Assembly: GCF_005795905.1 (NCBI RefSeq)
Contig: NZ_VAWE01000001.1
Span: 5,073,001 to 5,137,000, forward strand
Direction of reading: 5' to 3'
Length of the DNA stretch: 64,000 nucleotides
Source: Streptomyces marianii
Lineage (GTDB): Bacteria > Actinomycetota > Actinomycetes > Streptomycetales > Streptomycetaceae
Position numbers and translations under genes: made by a program
Shown here: in pieces, positions 1 to 64,000 of the stretch
How positions within the stretch are numbered: position 1 is the stretch's first letter
Layout of the letters: each line of letters opens with the position of its first letter
The notes under the pieces: generated by a model
Database searches by the model: none
Told to the model about the DNA's origin: nothing
The model's input: only the letters and a program-made list of their open reading frames with translations

Positions 1-1
1 G

Positions 2-1471
<1,470 letters not shown>

Positions 1472-1520
1472 TTCCGGACGCCCTCGCCGGGCGGCGAGCC
1501 CGGCGGGGGCGGAGGTTGCC

Positions 1521-1561
1521 TACGTCCCCGCACACGGTCCCGTACCGTGTGCGGGGACGTA
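1521..1561 (+). terminator. Perfect 18-bp hairpin after eno
   Basis: The arms 1521-1538 and 1544-1561 are exact reverse complements around a 5-base loop. There is no T-run, which is common for Streptomyces terminators. It sits between the eno stop and the divIC ribosome-binding site, so it probably ends or attenuates eno transcription. Confidence 0.7.
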
Positions 1562-1585
1562 CGCACGTGAAGGGGAGGCGCACTG

Positions 1586-2050
1586 ATGGCCCGGGACCGG
1601 TTCTCCACCGCGACCAGGCTGCGGCTGCTCGGTGAGCAGACCGCCGCCCGCGTCTACCGTTCGCAGTCCCGCCGGCAGGCTCGGCGTTCCCGGCTCACCG
1701 GCCGGGCCGCCTTCCTCGCACTCGTCGTATGCTCGATGATCGTCGCGCTCGCCTATCCGATGCGTGCGTACGTGTCGCAGCAGAACGAGGTCGACGAGCA
1801 GCAGCGGCTCGCCGCCGCGGCCCGCGAGCGCGTGGAGCGGCTGCGCGACGAGAAGGCCCGCCTCCAGGACGACGCGTACGTCATGCGGCTGGCCCGTGAG
1901 CACCTGCACATGGTCCGGCCCGGCGAGACCGGGTACATCGTGGTCGACCCGCGGGCGGCCCGTGAGCCACGTGCCGAGGAGGCCGGTGTCGGCCGTCCCT
2001 GGTACTCGAACGTCTGGGACGGCGTCGACCGCGCCGACGCGCGACGCTAG
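1586..2050 (+). CDS. divIC: Septum formation initiator (DivIC/FtsB family)
   Basis: Small bitopic membrane protein of 154 residues, expected to work in the division complex with FtsL- and FtsQ-type proteins. A basic N-terminus precedes one membrane helix around residues 36-58. It is followed by a short coiled coil rich in Glu, Gln and Arg, and by the family motif in which MRLAREHLHMVRPGETGY precedes an extracytoplasmic tail. The start ATG has GGGGAGG upstream with good spacing. It lies between eno and a DUF501 gene, the conserved actinobacterial order. Confidence 0.88.
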   Translation: MARDRFSTATRLRLLGEQTAARVYRSQSRRQARRSRLTGRAAFLALVVCSMIVALAYPMRAYVSQQNEVDEQQRLAAAARERVERLRDEKARLQDDAYVMRLAREHLHMVRPGETGYIVVDPRAAREPRAEEAGVGRPWYSNVWDGVDRADARR

Positions 2051-2087
2051 CCAAGACACGGAACCGACGAAGAGACATACACATCCC

Positions 2088-2642
2088 ATGGACACGCCCC
2101 CGCCGAGCACCGCTCCCACCCCGCCCACCGCGGAGGACATCGCCGCCTTCGAGGAGCAGCTCGGCCGCCCGCCGCGCGGTCTGCGGGCCATCGCCCACCG
2201 CTGCCCCTGCGGCCGGCCCGACGTGGTCGAGACGGCACCGCGGCTGGAGGACGGCACGCCCTTCCCGACGCTGTACTACCTGACCTGCCCGCGTGCGGCC
2301 TCGGCCATCGGCACGCTCGAGGCGAACGGCGTCATGAAGGAGATGACCGAGCGCCTGCAGGCCGATCCCGACCTGGCGGCGGCGTACCGGGCGGCGCACG
2401 AGGACTACGTCCGGCGCCGGGACGAGATCGAGGAGCTGAAGGACTTCCCCAGCGCCGGTGGCATGCCGGACCGGGTGAAGTGCCTGCATGTCCTGGTCGC
2501 CCACTCGCTCGCGGCCGGCCCCGGAGTGAACCCCCTGGGTGACGAGGCCATCGCGATGCTCCCGGAGTGGTGGGCCAAGGGCCCGTGCGTGACCGCGGGA
2601 GCGGGGGACCGCGCGAGCGCGGGCACGGAGGACGGCGCATGA
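2088..2642 (+). CDS. DUF501 family protein
   Basis: Conserved actinobacterial protein of unknown function, 184 residues. The core from about residue 20 (EEQLGRPPRGLRAIAHRC) to about residue 150 is typical. It carries conserved cysteines (HRCPCGRP, LTCPRA, KCLH), which could bind metal, and the HVLVAHSLAAGPGVNPLGDEA block. The start is ATG 2088, since earlier in-frame starts lie inside divIC. Its stop overlaps the ATG of ppx (ATGA), so the two are translationally coupled. The family nearly always sits between the division initiator and a Ppx/GppA phosphatase. Confidence 0.85.
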   Translation: MDTPPPSTAPTPPTAEDIAAFEEQLGRPPRGLRAIAHRCPCGRPDVVETAPRLEDGTPFPTLYYLTCPRAASAIGTLEANGVMKEMTERLQADPDLAAAYRAAHEDYVRRRDEIEELKDFPSAGGMPDRVKCLHVLVAHSLAAGPGVNPLGDEAIAMLPEWWAKGPCVTAGAGDRASAGTEDGA

Positions 2643-3553
2643 CCCGGGTCGCCGCCGTCGACTGCGGCACGAACTCGATCCGGCTGCTCATCGCCGACGT
2701 GGACGCCTCGACCGGTGAACTGACCGAGCTCGACCGGCGGATGACCATCGTCCGGCTCGGCCAGGGCGTCGACCGCACCGGCCGGCTGGCCCCCGAGGCC
2801 CTGGAGCGCACCTTCGCGGCCTGCCGGGAGTACGCGGGGATCATCAAGGAGCACGGAGCGGAGAGGGTCCGCTTCGTGGCGACCTCAGCCTCCCGGGATG
2901 CCGAGAACCGCGACGAGTTCGTGAGCGGTGTGGTCGGCATCCTCGGGGTCGAGCCCGAGGTGATCAGTGGTGACCAGGAGGCCGAGTTCTCCTTCACCGG
3001 GGCCACCAAGGAGCTCCCGGGCCACGAGGAGCGGCTGGTCGTGGACATCGGCGGCGGCTCGACCGAGTTCGTCATCGGCCGCGGCCACGTCGAGGCCGCC
3101 CGCTCGGTGGACATCGGCTGCGTCCGGCTGACGGAGCGTCACGTACGCAGCGACCCTCCGGCGCCGGAGGAGATCGCCGCGGTCCGGGCGGACATCGAGG
3201 CGGCGCTGGACCTGGCCGAAGAGACCGTGCCGCTCCGCGAGGCGAGCACCCTGGTGGGCCTCGCCGGCTCGGTGACCACCGTCGCCGGGATAGCGCTGGG
3301 CCTCGACGCGTACGACTCCGAGGCGATCCACCACTCGCGGGTCTCCCGGGGCCGGGTCGTGGAGATCGCCGAGCGGCTGATCCGTTCCACCCACGAGGAG
3401 CGCGCCGCGATCCCGGTGATGCACCCGGGGCGGGTGGACGTGATCATCGCGGGCACCCTGGTGCTGCTCGCGATCATGGACCGCGCCGGAGTGCCGGAGG
3501 TCGTCGTCTCGGAGCACGACATCCTCGACGGGATCGCGTTCTCCCTCGCCTGA
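2639..3553 (+). CDS. ppx: Ppx/GppA exopolyphosphatase family protein
   Basis: Member of the ASKHA-fold phosphatases that hydrolyse inorganic polyphosphate or pppGpp. The 304 residues are close to the short actinobacterial Ppx form, which lacks the C-terminal HD-like domain of E. coli Ppx. Visible motifs are the N-terminal phosphate loop AAVDCGTNSIRLLIAD, the catalytic-region segment FVATSASRDAENRDEF, VVDIGGGSTEF near residue 140 and GLAGSVTTVAG near residue 205. The ATG overlaps the stop of the DUF501 gene. Whether polyphosphate or pppGpp is the main substrate cannot be told from sequence. Confidence 0.88.
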   Translation: MTRVAAVDCGTNSIRLLIADVDASTGELTELDRRMTIVRLGQGVDRTGRLAPEALERTFAACREYAGIIKEHGAERVRFVATSASRDAENRDEFVSGVVGILGVEPEVISGDQEAEFSFTGATKELPGHEERLVVDIGGGSTEFVIGRGHVEAARSVDIGCVRLTERHVRSDPPAPEEIAAVRADIEAALDLAEETVPLREASTLVGLAGSVTTVAGIALGLDAYDSEAIHHSRVSRGRVVEIAERLIRSTHEERAAIPVMHPGRVDVIIAGTLVLLAIMDRAGVPEVVVSEHDILDGIAFSLA

Positions 3554-3629
3554 GCGCGGGACCGGGGGGCGGCCCGGACCGGGTTCCGAGGGCGTTTTCC
3601 AGCCGGGAGGGCACCGCCCGCAAGAAAGT

Positions 3630-3647
3630 TCGTGAAGTTCTTCACAA
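3630..3647 (+). promoter_or_regulatory. Rex-type redox operator upstream of ndh
   Basis: TCGTGAA GTTC TTCACAA is an 18-base dyad with 7-base arms and one mismatch. It matches the known Rex operator pattern TTGTGAA-N4-TTCACAA at all but one arm position. It lies about 320 bases upstream of the ndh start in the 412-base gap after ppx. Rex senses NADH/NAD+ and represses respiratory genes. From memory, ndh is an established Rex target in S. coelicolor. No other clear element is seen in the rest of this gap. Confidence 0.8.
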
Positions 3648-3965
3648 GGAATTGGGCCCGGCTGGCCGTCGAAAGTGCCCCCGGAGGGCCCGCCGGGCCT
3701 GTTTTCGTGTCCAACTCCGCCCGTCCGTCCGCGCTCCGGCAGGTGGCCGTCGTGTTGCGTACACATGAAGAGGGGCCCCGGTTCACCTTCCGGCGGGAGC
3801 GTGGGGCCAGCTCAGCGGGCCTTGGCAACGTCTCCCGTTGCACCGGGGTTCCCGGGGTCCGCCATGACCTCGGTCACGTGGGCGGCGGAGTGTAGCAGAA
3901 GGTCCCCCAGTGCTTGTGAAGGGGCTCACGAGCACCCCCTCCGAGGGGGGTGGATACTCGATGGC

Positions 3966-5345
3966 ATGAGCACCACGGAGCGTCCCAGGATCCTCGTAGT
4001 AGGCGGTGGGTACGTAGGCCTGTACGCAGCTCGTCGCATTCTGAAGAAGATGCGGTACGGGGAGGCGACCGTCACGGTCGTCGACCCGCGGTCGTACATG
4101 ACGTACCAGCCCTTCCTTCCCGAAGCAGCCGCCGGCAGCATCTCGCCGCGGCACGTCGTCGTCCCGCTGCGACGTGTGCTGCCCAAGGCCGAGGTACTCA
4201 CCGGCCGGGTCACCACCATCGATCAGGACCGCAAGGTCGCCACGGTCGCGCCGCTCGTCGGCGAGGCCTACGAGCTGCCCTTCGACTACCTGGTCATCGC
4301 GCTCGGCGCGGTCTCCCGCACCTTCCCGATCCCCGGCCTCGCCGAGCAGGGCATCGGCATGAAGGGCATCGAGGAGGCCATCGGCCTGCGCAACCATGTC
4401 CTCGAGCAGCTGGACAAGGCCGACTCCACCACCGACGAGGAGGTCCGCCGCAAGGCCCTGACCTTCGTCTTCGTCGGAGGCGGCTTCGCCGGCGCCGAGA
4501 CCATAGGCGAGGTCGAGGACCTGGCCCGCGACGCGGTCAAGTACTACAAGAGCATCAAGCGCGAGGACATGCGCTTCGTCCTCGTCGACGCCGCGGACAA
4601 GATCCTTCCCGAGGTCGGCCCCAAGCTCGGCAAGTACGGCAAGGAGCACCTCGAGGCCCGCGGCATCGAGATCTACCTCAACACCTCCATGGACTCCTGC
4701 GTGGACGGCCACGTGGTGCTGAAGAACGGCCTGGAGGTCGACTCCAACACCATCGTCTGGACCGCCGGTGTGAAGCCGAACCCGGCCCTGGCCCGCTACG
4801 GCCTGCCGCTCGGCCCCCGCGGCCACGTGGACACCCGGCCGACGCTCCAGGTGCAGGGCACCGACTACATCTGGGCCGCGGGCGACAACGCCCAGGTCCC
4901 GGACATCGCCGCCCGCAAGGCCGGTGTCGAGAACGCCTGGTGCCCGCCGAACGCCCAGCACGCGCTGCGTCAGGCCAAGCTCCTCGGCGACAACGTGATC
5001 TCCGGTATGCGGGGCTTCCCGCAGAAGGAGTACAGCCACGCCAACAAGGGCGCGGTCGCCGGTCTCGGCCTGCACAAGGGCGTCGCGATGATCGTCATGG
5101 GCAAGGTGAAGATCAAGCTCAAGGGCCGGCTGGCCTGGTACATGCACCGTGGCTACCACGGCATGGCGATGCCGACCTGGAACCGCAAGATCCGCGTCTT
5201 CGCCGACTGGACCCTCGCGATGTTCCTCAAGCGCGAGGTCGTCTCGCTCGGCGCGATCGAGTCGCCTCGCGAGGAGTTCTACGAGGCCGCCAGGCCGGCC
5301 CCGGCGGCGACCAAGCCCGCCCCGGAGAAGGCCAAGGCGTCCTGA
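3966..5345 (+). CDS. ndh: Type II NADH dehydrogenase (NAD(P)/FAD oxidoreductase)
   Basis: Single-subunit, non-proton-pumping NADH:quinone oxidoreductase of 459 residues that feeds electrons into the menaquinone pool at the membrane. The FAD-binding Rossmann motif RILVVGGGYVGLYAA begins at about residue 8 and the second dinucleotide motif FVFVGGGFAGAETIGEV at about residue 165. YIWAAGDNAQVPD near residue 300 is the second FAD-contacting segment. The C-terminal region with amphipathic stretches is typical of membrane attachment. ATG 3966 gives the usual short N-terminus. A longer in-frame extension starting near 3675 looks non-coding. The upstream Rex site predicts derepression when NADH is high. 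Confidence 0.92.
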   Translation: MSTTERPRILVVGGGYVGLYAARRILKKMRYGEATVTVVDPRSYMTYQPFLPEAAAGSISPRHVVVPLRRVLPKAEVLTGRVTTIDQDRKVATVAPLVGEAYELPFDYLVIALGAVSRTFPIPGLAEQGIGMKGIEEAIGLRNHVLEQLDKADSTTDEEVRRKALTFVFVGGGFAGAETIGEVEDLARDAVKYYKSIKREDMRFVLVDAADKILPEVGPKLGKYGKEHLEARGIEIYLNTSMDSCVDGHVVLKNGLEVDSNTIVWTAGVKPNPALARYGLPLGPRGHVDTRPTLQVQGTDYIWAAGDNAQVPDIAARKAGVENAWCPPNAQHALRQAKLLGDNVISGMRGFPQKEYSHANKGAVAGLGLHKGVAMIVMGKVKIKLKGRLAWYMHRGYHGMAMPTWNRKIRVFADWTLAMFLKREVVSLGAIESPREEFYEAARPAPAATKPAPEKAKAS

Positions 5346-5363
5346 CCCCGCAGTAGTACCCCC

Positions 5364-5405
5364 GAAGGGGCCGTCCGCCATCCGTGGTGCGGACGGCCCC
5401 TTCGG
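5364..5405 (+). terminator. Perfect 16-bp hairpin after ndh
   Basis: The arms 5364-5379 and 5390-5405 are exact reverse complements around a 10-base loop. It begins 19 bases after the ndh stop and is followed by a few T residues. Confidence 0.75.
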
Positions 5406-5544
5406 CGTACTTTGAGCACACTCCGCACGGGGAAGTTGTCTGTTTTGCCGTCCATTTGCCCACCAGGGGACTGCGTTCGCACGCCGAGGGCGTTTACGTG
5501 GTGTTGGGCATTTCCGTCAAACAGCGATCACGGAGGTGTGCGCC

Positions 5545-6852
5545 ATGGCCGATGCCGCTTCGCGGCTCACCGCCCTCACCGAAGAACTGCTCGGGGCACC
5601 GCCCCCGGTCCGCATCCGGGCCTGGGACGGAAGCGAGTCGGGGCCCGCCGACGGCCCGGTCCTCGTCATCCGGCACCGGCGCGCCCTGCGCCGGCTGCTG
5701 TGGAAGCCGGGCGAACTCGGCCTGGCCCGCGGCTGGGTGGCCGGGGAGATCGACGTCGAGGGCGATCTGTACGAGGCCCTGGGGGCTCTCGCGGGGCTGA
5801 TCTGGGAGCGCTCCGAGCCCGGCCCGGGGCTGCGTTCGATGGGCGATCCCCGGCTGCGCTCGGCCGTCGGGGAGCTGATCGCACTCGCCGGGCCCCGCTC
5901 CTGGCTGCCGGTGCCGCCGCCCGCCGAGGAGGTGGCCGGGCGCCGCGGCCCGCTGCACACGAAGGCGCGCGACCGGCAGGCGATCAGCCACCACTACGAC
6001 GTCGGCAACGCGTTCTACGAGCAGGTGCTCGGGCCGTCGATGGTCTACTCGTGCGCCTACTGGCAGGACGGGGGTTCGCTGGAGGACGCGCAGCGCGACA
6101 AACTCGACCTCGTCTGCCGCAAACTCGCCCTGGGTGACGGGGACCGACTGCTGGACGTCGGCTGCGGCTGGGGCTCGATGGCGATCCACGCGGCCAGGGA
6201 GTACGGCGCCCGGGTCACCGGGGTCACCCTGTCCCGGGAGCAGGCCGCGCACGCCCGCAAGCGGATCGCCGAGGAGGGGCTGACCGACCGCGTCGAGATC
6301 CGGGTCCAGGACTACCGGGACGTCAAGGACGGTCCGTACGACGCGATCTCGTCCATCGGGATGGCCGAGCACGTCGGCTCCGCCCGGTACCGGGAGTACG
6401 CCGATGTGCTCCACGGACTGCTGCGGCCCGGGGGCAGGCTCCTCAACCACCAGATCGCGCGCCGCCCCGAGCAGGACGAAGCCGCCTACCACGTGGACGA
6501 CTTCATCGACGCCTACGTCTTCCCCGACGGCGAGCTGGCGCCGATCGGGACGACCGTGTCGATCCTGGAGGAGGCCGGCTTCGAGGCCCGCGACGTCGAG
6601 TCCCTCCGCGAGCACTACGCCCGCACGCTGCGCGCCTGGGTGGCCAATCTGGAGTCCGACTGGGAACGGGCGGTACGGCACTCCTCGCCGGGCCGCGCCC
6701 GGATCTGGCGCCTCTACATGGCCGCCTCGGCCGTCTCCTTCGAGCGCAACAGGATCGGGGTCAACCAGGTCCTCGCGGTGAAGGGCCGGGACGGTGGCGC
6801 GTCCGGCATGCCGCTGAGGGCGCGCAGCTGGACCGGGGCCGAGGGCCGCTGA
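5545..6852 (+). CDS. cfa: SAM-dependent cyclopropane-fatty-acyl-phospholipid synthase family
   Basis: Class I methyltransferase of 435 residues that adds a methylene or methyl group to unsaturated lipid acyl chains. The N-terminal third resembles the lipid-binding region of Cfa. HHYDVGNAFYEQVLGPSMVYSCAYW (from about residue 150) is the family signature before the SAM-binding loop LLDVGCGWGSMAIHAA near residue 200. ISSIGMAEHVG and NHQIARR follow. ATG 5545 has CGGAGG 8 bases upstream; a GTG at 5536 overlaps that site. The exact chemistry (cyclopropanation or methylation) is not determined by these motifs. A GC-rich double hairpin separates it from the convergent ABC permease. Confidence 0.88.
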   Translation: MADAASRLTALTEELLGAPPPVRIRAWDGSESGPADGPVLVIRHRRALRRLLWKPGELGLARGWVAGEIDVEGDLYEALGALAGLIWERSEPGPGLRSMGDPRLRSAVGELIALAGPRSWLPVPPPAEEVAGRRGPLHTKARDRQAISHHYDVGNAFYEQVLGPSMVYSCAYWQDGGSLEDAQRDKLDLVCRKLALGDGDRLLDVGCGWGSMAIHAAREYGARVTGVTLSREQAAHARKRIAEEGLTDRVEIRVQDYRDVKDGPYDAISSIGMAEHVGSARYREYADVLHGLLRPGGRLLNHQIARRPEQDEAAYHVDDFIDAYVFPDGELAPIGTTVSILEEAGFEARDVESLREHYARTLRAWVANLESDWERAVRHSSPGRARIWRLYMAASAVSFERNRIGVNQVLAVKGRDGGASGMPLRARSWTGAEGR

Positions 6853-6857
6853 GGTCA

Positions 6858-6934
6858 GGGGCCGGGGCGTCGCCCCGGCCCCGTGCACGCGCGCCCGGGG
6901 CCGGGCCCCTTCCGCGGGGCCCGGCCCCGGGCGC
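6858..6934. terminator. Two strong hairpins between convergent cfa and ABC permease
   Basis: The first stem pairs 6858-6867 with 6873-6882. The second pairs about 6891-6908 with 6916-6934. Both are nearly all G and C and lie between two converging stops, so they probably act as a bidirectional terminator. Confidence 0.65.
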
Positions 6935-6959
6935 GTGTGCTCGGCCGTCCGTGGTGCCG

Positions 6960-9491
6960 CTACTCGGTCTTGATCGCGGTCAGCATGTTCAGCTTCGCGG
7001 CGCTGCGGGCCGGCCACAGCGCGGCGAGCACGCCCACCAGCGCGGCGAGCACCAGGAAGAGGCCGATCCGGTCCCACGGCAGGACCAGGGCGTAGCCCGG
7101 CACCTTGTCCCGGAAGGTCTCGCCGATCGCCCAGCCGAGGAAGGTGCCGAGGCCGATGCCGACGACCGCGCCGAACACGGAGATGACGACGGCCTCCAGC
7201 CGGACCATCCGCTTCACCCGGCGCCGGTCCAGGCCGATGGCGCGCAGCATGCCGATCTCCTGCTGCCGCTCGAAGACGGACATCGCCAGGGTGTTGACCA
7301 CCCCGAGCACCGCGATGAGCAGGGCCATCGCGAGCAGGCCGTACATGATGTTCAGCATGGTGTTGATCGCGCCGCCGAACTGGTCGCGGATGTCCTGCCG
7401 GTCCATCACCGCGATGGCGGGGTTGTCGCCCAGCGCGTCGATCAGGGCCTTCTCGTTCGCCTCGCTCTGACCGCCGTCCGTCTTCACGAAGATCTCCGGG
7501 ATGTGCGGCTTCACCTCGTGCCGGCCGGCGACCTCGGTGCTCACCAGGACCGGCGAGAGGAAATCGCTGTCCTTGAAGACCGCGCCGACCTCCAGGGTCC
7601 CCTTCTTCTTGTCGCCGAAGGTGACCGGGAGGCTGTCGCCGACCTTCCAGCCCTTGCTCGTGGCCGTCTTCTCGGCGACCGCGACGCGCCCCTTCGCGAG
7701 GGTGTCCAGGCTGCCCTTCACGACCTCGACGTTCAGGACCTTCCCGACGTCCCCGGGCGTGACCGCCGACGCTGACGGGAAGTCGCCCTCCACCTCGAGG
7801 TACACGGCCTGATTCGGGGAGACCGCCGTGACGCCCGGGGCCTTCTCCAGCGCTGCCAGCACGGACTGGTCGAGCGCCCTGCCGTTGGCCATCGTGACCA
7901 TGTAGTCGGCCTTGATGTTGTCCGTCGTCATCTTGTCGACGGCCCTGCCGACGGTGACGCCGAGGACGGAGAGACCCGTGACCAGGGTCAGTCCGATCGC
8001 GAGCGCGGAGGCCGTGGCACCGGTGCGCCGGGGGTTGCGGACGGCGTTCCGTCCGGCGAGCTTGCCGGCCACCGAGAAGACGCCGACGAGCAGCGGCCGT
8101 AGGAGGGCGATGACGGGACGGGAGAGCTGCGGGATCAGCACGATCGCGCCGATCAGCGCGAGGAAGGCGCCCGCCGCGATCAGCATCCGCCCGGTGTCGC
8201 CGCCGGCGCCGGCGCCCCAGACGATGCCACCCGCGCCGAGGCCCGTCAGGACGCCTCCGATGGAGTTCCGCAGCACCAGCGACTTGGCGCCGGGCGCCGC
8301 GTGGACGCTGCCCATGGCGGCGACCGGCGGGATCTTGGCGGCCCGTCGGCCCGGCAGCCACGCGGCGAACATGGTGACGAGGACACCGACGGCGAACGCG
8401 GCGATCACCGGACTGGCGGAGATCACGAGCGGCCCGTCCGGCACCTTCATGCCGAAGGCGGCCATCCCCGAGCGCAGACCCATCGTCAGCCCGATACCGA
8501 GGACGAAGCCGACGGCCGAGGCCACCGCGCCGACGATCGCGGCCTCGATGAGCACCGAGCGGGTGATCTGGCGGCGTGAGGCGCCGACGGCCCGCATCAG
8601 GGCGAGTTCCCTGGTGCGCTGGGCGACCAGCATCGTGAAGGTGTTGGAGATCAGGAAGACGCCGACGAAGAGCGCGATGCCGGCGAAGCCGAGCAGGATC
8701 TGCTTGAGGGTGCCGAGCCCTTGCTCGATGTCCGCGGCCTGCTTCTCGGCGAGCGCCGTGCCGGTCTGCGCCTCGGCGTTCTCCGGTAGCGACCGCTCCA
8801 CCGCGTCGAGGATCCTCGCGTCGTCCGCTCCGGGGGCGGCGGTGAGGGTGACGTCCCGGTAGTAGCCCGGCTTGAGGTAGAGCTCCTGGGCCACGTCGGT
8901 GTCGAAGAGGACCAGGCTGCCGCCGGCGTTCACGGCACCGTCCTTGGTGGTGAACACACCGCTGAGGGTGTACTCCTTCACGGGCCCGTTGGTGGCGACG
9001 CGGACCCGGTCGCCGACCGCGTACCTGCCCTTGGCGGCGCTGTCCGCGTCCAGGGCGATCTGGTCGGCCTTCGCGGGGCCGCTGCCGTCGGTGAAGGTGT
9101 AGGCGGGGTCCTTGCCGTCCCTGCCGGGGGCGAAGTTGGAGCCCTTGTTCGACCAGCCGACGCCGATGAGCTTGCCGTCGGGGTCGGCGACCCCGGCGAA
9201 GCCGTCGACGCGGCCCTGGGCGGCGGCGACGCCGTCCAGCGCGGCGAGCTTGCCGAGGGTCTTCTCGGAGATGCCGGGCTCCTGCTCGGCGTCGTTCTCG
9301 TCGGCGTACGAGGTGACGGCCACGGCGACGTCGTCGTAGCTCTTGGCCGACTGGTTGCGGAAGGCGTTGGAGAGGGTGTCGGCGAAGACCAGGGTGCCGG
9401 AGACGAACGCCACGCCGAGCATCACGGCGAGCACGGTCATCAGCAGCCTGGCCTTGTGCGCGAGCACGTTGCGCAAGGCGGTACGGAACAT
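6960..9491 (-). CDS. ABC transporter permease, FtsX/MacB type
   Basis: Large integral membrane subunit of 843 residues with duplicated FtsX-like domains. A first membrane helix (residues about 15-38) is followed by a long extracytoplasmic domain. Clusters of helices lie near 265-400 and 430-530. A second extracytoplasmic domain is followed by three C-terminal helices, with the conserved ERQQEIGMLRAIGLDRRRV segment between them. Such transporters export peptides, lipids or drugs, or work as mechanotransmitters. The substrate here is unknown. It lies 52 bases downstream of its ATPase gene in the same orientation. Confidence 0.88.
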   Translation of the reverse strand: MFRTALRNVLAHKARLLMTVLAVMLGVAFVSGTLVFADTLSNAFRNQSAKSYDDVAVAVTSYADENDAEQEPGISEKTLGKLAALDGVAAAQGRVDGFAGVADPDGKLIGVGWSNKGSNFAPGRDGKDPAYTFTDGSGPAKADQIALDADSAAKGRYAVGDRVRVATNGPVKEYTLSGVFTTKDGAVNAGGSLVLFDTDVAQELYLKPGYYRDVTLTAAPGADDARILDAVERSLPENAEAQTGTALAEKQAADIEQGLGTLKQILLGFAGIALFVGVFLISNTFTMLVAQRTRELALMRAVGASRRQITRSVLIEAAIVGAVASAVGFVLGIGLTMGLRSGMAAFGMKVPDGPLVISASPVIAAFAVGVLVTMFAAWLPGRRAAKIPPVAAMGSVHAAPGAKSLVLRNSIGGVLTGLGAGGIVWGAGAGGDTGRMLIAAGAFLALIGAIVLIPQLSRPVIALLRPLLVGVFSVAGKLAGRNAVRNPRRTGATASALAIGLTLVTGLSVLGVTVGRAVDKMTTDNIKADYMVTMANGRALDQSVLAALEKAPGVTAVSPNQAVYLEVEGDFPSASAVTPGDVGKVLNVEVVKGSLDTLAKGRVAVAEKTATSKGWKVGDSLPVTFGDKKKGTLEVGAVFKDSDFLSPVLVSTEVAGRHEVKPHIPEIFVKTDGGQSEANEKALIDALGDNPAIAVMDRQDIRDQFGGAINTMLNIMYGLLAMALLIAVLGVVNTLAMSVFERQQEIGMLRAIGLDRRRVKRMVRLEAVVISVFGAVVGIGLGTFLGWAIGETFRDKVPGYALVLPWDRIGLFLVLAALVGVLAALWPARSAAKLNMLTAIKTE

Positions 9492-9543
9492 GGTGTGAGT
9501 CAGTCCTGAGGTGGGGGCCGGAAGTCTGTGGTGGAGCCGCGGA

Positions 9544-10314
9544 TCAGCTGGTCCGGCCCTTGGCGTCGAACTCCTTCATGCGGTCCAGCACGCCGTCGGC
9601 GGTCGGGGCGATCATCTCGTCCACGATCCGGCCGTCGGCCAGGAAGACGACGCGGTCCGCGTACGACGCGGCCACCGGGTCGTGCGTCACCATCACGACG
9701 GTCTGGCCCAGTTCCCGTACGGAGTTGCGAAGGAAGCCCAGGACCTCGGCGCCGGAGCGGGAGTCGAGGTTTCCGGTCGGCTCGTCGCCGAAGATGATTT
9801 CGGGGCGGGCGGCGAGCGCCCGGGCGACGGCGACGCGCTGCTGCTGGCCGCCGGACAACTGGGTGGGCCGGTGGCCGAGCCGGCCGGAGAGCCCCACCAT
9901 GTCGATGACGAGCTGCAGCCACTGCTGGTCGGGCTTGCGGCCGGCGATGTCCATCGGGAGCGTGATGTTCTCCAGTGCCGTCAGCGTCGGCAGCAGGTTG
10001 AAGGCCTGGAAGATGAAGCCGATCTTGTCGCGGCGCAGCTGGGTCAGCTGCTTGTCCTTGAGCGAACCGAGTTCGGTCTCACCGATCCGCACCGAACCGC
10101 CGCTGAAGCTGTCGAGCCCGGCGACGCAGTGCATCAGCGTCGACTTGCCCGAGCCGGACGGGCCCATGATCGCGGTGAACTCCCCCTGCCGGAAGTCCAC
10201 GGTGACCCGGTCGAGGGCGACCACCTGGGTCTCGCCCTCTCCGTAGACCTTGGACAGATCCGTGGCACGGGCGGCCACCGCGGTGGCGCGGGCGGCGGTG
10301 GGTGTGGTGGTCAC
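9544..10314 (-). CDS. ABC transporter ATP-binding protein (MacB/LolD type)
   Basis: Cytoplasmic ATPase partner of the downstream FtsX-like permease, 256 residues. Walker A IMGPSGSGKSTLMH, the ABC signature LSGGQQQRVAVARAL, Walker B IIFGDEPTGNLDS and the switch VTHDPVAA are all intact. An open frame continues about 108 codons upstream, but its composition is non-coding. GTG 10314 (VTTTPTAARATA) has AGGAGA about 8 bases before it and was chosen. Confidence 0.9.
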   Translation of the reverse strand: MTTTPTAARATAVAARATDLSKVYGEGETQVVALDRVTVDFRQGEFTAIMGPSGSGKSTLMHCVAGLDSFSGGSVRIGETELGSLKDKQLTQLRRDKIGFIFQAFNLLPTLTALENITLPMDIAGRKPDQQWLQLVIDMVGLSGRLGHRPTQLSGGQQQRVAVARALAARPEIIFGDEPTGNLDSRSGAEVLGFLRNSVRELGQTVVMVTHDPVAASYADRVVFLADGRIVDEMIAPTADGVLDRMKEFDAKGRTS

Positions 10315-10739
10315 GAGTCGGCTCTCCTGTCGCGGCGTTCCTGGGGACCGCACCATCGTGCTGCCCGGGACCCCGCCGGATCGTCCGTCCCGGTGCCCGT
10401 TCCCGGGGCCCTCTCGGGTCTGACGGGGCGCCACCCCCGTCCTCCTTTGGTATGACGGCGTCCCCGGGGCCGCGTCCGGGTCCGGAGTGTGCTCCCGGGG
10501 TGCCGCCTGCGGGTTGTCCGGGGTGTACCCGGGCGGCGACTTTCCGTCATTCCCACGGGTGGCGCCGGGCCCGCCGGGAACGCGCCTCGGCAGGTGCAAA
10601 CAGCTCCTCACGATGGCTGACGCACCCTCAGGCGTCAATAAAATAAGACAACATCGGGTCGTCGTTCCGCTGTTGGGGTGAGCCGGACGGATAGGCTCAT
10701 GTGCGAACGCAGAGCCGCGTAAGCAGGACCGCGTAACCA
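10315..10739. other. Intergenic region between the ABC exporter and bldA
   Basis: 425 bases between divergent units. It must hold the exporter promoter (leftward) and the bldA promoter (rightward). An AT-rich patch lies at 10636-10650. No convincing ORF is seen. Confidence 0.5.
10692..10697 (+). promoter_or_regulatory. Candidate -10 of the bldA promoter
   Basis: TAGGCT lies 43-48 bases before the mature tRNA 5' end. TTGGGG at 10673-10678 is a possible -35, but the 13-base spacer is short, so the exact promoter is uncertain. Confidence 0.35.
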
Positions 10740-10821
10740 GCCCGGATGGTGGAATGCAGACACGGCGAGCTTAAACCTCGCTGGCCTTCGGGCCGTGCCG
10801 GTTCAAGTCCGGCTCCGGGCA
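10740..10821 (+). tRNA. bldA: tRNA-Leu(UAA), the bldA developmental tRNA
   Basis: The sequence folds as an 82-base class II tRNA. The acceptor GCCCGGA (10740-10746) pairs with TCCGGGC (10814-10820), and A at 10821 is the discriminator. The anticodon arm has GCGAG pairing with CTCGC around the loop CTTAAAC, giving anticodon TAA. The long variable arm and a normal T-arm with GTTCAAGTC are present. CCA is not encoded. In Streptomyces this is the only tRNA that reads UUA efficiently. It is encoded by bldA and is needed for aerial growth and secondary metabolism because TTA codons are confined to such genes. Confidence 0.97.
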
Positions 10822-10918
10822 CGTTCATGCGTCCACGGCGCGAGCGGCAACCGTTGAACTCTTGAAAGCTTGCTCGCGCCCGCGCGGCCGCCGGCGTTGC
10901 CGGACCGAAGCCGGGCCG

Positions 10919-10990
10919 CCCCCTCCCCTCCTCTCCCCTCCCCTCCCCTCCCCTCCCCTCTTCTCCTTGCTCGTTCTCTTCCCTCTCCTC
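10919..10990 (+). repeat. Homopyrimidine tract downstream of bldA
   Basis: A nearly unbroken C/T run on this strand, dominated by iterated CCCCT units, begins about 100 bases after the tRNA. The complementary strand therefore has many GGGG runs separated by one A or so, a layout expected to form G-quadruplexes. The 406-base gap 10822-11227 otherwise shows no gene, apart from the ribosome-binding site of the next CDS. Confidence 0.8.
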
Positions 10991-11227
10991 CCGCCGCCCG
11001 GCCGCCCCGTCCGCCGCTCCCCGGCACCCACCCGGCGTGAATCCCGCCGACCCGGGAATGAGTGAGTCCGTTCACTGGCTGTCATGGGAGGAGAGAGAGC
11101 AGTGCGGGGCCCGGGGCCCCCGGTCAGTCACGATCGAGGAAAGATCCTCCTTCAGCACTAGTCCGAGGTCTTTGCCCCCGCATTACTCTTGTGTCAAGGC
11201 CGCGCAGGGCGGCCATGGAGGAGTGAG

Positions 11228-12115
11228 ATGAGGAGCAGCAACCCGGTCTTCTCGCGACGGGGGTTCAGCCGCGACAACGGCTACGCGGGCTTCAACACCG
11301 CGCCGCAGGCCGGGGGCCCCGCAGTCGGCGGCAACCCGTACGCCCAGGGCGCGGGCAACCCGTATGCCACCAACCCGTACGCGCCGGCGGACGCCCAGCT
11401 GGGTGCCCCGCCGCAGGCGCCTGCCCGCACCAATGTGATGACGATGGACGACGTCGTGGCGCGCACCGCCATGACGCTCGGCACCGTCGTGCTCACGGCG
11501 ATCCTGTCGTGGGTGCTCCTGCCCGTCGACCCGGCCAACATCGGCAAGTCGTACGGCATCGCCATCGGCGCCGCGCTGGTGGCGCTGGTGCTCGGGCTCG
11601 TCCAGTCCTTCAAGCGCAAGCCGTCGCCCGCGCTGATCCTCGCCTACGCGGCGTTCGAGGGCGTCTTCCTCGGTGTGATCTCCAGCGCGGTCTCCACGTA
11701 CATCGCGGACGGCGTGGTCGCCCAGGCCGTGCTCGGCACGATGGCGGTCTTCGCCGGTGTGCTGTTCGCGTACAAGATGCGCTGGATCCGCGTCACCCGC
11801 CGCTTCTACGGCTTCGTGATGGCGGCCGCGATGGGCTTCCTGCTGCTGATGGCGGCGAACCTGCTGTTCGCCGTCTTCGGCGGCGGCGACGGTCTCGGCT
11901 TCCGCAGCGGCGGCCTCGGCATCCTGTTCGGTGTCATCGGCATCATCCTCGGTGCCTGCTTCCTCGCCCTGGACTTCAAGCAGGTCGAGGACGGCATCAA
12001 CTACGGCGCTCCCCGCGAGGAGTCCTGGCTGGCCGCCTTCGGCCTGACCATGACCCTGGTGTGGATCTACCTGGAGATGCTGCGTCTGCTGTCGATCCTG
12101 CAGGGCGACGACTGA
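11228..12115 (+). CDS. Bax inhibitor-1/YccA family membrane protein
   Basis: Polytopic inner-membrane protein of 295 residues. The first 70 or so residues are cytoplasmic and disordered, with repeated N-P-Y-A units (residues about 33-55). Seven predicted membrane helices follow, with the family segments LALDFKQVEDGINYGAPREESWLAA and GLTMTLVWIYLEMLRLL at the C-terminus. BI-1 homologues affect ion leakage and stress, but no bacterial role is firmly set. ATG 11228 has GGAGGAG just upstream. A hairpin follows the stop. Confidence 0.85.
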   Translation: MRSSNPVFSRRGFSRDNGYAGFNTAPQAGGPAVGGNPYAQGAGNPYATNPYAPADAQLGAPPQAPARTNVMTMDDVVARTAMTLGTVVLTAILSWVLLPVDPANIGKSYGIAIGAALVALVLGLVQSFKRKPSPALILAYAAFEGVFLGVISSAVSTYIADGVVAQAVLGTMAVFAGVLFAYKMRWIRVTRRFYGFVMAAAMGFLLLMAANLLFAVFGGGDGLGFRSGGLGILFGVIGIILGACFLALDFKQVEDGINYGAPREESWLAAFGLTMTLVWIYLEMLRLLSILQGDD

Positions 12116-12150
12116 CGCGCGGACGGCCGCCCGGCCGTCCGGTGAGCCGA

Positions 12151-12189
12151 CGAAGGGCCCGCCCCGGCATCCGCCGGGCGGGTCCTTCG
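12151..12189. terminator. Hairpin between converging genes
   Basis: CGAAGGGCCCGCCC pairs with GGGCGGGTCCTTCG apart from one G-T position. It lies 36 bases after the Bax-inhibitor gene and just before the stop of the convergent DUF4287 gene. Confidence 0.6.
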
Positions 12190-12210
12190 CTCGTCCTCGA
12201 GCCGGTTCTG

Positions 12211-12441
12211 CTAGAGCAGCTTGCGGGCCGCCCTCCTCAGGTCGTACTCATGGATGATCGCTTTCGCATGGCCGTACGCGAGATTGTGTTCGCTCCGGAG
12301 CCAGCTGACCTTCTCCTCGAAACGGAACAGGGACGGTCCTTCTTCGACGGTGCGCAGCCAGTCGGCGATTTCACGACCGGTGCAGTGAGGGATGCGGGAG
12401 AGCAGGTTGCGATGGGTCTCTTCGGAGAAGACTTGGGACAT
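12211..12441 (-). CDS. DUF4287-type small protein
   Basis: A 76-residue cytoplasmic protein with the pattern FSEETHRNLLSRIPHCTGREIADWL, typical of DUF4287 proteins of unknown function. The C-terminus is basic (YDLRRAARKLL). The frame opens at 12459. ATG 12441 has GGAGG six bases upstream and gives the usual N-terminus MSQVFSEETH, so it was preferred. Confidence 0.7.
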   Translation of the reverse strand: MSQVFSEETHRNLLSRIPHCTGREIADWLRTVEEGPSLFRFEEKVSWLRSEHNLAYGHAKAIIHEYDLRRAARKLL

Positions 12442-12540
12442 CGGCGCCTCCGGACGCATTGCGCGTGTGGTCCTTCACGTCACCGTGCCTCAGTGTTCGC
12501 GTGTTGGCAACAGTCCCGCACCGGCGCATAGGGTCGCATC

Positions 12541-12864
12541 GTGCTTGATACGACACCTCTGACGGCGGCCGTGGAGCGGTTCGCCGACCGGCTGCGGGCG
12601 GCCCCGCAGAGCCGGCTCCAGCGAGGCGCGGCGGCCGAAGGTCTGGCACTGGCCAGGGAGTTGGCGGAGCGCGCCCAGCGGATCGAGACGCCCGGGCGGC
12701 AGCCGCGGATCATGCCCGACGCGGGTGTCTTCGCGGTCGCGGACCAATTGATGGTGGCCGGGACGGATTTGGCCGAAGCCGTACGCACGGGAGCGGCCTC
12801 GCCGGAGGCACTGGACGAGGCCGTGGAACTGGTCGACGCGGCGGCGCGGCGGGCGCGGCTCTGA
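12541..12864 (+). CDS. Conserved hypothetical protein
   Basis: A 107-residue acidic, Ala/Arg-rich protein predicted to be helical, with no membrane segment or recognised domain. The GTG start at 12541 is divergent from the DUF4287 gene, with 99 bases between them. No Shine-Dalgarno sequence is evident, so the start is tentative. Third-position GC is strong, which supports coding. No function is proposed. Confidence 0.55.
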   Translation: MLDTTPLTAAVERFADRLRAAPQSRLQRGAAAEGLALARELAERAQRIETPGRQPRIMPDAGVFAVADQLMVAGTDLAEAVRTGAASPEALDEAVELVDAAARRARL

Positions 12865-12918
12865 GAGCCCGCCGGGGAGCCCGGGGCCGGGGCCCGCGAG
12901 GCCCTGACCGTCCGGGGC

Positions 12919-13779
12919 TCAGAGCGAGGCGATGACGCGGTCCGCGAGGATGTAGACGTTCTCGCCGCCGCCGCAGCAGAACGTCAGGGCGTACGCACCG
13001 GAGACGCCCGAGCCGCCGAGCAGGACCGGCGTCTGCCCGGCGCGCAGCGCATCCCCGAGCCGCTCCGCGGTCTCGCGGTGCCCCGGCGTCATGCACAGGG
13101 TCGTGCCGTCGGCGAACACGTACACGTCCAACGTGCCGAGCGGCCCCGGCCGTACGTCGGTGAGGGCGGTCGCGGTGTCCGCGAGTTCCTCCAGACGTGC
13201 CACGGTGCGCTCGTGGTCGGTCACCACGGGTGTCTGCACGGGTACGAAGTCGGGGTGTGAGGGGTGCCGTCGGCGGGCCGCGGCCAGCTCCGGGGAGTCC
13301 TCCGCGAACTCGGCGGGCGGCTCGGCGAGCTCCGCGACGTCGTCGAGGGCCTCCGCCGCCTCCAGGTCCATGGCCTCCAGCCCGGCGAAGTCCGCCTGCC
13401 GGGGGATGTAGAGCGGGCCGTCCTCGCCGAGGTCCGCCAGCCCGCCGAGCGTCGACAGCGGCGACTCGCCGACGAAGTGTGGTGCGTCGGCCGCCTCGCG
13501 GGCCTCCTGCGCGGCCCAGAAGGCGCGCGCCTCGGCCAGCTCGCGCTCGCGCTCCTCGGCCAGCGCCTCGGCGACGGCGGCGCGTATCTCGGCGGCGGGT
13601 GCGGTGCGGGCCTGCGGCACGGAGCCGAAGGGGACGCCGCCCTGACGGCTCACGGCGGACAGCTCCGTACGCAGGGTGGTGACCTGCTTGCGCAGCCCGA
13701 GAGTGGTGTGCAGGGCAGCGGCGCCCACGGCCGTGGCAGCGGCGGTGGTCAGCAGCAGGGCGAGGGACATGGCGCTCAC
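12919..13779 (-). CDS. Membrane-anchored hypothetical protein
   Basis: A 286-residue protein with a single N-terminal hydrophobic helix (MSLALLLTTAAATAVGAAAL) followed by a coiled-coil-like, Glu/Ala-rich stretch (about 50-110). The C-terminal globular region contains DVYVFADGTTLCMTPGHRETAERLGDAL and a Cys pair (TFCCGGGENVYILADRVIASL). GTG 13779 has GGGAG seven to eight bases upstream. An ATG three codons later is an alternative. I do not recognise a functional family. Confidence 0.6.
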   Translation of the reverse strand: MSAMSLALLLTTAAATAVGAAALHTTLGLRKQVTTLRTELSAVSRQGGVPFGSVPQARTAPAAEIRAAVAEALAEERERELAEARAFWAAQEAREAADAPHFVGESPLSTLGGLADLGEDGPLYIPRQADFAGLEAMDLEAAEALDDVAELAEPPAEFAEDSPELAAARRRHPSHPDFVPVQTPVVTDHERTVARLEELADTATALTDVRPGPLGTLDVYVFADGTTLCMTPGHRETAERLGDALRAGQTPVLLGGSGVSGAYALTFCCGGGENVYILADRVIASL

Positions 13780-14045
13780 TGACGTACTCCCGGTTCTGAG
13801 GATTCCCCGACTTACTACATCAGCTTGTCGTGAGCCCACACCTGGTGTCAGTGCAATACGTCACGAAAGGGACAGGGGTCTGAGTCGGAAGCTTACCTGC
13901 GTGGCGCTTGTGACCTGGGAAAACCCGCCCCGGCGGGAGATAGGTCACATCCTGGGGGAGATTAGGTCACGGCTGGGCGACGGCGGGGTTGAGAAAGCGG
14001 TTGCCGAGGGACGGGGAGGTGCTTCGCGGCCCCTCCCGGCACCGT

Positions 14046-14100
14046 GCCGTGTGCCGTGTGCCGTGTGCCGTGTGCCGTGTGCCGTGTGCCGTGTGCCGTG
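14046..14100 (+). repeat. Tandem 7-bp repeat (GCCGTGT)n
   Basis: Seven exact copies of GCCGTGT (14046-14094) and a partial eighth, followed by CGCACGGCAC, which can pair back with a unit. It lies in the 425-base gap 13780-14204 between the 5' end of the membrane-anchored gene and the 3' end of the thiolase gene. No gene was found in this gap. Confidence 0.95.
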
Positions 14101-14204
14101 CGCACGGCACGGGCGCGGTGCCACGGCTCCGGTCGCCGTGCGGGCGGGGCGTCGCACACGGGCGCGACGCCCCGCGCCGAGCGGCGCTCATACGCGCTCG
14201 CGCC

Positions 14205-15425
14205 TCAGCTGAGGCGCTCGATGACCATCGCCATGCCCTGGCCGCCGCCCACGCACATCGTCTCCAGGCCGAACTGCTTGTCGTGGAACCGGAGCGAGTT
14301 GATCAGCGTGCCGGTGATCCGGGCGCCCGTCATGCCGAAGGGGTGGCCGACCGCGATCGCGCCGCCGTTCACGTTCAGCTTCTCGAGCGGGATGCCCAGG
14401 TCCCGGTACGACGGGATGACCTGTGCGGCGAACGCCTCGTTGATCTCGACCAGGTCGATGTCGTCGATGGTGAGCCCGGCCCGCCGCAGCGCCTGGTTGC
14501 TCGCCTCGACCGGTCCGTACCCCATGATCTCGGGGGAGAGGCCGGAGACGCCGGTGGAGACGATCCGGGCCAGCGGGGTCAGACCCAGCTCCCGTGCCTT
14601 GGTGTCGGACATGATCACGAGTGCGGCCGCGCCGTCGTTGAGCGGGCAGCAGTTGCCGGCGGTGACCAGGCCGTCGGGGCGGAAGACCGGCTTCAGGCCC
14701 TGAACTCCCTCCACCGTGACACCGGCGCGCGGGCCGTCGTCCTTGCCGACGACCGTGCCGTCCGGCAGCGTCACGGGCGTGATCTCGCGCTCCCAGAAGC
14801 CGTTCTTGATGGCTTCCTCGGCGAGGTTCTGGGACCGCACGCCGAACTCGTCCATGTCCTGGCGGGTGACGCCCTTGAGGCGGGCCAGGTTCTCCGCGGT
14901 CTGGCCCATCGCGATGTACGCGTCCGGGATCAGGCCGTCCTCGCGCGGGTCGTGCCAGCTCGCGCCCTCGCTGGCGGCGACGGCGGCGGTGCGGGCCTCC
15001 GCCTCGGCGAAGAGCGGGTTGTGGGTGTCGGGCAGGCCGTCGGAGGTGCCCTTCACCGAGCGGGAGACCATCTCGACGCCGGCCGATATGAAGACGTCGC
15101 CCTCGCCGGCCTTGATGGCGTGCAGCGCCATGCGGGAGGTCTGCAGCGAGGACGAGCAGTAGCGGGTGACGGTGCAGCCGGGGAGGTGGTCCATCCCCAT
15201 CTGCACGGCGACGATCCGGCCCAGGTTGTGCCCCTGCTCGCCGCCGGGCAGGCCGCAGCCGAGCATCAGGTCGTCGATGTCCTTCGGGTCCAGCTCGGGG
15301 ACCTTGGCCAGCGCGGCCTGGACGATCGTCGCGGTCAGGTCGTCCGGCCGCAGGTCCTTCAGCGAGCCCTTGAAGGCCCGTCCGATGGGGGAGCGGGCGG
15401 CAGAGACGATCACGGCTTCGGGCAT
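14205..15425 (-). CDS. Thiolase (acetyl-CoA C-acyltransferase)
   Basis: Cytoplasmic thiolase of 406 residues, either degradative (beta-oxidation) or acetoacetyl-CoA forming. The nucleophilic cysteine is C90 in TVTRYCSSSLQTS. The His motif is GGAIAVGHPFGMTGAR and the second Cys lies in ETMCVGGGQGMAM. NEAFAAQ, a signature of the family, is also present. The ATG at 15425 has GGAG seven bases upstream. Codons upstream in the same frame look non-coding. Substrate chain length cannot be read from sequence. Confidence 0.9.
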   Translation of the reverse strand: MPEAVIVSAARSPIGRAFKGSLKDLRPDDLTATIVQAALAKVPELDPKDIDDLMLGCGLPGGEQGHNLGRIVAVQMGMDHLPGCTVTRYCSSSLQTSRMALHAIKAGEGDVFISAGVEMVSRSVKGTSDGLPDTHNPLFAEAEARTAAVAASEGASWHDPREDGLIPDAYIAMGQTAENLARLKGVTRQDMDEFGVRSQNLAEEAIKNGFWEREITPVTLPDGTVVGKDDGPRAGVTVEGVQGLKPVFRPDGLVTAGNCCPLNDGAAALVIMSDTKARELGLTPLARIVSTGVSGLSPEIMGYGPVEASNQALRRAGLTIDDIDLVEINEAFAAQVIPSYRDLGIPLEKLNVNGGAIAVGHPFGMTGARITGTLINSLRFHDKQFGLETMCVGGGQGMAMVIERLS

Positions 15426-15651
15426 CACGGCTCCAGTGAGGTGCTTGGGGACGACTGTCTGGAAGTTACCCCCACGTATCGCGCGGGTCACGGTACGGAC
15501 CGTGTGATGCGGGCCTCTTTTCTAAGCGCCCGCTTACGGGTGGGGCGCTTCGGGAGTGGGGCGGGCGCGGCGGCGGCGTCCCCGACCGGCGCGGCACCCG
15601 GCCACGGCCAACGTGGTCCCGGGCCCTGGCGGGCCCGGTCCCTGGCGGTCC

Positions 15652-15802
15652 GGGCCCGTCGTGTGGCCGGGCCTCCACGGCACTTGGGGTGTGTCCGTTC
15701 CGGGGCCTGGCCGGTCCCCGTGCCGGGCCCGTCGCGTGGCCCGTCCCGGCTCGCGGCGCCCGGATGCGCCCGGGCTCCCGGTCCACGGCGACGACCCGGT
15801 CC
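15652..15802. repeat. 151-bp direct repeat, copy A
   Basis: Identical over 151 bases to 15991-16141. It contains the block CACTTGGGGTGTGTCCG. It lies in the gene-free stretch 15426-16224 between two leftward genes. The long open frames across it on either strand have no plausible domain and look like by-products of GC-rich repetition. Confidence 0.95.
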
Positions 15803-15881
15803 CGGTCTCTGGCGGTCCGGGCCCGGGCCCTGGCGACCCGGGCCCGGTCCCTGGCGGTCCGGTCGCGGCCCGCGGCGGTCT

Positions 15882-15937
15882 GGGCCCGTCGTGTGGCCGG
15901 GCCTCCACGGCACTTGGGGTGTGTCCGCTCCGGGGCG
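15882..15937. repeat. Partial copy B of the same repeat
   Basis: The first 56 bases of the unit with one mismatch (C at 15928). Copies B and C also share about 20 bases to their left. Confidence 0.9.
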
Positions 15938-15990
15938 GCTGTTCCCGGTGGCCGGGTCGCCGTGGCCCGGTCGCGGCCCCGCGGCGGTCT

Positions 15991-16141
15991 GGGCCCGTCG
16001 TGTGGCCGGGCCTCCACGGCACTTGGGGTGTGTCCGTTCCGGGGCCTGGCCGGTCCCCGTGCCGGGCCCGTCGCGTGGCCCGTCCCGGCTCGCGGCGCCC
16101 GGATGCGCCCGGGCTCCCGGTCCACGGCGACGACCCGGTCC
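15991..16141. repeat. 151-bp direct repeat, copy C
   Basis: Exact match to 15652-15802, offset by 339 bases. Three tandem copies of the 11-mer CTTCGTCCCGG follow at 16168-16200, just before the stop of the SGNH hydrolase gene. Confidence 0.95.
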
Positions 16142-16224
16142 TGGACCCGGCCGCCTGCCGGGCCCGGCTTCGTCCCGGCTTCGTCCCGGCTTCGTCCCGG
16201 ACCGGACCGGCGCGGGCCGCGGGG

Positions 16225-17247
16225 TCACTCCGTTCCCCGCCCCCGCGCCTCCGCGGCCCGGGGCTCGGAGGGTGCGGGCTCGGTCGGGACCGGCAGGCGG
16301 CGGCGCCTGCGGTGCTTCAGCAGCGCCCACGGGGCGCGGGCGCCCGTGACCTCGGTGCCGGCCTCGCTCGCCGCCTCCGCCGCGGCCTTGGCGACCGGCA
16401 GCATGCCCTCGCGGCGGTCGGCGTCCAGCCTGTCCGTCTCCGGCCACAGGCCGAGCGCCGCGCACAGCGTCGGCAGTACCGCCATCGCCGCCGTGGCGTA
16501 CCCCTCCGCCGAAGGGTGGTAGTTGTCCGGGCCGAACAGTTCGCGGGGGTTCGCCGCGAACTCCGGGCCCAGCAGGTCGCCCAGCGAGACCGTGCGGCCG
16601 CCCTGTTCCACCGCGCCGATCGTCTGCGCGGCCGCGAGCTGCCGGGAGACCCGGCGGGCGAGCCAGCGCAGCGGCTGGTAGACCGGCTCGATGGTGCCGA
16701 GATCCGGGCAGGTGCCCACCACCACCTCCGCGCCCGCCGTCCGCAGTCGGCGCACCGCCGCGGACAGGTACCGTACGGACTGCGTCGGGGGCATCCGGTG
16801 CGTCACGTCGTTCGCCCCGATCATGATCACGCAGACGTCCGGGGCGCGGGCGGGATCGCGCAGGGCCAGACCCACTTGCCGTTCCAGGTCGTCGGAGCGC
16901 GCACCGGGCTGGGCCACGTTCATCAGCTCCACCGGGCGCTCGGCCACGGCCGCGAGTCCCGAGGCCAGCAGTGCCCCCGGGGTCTGCCCCGCCCGGCGCA
17001 CGCCCTGCCCGGCGGCCGTCGAGTCGCCCAGCAGGGCCAGGCGCAGCGGACCTGAGAGCCCGAAGGCCGTGCCGTAGATGCCGTCCGCGCCGGGGGGGAA
17101 GGGTGCCGTGCCGCCCCCCACAGATCTCTTCGCCAGCTGCACCTCGGCCAGCAGAAGAGTCACCGCCGCAGCTCCGAGCAGACCGATCCCGCCGCCGCCG
17201 TATGCCGCGCCCGCCGCGATGCGCCGCGCCACCCTCGCCCTCGACAC
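16225..17247 (-). CDS. SGNH/GDSL-type esterase or lipase
   Basis: A 340-residue hydrolase with one N-terminal membrane helix (GGGGIGLLGAAAVTLLLAEVQ), so probably anchored outside the membrane. SGNH blocks are clear: LALLGDSTAAGQGV (Ser), a Gly/Asn pair in VAQPGARSDD and IMIGANDVTHR, and DNYHPSAEGY (Asp and His). The C-terminus is basic and Pro-rich. The substrate is unknown; acyl esters on lipids or cell-wall polymers are possible. The frame opens at 17352. GTG 17247 has GAGGAGG upstream (about 11 bases) and was preferred. It is divergent from the PLP synthase gene, with 128 bases between them. Confidence 0.78.
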   Translation of the reverse strand: MSRARVARRIAAGAAYGGGGIGLLGAAAVTLLLAEVQLAKRSVGGGTAPFPPGADGIYGTAFGLSGPLRLALLGDSTAAGQGVRRAGQTPGALLASGLAAVAERPVELMNVAQPGARSDDLERQVGLALRDPARAPDVCVIMIGANDVTHRMPPTQSVRYLSAAVRRLRTAGAEVVVGTCPDLGTIEPVYQPLRWLARRVSRQLAAAQTIGAVEQGGRTVSLGDLLGPEFAANPRELFGPDNYHPSAEGYATAAMAVLPTLCAALGLWPETDRLDADRREGMLPVAKAAAEAASEAGTEVTGARAPWALLKHRRRRRLPVPTEPAPSEPRAAEARGRGTE

Positions 17248-17375
17248 AGTCCCAGCCACCTCCTCGTAGCCGTGCAGTCGTCCAAGAGCTAACTGCCCCG
17301 TAACGGCCGTAGCCCAATCTCGCGCCGAATGCGCATACGCTGACGGAACCACTACGGAGATCCCGGAGACTTACG

Positions 17376-18761
17376 GTGCAATTCCACGACTCGATGATCA
17401 GTCTGGTTGGCAATACCCCGCTGTTGAAGCTGAACAGCGTGACCGCGGGCATTCAGGCGACGGTCCTCGCCAAGGTCGAGTACTTCAACCCCGGCGGATC
17501 GGTGAAGGACCGCATCGCCCTGCGCATGATCGAGGCCGCCGAGCAGAGCGGAGAGCTCGAGCCGGGCGGCACGATCGTCGAGCCGACGAGCGGCAACACC
17601 GGCGTCGGACTTGCCATCGTGGCCCAGCAGAAGGGCTACAAGTGCATCTTCGTCTGCCCGGACAAGGTGTCCACGGACAAGATCAATGTGCTGCGCGCCT
17701 ACGGTGCCGAGGTCGTCGTCTGCCCCACGGCGGTCGACCCGGAGCACCCGGACTCGTACTACAACGTCTCGGACCGGCTGGTGCGCGAGACGCCGGGCGC
17801 CTGGAAGCCGGACCAGTACTCGAACCCGAACAACCCGCGTTCGCACTACGAGACGACCGGTCCCGAGCTCTGGGAACAGACTGAGGGAAGAATCACCCAT
17901 TTCGTGGCCGGTATCGGCACCGGCGGCACCATCTCCGGCACCGGCAACTACCTGAAGGAGACCAGCGGCGGCAAGGTCCGCGTCGTCGGCGCGGACCCGG
18001 AGGGCTCCGTCTACTCAGGCGGCTCCGGCCGGCCGTACCTGGTCGAGGGCGTCGGCGAGGACTTCTGGCCCACCGCCTACGACCCGAACGTCACCGACGA
18101 GATCATCGCGGTGTCCGACAAGGACTCGTTCCAGATGACGCGCCGCCTGGCCAAGGAGGAGGGCCTCCTGGTCGGCGGCTCCTGCGGCATGGCCGTCGTC
18201 GCCGCGCTGCGCGTGGCCGAGGGCCTCGGCCCGGACGACGTGGTCGTCGTGCTGCTGCCGGACAGCGGCCGCGGCTATCTGTCGAAGATCTTCAACGACG
18301 AGTGGATGAACGACTACGGCTTCCTGGAGCAGGCCGGTGACCAGCCGCGGGTCGGCGACGTGCTGAAGCACAAGGAGGGGGCGCTGCCGTCCCTCGTGCA
18401 CATGCACCCCGAGGAGACGGTCGGCCAGGCCATCGAGGTGCTGCGCGAGTACGGCGTCTCCCAGATGCCGATCGTGAAGCCGGGCGCCGGGCATCCGGAC
18501 GTCATGGCCGCCGAGGTCATCGGCTCCGTGGTGGAGCGGGAGCTGCTGGATGCGCTCTTCACACAGCGCGCCTCGCTGAACGACCCGCTGGAGAAGCACA
18601 TGAGCGACCCGCTTCCCCAGGTCGGATCCGGTGAGCCGGTCGGCGACCTGATGTCCGTGCTCGGCTCCGCCGACGCCGCGATCGTGCTGGTCGAGGGCAA
18701 GCCCACGGGCGTCGTGAGCCGCCAGGACCTGCTGTCGTTCCTGGCACGGTCCGGGAAGTAG
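17376..18761 (+). CDS. Cystathionine beta-synthase-like PLP enzyme with CBS pair
   Basis: PLP-dependent fold-type II enzyme of 461 residues. The PLP lysine lies in YFNPGGSVKDRIA (about residue 45), the phosphate-binding loop in EPTSGNTGVG, and GIGTGGTISGTG completes the site. The C-terminal 130 residues form two CBS motifs, which usually bind adenosyl ligands. It makes cystathionine from serine and homocysteine, or cysteine from O-acetylserine. The CBS pair favours the former in the trans-sulfuration pathway. The GTG start has CGGAG seven to eight bases upstream. Confidence 0.9.
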   Translation: MQFHDSMISLVGNTPLLKLNSVTAGIQATVLAKVEYFNPGGSVKDRIALRMIEAAEQSGELEPGGTIVEPTSGNTGVGLAIVAQQKGYKCIFVCPDKVSTDKINVLRAYGAEVVVCPTAVDPEHPDSYYNVSDRLVRETPGAWKPDQYSNPNNPRSHYETTGPELWEQTEGRITHFVAGIGTGGTISGTGNYLKETSGGKVRVVGADPEGSVYSGGSGRPYLVEGVGEDFWPTAYDPNVTDEIIAVSDKDSFQMTRRLAKEEGLLVGGSCGMAVVAALRVAEGLGPDDVVVVLLPDSGRGYLSKIFNDEWMNDYGFLEQAGDQPRVGDVLKHKEGALPSLVHMHPEETVGQAIEVLREYGVSQMPIVKPGAGHPDVMAAEVIGSVVERELLDALFTQRASLNDPLEKHMSDPLPQVGSGEPVGDLMSVLGSADAAIVLVEGKPTGVVSRQDLLSFLARSGK

Positions 18762-18776
18762 GCGGTACGGGGCCGG

Positions 18777-18808
18777 GGTCCCCGCGCGGAGAGGGATGCG
18801 CGGGGACC
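18777..18808 (+). terminator. Hairpin after the PLP synthase gene
   Basis: GGTCCCCGCGC (18777-18787) pairs exactly with GCGCGGGGACC (18798-18808) 16 bases after the stop. The rest of the 525-base gap to the next gene has only an AT-rich patch (19109-19150), which probably contains the promoter of the RpiR gene. Confidence 0.65.
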
Positions 18809-19286
18809 GCCGCACCCCCGTGACCGGGGGGGGCGGGACGACGGCGGTCCCCGCGAGGGACGCGGTCCGGGTCAGGGCCGGTCTCACGTCCGGGCGTCCA
18901 TGGAGGTCCGGGAGCCGCTCCGGAGGTCCTTGACGCCGACATCCCCCAATGTGCCGGACGTGTGTTAAGCGAGTGCTGCGCCGACATGTCGCGCCCGTAC
19001 CACTTGCGCGAAGCTCCGTTCGCCGCAAGCCCGGTGGCGCCGTCGGCCGGGCACGGCAAGCCCGGTGCCCTCCGGGGCGGCTGAGGGAGGCGACGGTACG
19101 GCTTGCCCGTTCTGTATATGGTCATGCAGAGTTTAAGAACACTGAATAGCCGGTGGGCCGTAGTTCTCGGTGATCTTCGTGTCCGTTCCGCCTCCCCGTA
19201 CCGCGCTCTCGCGGTACTGTCCGGCGTCCGGGAGCGGGCCGGTCCCTCCGGCGCGCCGGGCGAGACGAACTGGGGGACGGGACGGC

Positions 19287-20126
19287 ATGAACGACACCAG
19301 CCCTGCCGCACGGCTGCAGCAGCTCTTCGAGGGCCACCGCCTCACCCCCACCCAGCGCCGCATCGCCCACTGCATGGTGCGCAGGGCGGCCGATGTGCCG
19401 TTCCTGTCCAGCGTCGAGCTGGCCGAGCTCGCCGGAGTCAGCCAGCCGTCCGTCACGCGCTTCGCCGTCGCGCTCGGCTTCGACGGCTATCCGGCGCTGC
19501 GCAGGCATCTGCGCGAGGTGGCACCGGCCGAACCGGCTGAGGAACAGCAGGAGTTCACCGAGTATCAGCAGGCCGTCCACGCCGAGATCGAGAACCTGCG
19601 CCATCTCGCCGAACTGCTCGCCGACCCGGGCCCCGTGCAGCGGGCGGCCCGGTTGCTCGCCGCCTCCCGTCCGCTGCCGGTCCTCGGGCTGCGCGCCGCC
19701 TCCTCGCAGGCCCGCGGCTTCTCGTACTTCGCGGCCAAGGTCCACCCGGACGTCCGGCTGCTCGACGAGGGGGGCTCGATGCTGGCCGACCGGGTCGACG
19801 CGGCACGGCGGGCCGGCGCGACCGCGCTGCTCTGCTTCGCCCTGCCCCGCCACCCCAGGGAGGTGGTGGAGGCGCTCGCGTACGCGCGGGGGTCCGGCCT
19901 GACCGTCGTCACGGTCGCGGACTCGGCGTTCGCGCCCGTCGCCGCCCACAGCGATGTGCTGATCCCGGCCGCCGTCGGCACCGGCCTGGCCTTCGACACG
20001 GCATGCGCGCCGATGCTGCTGGGCCGGGTGCTGCTGGAGGCGATGTGCGACGACCTGCCGGACGCGCAGGCGCGGCTGGAGGAGTTCGACGTCCGATCCG
20101 CGGAGCGCGGACTCTTCGCCGACTGA
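19287..20126 (+). CDS. MurR/RpiR family transcriptional regulator
   Basis: A 279-residue DNA-binding regulator. The N-terminal HTH_6 domain covers about residues 8-75 (LTPTQRRIAHCMVRRAADVPFLSSVELAELAGVSQPSVTRFAVALGFDGY). The C-terminal SIS sugar-phosphate-binding domain covers about 100-260, with LLCFALPRHPREVVEALAYAR. Such proteins usually control sugar or amino-sugar use in response to a phosphorylated ligand. ATG 19287 follows a G-rich Shine-Dalgarno sequence. No adjacent catabolic gene reveals its target. The hut genes 9 kb away are one candidate, without direct evidence. Confidence 0.85.
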   Translation: MNDTSPAARLQQLFEGHRLTPTQRRIAHCMVRRAADVPFLSSVELAELAGVSQPSVTRFAVALGFDGYPALRRHLREVAPAEPAEEQQEFTEYQQAVHAEIENLRHLAELLADPGPVQRAARLLAASRPLPVLGLRAASSQARGFSYFAAKVHPDVRLLDEGGSMLADRVDAARRAGATALLCFALPRHPREVVEALAYARGSGLTVVTVADSAFAPVAAHSDVLIPAAVGTGLAFDTACAPMLLGRVLLEAMCDDLPDAQARLEEFDVRSAERGLFAD

Positions 20127-20216
20127 CCGGACAGGACATGTCGGCGGCTCGGCGGCCCTGGCGCCGGTGACCGAGTGGCTGACCGGACCGTTCACCTGCT
20201 CGGTGCGTCACCGACC

Positions 20217-20248
20217 GACCGGCCGACCGGCCGACCGGCCGACCGGCT
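20217..20248 (+). repeat. Tandem 8-bp repeat (GACCGGCC)n
   Basis: Four copies of GACCGGCC (last base changed in the fourth) in the gap between the RpiR gene and the following membrane-protein gene. Confidence 0.85.
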
Positions 20249-20399
20249 GCCTGTCTGCCTGCCTGACCGGCCCGGCTGCCGCACCGCCCGTTCGGCGTGG
20301 GGCCGGGGGTGTCCCAGGCCCGTCCTTCTCAGGCGTTCCTCAGAGAATCCGGCTAACCTCCCCGCCCTGAACGGCAGGACGGGCGAAGGGAGCGGCGTC

Positions 20400-20966
20400 G
20401 TGGGTCGCGGCGGAGGTCACGCACTGGCGCGTGTGGCGGTGGTGGTACGGGCCGGGGCGGCCCCGATGGTGTGGCTCGGCGTGGTCGCGGCGGCCGTCGG
20501 GCTGGTGCCGGAGGGCCTCACCGGCCGGGTGATCGGACTGTACGGGGGTGCCGCGGCGTTCCTGGTCGCGGCGGCCGTCGTGGCGTCCGTGCATAAGGGC
20601 CGCTACCGGGAGCTGGAGCGGGACGCCACCAGGGCCGCCCGGGGCGACATCCTCCAGGACCGGGCTGTGACCGTCCGCAACTGGCGCCGCACGCACCGCT
20701 GGTGGCTGCTCGTGGCGTTCGCCGCAGCGATGGCCGGTGCCTTCGCCGTACCGGCGGCGGGCGGGCTGCTGCTGACGGGCGCCGGTGCCGGGCTGTGGCT
20801 CAAGGCGCGCGCCCTGGGGCGGCGGGAGGCCGCGGCCGAGAAGCTGCTGTGGGTGCGCGCCGACTGGGTCGACGGCGGCCGGCCCGCCGGGGCGAGGGTG
20901 AGGGGCTACCGCACCACCGGCCCCGCCGCCGGGGACGCCGCCCCGGGCGGGGCTCGGCGCCGCTGA
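20400..20966 (+). CDS. Small integral membrane protein
   Basis: A 188-residue protein with two N-terminal hydrophobic segments (VWLGVVAAAVGLVPEG, FLVAAAVVASVH), a basic charged loop (KGRYRELERDATRAARGD) and two further segments (WWLLVAFAAAMAGAFAV, GLLLTGAGAGLWL). The C-terminal tail is basic and cytoplasmic. GTG 20400 has AAGGGAG seven bases upstream. No family is recognised. It converges on the roadblock operon. Confidence 0.6.
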   Translation: MGRGGGHALARVAVVVRAGAAPMVWLGVVAAAVGLVPEGLTGRVIGLYGGAAAFLVAAAVVASVHKGRYRELERDATRAARGDILQDRAVTVRNWRRTHRWWLLVAFAAAMAGAFAVPAAGGLLLTGAGAGLWLKARALGRREAAAEKLLWVRADWVDGGRPAGARVRGYRTTGPAAGDAAPGGARRR

Positions 20967-20992
20967 ACGGTCGGCGGGGCGCCGGTGGGGCG

Positions 20993-21367
20993 TCAGACCT
21001 CCAGCTCGGCCTCGATCTTGCGCAGCTGGTGGCGGGCCATCGCCAGGTTGGCACGCTGGTTGTCCAGAGCCAGGTACAGGAACAGCCCGTTGCCGCCGCG
21101 CGCCTTGAGCAGCCGGATCAGGTGGTACTGCCCGCCCAGGGTGATGAGGATGTCCTCGATCTCGTCCTGGAGGCCCAGCATCTCCATCGCGCGCAGCTTT
21201 GCCCGCACCACGTCGGTGTTGCCCGCGGCCGCGACGTTCAGGTCGAGGTGCTTGCCGCCGCCGAGGGTGCCCAGGGCCATGCCGCTGGTGTAGTCGACGA
21301 GGGCGACGCCGACCGCACCCTCGATCACGGTCATCGCTTCCTTGAGGGTCGTCTCGGTGTTCGCCAT
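20993..21367 (-). CDS. Roadblock/LC7-like protein (third of the operon)
   Basis: A 124-residue protein of the roadblock/LC7 fold, the class that acts as partner or regulator of small Ras-like GTPases. It starts with a helix (TTLKEAMTVIEGAVGVALVDYTSGMALG) and then has a beta-rich core with ILITLGGQYHLIRLL and the C-terminal helix RANLAMARHQLRKIEAELEV. ATG 21367 has AAGGAGAGG upstream. It has the same overall layout as the protein encoded at 22729-23142 (VDxTSGxALGT, LxLDxxxxNLAxAR), so the two are paralogues. No TTA codon is seen. Confidence 0.75.
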   Translation of the reverse strand: MANTETTLKEAMTVIEGAVGVALVDYTSGMALGTLGGGKHLDLNVAAAGNTDVVRAKLRAMEMLGLQDEIEDILITLGGQYHLIRLLKARGGNGLFLYLALDNQRANLAMARHQLRKIEAELEV

Positions 21368-21420
21368 GGTGGTGCCTCTCCTTGTTGGGGAACTGTTCGG
21401 TTCGAGTGGTGTGTTCGTGT

Positions 21421-21452
21421 GTCGGGCTGTCGGGCTGTCGGGCTGTCGGGCT
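21421..21452 (+). repeat. Tandem 8-bp repeat (GTCGGGCT)n
   Basis: Four exact copies of GTCGGGCT plus GTC, in the 181-base gap between two roadblock genes, upstream of the third. Confidence 0.9.
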
Positions 21453-21548
21453 GTCCGCGGCTCCGGGTGCCGGAGTGCGGGAGGCGGCGGCCCGCCCTCC
21501 GGGGCGGTGACCTCCGACGAGGAGGCCCGGCCCTTGCCGCCGGCTGGT

Positions 21549-21932
21549 TCAGGGGCGTTCCAGTGCTCCGTTCACGAGTTCGCCGATGCGCGCCCCCGTC
21601 CTGCGGGCCTCGAGATGCAACCGGCCGACGTTGACCCGCGGTTCGGCGGTCACGGTGAGCACGGCGGCCGTGCCCGCCGCGTACGTCGCGACATAGCCGC
21701 TCTCGCCTCGGACGAGCAGTTCACGGAAGCGGCCCTGGCCGGTCGCCTCGGTGAGCCGCACGGCGACGCCGAGTGCCGCGGCGGTCAGCGCGGCGATCGT
21801 CTCCGCCTCCGCGTCCGGTGTGTCCCTGGCCAGCACGAGGCCGTCCACGCTGGCCGCGAGGGCGCCGGTGAGCTGCGGTAACCGGTTCCTCAACCGATGC
21901 AGTTCGTCGAGGACCCCGGTGCTCGCGGTCAT
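21549..21932 (-). CDS. Roadblock/LC7 domain protein with a TTA codon
   Basis: A 127-residue roadblock-type protein (LDELHRLRNRLPQLTGALAASVDGLVLARD, then ETIAALTAAALGVAVRLTEATG and an LxVRGxxGYVATYAAG core), close in layout to the CvnB/MglB proteins that regulate small GTPases. ATG 21932 has AGAGGAG about eight bases upstream. The in-frame ATG at 21974 would overlap the previous gene. Codon 18 is TTA (bases 21881-21879 read on this strand), so translation should depend on the bldA tRNA. It lies 38 bases after the DUF4388-like gene. Confidence 0.8.
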   Translation of the reverse strand: MTASTGVLDELHRLRNRLPQLTGALAASVDGLVLARDTPDAEAETIAALTAAALGVAVRLTEATGQGRFRELLVRGESGYVATYAAGTAAVLTVTAEPRVNVGRLHLEARRTGARIGELVNGALERP

Positions 21933-21970
21933 CAGCTGTCTCCTCTCGGCGCGCTGCCTCATCGCGCGCA

Positions 21971-22732
21971 TCACAGCGTTGCCTCCAGGGCGTCACGGAG
22001 CCGGCGGAGCAGGGCGATGTCCGGATCCGCGGACACCTCCATCACGCGCGCGACATCGAGTGGCGGGTCGGGCGCCATGGCGCTCGGGCGAGGAGTCTCG
22101 ACGAGCCCGGCCGCAGCCAGCCGGCGTACGTCGACGAGGGTGTGGAACGCGGGACGTCCCAGGGCCCGGGCGATGTCGGCGGGGGTGCGCACCCCGTCGG
22201 CCAGGTCGAGGACGGCGCGCTGCCGCGGGGCGGCCCGCACCGGGGCGGGCCGGGGGGAGGGCACCACGGGCGCGGTGTCCGTCTCCGGATGCGCCCAGAG
22301 ACGGTCCAGCAGGGCCCGGCGCCGCAGGGTCTCGCGCTCGACCACTTCGGCTGCCACGGGCCGTACCGGGCCTATCCAGTGGGCCACGCCGTAGCGGAAG
22401 CGGGTGGGGCCGTTGCTCGGTGCGAGGGCGAAGAACGCCGCGTCGAAGAGCGCACCGAGATGGCATATCTCCAGCTCGCCCCCGGACACCAGACCGCTGT
22501 CGACGAGGTACCGGCCCACCGCGCCGTTCGCCCCGGCCTCGCGGAGAGCCTCCGTCCAGCCCTCGGCGCGCAGCCGCCCGGTCGCGGCGAGCAGGACGTC
22601 GATCCCCGGAGCGGTGGGGCTCTCGGCGTGGACGACGCGGCCCTCGACGAGGTAAAGCGTTCCCCGGTCCCGTAAGAGGGCGCCGGTGGCCCGTTCGGAG
22701 GCCAGCCGCAGCAGCATCGGTGAGACGGTCAC
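21971..22732 (-). CDS. DUF4388/PATAN-like protein with a TTA codon
   Basis: A 253-residue cytoplasmic protein. The N-terminal part (residues about 5-105) has the DUF4388-type pattern LASERATGALLRDRGTLYLVEGRVVHAESP and GRYLVDSGLVSGGELE, known from PatA-like response regulators and gliding proteins. The C-terminal 110 residues resemble a winged-helix segment (VLDLADGVRTPADIARALGRPAFHTLVDVRRLAAAGLV). The GTG start at 22732 overlaps the stop of the preceding roadblock gene (GTGA). Codon 20 is TTA (bases 22675-22673), predicting bldA dependence. Confidence 0.75.
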   Translation of the reverse strand: MTVSPMLLRLASERATGALLRDRGTLYLVEGRVVHAESPTAPGIDVLLAATGRLRAEGWTEALREAGANGAVGRYLVDSGLVSGGELEICHLGALFDAAFFALAPSNGPTRFRYGVAHWIGPVRPVAAEVVERETLRRRALLDRLWAHPETDTAPVVPSPRPAPVRAAPRQRAVLDLADGVRTPADIARALGRPAFHTLVDVRRLAAAGLVETPRPSAMAPDPPLDVARVMEVSADPDIALLRRLRDALEATL

Positions 22733-23142
22733 TCCAGCACCAGCCGCTCGGTCAGGTCGCGCATTCTGAGCCGGGCGAGGGCGAGGTTGCCGTCCGCGCG
22801 GTCGAGCCAGAGATGGAGCAGGACGCTGCTGTCGAAGCTCGTCTCGACGAAGCGCAGAACGTGATAACACGTACGGGTGGTGACGACGACGTCCTCCACC
22901 GGAGGATTCTTGCCGTGTTTCGCGTCCGGGGGGCCTTCTGCGGCCCCCACGGGAGTGAAGGTGGGATGCTCCGCCGCCATGCGCGCCAGTTCCGCGGTCT
23001 CGGCCGCCGCCGTCTCGTGGTCGTTCCCGGCCGCGTCCCCGACCGTGCCGAGGGCGAGTCCGCTGGTCCAGTCGACGAGGGCGGCACCGCGCACTCCGGG
23101 TAGCCGCATGGCGTGGAGAAGACACTCGTCGATCCCGGGCAC
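22729..23142 (-). CDS. Roadblock/LC7-like protein (first of the operon)
   Basis: A 137-residue protein with the same signatures as the third roadblock protein (GAALVDWTSGLALGTVGD, LHLWLDRADGNLALARLRMRDLTERLVLE) and a loop insertion around residues 45-90. An upstream GTG at 23163 would place GGAGGGGG inside the coding region. GTG 23142 has that sequence eight bases before it and is preferred. It is the first gene of the leftward operon and has no TTA codon in frame. A TTA at about 22865 is out of frame. Confidence 0.7.
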   Translation of the reverse strand: MPGIDECLLHAMRLPGVRGAALVDWTSGLALGTVGDAAGNDHETAAAETAELARMAAEHPTFTPVGAAEGPPDAKHGKNPPVEDVVVTTRTCYHVLRFVETSFDSSVLLHLWLDRADGNLALARLRMRDLTERLVLE

Positions 23143-23408
23143 GCGAAAATCCCCCTCCAGCACGTGTGCGTACGGCTCGGACGCACGTCCGTAGCCGTAA
23201 GGTTACGCACCGCAGTGGTGGCAGGTGGAAGTTCTGGCATTTTCCATCGGAACATGCGGGCGGTCCGCTAAGGTCCGCTGCCCGCCGCCCGGGTCGGCCC
23301 TGACCGCACGCCGCCGCCGTCGGGCCGGGCCATGCCAGGACACCAAGGGCCCTCGCCGAGCCCGGGGTCGAGGGGCCCGGTCGACCGTGTCACAGGCCCG
23401 CGGAGCCG

Positions 23409-23490
23409 TGGGCCCGCGCGCCGCGGAGCCGGGGTCGCCGGATACACCGACCCCGCCAGATCCTTCCATGGGCCCGCGCGCCGCGGAGCC
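23409..23490. repeat. 22-bp direct repeat, two copies
   Basis: The 22-base unit at 23409-23430 recurs exactly at 23469-23490, 60 bases on. It lies in the 390-base gap between the roadblock operon and the permease. The second copy is inside the hairpin listed next. Confidence 0.85.
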
Positions 23491-23500
23491 CGGGCCCATG
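23467..23500 (-). terminator. Hairpin after the APC permease gene
   Basis: CATGGGCCCG (23467-23476) pairs with CGGGCCCATG (23491-23500), 33 bases beyond the permease stop in its direction of transcription. Confidence 0.55.
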
Positions 23501-23532
23501 TGGTCCGGGCCCGCCGGGTTCCGGCCGGGCCC

Positions 23533-24909
23533 TCAGTCCGTGGAGCCCCACGCCGCCGTCTCCTCGTGCCGCAGCCTCATCCACAGCTTGTTCACGACCC
23601 ACAGCACGATGCCGACGGCGATCAGCACCCCGGCCCGGATGTACACGTCCGAACCGCGCTCCGAGAGCGGGCTGGCCAGGACGACCGAGGTGATCGCGCC
23701 CAGCACCGGAAGGACCGTCGGGGTACGGAAGTGGGCGTGCTCGACGCGGTCCTTGCGCAGCACCAGCACCGCCACGTTGACCACCGCGAAGACGCACAGC
23801 AGAAGGAACGCGGTGGTGTCGCCGAGTCCTTCGATCTCACCGGTCGAGACGAGGACGATGGCGATCAGGGTGACGAAGACGATGCCGGTGACGGGGGTGC
23901 GGCGGTGGGGGAGCACCCGGGCCATGCCGCGCGGCAGCACCTTCTCGTTGGCGAGGCCGTAGCAGAGCCGCGAGGCCATCATGATGTTGATCAGCGCGGA
24001 GTTGGTGACCGCGAAGAGCGCGATGGCCGCGAACAGCCTCGGCGGGAAGTCGACCCCGCCGGCCTTCACCACCTCCAGCAGCGGGCCGTCCGACTCCGCG
24101 AGCACCCGGTAGTCCACCAGCAGCGACGACACCAGCGCCACGAGGACGTAGATCGTGCCGGTCACCCCGACACCGATGAAGATGGCGCGGGGGAACGTGC
24201 GGACCGGGTCCTTCGTCTCCTCCGCCATGTTGACGGAGTCCTCGAAACCGACGAAGGCGAAGAATCCCAGTGCCGTGGCGCCGAGCACGCTCGTCAGCAG
24301 GGCGTAGCCGGTGCCGCTCGAGTGGAACTCGCCCAGCCTGGACGGCTCCCCGCCGCCGCTCAGCACGGCCCAGGCGCCGATCCCCAGGACCACGGCCAGA
24401 CCGGACAGTTCGACCAGCGTCAGCACCATGTTCGTCTTCACCGACTCCGCGACACCCCGCAGGGCGATCGCGGCGAGGCCGAGGATGAAGGCGATCGCGA
24501 TCGCGGTCGGCGGGATCGCGTCGGTGAACTCCTGGAAGTAGTCACCGCTGAACGCGCGGGCGGCGGCGCTCGCCGACGACAGGCCCGAGCACATGACCAT
24601 GAAGGCGATGACGAAGGTCAGGAAGGGGAGCCGGAACGCCTTCTGGGTGTAGAGCGCGGCCCCCGCCGCCTTCGGGTACTTGCCCACGAGTTCGACGTAC
24701 GACGCCGCCGTCAGCAGGGCCACGACGAAGCCGATCAGGAACGGCAGCCAGAGCGCCCCGCCGATCTTCCCCGCGACCTTCCCGGTCGTGGCGTAGATGC
24801 CGGTGCCGAGGATGTCGCCGATGACGAAGAGGATCATCAGCTTCGGGCCGATGGCCCGTTTCAGCGACCCCTCGTGCTCCTGCGGTCCCGTGGACGTGGA
24901 TGTGGCCAT
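23533..24909 (-). CDS. APC family amino acid permease
   Basis: A 458-residue secondary transporter with about 12 membrane helices. Typical APC segments are GDILGTGIYATTGKVAG in helix 1, GFFAFVGFEDSVNMAEETKDPVRTFPRAI, NSALINIMMASRLCYGLANEKVLPRGMARVLPHRRTP and VFAVVNVAVLVLRK. It imports amino acids or polyamines with protons; the substrate is unknown. The ATG at 24909 follows GAGAGGATCC. Just upstream is a short run of TTCCCG repeats. Confidence 0.88.
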   Translation of the reverse strand: MATSTSTGPQEHEGSLKRAIGPKLMILFVIGDILGTGIYATTGKVAGKIGGALWLPFLIGFVVALLTAASYVELVGKYPKAAGAALYTQKAFRLPFLTFVIAFMVMCSGLSSASAAARAFSGDYFQEFTDAIPPTAIAIAFILGLAAIALRGVAESVKTNMVLTLVELSGLAVVLGIGAWAVLSGGGEPSRLGEFHSSGTGYALLTSVLGATALGFFAFVGFEDSVNMAEETKDPVRTFPRAIFIGVGVTGTIYVLVALVSSLLVDYRVLAESDGPLLEVVKAGGVDFPPRLFAAIALFAVTNSALINIMMASRLCYGLANEKVLPRGMARVLPHRRTPVTGIVFVTLIAIVLVSTGEIEGLGDTTAFLLLCVFAVVNVAVLVLRKDRVEHAHFRTPTVLPVLGAITSVVLASPLSERGSDVYIRAGVLIAVGIVLWVVNKLWMRLRHEETAAWGSTD

Positions 24910-25072
24910 GGATCCTCTCCCGTTCCCGTTCCCGTTCCCGTTGCCGGCTGGGAAAGTCTCTGCCCGACCACGGGTCCTTGATGCCCGCGGCACGCCGGGC
25001 CGTTGGGCTGTCCGGGGGTGCGGGTCGTACGGGGCCGTACGGGGTCGGCGGCCGGTCGGCCGCGGGGAGCGA

Positions 25073-25132
25073 TGCCCGCCGGGCGGTGACTCGTGCTGCC
25101 GGGCGTGGTGCCCGCCGGGCGGTGACTCGTGC
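25073..25132. repeat. 24-bp direct repeat, two copies in 60 bases
   Basis: The 24 bases 25073-25096 recur exactly at 25109-25132. They lie in the 490-base gap 24910-25399 between the permease and the SRPBCC gene. The gap is GC-rich with other short repeats, and no convincing gene is seen. Confidence 0.85.
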
Positions 25133-25399
25133 CGGGCGTGGTGCCCGCGACGGCCGGTGCTTTCGGCAGGGCGGTACGACGCCGGGGCCGGAGACCGTCG
25201 CGCGGTGCGCAGGCCGCTGCCGGGAGCCCTTCCGGCGCGAGCCTGCCCGGGGGCCTTCGGGTGAGGGGCGGTACGACGTCGCGGTCGGGGACCTCCGGCG
25301 AGGGGTGGCGCCACGCCGCGGCCCTGGGGCCTCCGCACGGGGCCGTGTGACCGGGGCCGGTGCGGGCTTCCGGCCGGGGCGGAGCCGCCGCGCCCGGCG

Positions 25400-25864
25400 T
25401 CAGTCGCTGCGCGCCTCCACCGCGGCCGCGACGTCCGCGAGGTCCTTCGCGACGGCCTTGGCCACGGCCCGCTCGCCCAGCGGGCCGAGCACCTTGGCGA
25501 GCAGCCCCGCGACGCCTCCGGGTGTGCTGCCGGAGAACGTCATCCGGACCGTCGTCGTCTCCGGGCCGTCGGGACGCAGCGCGAACTCCGACACATAGTG
25601 CGTGCCGTGGCTGTCGGCCTCGACGACGAAGCGCTCGGTCGGCTCACTGGCCGTCACCCACATCTCCTCGGTGGCCTCCTTGCCGAACATCCGCCGGGTC
25701 TCGCGCCAGCGGGTGCCGACACCGAAGGGGCCCTCCGTGAGCTTCTCGATGCGCTCCACGCCGCTGAGCACCCGCTGGGAGCCCTCGACGTCGGTCAGCG
25801 CGTCCCAGACGCGGTCCACGGGCGCGGCGATGCGCCGCTCGACGACGACACTTCTGCTTGTCAT
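25400..25864 (-). CDS. SRPBCC family protein
   Basis: A 154-residue START/Bet v1-like protein. The pattern VVVERRIAAPVDRVWDALTDVEGSQRVLSGVERIEKL, then GTRWRETRRMFGKEATEEMWV and a C-terminal helix, is typical of polyketide-cyclase-like or Aha1-like ligand-binding domains. It probably binds a hydrophobic small molecule; the role is unknown. ATG 25864. The IS605-type element begins about 55 bases upstream of the start and may affect its promoter. Confidence 0.8.
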   Translation of the reverse strand: MTSRSVVVERRIAAPVDRVWDALTDVEGSQRVLSGVERIEKLTEGPFGVGTRWRETRRMFGKEATEEMWVTASEPTERFVVEADSHGTHYVSEFALRPDGPETTTVRMTFSGSTPGGVAGLLAKVLGPLGERAVAKAVAKDLADVAAAVEARSD

Positions 25865-25977
25865 GGCTTCATGGAACCACCGGGGTACGACAGTCGCCCG
25901 CTACCGGGACTAATCGCAGTGCTCCCCCGTTTACGGGGGGGGGTGAAGCGATTCTCAGTGCTGTTCTGACGCGCGGG

Positions 25978-26394
25978 CTAGAGCGGACGATTCTGCTGCT
26001 CGATGTACTGACGGACAGCCGACGGTGGAGCCCCGTCGACTGACCCGGCGAAGTAGGAGCCGGACCACAGGCGCTGTGCCCGCCAGTAGTGCCGGACCAG
26101 CTCTGGGTACTCCTGGCGGAGCCTGCGTGAGCTGACGCCCTTGAGGCTGTTGACCAGCTTGGAGACGGCGACCTTGGGCGGGAAGTTCACCAGTAGGTGC
26201 ACGTGATTGGTCTCGCCGTTGAAGTCGACCAGCTCGGTTTCGAAGTCCTCGCAGACGCTGCGCATGATCTCCTCCATGCGCTTCAAGTGGGCGTTGGTGA
26301 AGACGTTGTGCCGGTACTTCGTCACGAAAACCAAGTGCACGTGCATGACGAACGTGCAGTGTCTACCAGTGCGGATGTTCTGATACTCAGCCAT
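25978..26394 (-). CDS. tnpA: IS200/IS605 Y1 transposase TnpA
   Basis: A 138-residue HUH-type single-strand DNA transposase, a normal family length. VHLVFVTKYRHNVFT is the N-terminal strand. The HUH motif is HVHLLV in NGETNHVHLLVNFPP. The nucleophilic tyrosine is expected in AVRQYIEQQNRPL near the C-terminus. It cuts and joins the hairpin ends during replication-linked transposition. It starts 26 bases from tnpB in the opposite direction. Base composition is slightly less GC-rich than in the neighbours. Confidence 0.92.
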   Translation of the reverse strand: MAEYQNIRTGRHCTFVMHVHLVFVTKYRHNVFTNAHLKRMEEIMRSVCEDFETELVDFNGETNHVHLLVNFPPKVAVSKLVNSLKGVSSRRLRQEYPELVRHYWRAQRLWSGSYFAGSVDGAPPSAVRQYIEQQNRPL

Positions 26395-26420
26395 AAACCA
26401 ACTGTAGTACGATCGTTGGC

Positions 26421-27575
26421 ATGCGGCTCAGGTACTCCTTCCGTGTGTACCCGAACGCTCCTCAGCGCACGGCGTTGGCGAAGGCGTTCGGGTGTGCCCG
26501 CGTGGTCTGGAACGACGGGCTGTGTCTGCGCCAGGACGCCTACAAGCAGGGCGTGGAGCGGCCGAAGGCGGCGGAGCTGTCGAAGCGGTTGGTCGCCGAG
26601 GCGAAGAAGACCGAGGAACGGGCCTGGCTGTCCGAGGTGTCGGCCGTGGTCCTCCAGCAGTCCCTGCGGGACCTGGAGACCGCCTACTCCAACTTCTTCG
26701 CGTCGAAGAACGGCACCCGCAAGGGTCCGAAGACGGGGCCGCCGAAGTTCAAGAAGAAGACCAGCCGCCAGGCGATCCGGTTCACCACGAACGCTCGCTT
26801 CTCCGTGACCGCTGACGGCAAGCTCCGCCTGCCGAAGATCGGTGACGTGGAAGTCCGCTGGTCCCGAGACCTTCCCTCCGCTCCGTCGTCCGTGACGATC
26901 ATCAAGGACGCAGCCGGCAGGTACTTCGCCAGCTTCGTCGTGGAGGCCGAGGGCAAGCCGCTGCCGGAGCTGGACCTGGACGACACCGAGACCGGTATCG
27001 ACCTGGGCCTGTCGACCTACGCGGTCCTGCGCGGCCGGAAGGTCAGCTCGTCGAAGTTCTTCCGCCGCCAGGCCGAGAAGCTCAAGCGGGCTCAGCGCAA
27101 GCTGTCCCGAGCCCGGAAAGGCTCGAACAACCGTCGCAAGGCCAAGCTCGCCGTAGCGAAGATCCATGCACGCATCGCCGACCAGCGACGCGACTTCATC
27201 GAGCAGGAAACCACCAAGATCACGCGCGAGAGCCAAGCCGTGTACCTGGAAGACCTGAACGTGAAGGGCATGGGGACGGCCAAGGGCAAGCGCGGCAAGT
27301 CCGTCCACGACCAGTCGCTCAGCATGTTCGCCCGCACCCTCGAAGCCAAATGCGCACGGTACGGACGCACCTTCGCCAAGGCCTCCCGCTGGTTCCCCAG
27401 CACGCAACTGTGCTCCGCCTGCGGGTCGATCGAGGGGCCGAAGGGACTGGAAGGACTCAAGGTCCGGAACTGGGTGTGCTCCTGCGGGGCAGCCCACAAC
27501 CGGGACGAGAACGCAGAACTCAACCTCCGCCGTGAAGGACGGCGCATCGTGGCCGAGGGACGCCCGGACACGTAA
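26421..27575 (+). CDS. tnpB: RNA-guided endonuclease TnpB
   Basis: A 384-residue TnpB, the ancestor class of Cas12. The RuvC-like catalytic acids are present: D194 in TGIDLGLSTY, E277 in VYLEDLNVKGM and D362 in HNRDENAELN. The zinc-binding region is LCSACGSIEGPK, then WVCSCGAAH, with C-x-C rather than C-x2-C in the second half. Family members cleave DNA next to a short motif using an RNA made from the element's right end, which favours retention at donor sites. A TACGAT sequence eight bases before the ATG and no Shine-Dalgarno sequence suggest a leaderless message. Confidence 0.92.
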   Translation: MRLRYSFRVYPNAPQRTALAKAFGCARVVWNDGLCLRQDAYKQGVERPKAAELSKRLVAEAKKTEERAWLSEVSAVVLQQSLRDLETAYSNFFASKNGTRKGPKTGPPKFKKKTSRQAIRFTTNARFSVTADGKLRLPKIGDVEVRWSRDLPSAPSSVTIIKDAAGRYFASFVVEAEGKPLPELDLDDTETGIDLGLSTYAVLRGRKVSSSKFFRRQAEKLKRAQRKLSRARKGSNNRRKAKLAVAKIHARIADQRRDFIEQETTKITRESQAVYLEDLNVKGMGTAKGKRGKSVHDQSLSMFARTLEAKCARYGRTFAKASRWFPSTQLCSACGSIEGPKGLEGLKVRNWVCSCGAAHNRDENAELNLRREGRRIVAEGRPDT

Positions 27576-27700
27576 AACGCCTGCGGAGCCCACGTAAGAC
27601 CCGGCACGCCGGGCAGCGGGTGATGAAACAGGAACCACCCGCGACCGCCGTCCAACAACGACGGCCCGGTGGGAATCTCCCCCGTTCACGGGGGAGAGCG
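27576..27700 (+). ncRNA. Candidate omega (guide) RNA scaffold at the IS right end
   Basis: The 125 bases after tnpB fold into consecutive hairpins. One lies near 27599-27614. GCGGGTG (27616-27622) pairs with CACCCGC (27636-27642), GCCGTC (27647-27652) pairs with GACGGC (27660-27665), and a terminal hairpin spans 27677-27694. In related elements the reRNA/omegaRNA spans the tnpB end and right end, with the guide taken from flanking DNA beyond the element. The exact RNA ends are inferred. Confidence 0.5.
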
Positions 27701-29050
27701 TCAAAGCAGTGCGTCCGGCCGGTCCCCGCCCGACTCGGCCACTATCTCCCGGACCGTCTGCGGCGCCCGTACGGTCGAGAACCGGACCCCGCCAGGATCC
27801 GCGTGGAAGCCGTGGACGCCCGGCCGGGCGAGGCTGTTGTAGGCGTAGTGGCTGCTGAAGTAGTACGCCCCGGTGTCCAGCGCGGCGACCACGTCGCCCG
27901 GCTCCAGCAGGGGCAGCTCCCGCGCCTCCGCCAGCAGGTCGCCCGCGAAGCAGGCCGGCCCCGCGACGTCCTGGACCACGGCGGCACCGGCCTTCGGCGC
28001 GCCCTTCGCGTCGTACGCGGCGATCCGCAGCGGCCATGAGGCCGGGTCGTACACGGTGCGGGTGGCGACCTGGACACCAGCGTGGGTGACGGCGATGGGC
28101 CGGGCGCCGGTGGTCTTGGTGTACTCGACACGGGTGAGGACCGTGCCATGCTTGGCGAGCAGCGACCGGCCGAACTCGGTGACCAGCCCGTAGCGGCCGT
28201 CGAACAGACCGGGGACCGCGTCGCGCAGCGCCCGGGCGTAGTCGGAGAAGGTCGGAGTCTCCTCGTCGGAGGCGAAGTTGACCGGCAGCCCGCCGCCGAT
28301 GTCGACGGTGTCGACCTGCTGCCGGCCGGCGGCCGCGTTGATCTCCTCGGCCAGCTCGTACACGGCCCGGACCCCGTGGGCCATGAGCTCCAGGCCCAGC
28401 CCCTGCGAGCCCGAGTGGGTGTGCAGGCGTGTGAGCCAGGGCCGGTCGAGGTACGCGCGCACGACGCGCTCGCGGGTGCCCTCGTCGCGCAGGGCGACGC
28501 CGAACTTCGAGGTCGCGGTGGCCGTGGACAGCGCCCCGATCGCGCCGGCGCCGATCTGCGCGTTGACGCGAAGCCCGAGCTGCGAACCCCGGGACCCGGA
28601 CCCGGACCCGGACCCGGAGCCGGACCCGGAGCGGATCAGGTCGTCGATGCGGTCGAGTTCCTGGAGGTTGTCGGCGTTGACGGCGATCCCGAGGCCGAGC
28701 GCCTCGGTCAGCTCGGCCCGGGTCTTGGCCGGCGAGTCCAGCACGATCCGCTCCGGCCGTACTCCGGCGGCGAGCGCCAGCGCGAGCTCGCCCGGGCTCG
28801 CGACCTCCGCCCCGACGCCCTCGGAGTCCAGCAGTCGCAGCACCGGCACCAGCGGTGCGGCCTTCACGGCGAAGGCGTGGAGGACGGGGGCGTCGGTGAT
28901 CTCCTCGAAGGCGGCCCGCAGCGCGGCGGCCGAGGCCCGCACCCCGGCGATGTCGAGAAGCCCGGCGACGGGGGCGGTCTCCGTGAGCAGGCCGTGTTCC
29001 ACGGCCGCTCGTACGGCCTGGTCACGACGGTCTGAAGCCTGGTGCGCCAT
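27701..29050 (-). CDS. PLP-dependent decarboxylase, LysA/DAPDC-like (fold type III)
   Basis: A 449-residue enzyme of the diaminopimelate/ornithine decarboxylase family. The PLP lysine is in HAFAVKAAPLVPVLRLL. HTHSGSQGLGLELMAHGVRAVYELAEEI, the glycine loop TVDIGGGLPVNF and the C-terminal PACFAGDLL, DTGAYYFSSHYAYNS follow. The usual KAN after the lysine region is KAA, and substrate motifs are not typical of meso-DAP enzymes, so the substrate is uncertain. Residues about 140-152 are an unusual (Gly-Ser)n run. ATG 29050. Its stop codon sits exactly at the right edge of the IS605-type element. Confidence 0.78.
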   Translation of the reverse strand: MAHQASDRRDQAVRAAVEHGLLTETAPVAGLLDIAGVRASAAALRAAFEEITDAPVLHAFAVKAAPLVPVLRLLDSEGVGAEVASPGELALALAAGVRPERIVLDSPAKTRAELTEALGLGIAVNADNLQELDRIDDLIRSGSGSGSGSGSGSRGSQLGLRVNAQIGAGAIGALSTATATSKFGVALRDEGTRERVVRAYLDRPWLTRLHTHSGSQGLGLELMAHGVRAVYELAEEINAAAGRQQVDTVDIGGGLPVNFASDEETPTFSDYARALRDAVPGLFDGRYGLVTEFGRSLLAKHGTVLTRVEYTKTTGARPIAVTHAGVQVATRTVYDPASWPLRIAAYDAKGAPKAGAAVVQDVAGPACFAGDLLAEARELPLLEPGDVVAALDTGAYYFSSHYAYNSLARPGVHGFHADPGGVRFSTVRAPQTVREIVAESGGDRPDALL

Positions 29051-29175
29051 GGTCTCCAGTCAATCATCCGGGCCGGGGCGGGACCCACCCGTACCGGGAG
29101 ACCGCGCCCGGCTTCCCGCGGCCACCGGGCGGTGCGCCCCGCCCCGCCTGTTCCCGACCTCTTCGCGAGGCCCTG

Positions 29176-29221
29176 TTGACTGGATTTATTCAGGACGCCA
29201 GGATGTGAATAGTCGAATCAA
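29176..29221 (+). promoter_or_regulatory. hutU promoter with overlapping inverted repeat
   Basis: TTGACT (29176-29181) and CAGGAT (29199-29204), 17 bases apart, form a good vegetative promoter ending about 38 bases before the hutU ATG. An imperfect dyad, TTGACTGGATTTATTC (29176-29191) against GAATAGTCGAATCAA (29207-29221), covers the -35, the spacer and the start point. That is a natural place for a repressor site. Confidence 0.6.
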
Positions 29222-29241
29222 CGCCGCGAGGAGGCATCGGC

Positions 29242-30906
29242 ATGTCTGGACCCCGCCCCGTACGGGCACCGCGTGGTACGGAACTGAGCGCCCTTGGGTG
29301 GCAGCAGGAAGCCGCGCTGCGCATGCTCCAGAACAACCTCGACCCGGAGGTCGCCGAGCACCCCGACAAGCTCGTCGTCTACGGCGGCACCGGCAAGGCC
29401 GCCCGCGACTGGCGCTCCTTCGACGCGATGGTCCGCACGCTGAGGACGCTGAAGCAGGACGAGACGATGCTCGTCCAGTCCGGCCGCCCGGTCGGCGTGA
29501 TGCAGACCCACGAGTGGGCGCCCCGCGTGCTGATCGCCAACTCCAACCTCGTCGGCGACTGGGCGAACTGGGAGGAGTTCCGGCGCCTGGAGGCCCTCGG
29601 CCTCACCATGTACGGCCAGATGACCGCCGGTTCCTGGATCTACATCGGCACCCAGGGCATCCTCCAGGGCACGTACGAGACCTTCGCGGCCGTGGCGGCC
29701 AAGAAGTTCGGCGGCACGCTGGCCGGCACGATCACGCTGACCGCCGGACTCGGCGGCATGGGCGGCGCCCAGCCGCTCGCCGTCACCATGAACGACGGCG
29801 TCGCCATCTGCGTCGACTGCGACCCGCGCGCGATCGAGCGCCGTATCGAGCACCGCTACCTCGACGTGAGGGCCGACAGCCCGGAGCACGCGCTCCGGCT
29901 GGCCACCGAGGCCCGTGACGCCCGCCGCCCGCTCTCCATCGGCGTGCTCGGCAACGCGGCCGAGCTGGTGCCGCAGCTGCTCGCGATGGGCGCGCCGATC
30001 GACATCGTCACCGACCAGACCTCCGCGCACGACCCGCTCGCCTACCTGCCGACGGGCGTCGACTTCGACGACATGGCCTCGTACGCGGCGAAGGACCCCG
30101 CCGGGTTCACCACCCGCGCCCGCGAGTCCATGGCCCGGCACGTCGAGGCCATGGTCGGCTTCATGGACGCGGGCGCCGAGGTCTTCGACTACGGCAACTC
30201 GATCCGCGGCGAGGCGCAACTGGCTGGATACGACAGGGCGTTCGCGTTCCCCGGCTTCGTCCCCGCCTACATCCGGCCCCTCTTCTGCGAGGGCAGGGGC
30301 CCGTTCCGCTGGGCCGCGCTCTCCGGCGACCCCGCCGACATCGCCAGGACCGACAGGGCGATCCTCGACCTCTTCCCGGAGAACGAGTCGCTGGCCCGCT
30401 GGATCAGGATGGCCGGCGAGCGCGTCCACTTCCAGGGCCTTCCGGCCCGTATCTGCTGGCTCGGCTACGGCGAGCGGGACCGCGCCGGCGAGCGGTTCAA
30501 CGACATGGTCGCGAGCGGCGAGCTCCGGGCTCCGCTGGCCATCGGCCGCGACCACCTCGACTGCGGCTCCGTCGCCTCCCCGTACCGCGAGACCGAGGCG
30601 ATGCTCGACGGCTCGGACGCCATCGCCGACTGGCCGCTGCTGAACGCCATGGTGAACGTGGCCTCCGGCGCCTCCTGGGTGTCGGTCCACCACGGCGGCG
30701 GCGTCGGCATGGGCCGTTCCATCCACGCCGGCCAGGTCACCGTCGCCGACGGCACCGGGCTCGCCGGCGAGAAGATCCGCCGGGTGCTGACGAACGACCC
30801 CGGGATGGGCGTCATCCGGCACGTCGACGCCGGTTACGACATCGCCGAGTCCGTTTCCGAGGCGAAGGGCGTCCGCGTCCCGATGCGGGAGGGTGACGCC
30901 CGGTGA
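29242..30906 (+). CDS. hutU: Urocanate hydratase (urocanase)
   Basis: Second enzyme of histidine breakdown, converting urocanate to imidazolonepropionate with tightly bound NAD+. The 554-residue length is typical. The NAD-binding loop [16 protein letters not shown] (about residue 170), the N-terminal [13 protein letters not shown] and the C-terminal [21 protein letters not shown] are family hallmarks. ATG 29242 has GAGGAGG upstream. Its stop overlaps the GTG of the next gene. No histidine ammonia-lyase gene is in this window. Confidence 0.97.
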
Positions 30907-32201
30907 CCGTGCACGACCGGCAGCCGGCCGGCCCTTCAGCGGGCGGCCGCTCCATGGACGCCCCCGCCGCGGTCGGCTCGGCGGCCCCGCGGCCCCGCTC
31001 GTTCCAGGAGATGTGGGCCGATCTGCAGGGCATCGGCCGGGACGCGAGCAGCGGCGGATACCGCCGCTACGCCTGGACGGGGGCCGACGCCGACTGCCGC
31101 GACTGGTTCAGGGAGCAGGCCGAGGCCCGCGGCCTCGCCCACGAGACCGACCGCAACGGCAACCAGTGGGCCTGGCTGGGCGACCCCACCGCCGGTGACG
31201 CCGTCGTCACCGGCTCCCATCTGGATTCCGTGCCCGACGGCGGCGCCTTCGACGGCCCCCTCGGCGTCGTGTCCTCCTTCGCCGCACTCGACGAACTCCG
31301 CCGCAGAGGTGTGGAGTTCACCCGGCCCCTCGCGATCACCAACTTCGGTGACGAGGAGGGTGCCCGCTTCGGCCTGGCCTGCGTCGGCTCCCGTCTCACG
31401 GCCGGGCAGCTGACGAAGGAGCAGGCGTACGCGCTGCGCGACGCCGACGGCGTGAGCCTGCCCGAGGCCATGGAGGCGGCCGGCCAGGACCCGGAGACCA
31501 TCGGCGCCGACCCCGAACGCCTGGCCCGCATCGGCGCGTTCGTGGAACTGCACGTCGAGCAGGGCCGTGCCCTGGACGTCTCAGGCGACCCCGTCGGGAT
31601 CGCCAGCGCCATCTGGCCGCACGGCCGCTGGCGCTTCGACTTCCGGGGCGAGGCCAACCACGCGGGCACCACCCGCCTCGCCGACCGCCGCGACCCGATG
31701 CTGACGTACGCGGAGACCGTCCTCGCCGCCCGCCGCGAGGCCGAACTCGCGGGCGCCCTCGCCACCTTCGGCAAGGTCTCCGTCGAGCCGAACGGCGTCA
31801 ACGCCATCCCGTCCCTCGTCCGCGGCTGGCTCGACTCGCGCGCCGCCGACCAGGCCACCCTCGACACGGTCGTCGCCGCGATCGAGCAGGCCGCCAAGGA
31901 CCGTGCCCAGCGCGACGGCGTCGACCTCGCCGTCGTACGGGAGTCGTCCACCCCGGTCGTCGAGTTCGGGCACGCGCTGCGCGACGAGATCGGCCGGCTG
32001 CTGGGCGGACGGGCCCCGCTGCTCGGGACCGGCGCCGGACACGACGCGGGAATCCTCTCCGCGGCCGTGCCGACCGCCATGCTGTTCGTACGGAACCCGA
32101 CGGGCGTGTCCCACTCCCCGGCCGAGTACGCGGCCGAGGACGACTGCGTCGCCGGGGTCCTCGCACTCGCCGACGTACTGGAGGGCCTCGCGTGCAGGTG
32201 A
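30903..32201 (+). CDS. M20 amidohydrolase (allantoate amidohydrolase-like) in the hut operon
   Basis: A 432-residue zinc amidohydrolase of the allantoate amidohydrolase/N-carbamoyl-L-amino-acid hydrolase group. Metal ligands appear in [19 protein letters not shown] (His, Asp), [10 protein letters not shown] (Glu), ELHVEQG (His) and GVSHSPAEY (His). The dimerisation segment with [19 protein letters not shown] is present. GTG 30903 overlaps hutU (GTGA), and hutF overlaps its 3' end. Position between urocanase and formiminoglutamate deiminase suggests it removes the formyl group of N-formylglutamate, the step done by HutG elsewhere. This is inference. Confidence 0.85.
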
Positions 32202-33544
32202 CGACGTACTGGCTGGAGCACGCCTGGCTCGGCACGCACGTCGAGCCGGGCGTGTCCCTGGACGTCGCGGACGGCCGGATCACGGCCGTCCGCGACGGGG
32301 CGGACACCCCGGAACCGGGGGCCGAGGTGCTGCGCGGCCTGACGCTTCCCGGACTCGCCAACGCCCACTCGCACGCCTTCCACCGCGCGCTGCGCGGCCT
32401 GGTGCAGGTCGGCTCCGGGACCTTCTGGACCTGGCGCGAGTTCATGTACCAGGTCGCCTCCCGGCTCACCCCGGAGAGCTACCACGCGCTGGCGCGCGCC
32501 GTGTACGCGGAGATGGCGCTGGCGGGGATCACGGTCGTCGGCGAGTTCCACTACGTGCACCACGCGCCCGGCGGCAAGCCGTACGCCGACCCCAACGCGA
32601 TGGGCGAGGCGCTGATCGCCGCCGCGGCGGACGCGGGCATCCGCATCACGCTGCTCGACACGGCGTACCTGTCCTCGGCCATCACGAACAAGCACGGCGG
32701 GGAGCCGCCGGACCAGCACCAGCTCCGCTTCTCCGACGGCACCGCCGAGGCGTGGGCCGAGCGGGTGTCCCTGCTCAAGGGCGGGGAGCTGGCCCGGATC
32801 GGCGCGGCGGTCCACTCCGTACGCGCGGTCCCCGCCGCGCAGCTGCCCGTGGTGGCCGCCTGGGCGGCGGAGCGCGGTGCGCCCCTGCACGTCCATCTCT
32901 CCGAGCAGACCGCCGAGAACGACGCCTGCCTGAAGGTGCACGGCTGCACGCCGGCGCGGCTGCTCGCCGACCACGGCGTACTCGGCCGGCGCACCACCGG
33001 AGTCCACAACACCCATCTCACGGGCGAGGACATCCGCCTCCTCGGCGACAGCGGGACCGGCACGTGCATGTGCCCCACCACCGAACGGGACCTCGCCGAC
33101 GGCATCGGCCCCGCGAAGGCCCTCCAGCAGGCGGGCTCACCGCTGTCGCTCGGCAGCGACAGCCACGCGGTGATCGACCTCCTGGAGGAGGCCCGCGCGA
33201 TGGAGTTGGACGAACGGCTGCGCACGCGCACCCGCGGCCACTGGACGGCCGCTTCCCTGCTGCGCGCCGCGACTGCGGACGGCCAGGCGGCGCTCGGCTG
33301 GGACGACGCGGGACGTCTGGAGCAGGGGGCGCTCGCCGACCTCACCACCGTCGCACTGGACTCGGTGCGCACGGCCGGCCCGCTGCCGCGCCTGGGCGCG
33401 GAGACCGCGGTCTTCGCGGCCACCTCGGCGGACGTCCGTCACACGGTCGTCGCCGGGCGCCATGTCGTACGCGACGGGATCCACACCCTGGTGCCGGACG
33501 TGCCGTCGGCCCTGTCGGAGGCGATCGGGGCGCTGCGCGGCTGA
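32192..33544 (+). CDS. hutF: Formimidoylglutamate deiminase
   Basis: Amidohydrolase-superfamily enzyme (450 residues) that releases ammonia from N-formimidoyl-L-glutamate, giving N-formylglutamate. Metal motifs: NAHSHAFHRALRG (H-x-H) near residue 58, HVHLSEQTAEND near 235, GVHNTHLT near 270 and LGSDSHAVIDLLEEARAMEL near 320. The GTG start at 32192 lies 10 bases inside the upstream gene, consistent with coupled translation. The pathway it implies ends in N-formylglutamate rather than formamide, so a deformylase is needed. Confidence 0.93.
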   Translation: MQVTTYWLEHAWLGTHVEPGVSLDVADGRITAVRDGADTPEPGAEVLRGLTLPGLANAHSHAFHRALRGLVQVGSGTFWTWREFMYQVASRLTPESYHALARAVYAEMALAGITVVGEFHYVHHAPGGKPYADPNAMGEALIAAAADAGIRITLLDTAYLSSAITNKHGGEPPDQHQLRFSDGTAEAWAERVSLLKGGELARIGAAVHSVRAVPAAQLPVVAAWAAERGAPLHVHLSEQTAENDACLKVHGCTPARLLADHGVLGRRTTGVHNTHLTGEDIRLLGDSGTGTCMCPTTERDLADGIGPAKALQQAGSPLSLGSDSHAVIDLLEEARAMELDERLRTRTRGHWTAASLLRAATADGQAALGWDDAGRLEQGALADLTTVALDSVRTAGPLPRLGAETAVFAATSADVRHTVVAGRHVVRDGIHTLVPDVPSALSEAIGALRG

Positions 33545-33772
33545 GCGGCTCACCGTGCGCGGGCACCGGGCGGCGGAGCGGGCCGCGGGGCGGGCGCGGT
33601 GCCGTGCGCGTCGCGCGGGCTTGTTGTGCGGTGCGCGGTGCCGTGTGCGGTGCGCGGCCGTGCCCCGCACACGGGCCCGGCGCTGCCCGGGACGCGGCCG
33701 GGCGGGCCGTGGCCCGGCGATGACCCGTACCGGCCCGGGTCAATTCGTAACGGGGAACATCACGTTCATGCT
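33545..33772. other. Gene-free sequence downstream of hutF
   Basis: GC-rich with short CGGTGCGCGGTGC-like iterations (33590-33660). No ORF or hairpin stands out. It marks the left border of the accessory DNA that separates hutF from hutI. Confidence 0.4.
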
Positions 33773-33825
33773 AGTGCCGCGTCAGGCAAGGTTTGCACGG
33801 GGCGAACGTTGCCTGATGCGGCACT
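33773..33825. repeat. 53-bp near-palindrome, possible relic of IS ends
   Basis: The arms 33773-33796 and 33802-33825 match in 21 of 24 positions (AGTGCCGCGTCAGGCAAGGT against AGTGCCGCATCAGGCAACGT) around a 5-base loop. Sitting at the tail of a decayed gene, it could be two terminal inverted repeats left by a lost element, or a hairpin terminator. Confidence 0.7.
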
Positions 33826-34103
33826 GGGCGTCCTCCGTGGGGGATGGGGCGGGGTGCGACTCCGCACAACCGCCGCAGAGGCCGGGCTCCGCCGCGCGGA
33901 AGGCGTGGTCGCAGCGCGCGCAGCGACTGGATGTGGACGGCGAGCCCGATCGCCAGGCAGGACAGGCCCCGGTGCTGGGCGAGGTGGTTGCCGACGACCG
34001 TGAATCCGGAGGTGTGTGCCTCGGTCACCTGACGGACGCCGCGGCGCGGTCGGTGAACCGGCTCCTGGGCGGGCGGGGCCGCGTTAAGCTGCGTGACAGC
34101 CAT
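33782..34103 (-). pseudogene. Decayed HTH regulator with internal deletion
   Basis: The N-terminal part, MAVTQLNAAP to VVGNHLAQHRGLSCLAIGLAVHIQSL, reads like the start of the Streptomyces HTH proteins that end in a small zinc-finger tail. After codon 60 or so the frame loses similarity. In the next frame the sequence CARCDHAFRAAEPGLCGGCAES, a zinc-finger-like tail, appears at once and ends at 33782. The middle of the gene, about 200 residues in the intact relatives I remember, is missing, with a frame change at the join near 33920. Confidence 0.6.
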
Positions 34104-34592
34104 CGGGAAGAGGCCTACTTCCTGGGTGGTGAGGCCCTCGTTCGGGATGCCAGTCCCGGCCGGGGGCCGTTGCATGTGCCGTGGCATATGCGGGAGTTGT
34201 CATGCCGACCTTGCCCTGGCGATGCCGGCGGAATCCAGCGCTCCGGGGCAGGATCACTCGCCTGAGTGACGCATGGGAAAAGGTCAACACGGTGGCGTGT
34301 GGTGGGTCTTTTCTCCCTGGTGATGGAGTGGTTGAGCGCCTGCACCACGGGCGTCCGGGCCCGTGGCACCCGGGTTTCCGGGCTTCGGGCGGCCGCTCGG
34401 GCCGTACGGTGCCGATGTCGGCCCTCCGTGTCGGGCACTCCTTCGGAGGAGAGGAGCGCATGCCTTTCGCGGGCATGCGGTGCCTTGCCCCGGAGGGAGC
34501 GGTGCGTGGGACGGCGTGCTCTCGAACCTCGATCGGGGGGCCGAACGAATCGGCCGTTGAATTCGGCCGATACTCTCGGCATTCTTGGCTCC
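34104..34592. other. Gene-free stretch left of the small-gene module
   Basis: Contains a hairpin (CCACGGGC 34345-34352 with GCCCGTGG 34359-34366), then the left copy of the 53-bp direct repeat. Short ORFs here have poor coding character. An AT-richer patch near 34545-34590 may hold the promoter of the next gene. Confidence 0.5.
34371..34423. repeat. 53-bp direct repeat, left copy
   Basis: Identical over 53 bases to 35571-35623, exactly 1200 bases away. The two copies bracket three small genes. Confidence 0.97.
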
Positions 34593-34850
34593 ATGCCCCG
34601 AACTGCGATGTCCGAGGATCCGAGAGTCCGGCGCCTGGAGCATGCCACGCAGCGCCTGACCGATGCGGAGAAGGAGTTCCAGGACGCGTTGATCGACCTC
34701 CTGACGCACGGTCCGCGAGGAGCGCAGGCAGCAGCGACGCGCATCACCGGTATGAACCGTGACACCCTGCGTCGGCGCCACCGGGACCATGAAGTCCGGG
34801 AGAGCCGGGAGAGCCGGGAGAAGCAGGACCGAGCGGCCGACGCAGCCTGA
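34593..34850 (+). CDS. Small helical protein, first gene of the bracketed module
   Basis: An 85-residue, highly charged protein (AMSEDPRVRRLEHATQRLTDAEKEFQDALIDLLTHGPRG, then AATRITGMNRDTLRRRHRDHE and an RESRES tail). The middle could be a small helix-turn-helix, as in antitoxin-like regulators. An alternative start is ATG 34608. No family is recognised. It lies 30 bases before the DUF6247-like gene. Confidence 0.6.
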   Translation: MPRTAMSEDPRVRRLEHATQRLTDAEKEFQDALIDLLTHGPRGAQAAATRITGMNRDTLRRRHRDHEVRESRESREKQDRAADAA

Positions 34851-34880
34851 CCGACACAGTCCCCACCCAGGGAGCGCGAC

Positions 34881-35234
34881 ATGACCTCGCAGCCGAGTGA
34901 GCCGACCGGCGGGCCGCTCATCCGCATGCCCGCGAAGACCCCGGCGGCCCTCCGAGCAGCCGTTGCGCGGCTCGACTCCGAAGCCCTGCCGCGGTTCGAC
35001 TCCGACTGGGCCTCGGCCATGGACCAGGCTCGCGACCAGTTCAGTCTGCTGCCGGGACGGCACTTCACGGAGCACTGGTGGGCGTGGGTCGCCGTAACGC
35101 GCTGGCCCGCGCAGGCTCGTCGGTTCCGTGAGTGCGAACGCATCGTGGCCACGTCCGACGACCGCAGTGCCCGCAGAGCCGCTGCTGCCGAGATCGCTCG
35201 CATTCTCCAGGACGCCCAGGCGGCTGCGGCGTGA
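34881..35234 (+). CDS. DUF6247-like protein, possible antitoxin
   Basis: A 117-residue protein with the pattern GGPLIRMPAKTPAALRAAVARLDSEALPRFDSDWASAMDQAR and the helical C-terminus RECERIVATSDDRSARRAAAAEIARILQDAQ, which I associate with DUF6247 proteins of Streptomyces. Its stop overlaps the GTG of the next gene (GTGA), the coupling expected of a toxin-antitoxin pair. ATG 34881 follows GGGAGCGCGAC. Confidence 0.65.
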   Translation: MTSQPSEPTGGPLIRMPAKTPAALRAAVARLDSEALPRFDSDWASAMDQARDQFSLLPGRHFTEHWWAWVAVTRWPAQARRFRECERIVATSDDRSARRAAAAEIARILQDAQAAAA

Positions 35235-35515
35235 GTGACTGGACGTGGGAGTACCTGCCTGATGCGGAGCACATCGTCGGCGGCCTCACCGAAAATCAAC
35301 GCCGAGACGTCGAACACGCCGCACAACGCATCGCCGATGCCGGCGGAGTGCGCCGTATCGGCCGGCCGTTCGACATCACCGAATCGGCCTCCGGCGTCCT
35401 GAGCCACGGTGACGGGCCCGTCATGCTCTGGTACCAGGAGGACTACCGCGATGACGTGGTGCTCATCTTGCGAGCCCACCACTTCAACGCCGACGGGCCT
35501 TCCGACGAGGACTGA
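35231..35515 (+). CDS. Small protein with RelE/ParE-like layout, possible toxin
   Basis: A 94-residue protein beginning WTWEYLPDAEHIVGGLTENQRRDVEHAAQRIADAGG, then a beta-rich half with SGDGPVMLWYQEDY-like text and VVLILRAHHF. Helices followed by strands ending in hydrophobic VxLxxA is the layout of RelE-fold mRNA interferases, but no catalytic residue can be assigned. The GTG start overlaps the DUF6247-like gene. Confidence 0.55.
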   Translation: MSDWTWEYLPDAEHIVGGLTENQRRDVEHAAQRIADAGGVRRIGRPFDITESASGVLSHGDGPVMLWYQEDYRDDVVLILRAHHFNADGPSDED

Positions 35516-35570
35516 CCACGGCACGGCGACGGTGGCGGTGTCGGGCAGGCCGGGGCCCTTCCGCGGCGCA

Positions 35571-35623
35571 CGGGTTTCCGGGCTTCGGGCGGCCGCTCGG
35601 GCCGTACGGTGCCGATGTCGGCC
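35571..35623. repeat. 53-bp direct repeat, right copy
   Basis: Exact second copy of 34371-34423, 55 bases after the stop of the possible toxin gene. The rest of 35516-35767 shows no gene. Confidence 0.97.
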
Positions 35624-35767
35624 GCGCCCCGGGGCGCGGTGAGGACCGGCGGAGCGTCCGGGGCCGTCCGTTGCTTCGGTCAGGACCGCCGACGCATCGG
35701 GCGGACTCGGCGCCCGGGCGGCCGGACACCGGGGAATGGCCCGGGCCGGGTCGGGGTTGGATCGGAC

Positions 35768-36199
35768 ATGAACGCCGCCACTTTCGACCCGCGCACACTG
35801 CTCGCGGAGAGCCGTCTCGGAGTCCTGGCGACCATCAAGTCGGACGGGCGCCCGCAGCTCTCGCCGGTCATGCCCTACTACGACCGGGACGCCGACGTCC
35901 TCTATGTCTCGATGACCGAGGGGCGGGCCAAGACGGCGAACCTCCGCCGGGACCCGCGCGCCGCGCTGGAGGTGACCAGCTCCGACGGCTGGGCCTGGGC
36001 GACGGCCGAGGGCACGGTGACCCTCACCGGGCCGGGAACCGATCCACACGGTCCCGAGGTGGAGGCGCTGGTGGCGTACTACCGCCGCGCCGCCGGGGAG
36101 CATCCGGACTGGGACGAGTACCGGTCGGTGATGGTGTCCGACCGCAGGGTGCTGATGACGATGCCGGTCGACCACGTGTACGGCTCGAGGATCGTCTGA
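35768..36199 (+). CDS. PPOX-class F420-dependent oxidoreductase-like protein
   Basis: A 143-residue split-barrel flavin/F420-binding protein (LLAESRLGVLATIKSDGRPQLSPVMPYYDRDADVLYVSM, KTANLRRDPRAALEVTS, WAWATAEGTVTL). This size and pattern fit the F420H2-dependent reductase group common in actinobacteria. The substrate is unknown. ATG 35768. The reading frame is open upstream, but composition and the family N-terminus favour this start. It lies between the bracketed module and hutI. Confidence 0.8.
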   Translation: MNAATFDPRTLLAESRLGVLATIKSDGRPQLSPVMPYYDRDADVLYVSMTEGRAKTANLRRDPRAALEVTSSDGWAWATAEGTVTLTGPGTDPHGPEVEALVAYYRRAAGEHPDWDEYRSVMVSDRRVLMTMPVDHVYGSRIV

Positions 36200-36347
36200 C
36201 GCACGCACGGTGCCCCCGGCCGGCTCCCTCGGGACCGGCGGGGGCGGGGATCGTCCGACGCGCGGACGGAGAACGTGCCCGGGCCCCTCGGGACCGGCCG
36301 GGGCCGGTGAGAGGCGCCTGTGGAAGCATGGGACCCGTCACGGTGTG

Positions 36348-36383
36348 CCCCTCTCCGTAGGGGGACGGAAGGCCACGGAGAGG
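36348..36383 (+). promoter_or_regulatory. Alternative hairpins over the hutI ribosome-binding site
   Basis: CCTCTCCGT (36350-36358) pairs fully with ACGGAGAGG (36375-36383), which contains the hutI Shine-Dalgarno sequence. CCCCT (36348-36352) can instead pair with AGGGG (36359-36363). The two folds exclude each other, so translation could be switched. Inference from base pairing only. Confidence 0.45.
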
Positions 36384-36387
36384 AACC

Positions 36388-37560
36388 ATGAGCAGCACTC
36401 TCATCACCCGTATCGGCACCCTCGTCACCAACGACCCCGCCCTCGGCGACGGCAGCCCGCTCGGTCTGATCGAGGACGCGGCCCTCGTCCTCGACGGCGG
36501 CAGCGTCGTCTGGGCCGGCCGTGCCGCCGACGCCCCGGACGCCGACGAGCGCCACGACGCGGGCGGCCGCGCGGTCATCCCCGGGTTCGTGGACTCGCAC
36601 TCGCATCTCGTGTTCGCCGGCGACCGCACCGCCGAGTTCAACGCCCGTATGTCCGGCCGCGCCTACTCGGCGGGCGGGATCAGGACGACCGTCGCCGCGA
36701 CCCGCGCCGCGAGCGACGAGGAACTCGAGGCGAACCTCACCCGCTACCTCGACGAGGCGCTGCGCCAGGGCACCACCACCTTCGAGACCAAGTCCGGGTA
36801 CGGGCTCACCGTGGCCGACGAGGCCCGCGCCCTGCGCATCGCCGCGCGGCACACCGAGGAGGTGACCTACCTCGGTGCCCATATCGTGTCCCCCGACTAC
36901 GCGGACGACCCCGCCGCGTACGTCGCGCTCGTGACGGGCGAGATGCTCGACGCCTGCGCCCCGCACGCCCGCTGGGTCGACGTGTTCTGCGAGAAGGGCG
37001 CGTTCGACGGGGACCAGGCCCGTGCGATCCTCACGGCGGGGACGGCCAGGGGACTCGTTCCGCGCGTGCACGCCAACCAGCTGACCTACGGACCCGGCGT
37101 CCAGCTCGCCGTCGAGCTGGAGGCGGCCTCCGCCGACCACTGCACGCACCTCACCCAGGCGGACGTCGACGCCCTCGCGAGCGGAAACACGGTCGCCACC
37201 CTGCTCCCGGGTGCCGAGTTCTCCACTCGCGCCGAGTGGCCCGATGCCCGCAGGCTGCTCGACGCGGGGGTGACCGTCGCGTTGTCGACGGACTGCAACC
37301 CGGGCTCCTCGTTCACCTCCTCCGTGCCGTTCTGCATCGCCCTGGCGGTACGGGACATGGGGATGACGCCGGACGAGGCCGTCTGGTCCGCCACGGCGGG
37401 CGGAGCCGCCGCACTGCGCCGCACCGACATCGGCCGCCTGGCGCCCGGCGCCCGCGCCGACCTCGTCGTCCTGGACGCGCCGAGCCATGTCCATCTGGCC
37501 TACCGTCCGGGGGTTCCGCTGGTGCGCGAGGTGTGGCGACGGGGGGCGCGAGCGGTCTGA
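36388..37560 (+). CDS. hutI: Imidazolonepropionase
   Basis: Third enzyme of histidine breakdown, hydrolysing imidazolonepropionate to N-formimidoyl-glutamate. The 390-residue metal-dependent amidohydrolase shows [14 protein letters not shown] (H-x-H) near residue 72, [12 protein letters not shown] near 130, [20 protein letters not shown] near 250 and STDCNPGSS near 310. The ATG at 36388 is preceded by GGAGAGG, which can be hidden in a hairpin. It is separated from hutF by about 2.8 kb of other DNA and so must have its own transcription signals. Confidence 0.96.
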
Positions 37561-37809
37561 GGATCCGGCGGGGCGCGAACGCCGGGGGAAGGCGTGCGCC
37601 AGGAGCCGCGAGTTGTCCGGCGGACGGTTTCGGTGCGCCGGTCCGGGGGCGGGCGACGCCCCGCGATTCGCCCCATTGGCACCGCCTTCCACAGGACTTC
37701 ACACCTCTTCCCGGGTTGGTCACAGCTTGACCCTCACTCCCTGTTGCGGGGCGTTTTCGGCCGGTACCGTCCTGTCCGGGAAAGCTCGAGGGGGAGACCG
37801 GGGGTCGAG

Positions 37810-38901
37810 TTGAGCGGTGTGCGCATTCGTGTCGTCAGGCCCGGGGAGCTGGACGAGGGGGAGGCCGAGTCCTGGCGCGAGCTGCGCGCCAAGACCGGTG
37901 CCCCGGCCAGTCCTTTCATGGAACCGGAGTTCACCCTGGCCGTCGCCGGGGTGCGACCGGCCGCCAGGGTCGCGGTCGTCGAGGACGACGGAGTACCGGC
38001 CGGCTTCTTCCCCTACGAGAAGGGCCCGTTCGGGTACGGCCGGGCCATCGGGTTCGGTGTCTCCGACTGCCAGGGGGCCGTACTGCGGCCAGGACTGGTC
38101 CTCTCCGCGCGCGAGCTGCTGCGGGCCTGCTCGCTCTCCGTGTGGGAGTTCGACAACCTGGAGGCGGGGCAGGGCCTCTTCGAGCCGGGCGGAGCCGAGG
38201 AGTTCGCCTCGCCGGTGATCGACGTGGGCGAGGGGTACGCCGTGTACGAGGAGCGGCTGCGCGAGCAGTCGCCGAAGTTCCTCAGGACCACCACGGCCAA
38301 GGAGCGCAGGCTGGGCCGGCAGGCGGGCGAGGTGCGGTTCGTCTTCGACGAGCGCGACCCCTCGGCGCTGCGCACGCTGATGGCCTGGAAGTCCGCCCAG
38401 TACCGGAGGACCGGCCGCCGGGACCGCTTCGCCCGGGAGTGGATCAGCACGCTCGTGCGGCGGCTCCACGACACGCGGGCGCCGGGCTGCTCGGGCGTGC
38501 TGTCCGTGCTGTACGCGGCGGACCGCCCGGTCGCCGCGCACTTCGGGCTGCGCTCGCGCACGGTGCTGTCCTGCTGGTTCCCGGCCTACGACACCGCGTA
38601 CGCGAAGTACTCGCCGGGGCTGATCCTGCATCTGCGGATGGCCGAGGCCGCGGCGACCGCGGGCATCGGGATGCTCGACCTCGGCCGCGGCGCCGCCGAG
38701 TACAAGGACGCTCTCAAGACCGGTGAACTCCGGGTACGCGAGGGCGCGTCCGTCCGGCCGGGTCCGGCGGCCGCGCTCCACCGGCTGAGCCGCGAGCCGG
38801 GGCGGCGAGCCCACGGCTTCGTCCGCAGCCGGCCCCGTCTCGCCGGGTACGCGCAGCGGACACTCAGCCGGATCGGCCGGCTGAGGGGCAGGGGTGACTG
38901 A
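37810..38901 (+). CDS. GNAT family (CelD/BcsL-like) acetyltransferase
   Basis: A 363-residue protein with the Acetyltransf_6 layout. The N-terminal half has FMEPEFTLAVAGVRPAARVAVVEDDGVPAGFFPYE. The C-terminal GNAT half has KFLRTTTAKERRLGRQAGEVRFVFDERD, LSVLYAADRPVAAHFGLRSRTVLSCWFPAYD and LDLGRGAAEYKDALKTGE. Such enzymes are linked to cellulose and other exopolysaccharide loci. The start is uncertain: TTG 37810 has a G-rich Shine-Dalgarno sequence about five bases away, and GTG 37819 is an alternative. It is the first gene of the surface polysaccharide cluster. Confidence 0.78.
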   Translation: MSGVRIRVVRPGELDEGEAESWRELRAKTGAPASPFMEPEFTLAVAGVRPAARVAVVEDDGVPAGFFPYEKGPFGYGRAIGFGVSDCQGAVLRPGLVLSARELLRACSLSVWEFDNLEAGQGLFEPGGAEEFASPVIDVGEGYAVYEERLREQSPKFLRTTTAKERRLGRQAGEVRFVFDERDPSALRTLMAWKSAQYRRTGRRDRFAREWISTLVRRLHDTRAPGCSGVLSVLYAADRPVAAHFGLRSRTVLSCWFPAYDTAYAKYSPGLILHLRMAEAAATAGIGMLDLGRGAAEYKDALKTGELRVREGASVRPGPAAALHRLSREPGRRAHGFVRSRPRLAGYAQRTLSRIGRLRGRGD

Positions 38902-38984
38902 CCGTCCGGCCGGCGCGACGGCCGCACCCTTCGCCGCACGTGCTCGCGCACCGGTCGGTCGCACGTGTTCGCGCACCGGCCGCG

Positions 38985-39330
38985 CACCGGTCGTACCGGA
39001 CCGCGCCGGGGCGGGGCTGCGCCGGGGCGGGGCCGACCGGATCGGACCGCGCTGGGGCGGGGTCGACGGGCACCGGGCATGCACCGGTCGTACCGGACCG
39101 CGCCGGGACGGGGCAGACGGACACCGGGCATGCACCGGTCGCACCGGACCGCACCGGAACGGGGTTGCGCCGGGGCGGGGCCGACCCGATCGGACCGCGC
39201 CGGGGCGGGGCCGACCGGATCGGACCGCGCCGGGACGGGGTCGACGGGCACCGGGCATGCACCGGTCGTACCGGACCGCACCGGAACGAGGCCGACCGCA
39301 CCGGACCGCGCAAGGGCGGGGCCGACCACC
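38985..39330. repeat. Complex GC-rich repeat array
   Basis: Interleaved copies of two motifs: CACCGGGCATGCACCGGTCG (about 39080, 39122 and 39249) and GACCGGATCGGACCGCGCCG (about 39038, 39182 and 39211), with small changes. It fills most of the 476-base gap between the GNAT and glycosyltransferase genes. The frame of the next gene stays open across it, but it lacks a start signal and domain sense. Confidence 0.8.
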
Positions 39331-39377
39331 GGACCGTGCAAGGGCAGCGCGCCGACGACACCACCTGGGAGTCCTCC

Positions 39378-40772
39378 ATGCCGAACGTCCCGCCGCGACC
39401 CCACGCCATGCAGGTCGCCGAGCTCGACCTCGACACCCTCGATCCGCCGTCGTCCGCGGAACCGCACGTGGCCCGGGGCGCCCCCGCCCACGGTGTGATC
39501 GCCCTGCGTCCCGGGCCCGGCGGGGCCCCCGTGGGGCCGGGGGAGGTCTTCGTGCTGGTACGGCGCCGGGGCCGTCCCGTCGGCACCCTCACCGCGACCG
39601 TGCCGGACGGGGCCGACCCGGCGGAGATCCTGGCCGCGGTGGCCCGTGACCGGCTGGCGCCGGGCGTCGCGGGCCGCCCGGCGCGCGAGGCCGTCACCCG
39701 CCGTCGCGCCGCTCCGCACCCTGCCGCGCCCCCGGCTGCCGCCGCTCCGGAAGGGGCCGCGCACCGGGCCGCTCCGCCCCGGACCAGCGTTGTCGTCGCC
39801 ACCCGCGAGCGCCCCGGCCGGCTCGCCCGCGCCCTGGACTCGCTGCTCGCCCAAGACCATCCGGACTTCGAGGTCGTCGTCGTCGACAACGCGCCGCTGA
39901 CCGGCGCCACCCGGGAGCTGATCGAGCGCAAGTACGGTGAGCGGGTGCGCTACGTGCACGAGCCCGTGCCGGGTCTCGCCGTCGCCCACAACCGCGGTGT
40001 CGCCGCCTCCGACGGCACCGTGCTCGCCTTCACCGACGACGACGTCGTCGCCGATCCGCACTGGCTGACCGCGCTCACCGCACCGTTCGCCGAGGACCAC
40101 CGCATCGGCTGCGTCACGGGGCTGATCCTCCCCGCGCGCCTCGGCACACCCGCCCAGATCCTGCTGGAGAGCCACGGCGGCTTCGCCAAGGGCTTCGCTC
40201 CCCGCACGTACGATCCGGCGCGGCCGCCCGCCGACGAGCCGCTGTTCCCCTTCACCGCGGGCCGTTTCGGCTCCGGTGCCAACATGGCCTTCCGCGCCCG
40301 GGTGCTCAGGGCGGCCGGCGGCTTCGACCCCGCGACCGGCACCGGCACCGCGGCCCGCGGTGGCGACGACCTCTACGCGTTCGTGCGGATCCTCGTCGAC
40401 GGCCACCGGCTGCGGTACACGCCCGACGCACTGGTCTGGCACCACCACCGGGAGACCGAGCGCGACCTGCGGAACCAGGCGTTCGGCTACGGCGCCGGCC
40501 TCACCGCCTACCTCACCGCGCTCGTCGCCCGCCGGCCCGGCCTGCTTCCGGCGCTGCTCGCCCGGCTGCCCCGCGGCCTCGCCCACGCCCGGACCACGAC
40601 CGCGCACCGCGACGGCGCCGTCGGCGTGCCCGGGGAGCACGGGGCCGGCGGCCACCCATGGCCGCGCAGCCTCTCCCGGCTGGAGCGGCGCGGGATGCTC
40701 GCCGGGCCCCTCGGATACGTCAGGGCCCGCCGCCGGGTCCGCGGCCTGCCGCTCCCCTGGGAGGAGAGATGA
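39378..40772 (+). CDS. Family 2 glycosyltransferase
   Basis: A 464-residue inverting glycosyltransferase. The GT-A domain begins near residue 135 (TSVVVATRERPGRLARALDSLLAQDHPDFEVVVVDNAP), with the metal/UDP motif FTDDDVVADPHWL and the acceptor-side region GRFGSGANMAFRARVLRAAGGFD, then GGDDLYAFVRILVDGHRLRY. The N-terminal 130 residues are an extra domain rich in Ala and Pro. ATG 39378 has GGGAG about six bases upstream. Its stop overlaps the next ATG. Confidence 0.88.
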   Translation: MPNVPPRPHAMQVAELDLDTLDPPSSAEPHVARGAPAHGVIALRPGPGGAPVGPGEVFVLVRRRGRPVGTLTATVPDGADPAEILAAVARDRLAPGVAGRPAREAVTRRRAAPHPAAPPAAAAPEGAAHRAAPPRTSVVVATRERPGRLARALDSLLAQDHPDFEVVVVDNAPLTGATRELIERKYGERVRYVHEPVPGLAVAHNRGVAASDGTVLAFTDDDVVADPHWLTALTAPFAEDHRIGCVTGLILPARLGTPAQILLESHGGFAKGFAPRTYDPARPPADEPLFPFTAGRFGSGANMAFRARVLRAAGGFDPATGTGTAARGGDDLYAFVRILVDGHRLRYTPDALVWHHHRETERDLRNQAFGYGAGLTAYLTALVARRPGLLPALLARLPRGLAHARTTTAHRDGAVGVPGEHGAGGHPWPRSLSRLERRGMLAGPLGYVRARRRVRGLPLPWEER

Positions 40773-41839
40773 CCTCGTCACGTACACCGCGGGCGCCCCG
40801 CGTGCCGCATGAACCTCGAGTGTCCCAAGGACCCCTAGGCCCGCAAGGTTCGCAAGGCCCGCAAGTACCCCTAGGCCCTCAAGGCCCGCAAGTACCCCTA
40901 GGCCCTCAAGGCCCGCAAGGCCCCCAACGACCTCGTGCCACGCCAGATCCCCGAGAGCGCCCAGAGCGCCCAAAGCCCCGAGAGCCCCAAGAGCCCCCAG
41001 AGCCCCGAGAGCCCCAGGCGGCCCGAGCACGCCAAGAGGGCCGAGCAGCCCGCATTCCCGTCCTGCTCTACCACGCGGTCATGGACGATCCGCCCGACTG
41101 GATCGCCGAGTTCACCGTCACTCCCGCGGAGTTCGCCGCCCAGCTCGACGCCGTCGTCGCCAGTGGCCGCACGCCGATCATGATCAGCGCCCTCTCGGAC
41201 CACCTCGCCGGACGCGGCGCACCCCTGCCGCCCCGGCCCGTCGTCCTCACCTTCGACGACGGCTTCGCCGATCTGCCCGGACCCACCGCCGAGGCCCTCG
41301 CCGACCGCGGACTGCCCGCGACCGCGTATCTCACCACCGGCGCCATCACCCGGGGGCTCCGCAGTCTGCTGCCGCCCGCCCCGATGATGACGCTGGCCCA
41401 GGCTCCGCTGCTGGAGCAGCACGGCATGGAGGTCGGCGGCCACACCGTCACCCATGCGCAGCTCGACACGCTCGGGGCCGGGCGGCTGCGCTACGAACTG
41501 CACCACTCCAAGGCCGTCCTGGAGGACGCGCTCGGCCATGAGGTGCGCCATCTCGCCTACCCGCACGGCTACAACAGCAGGGCCGTGCGCCGGGCCGTCC
41601 GGGCGGCCGGGTACGAGTCCGCCGTCGCCGTACGCCACGCGCTCAGCTCGGAGACCGACGAGGCGTACCGGATCGCCCGGCTCATCCTGCGCCGCGGCCA
41701 CACCGTCGCCGACGTCGAGGCGTGGATGGACGGCACGGGTGCGCGGGCCGCCCCGTACCCGGACTCGCTGTCCACCGTGGGCTGGCGCCTCTACCGACGG
41801 GCGCGGGCGGCCGTGAAGGGCCCGGAGTTCGCGGGCTGA
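40769..41839 (+). CDS. Polysaccharide deacetylase with collagen-like N-terminal linker
   Basis: NodB-type deacetylase of 356 residues, acting on N-acetylated sugars of a surface polymer or peptidoglycan. Catalytic motifs: TFDDGFADLP (D163, D164), the zinc pair H225 and H229 in GGHTVTHAQ, and LAYPHGYNS. The first 95 residues are unusual: eleven triplets of G-P-Q or V-P-L type (residues 21-53), then a Pro/Glu/Arg-rich stretch. There is no signal peptide, so the catalytic part may act inside or be exported another way. The start is set by overlap with the GT2 gene (ATGA). Confidence 0.85.
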   Translation: MTSSRTPRAPRVPHEPRVSQGPLGPQGSQGPQVPLGPQGPQVPLGPQGPQGPQRPRATPDPRERPERPKPREPQEPPEPREPQAARARQEGRAARIPVLLYHAVMDDPPDWIAEFTVTPAEFAAQLDAVVASGRTPIMISALSDHLAGRGAPLPPRPVVLTFDDGFADLPGPTAEALADRGLPATAYLTTGAITRGLRSLLPPAPMMTLAQAPLLEQHGMEVGGHTVTHAQLDTLGAGRLRYELHHSKAVLEDALGHEVRHLAYPHGYNSRAVRRAVRAAGYESAVAVRHALSSETDEAYRIARLILRRGHTVADVEAWMDGTGARAAPYPDSLSTVGWRLYRRARAAVKGPEFAG

Positions 41840-41883
41840 CGGGTGAAGATGGTCGAGAGTCACCCAAATCCGAATCAGGTTCC

Positions 41884-41889
41884 TATACT
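41884..41889 (+). promoter_or_regulatory. Candidate -10 before the membrane glycosyltransferase-like gene
   Basis: TATACT, rare in this GC-rich DNA, lies 58 bases before the GTG start. The -35 region is weak. Confidence 0.4.
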
Positions 41890-41946
41890 TCGCTGAAGGG
41901 GCAGCGGCGTGACGGCCGCGCCCACATCCGTGGGGGGAGTCGCACG

Positions 41947-43845
41947 GTGCAGCAACGCGTGCCCACACCGGTCACCGGGGGCAGCGCGCTGCCGCCCGTG
42001 GAGCGGACCGAGGACCACCGGCCGTCCACCGGGCCCGGCGCCCCGCCGCGGAGCCGGCCGTCCCTCCCCGACCTCGCCTGGCTCCCGCTGCTCCTCGGCC
42101 TCGGCCTGTGGTCGTACGCGCTGCCGCGCATCGGCTTCCGCACGATGGGGGAGTACGGGCTCCTCGACCGGCTGCCGGCCGTGTTCTTCGCCGCGCTGCT
42201 CGTGCTCACCGGCGGTTTCCTGCTCGCGCTGCGGCGCGCGGGCACCGCGCCCTGGTGGCCGGCCGCGTACTGCGTGGCGATGCTGTTCGCGCTCAAGGCC
42301 CCGCCCGCGGTCCTGTACGACTCGGTGCGCTACCCGTGGGCCTCCAAGCACGACGCCGTCGTCAACACCCTCCTCGCCAACGGTGAACTGCGACCGCACG
42401 CCGCGCTGTCCGGGAACATGTCGGCCTACGACCAGTGGCCCGGCTTCTTCGGCCTCAACGCCGCCCTGGTGCGCGCCTTCGGCGTCGAGAGCGCCGCCGC
42501 CTACCTCAACTGGGCCCCGGTGGTGCTGGGGCTGCTGCTCCTGCCCGTGCTGGTCCTGCTGTACCGGACCTTCACCGAGGACTGGCGGCTGGTGTGGACC
42601 GGAGTCTGGATCTTCCAGCTCGCCAACTGGGTCGGCCAGGACTACCTCGCCCCGCAGGGCTTCGCGTACCTCCTGCATCTGACGGTACTGGCCGTGGTGC
42701 TGCGCCACTTCGTGCTGCCGGGGTCGGCCGGGAGGCTGCGCGACCGTACCTTCCTCGACCCGGCCGCGGCCGCCGTGCCGCCGCCGACCGGCCGGCGGCA
42801 GCGCGCCGTCTGCGTGCTGGTCCTCACGCCCCTGATCGCCGCGATCAACGCCTCGCACCAGCTCACCCCCGTGATGCTGTGCGTCTCGCTGTTCGCCCTG
42901 CTCTTCACCCGCCGCTACCGCAACCACGGACTCCTCGCCGTCGCCGGAGCCCTGATGCTGGCCTGGGACCTGACGATGGGGCGGCCGCTGTTCACCGAGA
43001 CGCTCGGCACCCTGCGCGAGTCGCTGGGCGAACTGACCCGCAACTCCCGTGCGGGGTACGCCGGACAGCTCACCGGACCGGGACCCGAGCTCGCCGGCCG
43101 GGCCAACGTCCTGATGGTGCTCGCGGTCGCCGTGCTCGCGGCGGTCGCCGTGCTCACGCGCCGCAGGCTGACCCGGAGCGCCCTGCCGCTGCTGCTGGTG
43201 TCGGCGGCGCCGCTCCCGCTGTTCGCCGTCAACGACTACGGCGGCGAAATGCTGTTCCGCGTCTATCTGTTCGGGCTGCCCGGCGCCGCGTTCTTCGCCG
43301 CCGCGGCCCTCGTTCCGGCCGCCGGCGCGCCCCGGGACGCCTCGGCGCGCGCCAGAACCGTCCACCGGCGCGTGGCCCACGTCGCGCTGCCCGTGTCGCT
43401 GGTGGCGCTCACCGCCGGATTCCTGCCGTCGTACTACGGCAAGGAGAGGATGAACTACACCCCACCCGCCGAGACGGCACTGGTCACCAGGGCCATCGAC
43501 CGGGCACCCGAAGGGAGCCTCGTCCTCGCCGCCACCGGGTCCTTCCCGATGGCGCTGCACCGCTACGACCGGCTGGAGCACTGGTTCTTCGCCGAGCAGG
43601 AGCTCCCCGCCAACGAGCGGATGCTCGCCGACCCGGCCCGCCATCTGGCCGACGGCATCCCCCCGGGGACGCGGGCGTACGTCGTCCTCACCCGTACCCA
43701 GGACATCTACACCGCGGGCGAGGGGCTGCTGCCTCCCGGCGGCTTCGCGACGCTGCGCGGCGAGCTGGCCGCGTCCCCGCTCTTCACCGTCGTCGAGGAA
43801 CACCCCTACGGCGTCGTACTCGAATACCGATCACCAGCGAGGTGA
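41947..43845 (+). CDS. Polytopic membrane protein, probable glycopolymer enzyme
   Basis: A 632-residue integral membrane protein with about 10-12 hydrophobic helices (for example LAWLPLLLGLGLWSYAL, AVFFAALLVLTGGFLLAL, WAPVVLGLLLLPVLVLLY, VLMVLAVAVLAAVAVL) and a 140-residue extracytoplasmic C-terminal domain. The loop with SGNMSAYDQWPGFFGLNAAL after the early helices and the overall topology resemble GT-C glycosyltransferases or polymerases. This is not proven. The GTG start has GGGGGGAG seven bases upstream. Confidence 0.7.
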   Translation: MQQRVPTPVTGGSALPPVERTEDHRPSTGPGAPPRSRPSLPDLAWLPLLLGLGLWSYALPRIGFRTMGEYGLLDRLPAVFFAALLVLTGGFLLALRRAGTAPWWPAAYCVAMLFALKAPPAVLYDSVRYPWASKHDAVVNTLLANGELRPHAALSGNMSAYDQWPGFFGLNAALVRAFGVESAAAYLNWAPVVLGLLLLPVLVLLYRTFTEDWRLVWTGVWIFQLANWVGQDYLAPQGFAYLLHLTVLAVVLRHFVLPGSAGRLRDRTFLDPAAAAVPPPTGRRQRAVCVLVLTPLIAAINASHQLTPVMLCVSLFALLFTRRYRNHGLLAVAGALMLAWDLTMGRPLFTETLGTLRESLGELTRNSRAGYAGQLTGPGPELAGRANVLMVLAVAVLAAVAVLTRRRLTRSALPLLLVSAAPLPLFAVNDYGGEMLFRVYLFGLPGAAFFAAAALVPAAGAPRDASARARTVHRRVAHVALPVSLVALTAGFLPSYYGKERMNYTPPAETALVTRAIDRAPEGSLVLAATGSFPMALHRYDRLEHWFFAEQELPANERMLADPARHLADGIPPGTRAYVVLTRTQDIYTAGEGLLPPGGFATLRGELAASPLFTVVEEHPYGVVLEYRSPAR

Positions 43846-43851
43846 GTCCCG

Positions 43852-44358
43852 ATGCCGAAAGAGATCCCGCTCAGAGCCGCCGTGGCACTGTCCGGCTGGG
43901 TGGCGCTCGCGGCGACCCTGCTGCCCGGGGGCTCACCGGCGAGATGGGTGCCGGTGCTCCTGTTCGTCTGCTTCGGCCCCGGCCTCGCGCTGCTGCACCC
44001 GCAGCCGGAGGGCCTGCGGCCCGGCGCCAGGCTGGAGGCGTTCGCGCTGGCCGCGCCGATCAGCCTCTCGATCGGCGTGCTCACCGCCACCTCGCTGTTC
44101 CTGGTGCGGGGATTCACGGTGACGGCGTTCCTGCTGCCCCTCGCCGCCTTCGCGACGGTCGTCGCCGCACTGCCGGGACTCCCGCTCCCCGCGGCCACGC
44201 GCGGAGCGGCCGGACGTGCGCGTGAGTTCTCCCGTGGGGCGCCTCCCGCAACCCCGGCCGGGGAGACGGTCCCGCGATCGGGGAGCGACGCCGCGGCCGA
44301 CGGCGGGAGCGGCGGCACGGCCGGACGTGCTCAACACGACGACGGCGGTGGCCGATGA
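43852..44358 (+). CDS. Small membrane protein of the polysaccharide cluster
   Basis: A 168-residue protein with about four hydrophobic segments in the first 110 residues (VALSGWVALAATLLPGG, VPVLLFVCFGPGLALL, AFALAAPISLSIGVLTA, FLLPLAAFATVVAALPG) and a disordered Gly/Ala-rich tail. It starts six bases after the upstream stop and overlaps the next gene by ATGA. No family is recognised; the context suggests a helper of polymer synthesis. Confidence 0.65.
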   Translation: MPKEIPLRAAVALSGWVALAATLLPGGSPARWVPVLLFVCFGPGLALLHPQPEGLRPGARLEAFALAAPISLSIGVLTATSLFLVRGFTVTAFLLPLAAFATVVAALPGLPLPAATRGAAGRAREFSRGAPPATPAGETVPRSGSDAAADGGSGGTAGRAQHDDGGGR

Positions 44359-45464
44359 GCGGACGGTATTCGGGACCCCGCCGGCGCGCGGGGGCGGCGG
44401 TCGTCCTCGCCACCGTCGCCGCCTTCCTCGCCGGGATCGGGATCTGGGCCACCGCCGACGACGGCACCGCGGACGAGGACTTACCGGAGAACGCCGTGTC
44501 CGGCGAGCCCCCGGGCGGGCCCTGTGCCCCCGACGCCGTACTCGCTCCGCGCTGCGGCGCCTGGTGGGGCGCGTACATCCCCTACGACGAGAACGGCTCG
44601 CTCACCGCACCGGTGTACGCCTTCGAGAAGAAGATCGGGCGGCGGCTCGACCTCGTGTACACGTACCACGACATGTCGGGGAACGAGCTCGACGGCCGGC
44701 TGCTCACCCCCGACGAGCAGGAACTGGGCCGCGACCGGCTGCTCATGCTCGCCTGGGAGTCCACGGTGTGGAAGGAACCGCACCACGCAGGCTGGACCGA
44801 GACCCAGCTCGGCTGGAGGAACATCGCGTCGGGACGGTACGACACCGAGATCGTCGACCCGCAGATCCGCCGCATCAAGGCGTACGGGAAGCGGGTCTTC
44901 CTCTCCTTCGACCAGGAGGTCGACGCCCGGATCAAGGAGGGCGCCGGGACTCCGGAGGAGTACGTCGCCGCCTACCGGCACCTGCGGGACCGCTTCGAGA
45001 AGCTCGGCGCGCGCAATGTGGTGTGGGTGTGGACGGTCTCCGGCTACCTCGGCAGCGCCGACCTGATGAAGCGGCTCTACCCCGGGGACGAGTACGTCGA
45101 CTGGCTCGCGATGGACCAGTACAACTACTACACCTGCCACAAGACCACGGACTGGAAGGACTTCGAACGCAGCCAGCGCCCCAGCCACGACTGGCTGGTC
45201 GCGAACATCTCGGACGAGAAGCCGCTGATGCTCGCCGAGTTCGCGACCGTCCCCGATCCGGCCGATCCCGACCGGCAGCGCGCCTGGTACGCCGCCGTCC
45301 CGCAGGTCGCCAGGACGATGCCCAGGGTGAAGGCGATGGTCCACTGGAACCGCGCGGTGCCGGGCGAGGGCTGCGATCTGACGGTCAACGGCGGACCGGG
45401 CCTGGAGGGCTACCGGCTCGCCGGCCGGGACGCCTGGTTCAGACAGCCGGTCCCGAGCCGCTGA
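44355..45464 (+). CDS. GH26-like glycoside hydrolase with a TTA codon
   Basis: A 369-residue protein with an N-terminal membrane helix or signal (AAVVLATVAAFLAGIGIW), so it is extracytoplasmic. The catalytic barrel begins at GAWWGAYIPY. E188 in LSFDQEVD and E295 in LAEFAT are the likely acid/base and nucleophile in GH26 fashion. WVWTVSGYLGSADLMKRLYPGDEYVDWLAMDQYNYY is typical of this clan. It probably trims or edits the polymer made by this cluster. Codon 43 is TTA (44481-44483), making translation bldA-dependent. Its 3' end overlaps the convergent flippase gene by 26 bases. Confidence 0.8.
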   Translation: MSGRYSGPRRRAGAAVVLATVAAFLAGIGIWATADDGTADEDLPENAVSGEPPGGPCAPDAVLAPRCGAWWGAYIPYDENGSLTAPVYAFEKKIGRRLDLVYTYHDMSGNELDGRLLTPDEQELGRDRLLMLAWESTVWKEPHHAGWTETQLGWRNIASGRYDTEIVDPQIRRIKAYGKRVFLSFDQEVDARIKEGAGTPEEYVAAYRHLRDRFEKLGARNVVWVWTVSGYLGSADLMKRLYPGDEYVDWLAMDQYNYYTCHKTTDWKDFERSQRPSHDWLVANISDEKPLMLAEFATVPDPADPDRQRAWYAAVPQVARTMPRVKAMVHWNRAVPGEGCDLTVNGGPGLEGYRLAGRDAWFRQPVPSR

Positions 45465-47622
45465 CGGACTTCCGCCGGGCGGCGCCGCGGTCCGCCCGGC
45501 GGTGGGCGAGCGCAGCGACCGCCGCCGCGAGGAAACCGGCCGACACCGGCAGCGCCGTGGCGGCGAAGGCGTCCTGGGCGGCCCACCCCGTCACCGCCAG
45601 GACCCACACCGTGCCCGCCGTGATCCGCCCGGGCACGCCCAGGGCCCACAGGGCGGTGGCGGCCAGCCCCAGGCACAGCAGCTGGAGCACGGGCGGCAGG
45701 ACGGTGAGCACGTCCGCCCCGCCGACGGCCCGGGCCGGCAGTACGTCCGCCAGGGCTTCGTGCCCGGGGCCCGTGGCGGGAGCGGGCCGTACGCCCAGCA
45801 GCGCGGGGGCGGTGTGCAGCGCGGCGGCGGTGGTGAGCAGCGCGGCCGTGAGCAGGACCGGCCGGATCCGGCCCAGCGCCACGGCCCCGCTGTACACGAC
45901 CACCAGCAGCACCCCGGCCGTCACCGTCAGCGGTGGCAGGGCGTGCAGCAGTTCCCGGCCCGACAGCGGTCCGGGCGGGACGTCCCGCGCCCCGGCCAGC
46001 GGGAACCAGAACAGTCCGGCGGCCACGCCCAGCAGCAGCCACAGCCAGGCGGCCGTGCCGGACTCCTCGCGCCCCGCGGACGCCGGAGGCTCCGGCGGCG
46101 GGTACACGGATATCCCGAACGCCGGGGTCGCCGCCTCGTGCACACCCCGCAGATACACGGTCTCCCGGGTCCGGTCCGGGTCCCGCCCGGCCGCCGCGGA
46201 GGCCCGCCGCTCGGCCGCCCGACGCGCCCAGGCCGTGCCGTAGTCGTCGGCGGCGGGGCGCCGGCGCGGCGCGAACGGCCGTTTCCCGCGCGGCGGACGG
46301 GGCTCGCGGCCGGCGAGCGCCGCCCGGACGCCCGGAGCGGAGACCAGCGCCATGAGCGACATGGAGAGCAGCATCGCCAGGCCGGCGCCGGAGATCCCGG
46401 CCGGGCCCGTCAGCACCGCCGCGCTGCCCAGCACCATCGCGCACATCGCGCCCTGGAGCGCCGCGAGCACGCCCGTACGGCCCTGGACGCGCAGGACGCC
46501 GATGTACAGCTCCACGACGACGCGGGGCAGCGCGGCGGCGGCCAGCAGCCGTAGCACGGTCGTGCCGTGCTCGGCGTAGTCGGTGCCGAACGGGGCGAGG
46601 ATCAGCGGGGCGAACACGACGAGGACGGCGACGACCGGGACGAGCAGTAGCGCCATCCGGCGCAGTGCGCCGCGCACCCCCTCGGCGAGGCCCCCGGGGC
46701 TGTGCGAGGCGTGTGCCGTCAGCGACGAGGCCATGTTGATGGCCATGAACTCCATCGTGCCGCCGACGGTGTAGGCGATGTAGAAGAAGCCGTTGTGGGC
46801 GGCGTCGAAGCGGACGGCGACCATCACCGGCAGCAGGTTGATCATCGCCAGGGAGAACAGGGCGCCGACGGAGTCCCCGGCGAGGAAACGGCCGACGTCC
46901 CGCATCCGCGGCGGTTCGCGGTCGCGGTCCGCGACGGACTGACGGGGTATCAGTCGGCGGAACACCAGCCAGCCGAGGGGGAGTACGGACAGGGCGATCG
47001 CCGCCGCCCACGACACGAAGACCCCGAGGGCGGGTACGGCGCCCGCGAAGACGATGAGCAGCAGCAGCTTGCCGATGGAGAACACGGCGTTGCCGACCGG
47101 CACCCAGACCGCCTTGCGCAGCCCGGTCAGCACCCCGTCCTGCAGGGTGAGCAGCGCCCAGGCGACACAGGCCGCGGTGAAGACCGCTCCGGCGACGGGG
47201 CCGTGCAGCGGTGCGTACGAAGGACCCCACAGGTCGAGGGTGACCAGGAACGCCGCACAGGCGACGCACACGACGGCCGAGCTGACCGCGTACGCCCGCC
47301 ACACCAGCGGGCCGGTGGCCCGTCCGGCCCTCGGGACGTACCGCACCACCGCGCCGATCATCGTCGTCGCGGTGACCGAGGCGAGCAGCCGCATCGCGGC
47401 GATGGCGGCCGATCCCTGCCCCACGGCCTCCTCGGTGTAGTACCGGGCGGCCACCAGCCAGAAGCCCAGCCCGAGCGCGGCGGAGACCCCGGTGGAGAGC
47501 ATCAGCGCATAGGCGTTGCGGAACATGGAGTCGCCGCCGGCGGATCCGCCGGCCGCCCCTTCGGCGGGCGCCCCTCCGCCGGTGGCGGTGCCGGGCCGCC
47601 GCACCCGGGTCGTCTCAGCCAC
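45439..47622 (-). CDS. Wzx-like polysaccharide flippase with extra C-terminal membrane domain
   Basis: A 727-residue membrane protein. The first 430 residues follow the MOP/Wzx flippase plan (FRNAYALMLSTGVSAALGLGFWLVAARYYTEEAVGQGSAAIAAMRLLA, FLAGDSVGALFSLAMINLLPVMVAVRFDAAHNGFFYIAYTVGG) with about 12 helices. A charged linker (440-500) leads to a second hydrophobic region of about six helices of unknown role. The GTG at 47622 lies eight bases inside the aminotransferase gene. It probably moves lipid-linked oligosaccharides across the membrane. Confidence 0.8.
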   Translation of the reverse strand: MAETTRVRRPGTATGGGAPAEGAAGGSAGGDSMFRNAYALMLSTGVSAALGLGFWLVAARYYTEEAVGQGSAAIAAMRLLASVTATTMIGAVVRYVPRAGRATGPLVWRAYAVSSAVVCVACAAFLVTLDLWGPSYAPLHGPVAGAVFTAACVAWALLTLQDGVLTGLRKAVWVPVGNAVFSIGKLLLLIVFAGAVPALGVFVSWAAAIALSVLPLGWLVFRRLIPRQSVADRDREPPRMRDVGRFLAGDSVGALFSLAMINLLPVMVAVRFDAAHNGFFYIAYTVGGTMEFMAINMASSLTAHASHSPGGLAEGVRGALRRMALLLVPVVAVLVVFAPLILAPFGTDYAEHGTTVLRLLAAAALPRVVVELYIGVLRVQGRTGVLAALQGAMCAMVLGSAAVLTGPAGISGAGLAMLLSMSLMALVSAPGVRAALAGREPRPPRGKRPFAPRRRPAADDYGTAWARRAAERRASAAAGRDPDRTRETVYLRGVHEAATPAFGISVYPPPEPPASAGREESGTAAWLWLLLGVAAGLFWFPLAGARDVPPGPLSGRELLHALPPLTVTAGVLLVVVYSGAVALGRIRPVLLTAALLTTAAALHTAPALLGVRPAPATGPGHEALADVLPARAVGGADVLTVLPPVLQLLCLGLAATALWALGVPGRITAGTVWVLAVTGWAAQDAFAATALPVSAGFLAAAVAALAHRRADRGAARRKSVSGSGPAV

Positions 47623-48829
47623 CGGTTCCGCCCTCGGTTCCGCCCGGGGGGCCGCCGCCGGAGCCCGGGGCCGGTGGGGCGCCCGCCGGCCGCACCCCCG
47701 CCGCCTCCAGTACGGCGATGATCCGCTCCGCCCCGCGCGGATCGGCCGGGAGGGCGTGGCGGGCGAACCAGCGGGCCGGTTCCGGGTCGGGCGAGGGATC
47801 GGTGAAGAGCTCGGAGGCGTAGTCGTCGAGCGGCGGGTCGTACAGGTAGCCGGTGGTGATGCGGCGCCGGTCCAGCGCGGCGATGGCCGCGTCCCGGTCG
47901 GCGACCAGGAGCGGGACGCGGAAGAGCGGCTGCACCGGGCCGGGTCCGGGCGCGCCCCAGGGGCTTGCCAGCAGCAGCCGGGTGCCCTCGAGATGGGCCG
48001 CGAGACGGTCGTCGAGGCGGTCGAGCAGCCGCGCGGTGCGGCGGAGCCGGGCGCGTCCGGGGCTGATCCGGTAGTCGTGCATGTCGACCCGCACCCAGGA
48101 GTGGAACGGCGGGAGCGCGGGCGCCTGCGCGACCGCCCGCTCCAGCTCGCCCGGCCGCAGCGGCATCCGTATCGCCTCGCGCTCCTCCATGCCGAGAAGC
48201 CGCATCACGGCCCGCGCCGCGCGGACGAGGCGCAGCCCCCGCACGCCCGCCTCCGCGTACGGCCGTAACGCGTGGACGAGTTCGGCGGAGAACCGGGAGG
48301 GCGTGAGGAGGGCGTCGCGGGCCTCCCGGAGGGTGTCCCGCAGGGCCGGGTCGGCGAACGTGAGGAAGCCCCCGGTCTTGGCGGCGGTGTGCTTGGAGAG
48401 GCTGAACACGGACGCGTCGCCGTAGGAGCCGACCGGCCGGCCGCCGGCCACCGACCCGATCGCGTGCGCCGCGTCCTCCAGCAGCGGGACGCCCAGGGCG
48501 TCGCAGCGGGCGCGCAGCGCGGGCGCGGGGTCGGGGTTGCCGTAGAGGTTGGTCGTGACGACCGCGTCCAGGCTCCGCCAGGTGGCCTCGGGGACCGCGG
48601 ACACGTCGATCGAGCCGTCCCTCGGGTCCAGCGGCGCCTGGACCGGACGCAGGCCCGCCGCCAGCACCACGAAGAGGATGACGTCGTCGTTGACCGGCGA
48701 CATCAGTACCCGTCCGCCGGGCCCGCACCAGTGGCGGAGCGCCACGTACAGCCCGAGCCGGCACGACGGCACGTACAGGCACTCCCTGCCGAGGCGGTCG
48801 CGCATCCGCGCTTCCAGTGCCTCCCCCAC
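47615..48829 (-). CDS. DegT/DnrJ/EryC1/StrS aminotransferase-like enzyme with a TTA codon
   Basis: A 404-residue PLP enzyme of the sugar aminotransferase family. LLEDAAHAIGS (PLP-stacking Asp), FSLSKHTAAKTGGF (Schiff-base Lys) and ITTGYLYDPPL are the signatures. It should make an amino sugar for the polymer. TTG 48862 is not usable as start because it falls in the likely -10 element. GTG 48829 with AGGGGGG upstream is chosen. Codon 188 is TTA (48268-48266 read on this strand), predicting bldA dependence. It is co-transcribed with the flippase. Confidence 0.82.
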   Translation of the reverse strand: MGEALEARMRDRLGRECLYVPSCRLGLYVALRHWCGPGGRVLMSPVNDDVILFVVLAAGLRPVQAPLDPRDGSIDVSAVPEATWRSLDAVVTTNLYGNPDPAPALRARCDALGVPLLEDAAHAIGSVAGGRPVGSYGDASVFSLSKHTAAKTGGFLTFADPALRDTLREARDALLTPSRFSAELVHALRPYAEAGVRGLRLVRAARAVMRLLGMEEREAIRMPLRPGELERAVAQAPALPPFHSWVRVDMHDYRISPGRARLRRTARLLDRLDDRLAAHLEGTRLLLASPWGAPGPGPVQPLFRVPLLVADRDAAIAALDRRRITTGYLYDPPLDDYASELFTDPSPDPEPARWFARHALPADPRGAERIIAVLEAAGVRPAGAPPAPGSGGGPPGGTEGGTGG

Positions 48830-48860
48830 GGCCTCACCATCCCCCCTGAAACCCCGGCTC

Positions 48861-48890
48861 AATGTGGCCCATACCGGACCCCACCGTCAA
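48861..48890 (-). promoter_or_regulatory. Probable promoter of the aminotransferase-flippase pair
   Basis: Reading leftward, TTGACG (48890-48885) and CACATT (48866-48861) are 18 bases apart. The predicted start point near 48854 falls between the two candidate translation starts and supports GTG 48829. Confidence 0.5.
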
Positions 48891-48896
48891 TAAGGC

Positions 48897-48937
48897 GGAA
48901 GGGCCCATCCCTTGACGGAATGGACCCTTCGGACGGG
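48897..48937 (-). terminator. Hairpin after the sigma factor gene
   Basis: GGAAGGGCCCAT pairs with ATGGACCCTTC, apart from a G-T pair, about 20 bases beyond the sigma factor stop in its direction of transcription. Confidence 0.6.
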
Positions 48938-48954
48938 GCTCTGCGGGCGGGAGG

Positions 48955-49914
48955 TCACTCCTCGATCGTGAGGCCCTTTCTGAGCCTGTTCAGCGTGCGG
49001 GACAGCAGGCGCGACACGTGCATCTGCGAGATGCCGAGTTCGTCGCCGATCTCGGACTGGGTCATGCCCGCGACGAAGCGGAGGGAAAGGATCTTGCGGT
49101 CGCGCGGCGGCAGCGAGGCGATGAGCGGCTTCAGGGACTCGATGTACTCGATCCCCTCGAGGCCGTGGTCCTCGTAGCCGATGCGGTCGGCCAGCGTGCC
49201 CTCGGTCTCGTCCTCGTCGGGCTGCGCGTCCAGGGAGCTCGCGGTGTAGGCGTTGCTCGCGGCCATGCCCTCGACGACCTCGTCCCGCGTGATGCCGAGG
49301 CGATCGGCGAGCTCGCCGATGGTGGGGGCGCGGTCGAGCTGCTGGGCGAGTTCGTCGCCGGCCTTCGCGAGGTCCAGCCGCAGCTCCTGCAGCCGGCGCG
49401 GGACGCGCACGGACCAGGAGGTGTCGCGGAAGAAGCGCTTGATCTCGCCGATGATGGTCGGCATCGCGAACGTGGGGAACTCCACGCCCCGGCTGAGTTC
49501 GAAGCGGTCGATCGCCTTGATCAGGCCGATCGTGCCCACCTGGATGATGTCCTCCATCGGCTCGCTGCGGGAGCGGAACCGGGAGGCGGCGAACTTGACC
49601 AGCGCGAGGTTGAGTTCGACGAGGGTGTTACGCACGTAGGAGTACTCGTGCGTGCCCTCCTCGAGGGTTTCGAGCCGGGCGAAGAGCGTCTTCGACAGAG
49701 CGCGCGCGTCCACGGGGCCGACCTCGCTGAACGGCGGGAGTGCCGGGAGGTCGAGGTCCTCGGACTGCTCGGTGTGCCCGTACTGCTCGTACGGGGGGTG
49801 CTCGTCGTACGCGTCGAGCGCGTGGCGCCCGGAGTGCTCGGGGGACTCGAGGTGATCGTGCTTGTGTGTCGACGGCGCGTACGGGGTACGCGTTTCGTCG
49901 AGCCGGGGTGACAT
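48955..49914 (-). CDS. SigB/SigF-type alternative sigma factor
   Basis: A 319-residue stress sigma factor of the SigB/F/G group. After a 75-residue acidic, His-rich N-terminus come region 2 (VRNTLVELNLALVKFAASRF, EDIIQVGTIGLIKAIDRFELSRGVEFPTFAMPTIIGEIKRFFRDTSW), region 3 and region 4 (LPPRDRKILSLRFVAGMTQSEIGDELGISQMHVSRLLSRTLNRLR). Context (next to hut genes, divergent from STAS and RsbW-like genes) matches my memory of S. coelicolor sigI. ATG 49914 has GGAGGAG just upstream. Activity is probably controlled by partner switching with the divergent genes. Confidence 0.9.
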   Translation of the reverse strand: MSPRLDETRTPYAPSTHKHDHLESPEHSGRHALDAYDEHPPYEQYGHTEQSEDLDLPALPPFSEVGPVDARALSKTLFARLETLEEGTHEYSYVRNTLVELNLALVKFAASRFRSRSEPMEDIIQVGTIGLIKAIDRFELSRGVEFPTFAMPTIIGEIKRFFRDTSWSVRVPRRLQELRLDLAKAGDELAQQLDRAPTIGELADRLGITRDEVVEGMAASNAYTASSLDAQPDEDETEGTLADRIGYEDHGLEGIEYIESLKPLIASLPPRDRKILSLRFVAGMTQSEIGDELGISQMHVSRLLSRTLNRLRKGLTIEE

Positions 49915-50014
49915 GGTCTCCTCCATCGTTCTCGGCATATGGCTGCCGATGCCCATACGCGGTGCTGCGGTGTGCGGCGCCTCCAAAGCCGGCCGTGTCG
50001 GTGGTGTCTCTCTA

Positions 50015-50044
50015 GCCCTACCCGGTCCTTGCCGGACGTTGCAA
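50015..50044 (-). promoter_or_regulatory. Candidate promoter of the sigma factor gene
   Basis: Reading leftward, TTGCAA (50044-50039) and TAGGGC (50020-50015) are 18 bases apart and about 100 bases before the start codon. Confidence 0.35.
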
Positions 50045-50152
50045 GTGTCGAAAGTCATGTATGTCCGATTTATGGGGGAGTTCGGCTACCGATCGGCGTA
50101 CGAAAGGCGTAGTGTTCTGCGGACGTCAACGTCATCGGCGAAGAGGACGGGC

Positions 50153-50521
50153 ATGGACCGCGGGACGGTCGGTAGTGCGAATCGAGGCCGCCTTCGGGTC
50201 GAGGTAAGGACCGAAGGCCCGAGCGAAGTGGTGACTCCGGCGGGTGAGCTCGATCACCACACCGCCGAATTGTTGCGTGCGCCACTCGAGGACGCGCTCG
50301 ACCAAGGTCGTGCACGCCTGGTGGTCGACTGCTCACACCTCGAGTTCTGCGACTCCACGGGACTCAACGTGCTCCTCGGTGCCCGTCTCAGGGCCGAGGC
50401 CGCCGGGGGAGGGGTCCATCTGGCCGGGATGCTTCCCGTCGTGGCCCGGGTCTTCGAGATCACCGGTGCGGAGGCGGTCTTCTCCCTCCACGACTCGGTC
50501 GAAGCGGCCCTGTCGGAGTGA
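50153..50521 (+). CDS. STAS-domain anti-sigma factor antagonist
   Basis: A 122-residue SpoIIAA/RsbV-like protein. SEVVTPAGELDHHTAELLRAPLEDAL and LVVDCSHLEFCDSTGLNVLLGARLRAEAAGG contain the STAS fold and the phosphorylatable Ser in the DSTG motif. When unphosphorylated it would bind the RsbW-like kinase and free the sigma factor. ATG 50153 has AGAGGA about seven bases before it. The gene is divergent from the sigma factor gene, with a 238-base gap. Confidence 0.9.
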   Translation: MDRGTVGSANRGRLRVEVRTEGPSEVVTPAGELDHHTAELLRAPLEDALDQGRARLVVDCSHLEFCDSTGLNVLLGARLRAEAAGGGVHLAGMLPVVARVFEITGAEAVFSLHDSVEAALSE

Positions 50522-50610
50522 CTCCCGCCGCATGACCGGACCGGGGGGTGTTGTCCGGGTCCGGCCGGGCAGAAGACCCCCGCAAGGATCCCTCCGGGAC
50601 CCCTCGCAAA

Positions 50611-50632
50611 AGCGTGCGGAGCTCCGCACGCT
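50611..50632. promoter_or_regulatory. Perfect 22-bp palindrome
   Basis: The arms AGCGTGCGGAG and CTCCGCACGCT meet without a loop, 49 bases before the kinase start. It could be a dimeric-regulator site or, in RNA, a hairpin between the STAS and kinase genes. Confidence 0.5.
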
Positions 50633-50680
50633 CCGTATCGACCCACACGCGAACTGGTGAATCGGTGAGGTGAAGCGCTG

Positions 50681-51181
50681 ATGAGCACCACCCGGCAGCA
50701 TCCGCCGGGCGACCTCGGCCCCGAGCCGGACGGCGCCCCCGCCGGCGGTGGACCCGGCACCGTCCTGCCCGACGGCCGGGTGCGCACCCTGGCGCTCGGG
50801 AACGCCAGCGGCATCGTCCCGCTCGCTCGCGACTTCACCCGGCAGGCCCTGTACGACTGGGGCTGGCTGCCCGCCGCGAACGCCGACCGCCGTGCCGCCG
50901 CCGAGGACGTCCTCCTCGTCGTCTCGGAGCTGGTCACCAACGCCTGTCTGCATGCGGAGGGCCCCGACCGGTTGCGCGTCTCCAGTGACGCCAAGGTGCT
51001 CCGGCTGGAGGTCACCGACCTCGGCGCCGGCCAGCCCGCGCCGCGGACCCCGCACCGGGCCGGCCGTCCGGGCGGTCACGGCATGTTCATCGTCCAGCGG
51101 CTGTGCCTGGACTGGGGCGTCGTCAGGACGCCGGGGATGACCGGCAAGACGGTGTGGGCGGAGCTCGCGGCGCCCTCCTAG
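50681..51181 (+). CDS. RsbW-like ATP-binding anti-sigma factor (serine kinase)
   Basis: A 166-residue HATPase_c_2 protein. The N box is LLVVSELVTNACLHAEGP, followed by LEVTDLGAGQPAPR (G1-like) and GGHGMFIVQRLCLDWGV. It would hold the sigma factor inactive and phosphorylate the STAS antagonist. The 40-residue N-terminus is disordered. ATG 50681. A textbook terminator follows 35 bases after the stop. Confidence 0.85.
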   Translation: MSTTRQHPPGDLGPEPDGAPAGGGPGTVLPDGRVRTLALGNASGIVPLARDFTRQALYDWGWLPAANADRRAAAEDVLLVVSELVTNACLHAEGPDRLRVSSDAKVLRLEVTDLGAGQPAPRTPHRAGRPGGHGMFIVQRLCLDWGVVRTPGMTGKTVWAELAAPS

Positions 51182-51216
51182 CCGGGGCCCGGGTCCCGGG
51201 GTTCGAAGCTGTTGTG

Positions 51217-51247
51217 GAGCACGGCGATCCGCCGTGCTCTTTGTCTT
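51217..51247 (+). terminator. Rho-independent terminator after the kinase gene
   Basis: A 10-bp perfect stem (GAGCACGGCG with CGCCGTGCTC) and a 3-base loop are followed by a T-rich run TTTGTCTT. It is the most canonical terminator in the window. Confidence 0.9.
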
Positions 51248-51336
51248 CCCTCCACAAGGGCCCGGGCGTACCTTGAGCGCCGATCTGATGTGTCGTCAGT
51301 TATCTGCGGCGACTTCCGGCATGAGGGGAACTCGAG

Positions 51337-52035
51337 GTGTCGTACCAGAAGCGGACAGCTCTCACGCTGGCAGCGGCCGTGGCGGGCTCGGTGGTGCTGA
51401 CGGCCGCGCCCACCGCCCATGCCGCCGTCGTGGACGTCGACTACCGGTGCCAGACGCCCATCGGGCCCAAGGGGGCGGTGTCGCCGATCGACATCAAGGC
51501 CGTCAGGAGCGGCGGCGGCTACAAGCTCACGATGTCCTTCCGGAAGGGCGTCTCGTCCAGCCCGGTGGAGCTCGGCAAGGGGGCGATGAACCCGAGCGCG
51601 GTCATCGAGCTCGGTGGCGCGGAGAAGCGCGAGGTCCCGGTCTCGGGGCCGTCGAACGCCGAGGCGATCCCCGCCAACACCCCCATCAGGATCAACGACT
51701 TGAGCGGGACGTACACCCCCGGGAAGAGCGGCAGGGTCACCTTCACCGCCGGGGTGCTCACGATCAAGGCACTCGGCACGACGACCACGTGCACTCCGGG
51801 GAACGACCCGAAGCCGTCGCTCGAACTGGACGTCACAAGCGCGGGCGGCGGCGGTGCGCAGTCCGGCTCCGGCTCCGGCTCCAGCGCCGGAGTCGGAGTC
51901 GGAGCCGATGAGCTGCCGAGGACCGGTCCCCTCGACTCCGCGCCCGCGCTCGGCACGCTCGGCGGCACGGTGCTCCTGACCGGAGCCGTCGGGGTGCTGT
52001 GGCTGACCCGCCGCGGTCCGCGGTCCGCGGGCTGA
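51337..52035 (+). CDS. Secreted protein with LPRTG-type cell-wall sorting tail
   Basis: A 232-residue exported protein. A signal peptide (MSYQKRTALTLAAAVAGSVVLTAAPTAHA) precedes a domain of about 130 residues with two cysteines (YRCQTPIGPKG and TTTTCTPG), probably a disulfide-bonded beta domain. A Gly/Ser linker leads to LPRTG at residues 193-197, then a hydrophobic helix and a basic tail, the sortase substrate layout. GTG 51337 has GAGGGG eight bases upstream. The same domain recurs in the gene at 54007. No sortase gene is in the window. Confidence 0.75.
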   Translation: MSYQKRTALTLAAAVAGSVVLTAAPTAHAAVVDVDYRCQTPIGPKGAVSPIDIKAVRSGGGYKLTMSFRKGVSSSPVELGKGAMNPSAVIELGGAEKREVPVSGPSNAEAIPANTPIRINDLSGTYTPGKSGRVTFTAGVLTIKALGTTTTCTPGNDPKPSLELDVTSAGGGGAQSGSGSGSSAGVGVGADELPRTGPLDSAPALGTLGGTVLLTGAVGVLWLTRRGPRSAG

Positions 52036-52037
52036 CC

Positions 52038-52871
52038 GTGCCGGCCCGCGCCCGACCCGCCGCCGCGGCCGTCGCCCTGCTGTCCGTGCTCTGGGCGGCC
52101 GCGCCCGCGGCGGCCGGGCAGGACTGGACGGCGGAGCCCGCGACGGGCGGCAGGCCGTACGTCTACCTGGAGGGCCCGCCCGGCACGGTCATGGAGGACG
52201 GGGTCTCCGTGACCAACCCCGGGGCGGAACCGCTGACGGTACGGCTGCGGGCCGCCGGTACGGCCAGGCCGGTGTTCGCCGAGGACCGCGTCACCGTCCC
52301 CGCCCGCACCCGGGCCGATGTGCCGTTCGCCGTCACGGTCCCGGCCTCCGCCTCCCCCGGTGACCGCTCCGCGCGGGTCGTGGTGTCGTCCGGCGGCCGT
52401 GAGGCGGTCGTACGCGTCCATGTGCGCGTCACGGGGCCCGAGCTGGCAGCGCTCACGGTGGAGGACGTCCGGGTCGACGGCCGAGTGATCCGCTACACCC
52501 TCGTCAACCGGGGCAACACCGTGGTCGTACCCAGGCTCGCCGTACGCGCCGACGGGCTCACCGGAGAACTGCTGAGACGCCCCGCCCGGACGCTGCCGGT
52601 CGAGCTCGGCCCCGGCCGGAGCCTGGAACTGACCGAACCCTGGCCCGATCCGCCCGCCCTTGACTCCGTCGACGTCACGCTCCGCGTCACGGCCCCGGGC
52701 GCCGCGTCCGCCGCGGCGACGGCCTCCGCCCGGTACGTGCCGTGGGCCGCGGCGACGGGAACGGCGCTGGCGCTCGGTGCGGCGGCGGACGGTTTCGCGC
52801 TGTGGCGCGGCCGCGGACGCACCCCCGACCGGCCCGACCGGCCCCTGGCACAGGCGGGAGCCCAACCGTGA
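52038..52871 (+). CDS. Secreted, membrane-anchored protein with DUF916-like layout
   Basis: A 277-residue protein with an N-terminal signal (AAAAVALLSVLWAAAPAAAG), two Ig-like beta domains (YVYLEGPPGTVMEDGVSVTNPGAEPLTVRLRAAG, then VTVPARTRADVPFAVTVPASASPGD), a C-terminal membrane helix (YVPWAAATGTALALGAAA) and a short basic cytoplasmic tail. The plan recalls WxL-interacting DUF916 proteins of Gram-positive surfaces; this is only a resemblance. GTG 52038 begins two bases after the upstream stop and overlaps the next gene (GTGA). Confidence 0.65.
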   Translation: MPARARPAAAAVALLSVLWAAAPAAAGQDWTAEPATGGRPYVYLEGPPGTVMEDGVSVTNPGAEPLTVRLRAAGTARPVFAEDRVTVPARTRADVPFAVTVPASASPGDRSARVVVSSGGREAVVRVHVRVTGPELAALTVEDVRVDGRVIRYTLVNRGNTVVVPRLAVRADGLTGELLRRPARTLPVELGPGRSLELTEPWPDPPALDSVDVTLRVTAPGAASAAATASARYVPWAAATGTALALGAAADGFALWRGRGRTPDRPDRPLAQAGAQP

Positions 52872-54010
52872 ACGGCGCCTCACACACCCCGTCCCCCCGG
52901 CCCCGCCTTCTGCGACGGCCGTGCCGCGCGCCCCGTGCGTCGCGGTGCGCCGCCGCCGGCCGCGGGATCGCCGTCCGGTTGCCGGCCGTGCTCCTCGTCG
53001 CGGTCGTCGCGGCCGTCGCCGTCGCCGGTCCGCCCCCGTACGCCGTCGCGGACACGAAGCCCGCCGTCCGTCTCTCCGCCGAACAGGCGGGCGGAGGCGG
53101 TGACATCACCGTCAGCGGCTCCGGCTGGCGGCCCCGGGCGTTGCTGATGCTGCTGATCTGCGGGCAGTCCTCTCCCGGCAGAGGGGTGATCGGCGGCACC
53201 AACTCCTGCGCCAACGCCGGGGGCCGGGCCGTGACCACCGACGCCAAGGGCGCCTTCAGCAGGAAGATGCCGGTCGCCGAGCCGCCGGAGCCGTGTCCCT
53301 GTGTGGTCCACGTCGCCACGGTCACCGGCGAACGGGCCTCTGTGGACGCGCTGTTCACGGTCGCCGGGCATCCCACGGCCCCGTTGCCGCGGCAGACGGA
53401 CGGCGGCAGGCTCGCCGTGCTCGCGACCGCCGAACTGCGGGGGTCGAGCGGGCTGCTCGTCTGGTTCGGCGCCCCGCCGGGCCGTGAACTCGTCTTCACC
53501 GTCGGCAATCTCGGTACCGCCCCGGTCGAGGACCCCGTCTTCCGGGTCGGTACGGCCCACGGCGTCTTCGCCCCCCGGTGGGAGGAGCGCCAGTGGCGCG
53601 GCACCGTGCAGCCGGGCGGGAAGGCGCAGATCAAGCTGCCCGTCCAGCTACCGGCGGGGGCGCATGGCGACTACCAGGTCTCCGTGAAGTACGGCTCGAA
53701 GGTGCTCGTCGAACAGCCCTGGGGCGTGGGCAGGCCCTGGGGTGTGACGCTCTTCTGGGTGCTGCTGGCCGTCGTCGTCCCGGCGGCGCTGTTCCGGATC
53801 GGGATGGCCGTCGTGGACCGCGTACGGCCGCGGCACCCCGGCCGGCACCGCACCCCGCACCGCGTCCCGCCCCACCCCGCCCCGCCCGGGGACGGGACGG
53901 CCTCCTCGGCGGCGGACGGCCGCCCCGTCGCCACCCCCTCGGCCCTGCCGTGGTTCACCCCGGACTCCGCACCGTCAGAGAACCGACCCACGACGAAGGG
54001 ACACATGTGA
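52868..54010 (+). CDS. Membrane-anchored extracytoplasmic protein
   Basis: A 380-residue protein: long basic N-terminus, a signal/anchor helix (VLLVAVVAAVAVAGPPPYAVA), a domain starting KPAVRLSAEQAGGGGDITVSGSGWRP with four cysteines (LICGQ, NSCAN, EPCPC), a second beta domain (LVWFGAPPGRELVFTVGNLG), a membrane helix (LFWVLLAVVVPAALF) and a Pro/His-rich cytoplasmic tail. Function unknown. It overlaps genes on both sides by four bases and is clearly part of the surface operon. Confidence 0.65.
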   Translation: MNGASHTPSPRPRLLRRPCRAPRASRCAAAGRGIAVRLPAVLLVAVVAAVAVAGPPPYAVADTKPAVRLSAEQAGGGGDITVSGSGWRPRALLMLLICGQSSPGRGVIGGTNSCANAGGRAVTTDAKGAFSRKMPVAEPPEPCPCVVHVATVTGERASVDALFTVAGHPTAPLPRQTDGGRLAVLATAELRGSSGLLVWFGAPPGRELVFTVGNLGTAPVEDPVFRVGTAHGVFAPRWEERQWRGTVQPGGKAQIKLPVQLPAGAHGDYQVSVKYGSKVLVEQPWGVGRPWGVTLFWVLLAVVVPAALFRIGMAVVDRVRPRHPGRHRTPHRVPPHPAPPGDGTASSAADGRPVATPSALPWFTPDSAPSENRPTTKGHM

Positions 54011-55332
54011 GCACGCAACGGAGGATGAGCGCGGCAGGGGTCGCGCTGATGCTCGGCGGCGCGGGGATCCTGCTGGCCGCCTCCCCCGCCCAGGCCGCCG
54101 GCGTCTCGTACGCGACGGAGTGCATCCCGCCGCCCATATCCGGCCTGCCGCCCGTCCAGGGCACCACCGAGGTGCAGATCACCGCGCCTGCGGAGGCCGA
54201 GGTCGGGGACGAGATCGAGGTGGTCTGGAAGACGGTCGAGGCGGCGTCCAAGAACCCCGATGTGCTGGATCTGCAGAAGGACACCGTCAAGCCGACGGGC
54301 ACCCTCAAGGTGGCCGGGGCGCAGACCGCCGACCTGGCGATGGAGGGGCCCCGGCAGAACCCGCCGATCCCGAAGAACAGCCCCATGGTGCTGCCCGACA
54401 TGAAGGCCAGGCTGAAGCTGACCGCCCCCGGCGAGATCACGCTGACGCCCGGCGCGTACACCATCAACGTCTCCAAGCCGATCTCGACCGACACCAAGTG
54501 CGCCCCGAAGGAGGCCGTCCAGCCGGGGGCGACCGTCAAGGTGACGGAAGGCGGCGGCGGTTCGGGCGGTACGACGGGCGGCGACACCGGTGGTTCGTCG
54601 AGCGGTGGTTCGTCCAGCGGCGGTCCGTCCACCGGCGGCTCGTCGAGCGGTGGCAGCGACTCCGGCGGGTCCACGGGCGGTGGCGGCGGCCAGACCGACT
54701 TCGAGGGCAAGGAGGTGCGGGTCGCGTACTCCTGCAAGACGCCCATCGGCGACAAGGAGGCCGTCTCCCCGGTCAGGATCGACGCCAGGAAGAACGGCGG
54801 CGACTTCGACCTCACCGTGAAGTTCTCCACGTCGGTGATGGACAGCCCCGCCGACATCCCTGCCGACTCCGTGAAACCGTCGATGGAGGTTCGGCTGGGT
54901 GGTGCCGACAAGGGCTCCGTGCACGTCGAAGGCCCCACGAACAAGGAGCCCATCAAGGCGGGCGACCCGATCGGGATCCCCGATCTGACCGGCACCTACA
55001 AGCCGGGCGCCGGCGGCAAGTCGACGCTCAGCCCGGGCGTGCTCACGGTCGAGGCGCTGGGCACGACGACGACCTGCACCCCGCCCGCCGACGTCGCGGT
55101 CTCCCTGGAGCTCGACACCTCCGCCCAGCCGGGCGGTGCGAGCGGCGGCTCCGGCGGTGCCGCCTCCGGCTCGGCAGGCGGCGGTGACGTCTCGGGCGGC
55201 GGTCTCGCCGACACCGGCGCCGGGGACGGCGGAGCCCTGCGCGCCCTCGCCCTGGTGGCCGGCACGGTCATCCTGACCGGTGGTGCGGTCTTCACGTTCA
55301 CGCCGTGGGGGAGGCTGCGCGGGGCTCGGTGA
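54007..55332 (+). CDS. Large secreted protein with LADTG-type sorting tail
   Basis: A 441-residue exported protein. A signal peptide (about residues 1-32) is followed by an N-terminal domain with two cysteines. Next come a long Gly/Ser/Thr linker, a second domain homologous to the first protein of this operon (VRVAYSCKTPIGDKEAVSPVRIDARKNGG to LGTTTTCTPP), another Gly/Ser linker and LADTG at 400-404 with a hydrophobic helix and Arg tail. LAxTG is the motif known for class E sortases of Streptomyces. The GTG start overlaps the previous stop and follows GAAGGGA. Confidence 0.75.
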   Translation: MSTQRRMSAAGVALMLGGAGILLAASPAQAAGVSYATECIPPPISGLPPVQGTTEVQITAPAEAEVGDEIEVVWKTVEAASKNPDVLDLQKDTVKPTGTLKVAGAQTADLAMEGPRQNPPIPKNSPMVLPDMKARLKLTAPGEITLTPGAYTINVSKPISTDTKCAPKEAVQPGATVKVTEGGGGSGGTTGGDTGGSSSGGSSSGGPSTGGSSSGGSDSGGSTGGGGGQTDFEGKEVRVAYSCKTPIGDKEAVSPVRIDARKNGGDFDLTVKFSTSVMDSPADIPADSVKPSMEVRLGGADKGSVHVEGPTNKEPIKAGDPIGIPDLTGTYKPGAGGKSTLSPGVLTVEALGTTTTCTPPADVAVSLELDTSAQPGGASGGSGGAASGSAGGGDVSGGGLADTGAGDGGALRALALVAGTVILTGGAVFTFTPWGRLRGAR

Positions 55333-55600
55333 GCCGCACGGGCGCGACGGGCCGGCCGGGCTTCCCACCAGGCCCCGCGACGGCGGCAGCGGCGAGGTCA
55401 CGACGACGAGGAGCCCCCGACCACGAGCACGGCGTCCTGAGTCCGGAGACGAATTCCCGAGCTCGGGGACGGCGGCATGCGAACGGGGAAGACGGCATGG
55501 GAAGGAAGGCCGGCCCGGCGCGCGGTGTGCGTGCCGGGCCGACCCCGTTCCGCGGTGAGCGCCTGTGCCGGCGGACGACGCCGGCCGGGCCCGTGTGACG

Positions 55601-57103
55601 TCAGCGGACGTCGCCCATGAGGGTGCGGATCTTCCTGCCCGCCATCATGAACGTCAGGCCCGCGACGATCGCGACGACCGCCCACATCGAGTAGTACGCG
55701 GAGTCGCCCAGCGGCTCGTTGAGCTTGGTGGTCCAGCCGTTGAGGGCGTTGCCCGTCGCGGTGGCCAGGAACCACAGTCCCATGATCTGGCCGACGAACT
55801 GCTTGGGGGCCAGCTTCGTGGAGAGCGACAGGCCCACCGGCGACAGGCACATCTCGCCGAGGGTCTGAACGAGGTAGACGCTCAGCAGCCAGAAGACGGT
55901 GACCTTGCCGGTCCCGCTGTTCGCGGCCGCGGCGCCCGCCAGGCCCATGATGGCGAAGGAACCGCCGATGAGCAGCATCGCCAGGGCGAACTTCATCGGG
56001 GTGCCGGGCTCGCGGTTGCGCTTGGCGAGCCTGACCCAGAGGGCGGCGAAGAGCGGGGCCAGCACGATGACCATGGCCGGATTCACCGACTGGTACCAGG
56101 ACGCGGGGAACTCCCAGCCGCCGATCACACGGTCGGTCTTGTTGTCCGCGAACAGGGTCAGCAGCGAGCCCGACTGGTCGTAGATCATCCAGAACAGCAC
56201 GGCCGTGGCGAAGAACCAGGCGAACGCCTGGATCTTGGGCTTGTCGGTCGCGGTCAGCGCCGGGTTCCGGTAGATCGCGACGAAGTAGACGACCGGCACG
56301 ACGATGCCGAGGACCGCCAGGACGTTGACGACGTGCTCGATGTCGTACGTGCCGAGCAGCACGTCGACGGCGAGGGCGGCGACGGCCAGGCCGCCCCACA
56401 GCAGGACCTTGCGCAGCGCGGTCCGCTTCTCCTCGGGCGTCGCCGGAGTGCCGGGCTCCTTGCCGACGTCGCCGAGGTGGCGGCTGCCGAGGACGTACTG
56501 GACGACCGCCAGCGTCATGCCGATACCGGCGACGGAGAATCCGAGGTGCCAGTTGACGTTCTCGCCGAGGTAGCCGACGACCAGCGGGGCGGCCATGGCA
56601 CCGATGTTGATCGCCATGTAGAAGAGCGTGAAACCGGCGTCCCGGCGGGCGCTGGACTGGCCCTCGTAGAGCCCGCCGACCATGGCCGAGATGTTCGGCT
56701 TCAGCAGACCCGTACCGGCGGCGATGAGCACCAGGCCGGCGAAGAAGGCGGTGTCCGACGGGATGGCCAGGGTGTAGTGGCCCAGGGCGATGACGATGCC
56801 GCCGACGAGGACGGCCTTGCGCGCGCCCCACAGGCGGTCGGCGATCCAGCCGCCGGGCATGGCGGCCATGTAGACCACGGCGTTGTAGACGCCGTAGATG
56901 GAGGCGGCCAGCGCCTCCCTGCCCTGGAGCGGCCCGTCGAGGACCCCCGCGACCAGATAGAGGACGAGGATGCCGCGCATTCCGTACCAGGAAAAGCGCT
57001 CCCACATCTCCGTCATGAAGAGCGTGGCCATACCGCGTGGGTGGCCGAGGAAGGTCTTCTCGCCAGGGGAGCTGGACGAGTCCTTCGTCAGGCTGGACGC
57101 CAT
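55601..57103 (-). CDS. POT-family proton-dependent oligopeptide transporter
   Basis: A 500-residue MFS transporter importing di- and tripeptides with protons. The POT signatures are clear: EMWERFSWYGMRGILVLYL (ExxERFxYY-like region in helix 1), GGWIADRLWGARKAVLVGG, GTGLLKPNISAMVGGLYEG, DAGFTLFYMAINIGAMAAPL and the second-half GLSLSTKLAPKQFVGQIMGLWFL. About 14 helices. ATG 57103 has AAGGA five to six bases upstream; the frame extends further but is not coding-like. Divergent from the response regulator gene. Confidence 0.92.
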   Translation of the reverse strand: MASSLTKDSSSSPGEKTFLGHPRGMATLFMTEMWERFSWYGMRGILVLYLVAGVLDGPLQGREALAASIYGVYNAVVYMAAMPGGWIADRLWGARKAVLVGGIVIALGHYTLAIPSDTAFFAGLVLIAAGTGLLKPNISAMVGGLYEGQSSARRDAGFTLFYMAINIGAMAAPLVVGYLGENVNWHLGFSVAGIGMTLAVVQYVLGSRHLGDVGKEPGTPATPEEKRTALRKVLLWGGLAVAALAVDVLLGTYDIEHVVNVLAVLGIVVPVVYFVAIYRNPALTATDKPKIQAFAWFFATAVLFWMIYDQSGSLLTLFADNKTDRVIGGWEFPASWYQSVNPAMVIVLAPLFAALWVRLAKRNREPGTPMKFALAMLLIGGSFAIMGLAGAAAANSGTGKVTVFWLLSVYLVQTLGEMCLSPVGLSLSTKLAPKQFVGQIMGLWFLATATGNALNGWTTKLNEPLGDSAYYSMWAVVAIVAGLTFMMAGRKIRTLMGDVR

Positions 57104-57304
57104 GTCGATCCTTGCTGCTCGGGACGCGCCGCGTCGTGAGCGGTTTCCGCGCCCGGTGGGGGGCGGCCGGCACCGGCAGGGGAGCGGTCCCGCCCCCACG
57201 CCCGAGGGGCCCGCCCCTGGCGGGGGACGAGGGACAGTCCTCACCGGGATCCGCGCCCCGCGCGCGTCGCCGCGTGCGGGGACCGGCCCAGGTCATTCAC
57301 GGTC

Positions 57305-57336
57305 GCGGAGTCGGGCGGGATCCCGCCCGACTCCGC
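57305..57336. promoter_or_regulatory. Perfect 32-bp palindrome in the divergent POT/response-regulator gap
   Basis: The arms of 16 bases meet without a loop (GCGGAGTCGGGCGGGA, then its exact complement). It lies about 200 bases upstream of the transporter start. As RNA it would be a very stable leader hairpin; as DNA it could be a regulator site. Confidence 0.6.
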
Positions 57337-57346
57337 ACAGAAAAGA

Positions 57347-57376
57347 GACCTTTGACGATGAAAGAGGCCAAAGGTC
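57347..57376. promoter_or_regulatory. 8-bp inverted repeat, possible operator
   Basis: GACCTTTG (57347-57354) and CAAAGGTC (57369-57376) are exact inverted copies in an AT-richer patch of the same 466-base gap, a likely promoter zone for the transporter. Confidence 0.4.
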
Positions 57377-57569
57377 CCGAGTGGTGCTGTAGGTGCTTTA
57401 GTGACATAAGGCACGATAGCGACATGTTTAGACCACTTGAGAGAAGGATCACAGGCGTTTCGCGGAACCGCCTGCCCGCATTCGAAGGCGCGAACCAGGG
57501 TCGCGCCGCCGACATCGGGGGCCTGCCCAGGCCCCCCGGAGTGTGACCGCCGCGGACTACCATCACCCC

Positions 57570-58247
57570 ATGACCCGTGTACTGCTCGCCGAGGACGACG
57601 CATCCATCTCCGAGCCGCTGGCGCGCGCGCTGCGCCGGGAGGGGTACGAGGTCGAGGTCCGTCAGGACGGCCCGACCGCGCTACAGGCCGGGCTCCAGGG
57701 CGGTGTCGACCTGGTCGTGCTGGATCTCGGGCTGCCCGGGATGGACGGGCTCGAAGTGGCGAGGCGGCTGCGCGCCGACGGCCACAGCGTGCCGATCCTG
57801 GTGCTGACCGCCCGCGCCGACGAGGTGGACACGGTGGTCGGCCTGGACGCCGGCGCCGACGACTACGTGACCAAGCCCTTCCGGCTCGCCGAACTGCTGG
57901 CCCGGGTGCGGGCCTTGCTCCGGCGCGGAGCCACGGAGCCCGCGGCGGCTCCCGCGACGCACGGCGTGCGGATCGACGTCGAGTCCCACCGGGCCTGGAT
58001 GGGCGAGGAGGAGTTGCAGCTCACCGCCAAGGAGTTCGACCTGCTGCGCGTGCTGGTGCGGGACGCCGGCCGGGTGGTCACCCGCGACCAGTTGATGCGC
58101 GAGGTCTGGGACACCACGTGGTGGTCCTCCACGAAGACGCTCGACATGCACATCTCCTGGCTGCGCAAGAAGCTGGGGGACGACGCGGCGAACCCGAGGT
58201 ACATCGCGACGGTCCGAGGCGTCGGCTTCCGCTTCGAGAAGAACTGA
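57570..58247 (+). CDS. OmpR/PhoB-family response regulator
   Basis: A 225-residue two-component regulator. The receiver domain has the acidic pair in LAEDDASI, the phosphorylated D52 in VVLDLGLPGMDG, the switch Thr in VLTARADEVD and the Lys in DDYVTKPFRLAELLARVRALLRR. The winged-helix output domain (130-225) ends WLRKKLGDDAANPRYIATVRGVGFRFEKN. ATG 57570 has no Shine-Dalgarno sequence; TACCAT six bases upstream suggests a leaderless transcript. Its kinase gene follows 266 bases downstream. Confidence 0.92.
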   Translation: MTRVLLAEDDASISEPLARALRREGYEVEVRQDGPTALQAGLQGGVDLVVLDLGLPGMDGLEVARRLRADGHSVPILVLTARADEVDTVVGLDAGADDYVTKPFRLAELLARVRALLRRGATEPAAAPATHGVRIDVESHRAWMGEEELQLTAKEFDLLRVLVRDAGRVVTRDQLMREVWDTTWWSSTKTLDMHISWLRKKLGDDAANPRYIATVRGVGFRFEKN

Positions 58248-58322
58248 CCGCCGGGGACCGCCGGCCGCCCCCGAGCCCGGTGCCCCGGGAACCCGTCTCC
58301 CCGGACCGGCCGCCCGGACCGG

Positions 58323-58384
58323 CCGCCCGGGACCAGCCGGCCCCGGGACCTGACCGCCCGGGACCAGCCGGCCCCGGGACCTGA
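58323..58384. repeat. 31-bp tandem repeat between regulator and kinase
   Basis: Two exact head-to-tail copies (58323-58353, 58354-58384) and a degenerate third, each able to form a CCCGGG-based hairpin. They lie in the 266-base gap between the response regulator and histidine kinase genes. Confidence 0.85.
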
Positions 58385-58513
58385 CCGCCGGGATCTGACC
58401 CCCGGGACACGGCGGTTCGGGACACAGGGCCTCGGGGCCGCACCGTCCCGGGCCGGCAAGGACCGCGGGGGTCCGGCCCCCGCCACGACCGCAAGACCCG
58501 CCCGGAGGGCACC

Positions 58514-59782
58514 GTGCGCCGCCGACTGATCAACTCCACCCTGGCCGTGGTGCTCGTGGTGATCGCCGTCTTCGGTGTGTCGCTCGTCATCGTCGAGACG
58601 CGGACCATCAGCAACAGTGCCCAGGAAAGCGTCGACTCCGAGGCGCTCCGGCTGGTGAGCGTCATCGAGGCCAAGGTCCTGGAGCACGAGCGGGTCGACG
58701 ACGGGGTGCTGGCCGACCAGATCGGGCCGGACCGGTTCGCCAGGATCGAGATCCCCGGCGGCCCGCCGATCGAGGTGGGGCAGCGGCCCTCCGGCAGCGT
58801 GATCCGCGGCACCGCCACCGGAGACCAGGGGGAGCGGGTCACCGTCGAGGAGTCCCGGGCCACCGTGACCCGCGAGGTCGGCCGCTCCCTGATGATCATC
58901 GGTGCGGTGGCGCTGCTCGCGGTCGTCGCCGCCGTACTGCTCGCCGTGCGGCAGGCCAACCGGCTCGCCTCGCCGCTGACCGATCTCGCGGAGACCGCGG
59001 AGCGGCTGGGCTCCGGCGACCCGCGGCCGCGTCACAAGAGGTACGGCGTCCCCGAACTCGACCGCGTCGCCGACGTCCTGGACGCCAGCGCCGAGCGGAT
59101 CGCCCGGATGCTGACCGCCGAGCGCCGACTCGCCGCGGACGCGTCCCACCAGCTCCGTACGCCTCTGACCGCCCTGTCCATGAGGCTGGAGGAGATCTCC
59201 GCCACCGACGACCCGGACACCGTCAAGGAGGAGGCGAACGTCGCGCTCACCCAGGTGGAACGGCTCACCGACGTGGTGGAGCGGCTGCTCACCAACGCCC
59301 GGGACCCGCGGACCGGGTCCGCGGTCGCCTTCGACCTCGACGAGGTCGTCAAACAGCAGATCGAGGAGTGGCGCCCGGCGTACCGCAGCGCGGGTCGCGC
59401 CATCGTCTGCTCGGGCAAGCAGGGGATGCGGGCCGTCGGCACACCGGGCGCGGTCGCCCAGGTCCTGGCCGCGCTGATCGAGAACTCGCTGATGCACGGG
59501 GGCGGCACGGTGGCCCTGCGTACCCGTGTCACCGGCAACCAGGCCGTCATCGAGGTGACGGACGAGGGCCCGGGCGTACCGGCCGACCTGGGGGCGCGGA
59601 TCTTCGAGCGCACCATCAGCGGGCGGAACTCGACGGGTATCGGTCTCGCCGTGGCCCGGGACCTCGCGGAGGCGGACGGCGGACGGCTGGAGCTGCTGCA
59701 GCAGCAGCCCGCGGTGTTCGCCCTGTTCCTGAGCCGGGAGGCGCGGCCGCGCAGGGAGGAGCCGGAGCACACGGTGCGCTGA
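58514..59782 (+). CDS. Sensor histidine kinase
   Basis: A 422-residue membrane sensor. Helix 1 is at about 8-28, an extracytoplasmic segment of about 90 residues follows, helix 2 is at about 125-147, then a HAMP linker. The phosphoacceptor is H212 in AADASHQLRTPLTAL. The ATP domain has LIENSLMHGGG (N box), VTDEGPGVP (G1) and GRNSTGIGLAVARDLAEADGG (G2). It partners the upstream OmpR-type regulator. The signal is unknown. The GTG start follows CGGAGGG. Confidence 0.92.
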   Translation: MRRRLINSTLAVVLVVIAVFGVSLVIVETRTISNSAQESVDSEALRLVSVIEAKVLEHERVDDGVLADQIGPDRFARIEIPGGPPIEVGQRPSGSVIRGTATGDQGERVTVEESRATVTREVGRSLMIIGAVALLAVVAAVLLAVRQANRLASPLTDLAETAERLGSGDPRPRHKRYGVPELDRVADVLDASAERIARMLTAERRLAADASHQLRTPLTALSMRLEEISATDDPDTVKEEANVALTQVERLTDVVERLLTNARDPRTGSAVAFDLDEVVKQQIEEWRPAYRSAGRAIVCSGKQGMRAVGTPGAVAQVLAALIENSLMHGGGTVALRTRVTGNQAVIEVTDEGPGVPADLGARIFERTISGRNSTGIGLAVARDLAEADGGRLELLQQQPAVFALFLSREARPRREEPEHTVR

Positions 59783-59836
59783 GGCGGTGCGGGACGCACC
59801 GGCACGGGACGCCGGGGATGGGCGCGGCGGGCCGGT

Positions 59837-60346
59837 TCAGCTGCCGACGCGGTCGGGCGCCTCCGTGCGCCGCTGCTCCAGGAACGACTCCGCGGTCTGC
59901 ACGGCCTCCCGCGCCGGCAGGGCCCGGAAGACCCAGGTGCGGTACGACCAGAAGCGGAACAGCGTCGCGACCGCGATGCCGAAGAACTTGAAGAAGTTGC
60001 TCTGCAGCGGGCTGTCCCAGCCGAACCCGTAGGTCGCGACGTACAGCACACCGTTCTCGATCACCAGGCCGGCCGCGCTGAACAGCAGGAACAGGGTGAG
60101 TTCCTTGGTGCGGCCGCTCCTGTCCCGGTCCCGGTACGTGAAGTAGCGGAAGCCCACGTAGTTGAACAGGATCGCGATGACGGTGGCGAGGAGGCTTGCG
60201 CGCACCACCGGGATCTCGGTGGTCTGCCGCAGCAGGTTGAAGACCGCCATGTTGACCAGGAGGCCCAAGGCGCCGACCGCGCCGAACTTGGCGACCTCGC
60301 GCGCGAGCCGGTTCAGTCGCACACGCAGTGCGCCCCGTTCGCTCAT
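59837..60346 (-). CDS. GtrA family membrane protein
   Basis: A 169-residue protein with four membrane helices (FGAVGALGLLVNMAVFNLL, LLATVIAILFNYVGFRYFTY, LFLLFSAAGLVIENGVLYVATY, FFKFFGIAVATLFRFWSYRTWVF), the GtrA plan. Family members are thought to help move lipid-linked sugars across the membrane for cell-wall glycosylation. ATG 60346 converges on the kinase gene and is divergent from purK (183-base gap). Confidence 0.88.
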   Translation of the reverse strand: MSERGALRVRLNRLAREVAKFGAVGALGLLVNMAVFNLLRQTTEIPVVRASLLATVIAILFNYVGFRYFTYRDRDRSGRTKELTLFLLFSAAGLVIENGVLYVATYGFGWDSPLQSNFFKFFGIAVATLFRFWSYRTWVFRALPAREAVQTAESFLEQRRTEAPDRVGS

Positions 60347-60529
60347 GGTGTTCGCTGGTCCCGTCCGGTCGACTACGTCAACCAGACCACTCTAACCAGC
60401 ACCTCCGCCGTGTGCGCGACGGACGGCCATGAACGGGGCGCACGCCTTCGAAGGGGCACACGTCTTCGTTGGATCGTACGAACCGGTGGGGCGGACAGGA
60501 CCGTACGGAGCTCCGGATACCCTGGGAGG

Positions 60530-61669
60530 GTGACGTTCCCCGTAGTCGGCATGGTCGGCGGCGGACAGCTCGCCCGTATGACACACGAGGCAGGCATCCC
60601 CCTCGGCATCAGGTTCAAGCTCCTCAGTGACACCCCCCAGGACTCGGCGGCCCAGGTGGCCGGTGAGGTCGTCGTCGGCGACTACCGGGACCTGGACACG
60701 CTCCGCGCCTTCGCGCGCGGCTGCGACGTGATCACCTTCGACCACGAGCACGTGCCCACCGAGCACCTGCGGGTCCTGGAGGCGGAGGGCATCCCCGTCC
60801 GCCCGGGCCCGGACGCGCTCGTGCACGCGCAGGACAAGGGCGTGATGCGCGCACGGCTCGACGCGATCGGCGCGCCCAGCCCGCGCCACCGCATCGTCGC
60901 CGACCCGGCGGACGCGGCCGCCTTCGCGGCGGAGGCCGGGGGTTTCCCCGTGATCCTCAAGACGGTGCGCGGCGGCTACGACGGCAAGGGCGTGTGGATC
61001 GTCCGGAGCGAGGAGGACGCCGAGCCGCCGTTCCGCGCCGGCGTGCCCGTCCTCGCCGAGGAGAAGGTCGACTACCGCCGCGAGCTCGCCGCGAACGTCG
61101 TCCGCTCCCCGCACGGCCAGGCGGTCGCGTATCCGGTCGTGGAGTCGCGGCAGGTCGACGGCGTCTGCGACACGGTGATCTCCCCCGCGCCGGACCTGGA
61201 CGGAGAACTGGCCGGGCAAGCCCAGCAGCTCGCGCTGCGCATCGCCCACGAGCTCGGCGTCGTCGGCCATCTGGCGGTCGAGCTCTTCGAGACCGCGGAC
61301 GGCCGCGTCCTCGTCAACGAGCTGGCGATGCGCCCGCACAACTCCGGGCACTGGACCCAGGACGGCGCCATCACGTCGCAGTTCGCCAACCATGTGCGGG
61401 CCGTGCTCGACCTGCCGCTCGGCGACCCCCGCCCCCGGGCGACGTGGACGGTCATGGCTAACGTCCTCGGCGGCGACTACCCCGACATGTACCAGGGCTA
61501 TCTGCACTGCATGGCCCGGGACCCGCAGCTGAAGATCCACATGTACGGCAAGGACGTGAAGCCCGGGCGCAAGGTCGGACACGTCAACACCTACGGCGAC
61601 GACCTGGACGACGTGCTCGCGCGCGCCCGTCACGCGGCCGACTACCTCAGAGGAACGATCACCGAATGA
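60530..61669 (+). CDS. purK: 5-(carboxyamino)imidazole ribonucleotide synthase
   Basis: ATP-grasp enzyme of purine synthesis (379 residues) that carboxylates AIR to N5-CAIR with ATP and bicarbonate. [22 protein letters not shown] is the N-terminal signature. The ATP-grasp core has [20 protein letters not shown] and [20 protein letters not shown] 60530 has TACCCT about seven bases upstream and only a poorly spaced GGGAGG, so the message may be leaderless. Its stop overlaps the ATG of purE. Confidence 0.95.
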
Positions 61670-62205
61670 CCACCGCTCCCGATTCGGCCCCCCTCGTCGG
61701 CATCGTGATGGGCTCGGACTCCGACTGGCCCGTCATGGAGAACGCCGCACAGGCCCTGGACGAGTTCGAGATCCCGTACGAGGTGGACGTCGTCTCCGCG
61801 CACCGCATGCCGCGCGAGATGATCGCGTACGGCGAGGAGGCGGCCGACCGAGGGCTGAAGGCGATCATCGCGGGCGCGGGCGGAGCCGCCCATCTGCCCG
61901 GGATGCTCGCCTCCGTCACCCCCCTGCCCGTGATCGGCGTGCCCGTTCCGCTGAAGTACCTCGACGGCATGGACTCGCTGCTCTCGATCGTGCAGATGCC
62001 CGCCGGTGTGCCGGTCGCGACCGTGTCGGTGGCCGGAGCGCGCAACGCGGGCCTGCTCGCGGCCCGGATCCTCGCCACCCAGGACGCCGACCTGCTGGCC
62101 CGGATGCGCGACTTCCAGCAGGAGCTGAACGACCAGGCGACGGAGAAGGGCCGGCGGCTGCGCTCGAAGGTGGAGGGATCCGCGGCGTTCGGCTTCGGCA
62201 AGTAG
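61666..62205 (+). CDS. purE: 5-(carboxyamino)imidazole ribonucleotide mutase
   Basis: Class I PurE (179 residues) converting N5-CAIR to CAIR, the step after PurK. Family motifs: [24 protein letters not shown] with the catalytic His, [14 protein letters not shown] and GVPV near ALL-type loops ([22 protein letters not shown]). The gene overlaps purK by ATGA, so the pair is coupled. The dipeptidase gene starts nine bases after its stop. Confidence 0.96.
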
Positions 62206-62214
62206 GCTGCGACC

Positions 62215-63411
62215 GTGGATTTTCTCACCGAAGCCCGTTCGCTGCTCACATCCTTTCCCGTCGTCGACGGCCACAACGATCTTCCGTGGGCCCTGCGCGA
62301 ACAGGTCCGCTACGACCTGGACCGCCGCGACATCGCGACCGACCAGACGGGCAGCCTGCACACCGACATCCCGCGGTTGAGGGCCGGCGGGGTCGGAGCT
62401 CAGTTCTGGTCGGTGTACGTGCGCAGTGACATGGCCGGTGACGAGGCGGTCAGCGCCACGCTGGAGCAGATCGACGTGGTGGACCGGCTGCTGGCCCGCT
62501 ACCCGGCGGACCTGGCGCGTGCCCTGACCGCCGACGACATGGAGGCGGCGCGCGAGGAGGGCCGGATCGCCTCCCTCATGGGGGCGGAGGGCGGCCACTC
62601 CATCAACAACTCGCTCGCCACGCTGAGGGCGCTGCACACGCTGGGCGTCCGCTACATGACGCTGACGCACAACGACAACAACGACTGGGCCGACTCGGCG
62701 ACCGACGAGCCGCGCTTCGGCGGACTGTCGGCGTTCGGCCACGAGGTCGTGCGGGAGATGAACCGCACGGGCATGCTCGTCGACCTCTCGCACGTCGCGC
62801 CGGCGACGATGCGGAACGCGCTCGACACCTCCGTCGCCCCGGTGGTCTTCTCCCACTCCTCCGCCCGGGCGGTCTGCGACCACCCGCGGAACATCCCCGA
62901 CGACGTGCTGGAGCGGCTCCCGGCGAACGGCGGCGTGGCGATGGCCACGTTCGTCCCGAAGTTCGTCCTGCAGGAGGCGGTCGCCTGGACGCGCGGGGCG
63001 GACGAGAACATGCGGGAGCACGGGCTCCACCCCCTCGACACGACCGAGGCGGGCATGAAGGTCCAGCGGGCGTACGAGGCCGCTCACCCGCGTCCGATGG
63101 CGACGGCGGCCACGGTCGCGGACCATCTGGACCACATGCGCGAGGTGGCCGGAGTCGACCACATCGGCATCGGCGGCGACTACGACGGCACCGCGTTCAC
63201 CCCGGCCGGCCTGGAGGACGTCGCGGGCTACCCCAACCTGATCGCGGAACTCCTGCGCCGCGGCTGGTCCCGCCCGGACCTGGCCAAGCTCACCTGGCAG
63301 AACGCGGTCCGCGCCCTCCGCGACGCGGAATCCGTCGCCCGCGACCTCCAGTCCCGACGCGCCCCCTCGAACGCGACGCTCCGGTCGACGACGAGCGCGC
63401 CCACGCCGTAG
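62215..63411 (+). CDS. M19 family membrane dipeptidase-like enzyme
   Basis: A 398-residue zinc dipeptidase of the renal dipeptidase family. Metal and substrate residues appear in [12 protein letters not shown] (H-x-D), [31 protein letters not shown] (Glu), [20 protein letters not shown] (His) and [12 protein letters not shown] (Asp). No signal peptide, so probably cytoplasmic; it may cleave D-containing dipeptides. GTG 62215 lacks a clear Shine-Dalgarno sequence and probably relies on coupling to purE. Confidence 0.92.
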
Positions 63412-63544
63412 CCCGGGGACGCGCCGCCACGGCTCCGCGTCACGGGCACGGCGCTCGGCCGTACGGCTCCCGGCCGTACCGCGGCGGGGGATCCGCCGTC
63501 CACGGCTCCGCGCTCCGCGCGCGGCGTTCGGCCGTACCGCGCCC

Positions 63545-64000
63545 CTACCCGCCCCGCCGTGCGCGGTACGCGCGCATCTTCGCGCGGCTGCCGCAGACCG
63601 CCATGGAGCACCAGCGGCTGCGGCCCGCCGGGCTGCGGTCGTAGTAGGCCCAGAGACAGTCCTCCGCCTCGCACGCCTTCAGACGGAGCCAGCTCCCGTC
63701 GGCCGCCGCCTCCGCGATCGCCGTCGCGACGCGGGACAGCAGGGCGGCCGGGTCGGCCGTGGGGCGGAGGGTCACGGCGCCCGCGCCGTCCACGGAGACG
63801 CGCAGCGGCGCACCGGTCAGCATCCGGTCCAGGTCGCCGGCACTGCGGCCGGGTGAGGAGTGGCCGGCGTGCGCCAGGCACGCTGCCCGCAGCGCCTCGC
63901 GCAGTTCCTTCGCGGCCGGCACCTCCGCAGCGGTGAGACCGAACGCCGCGCGCCCGTCCGCGCTGTCCAGCCTGTCGGTGCCCGTGTCGACGCTCAGCGT
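63545..64000 (-). CDS. CGNR zinc-finger regulator, 5' part beyond the window
   Basis: The frame runs off the right edge, so the N-terminus is missing; 151 codons plus the stop are visible. The C-terminal CGNR-type zinc finger is plain: LKACEAEDCLWAYYDRSPAGRSRWCSMAVCGSRAKMRAYRARRGG, with four Cys and the C-G-S-R variant of the CGNR motif. The upstream part fits the helical ABATE ligand-binding region (LRPTADPAALLSRVATAIAEAA). A GTG at 63922 is only an internal codon; codons to its right remain coding-like. Confidence 0.8.
   Translation of the reverse strand, partial: TLSVDTGTDRLDSADGRAAFGLTAAEVPAAKELREALRAACLAHAGHSSPGRSAGDLDRMLTGAPLRVSVDGAGAVTLRPTADPAALLSRVATAIAEAAADGSWLRLKACEAEDCLWAYYDRSPAGRSRWCSMAVCGSRAKMRAYRARRGG

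Follow-up and report, generated by a model that had tools for sequence, protein, structure and literature searches.

Gene content and layout of the locus

The window is a stretch of 64,000 nucleotides from Streptomyces marianii. By its predicted products, the locus is a polysaccharide cluster of eight genes, which encode a family 2 glycosyltransferase (GT2), a GT-C-like transferase (mem), a Wzx-like flippase (wzx), a deacetylase, an acyltransferase (femAB-like), a sugar aminotransferase (DegT), a GH26 hydrolase and a small membrane-like protein (mem2). An earlier reading of the letters (the sequence-only reading) had assigned one TTA codon to each of two convergent units. This layout is seen: two units face each other, the left one on the plus strand and the right one on the minus strand, and they share 26 bp where the 3' ends of their last genes meet (Table 1).

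Table 1. Features of the cluster and of the window. Positions are those of the window.
Feature	Positions	Strand	Evidence
tRNA-Leu (anticodon TAA), bldA, reads UUA	10740..10822	+	ARAGORN
FemAB/BioF2-like acyltransferase (Acetyltransf_6)	37594..38901	+	PF13480, E 8.2e-43
Family 2 glycosyltransferase (GT2)	39378..40772	+	PF00535, E 2.6e-23
Polysaccharide deacetylase	40769..41839	+	PF01522, E 1.8e-20
mem: large helical protein, probably in the membrane; mixed domain at the C-terminus; fold like GT-C glycosyltransferases	41959..43845	+	Predicted structure
mem2: small protein, membrane-like by eye, overlapping GH26 start (ATGA)	43852..44358	+	ORF
GH26-like glycoside hydrolase, N-terminal anchor helix, last gene of left unit	44355..45464	+	PF02156, E 1.1e-6
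TTA, codon 43 of GH26-like hydrolase	44481..44483	+	Sequence, in frame
wzx: Wzx-like flippase, start overlapping DegT stop (GTGGCTGA)	45439..47622	-	PF01943, E 2e-4, below curated cut-off
DegT/DnrJ/EryC1/StrS-like sugar aminotransferase, leads right unit	47615..48829	-	PF01041, E 4.8e-24
TTA (TAA on plus strand), codon 188 of DegT-like aminotransferase	48266..48268	-	Sequence, in frame
14-pair hairpin, interval between sigma-factor gene and DegT	48885..48935	-	MFE -26.7 kcal/mol, z -4.4

The GH26 and DegT labels of the sequence-only reading hold, on the Pfam matches of Table 1. Profile, fold and two putative catalytic glutamates place the hydrolase in GH26, its activity being predicted. Its PDB profile match is Endoglucanase H (E 3.9e-22) and the fold match of its predicted structure is lichenase CtLic26 (2vi0). 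E188 and E295, which we take to be the catalytic pair from GH26 motifs, are invariant in 25/25 aligned sequences. The aminotransferase is assigned to the DegT/DnrJ/EryC1/StrS family by its profile (best stretch: residues 15-183 of 415), and its PDB matches are sugar aminotransferases. A loose lysine motif, a candidate for the PLP lysine site, is found in 56/72 orthologues. Plasmid records matching DegT number 296, all below 60% identity (best: 53%).

The top NCBIfam match of GT2 is MftF, far below the MftF cut-off. The true start of the femAB-like gene is perhaps near 37800: many orthologue alignments begin at about residue 70, and the crude gene caller starts it at 37819. The start codon of mem is uncertain, 41959 being the choice of the same caller. 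The profile scan gave no Pfam or NCBIfam family for mem; its model (pLDDT 73) matches AftA, ArnT and STT3/PglB by fold (E 5e-6 to 8e-4, TM 0.34-0.48). No Pfam family was found for mem2, whose -4 overlap with GH26 is kept in 50/72 loci. An overlap of 4 or 8 bases between DegT and wzx is kept in 64/72. A Wzx/Wzy-dependent polysaccharide pathway comprises a flippase, a polymerase and, as a rule, Wzz and a priming transferase. Among ten proteins scanned against Pfam and NCBIfam, none matched Wzy or Wzz, the Wzx-like match being alone and below cut-off. Scans of 44000-50200 for sigma-70-type promoters and U-tailed terminators returned nothing. The hairpin of Table 1, absent from the terminator output, is a possible boundary of the right unit.

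TTA codons of the window and their conservation

Both TTA codons named by the sequence-only reading are in frame: one in the GH26 ORF (ATG start), the other in DegT, where the number depends on the start (codon 188 from GTG 48829, codon 199 from TTG 48862). Both are TTA-C. Alignment and structure model put the GH26 codon in a linker that joins the membrane anchor at the N-terminus to the catalytic domain; in the model, residues 10-33 form a helix and 29-51 are of low confidence. No further in-frame TTA is found in the eight cluster ORFs, the sigma-factor ORF or the ORFs at 49862 and 50681. Four of the 55 genes called in the window by the crude caller carry TTA: GH26, DegT and an adjacent pair at 21549-22717.

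In thirty 20-kb pieces taken at fixed positions of the own genome, TTA is found in 11/495 called genes (0.079 per 1000 codons), with no sign of an effect of chromosome-arm position (4/166 arm genes vs 7/329 core genes). The chance of at least one TTA per arm is P 0.015 at this rate or 0.026 at that of related genomes (0.106 per 1000); for at least two in the whole cluster, it is 0.033 or 0.056. The two-arm pattern is mildly unusual against chance, selection of the finding not being allowed for.

Conservation was analysed in a set of 125 loci, 22 of which were removed as duplicates. Of the 83 version-A loci, 11 were dropped for absent genes, leaving 72 complete clusters. Another GH26 locus of the own genome (L001) and the window's own locus (L002) were omitted. 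The genomes are 57 of 70 bearing GH26; the remainder are the own genome, a further four whose contigs were small, and eight from a group at about 50% identity. Absence of the codons from orthologues had been named as an outcome that would refute control by bldA, and at codon level this is largely what was found: the aligned column is TTA in 3/72 complete version-A clusters at the GH26 site (33 gaps) and in 9/72 at the DegT site (2 gaps). Same-codon conservation, a supporting and not strictly required feature of UUA-gated genes, is seen at neither site. The TTA codon of adpA is an example of one conserved in orthologues. The clade to which the window belongs comprises seven loci: two carry TTA in both arms (the window and S. 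wuyuanensis L065), two in the right arm only (L092, L094) and three in neither (L004, L003, L096).

In other loci the DegT column reads GTA (21/72), one base from TTA, or GCA (8/72). Its context, xxA-CGN, favours A-ended codons in general: GTA makes up 18.3% of GTN codons before CGN vs 2.6% elsewhere, and TTA 0.5% of leucine codons vs 0.04%, a genome-wide bias. Recurrence at this site may have a neutral cause, namely a GTA precursor in this context. A C follows 63 of the 72 cluster TTA codons and 20 of the 26 background ones, vs 30% for leucine codons of any kind.

TTA excess in the cluster family

TTA is found in 33/72 complete version-A clusters and absent from 39/72. Outside a TTA-poor clade, 33/47 clusters carry it vs about 31% expected. 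TTA makes up 72 of the 162,278 codons of these 47, vs 14 of 132,067 in 24 regions sampled from related genomes, a rate 4.2 times as high (P 2.6e-8 with a near-identical denominator), against a background of just 14 TTAs in genes unmatched for accessory status. The background gene caller is crude; it was trained on cluster orthologues, TTA being given a neutral weight. TTA shows the largest excess of 20 codons compared, most of which are at or below background (ATA 0.9, TTG 1.0, TTT 0.6, ATT 0.65). AGA is raised too (2.3 times), and CTA is at 1.03 times without the deacetylase gene and 1.9 times with it, its exclusion having been chosen after its conserved CTA column was seen; the excess is therefore not purely that of TTA. 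It is found in both contexts (odds 4.1 before CGN, 3.5 elsewhere; related and own background pooled). When each alignment column is counted once, the TTA:CTA ratio is 33:46 with the deacetylase left out vs 14:43 in the background (P 0.045), and 35:62 with it (P 0.16). Many TTA occurrences in the clusters share ancestry. By frequency (33/72; 4.2 times in 47), the family is a frequent-TTA cluster, on thresholds and genomes other than those of PMC4255298 Table 2.

DegT bears TTA in 22/74 loci, and its rate, 0.788 per 1000, is the highest in the cluster: 23 in 29,183 codons vs 4 in 55,105 for the overlapping wzx. In the left arm, TTA is borne by mem in 18/82, by the femAB-like gene in 12/76 and by mem2 in 7/82. 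The neighbours hutI (0/45) and the sigma-factor gene (0/53) have none. The total lack of TTA in the 25-locus clade (0/82,653 codons) was not retained as a sign of lost control: the background of its genomes is low (5/145,250) and the P of zero is 0.058.

Both arms carry TTA in 17/72 complete version-A clusters. Simulation on the tree supports co-occurrence (P 0.0037 for 72 loci; 0.029 for 47, the TTA-poor clade being out). The sister-pair test is not significant (median P 0.375), its pairs being too few for 0.05. The raw Fisher value (P 2.4e-5) is not taken at face value: it is driven by the 25-locus TTA-poor clade, without which P is 0.041. Among 17 complete version-B clusters, six carry TTA, with no association of the arms (P 0.51).

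Candidate bldA control, alternatives and known systems

Both prerequisites for UUA gating, in-frame TTA and a tRNA-Leu(UAA) gene, are present; the tRNA pattern search gave one match in the own genome. Control of the cluster by bldA is plausible. As claimed by the sequence-only reading, from both sides, it is borne out in part: the family excess, the two-arm clusters and the presence of bldA speak for it, whereas the mostly unconserved sites, the mixed state of the own clade and the reach of the left TTA speak against it.

In the preferred reading, polymer synthesis probably waits for tRNA-Leu(UAA), and the DegT UUA could lock export. This reading is tentative (probability about 0.45), a value lowered for the AGA excess and the weaker column-level test. 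The UUA of DegT, at the head of the right unit, would slow translation of that gene or halt it, and the stall would extend to the flippase via the overlapping start; one codon could thus lock polymer export. Because GH26 is the last gene of its unit, its UUA would lock the hydrolase alone and not the left unit. The two codons, the gene overlaps, the family's TTA excess and bldA in the genome are observed; stalling, coupling, timing and the keeping of TTA by selection rather than drift are what we infer. An improbable extension is a translational lock of free position, in which selection maintains one UUA or another in each of the two units while individual codons come and go quickly in evolution; one tRNA would then release biosynthesis and export together with polymer trimming. 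AdpA-like sites (consensus TGGCSNGWWY, one mismatch) are at chance level, 170 in the window vs 167 expected, and were set aside for that reason.

Neutral tolerance, in which TTA comes and goes without regulatory meaning in an accessory, perhaps weakly expressed cluster, is quite possible, at somewhat under even odds. It accounts for the turnover of sites and for recurrence in DegT, one or two base changes from GTA or GCA before CGG where A-ended codons are favoured. The AGA excess and the non-significant TTA:CTA ratio with the deacetylase kept agree with it, as does the low conservation of most TTA codons across the genus (PMC10327506, from an excerpt). It fits less well with a 4.2-fold TTA excess where most codons are at or below background, and with the persistence of this excess inside each codon context.

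In a variant of the preferred reading, selection might act on the right arm only, on TTA in DegT and hence on the flippase, left-arm TTAs being incidental and the two-arm pattern due to shared ancestry. The top TTA rate of DegT, its place at the head of an overlapping two-gene unit and the sister-pair result favour this rather doubtful reading; the TTA-rich mem, femAB-like gene and mem2 of the left arm and the tree simulation argue against it. A second variant, also somewhat unlikely, is leaky control, in which UUA-C may be misread without bldA and both codons tune expression rather than switch it. The C that follows both window codons and most cluster TTAs suits it, and in ccaR work a C following UUA reportedly matters for misreading. 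Weak translation of adpA without bldA points the same way; MoeE5, with two UUA codons, is undetected (lost) without bldA, so misreading is not general (PMC3814723, excerpt).

Known systems offer partial likenesses, two of which, SCO0381-0401 and moeE5, serve as precedents for the preferred reading. The deoxysugar/glycosyltransferase cluster SCO0381-0401 of S. coelicolor is also a sugar cluster whose TTA codons lie in structural rather than regulatory genes (PMC2000904; PMC4255298 Table 2). Its proteins are reduced in a bldA mutant, downstream products being missing in apparent polarity past TTA (PMC2000904), whereas the window cluster is known from sequence alone. Likened by description, it is possibly a single 21-gene operon, in contrast to the two convergent units here. 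The moenomycin genes moeO5 and moeE5 likewise carry UUA in structural biosynthetic genes with no cluster regulator; unlike the present cluster, this antibiotic pathway has direct bldA and AdpA evidence (PMC3814723, excerpt). As here, TTA recurs per cluster while gene and site vary in clusters such as amf/SapB; by description, the window cluster was not recognised among the entries of the same table (PMC4255298 Table 2).

Much of the work on bldA concerns regulators, adpA among them. With its TTA excess and wandering sites, this structural polysaccharide cluster offers a good natural test of selected switch versus drift, close relatives with TTA in both arms, one or none being at hand, and one TTA missing from orthologues does not alone refute bldA control of a pathway. 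The sequence-only reading had also raised a possible function in aerial hyphae or spores. By description, the exopolysaccharide clusters of Actinoplanes missouriensis share genes with the window cluster: GT2, Wzx-like and GH26 in wps-1; deacetylase, DegT, BioF2-like acyltransferase and Wzx-like in wps-3. Both have predicted Wzy and Wzz, whereas here such a match is lacking and mem has a GT-C-like fold. The main text of PMC13390465 makes no mention of bldA or TTA codons. wps-1 is needed for normal sporangia and wps-3 is not required (PMC13390465), so that the analogy, as far as it applies, cuts both ways.

TTA codons of the window

According to the sequence-only reading, each arm of the polysaccharide cluster carries one TTA codon, in the GH26-like gene (left arm, plus strand) and in the DegT-like gene (right arm, minus strand). 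Both were confirmed, in frame, and the eight cluster ORFs contain no other in-frame TTA. The gene of the tRNA that reads UUA, bldA, is the single tRNA gene found by ARAGORN in the whole window; some 33.5 kb separate it from GH26. Two neighbouring further TTA genes are listed as a pair, which we take to be possibly a conservon.

Features of the window, with strand
Feature	Position	Strand	Remarks
bldA tRNA-Leu(UAA)	10740-10822	+	ARAGORN
Two neighbouring further TTA genes	21549-22717	-	First: Roadblock/LC7 protein, TTA codon 31; second: without Pfam family, TTA codon 15
GH26-like gene	44355-45464	+	TTA in frame at codon 43
GH26/wzx convergence	45439-45464		26 bp tail-to-tail overlap
DegT-like gene	47615-48829	-	GTG start; TTA in frame at codon 188
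Hairpin, sigma-factor gene/DegT gap	48885-48935	-	14 pairs; z -4.4; without reported T run

Background rates are 0.079 TTA per 1000 codons in the own genome (11/495 called genes; thirty 20-kb samples at fixed positions) and 0.106 per 1000 in related genomes (14/411 called genes; 24 samples, genomes outside a TTA-poor clade). The probability of a TTA in each arm is 0.015 at the former rate and 0.026 at the latter; the window's two codons are by themselves weak evidence. According to PMC10327506, Streptomyces genomes have 51-505 TTA ORFs (mean 177), and positional conservation of the codons is low.

TTA in orthologous clusters

The locus set without duplicates includes 83 loci of the window-type arrangement (version A) and 20 loci in which the module of GH26 and large membrane protein is inverted (version B). 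TTA-bearing genes of version A are DegT (22/74), large membrane protein (18/82), femAB-like (12/76), GH26 (8/83), GT2 (7/80), small protein (7/82), wzx (4/77) and deacetylase (2/80); the flanking hutI (0/45) and sigma-factor (0/53) genes have none. TTA is found in 6/17 complete version-B clusters.

Neither window codon is conserved. TTA at GH26 codon 43 is shared with S. wuyuanensis (L065) and locus L009, the nearest relative (L092) having CTG there. TTA at DegT codon 188 appears at three places on the tree (window, L092, L065, L094; L009; L008, L010, L041, L067), and the clusters of L004, L003 and L096, of the window's clade, lack TTA. Codons at the DegT site are GTA (21 loci), CTG (10), GCC (10), TTA (9), GCA (8) and GTC (6); the most frequent state, GTA, is a single step away from TTA.

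The absence of TTA from a 25-locus clade is uninformative, because its genomes are TTA-poor (P 0.058). The 47 other loci have 72 TTA in 162,278 codons versus 14 in 132,067 for the background, i.e. 4.2 times (P 2.6e-8), the highest ratio among 20 codons compared. In these loci CTA is at 1.03 times background if the deacetylase gene, with its conserved CTA column, is left out, and at 1.9 times if it is kept; AGA is at 2.3 times; ATA, TTG, TTT, ATT and most other codons are at or below 1. Counting every alignment column once, to lessen shared ancestry, gives TTA:CTA of 33:46 versus 14:43 (P 0.045), or 35:62 (P 0.16) with the deacetylase gene. The TTA excess is strong when raw and modest once corrected for ancestry. 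AGA peaks in the small-protein gene (49 in 6,899 codons, 47 loci). In deacetylase orthologues CTA is unusually frequent; in alignment column 545 it accounts for 23/24 leucines.

In the own and related samples, TTA accounts for 13/2616 leucine codons before CGN and 13/29,743 elsewhere; GTA, CTA and, to a lesser degree, GCA are likewise enriched, TTA, GTA and CTA being several times commoner there. The next base is C after 63/72 cluster TTAs (47 loci) and after 20/26 background ones. Against the pooled background, the cluster excess has odds of 4.1 before CGN and 3.5 elsewhere. This context effect may already be known: TTA codon context is reportedly the subject of Silov et al. 2021.

The 72 complete version-A clusters have TTA in both arms (17), left only (9), right only (7) or neither (39). 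Co-occurrence gives Fisher P 2.4e-5 (72 clusters) and 0.041 (47); simulations in which the arms evolve independently along a FastTree tree give 0.0037 and 0.029. Sister-pair tests have too few pairs to decide: about 4 are concordant and 1 is discordant, with a median P of 0.375. A link between the arms is suggested.

Distribution, architectures and predicted products

Scanning species genomes at the protein level yielded 67 loci, two with non-Streptomyces titles (one Microtetraspora glauca, one Actinobacteria bacterium). The GH26 gene is present in 70/392 sampled genomes of the genus; matches outside it, in a class-wide sample of 296 genomes, are 31-43% identical. In 28 of the 70, GH26 identity is 39-54%. 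Loci were retrieved for 20 of these: in most, the large membrane protein (~40% identical) and GH26 genes share the DegT/wzx strand, the other genes being mostly 60-80% identical. The two architectures differ in the transferase-hydrolase module, which is exchanged and inverted. Set against window 41959-45464, loci L129-L147 (version B) have these two genes diverged and on the opposite strand, the rest being well conserved.

Pfam matches are acyltransferase, GT2, polysaccharide deacetylase, GH26 and DegT aminotransferase; a Wzx-type match scores under threshold. The large and small proteins have no family match in Pfam or NCBIfam. The predicted model of the former (pLDDT 73) matches AftA, ArnT and oligosaccharyltransferases with TM scores of up to 0.48 and E of 5e-6 to 8e-4, a resemblance to GT-C transferases that is suggestive only. 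Both profile (E 3.9e-22) and fold place the GH26 protein closest to lichenase CtLic26/Endoglucanase H; it has an N-terminal helix, and two glutamates are kept in 25/25 aligned sequences. The flanks are hutI and a SigB/F/G-type sigma-factor gene (both above NCBIfam cut-off); within the DNA retrieved, 40/72 complete version-A clusters have both and 22/72 neither.

Regulatory readings

In 64/72 loci DegT shares 4 or 8 bases with wzx, and TTA is concentrated in DegT (23 versus 4 in the longer wzx); from this we infer that a UUA pause in DegT could silence the flippase as well. The GH26 gene ends its unit (4-base overlap with the small gene in 50/72 loci), so the effect of its UUA would be confined to the hydrolase. 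DegT is set apart from the sigma-factor gene by a strong hairpin. GH26 and wzx overlap in 29/72 loci. The SCO0381-0401 cluster (PMC2000904) and moeE5 (PMC3814723) offer precedents for UUA gating.

Control by bldA, proposed from sequence alone as acting from both sides, is plausible for the cluster, but the codons are not conserved and the arms would be gated unequally. The role in aerial hyphae or spores suggested in the same reading is hypothetical. The best explanation, with a probability of roughly 0.45, is that polymer synthesis is held back until tRNA-Leu(UAA) is available. That selection keeps a UUA in each facing unit, the codon position being free to wander, is unlikely. Neutral tolerance, under which TTA comes and goes in the cluster without regulatory meaning, is a serious contender at somewhat short of even odds; the raised AGA frequency and the comparison by alignment columns weigh in its favour and against both bldA readings.

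A limited-depth literature search on bldA and polysaccharide, and on the cluster's parts combined, gave no paper on the cluster. PMC4255298 tabulates clusters carrying TTA in varying genes; the present one was not recognised in that list. Actinoplanes EPS clusters have similar parts (PMC13390465): to its authors' knowledge, no Wzx/Wzy cluster that includes a GH26 enzyme had been characterised; wps-3, with deacetylase, DegT and BioF2-like genes, is dispensable for normal sporangia, and wps-1, with GH26, is required for them.
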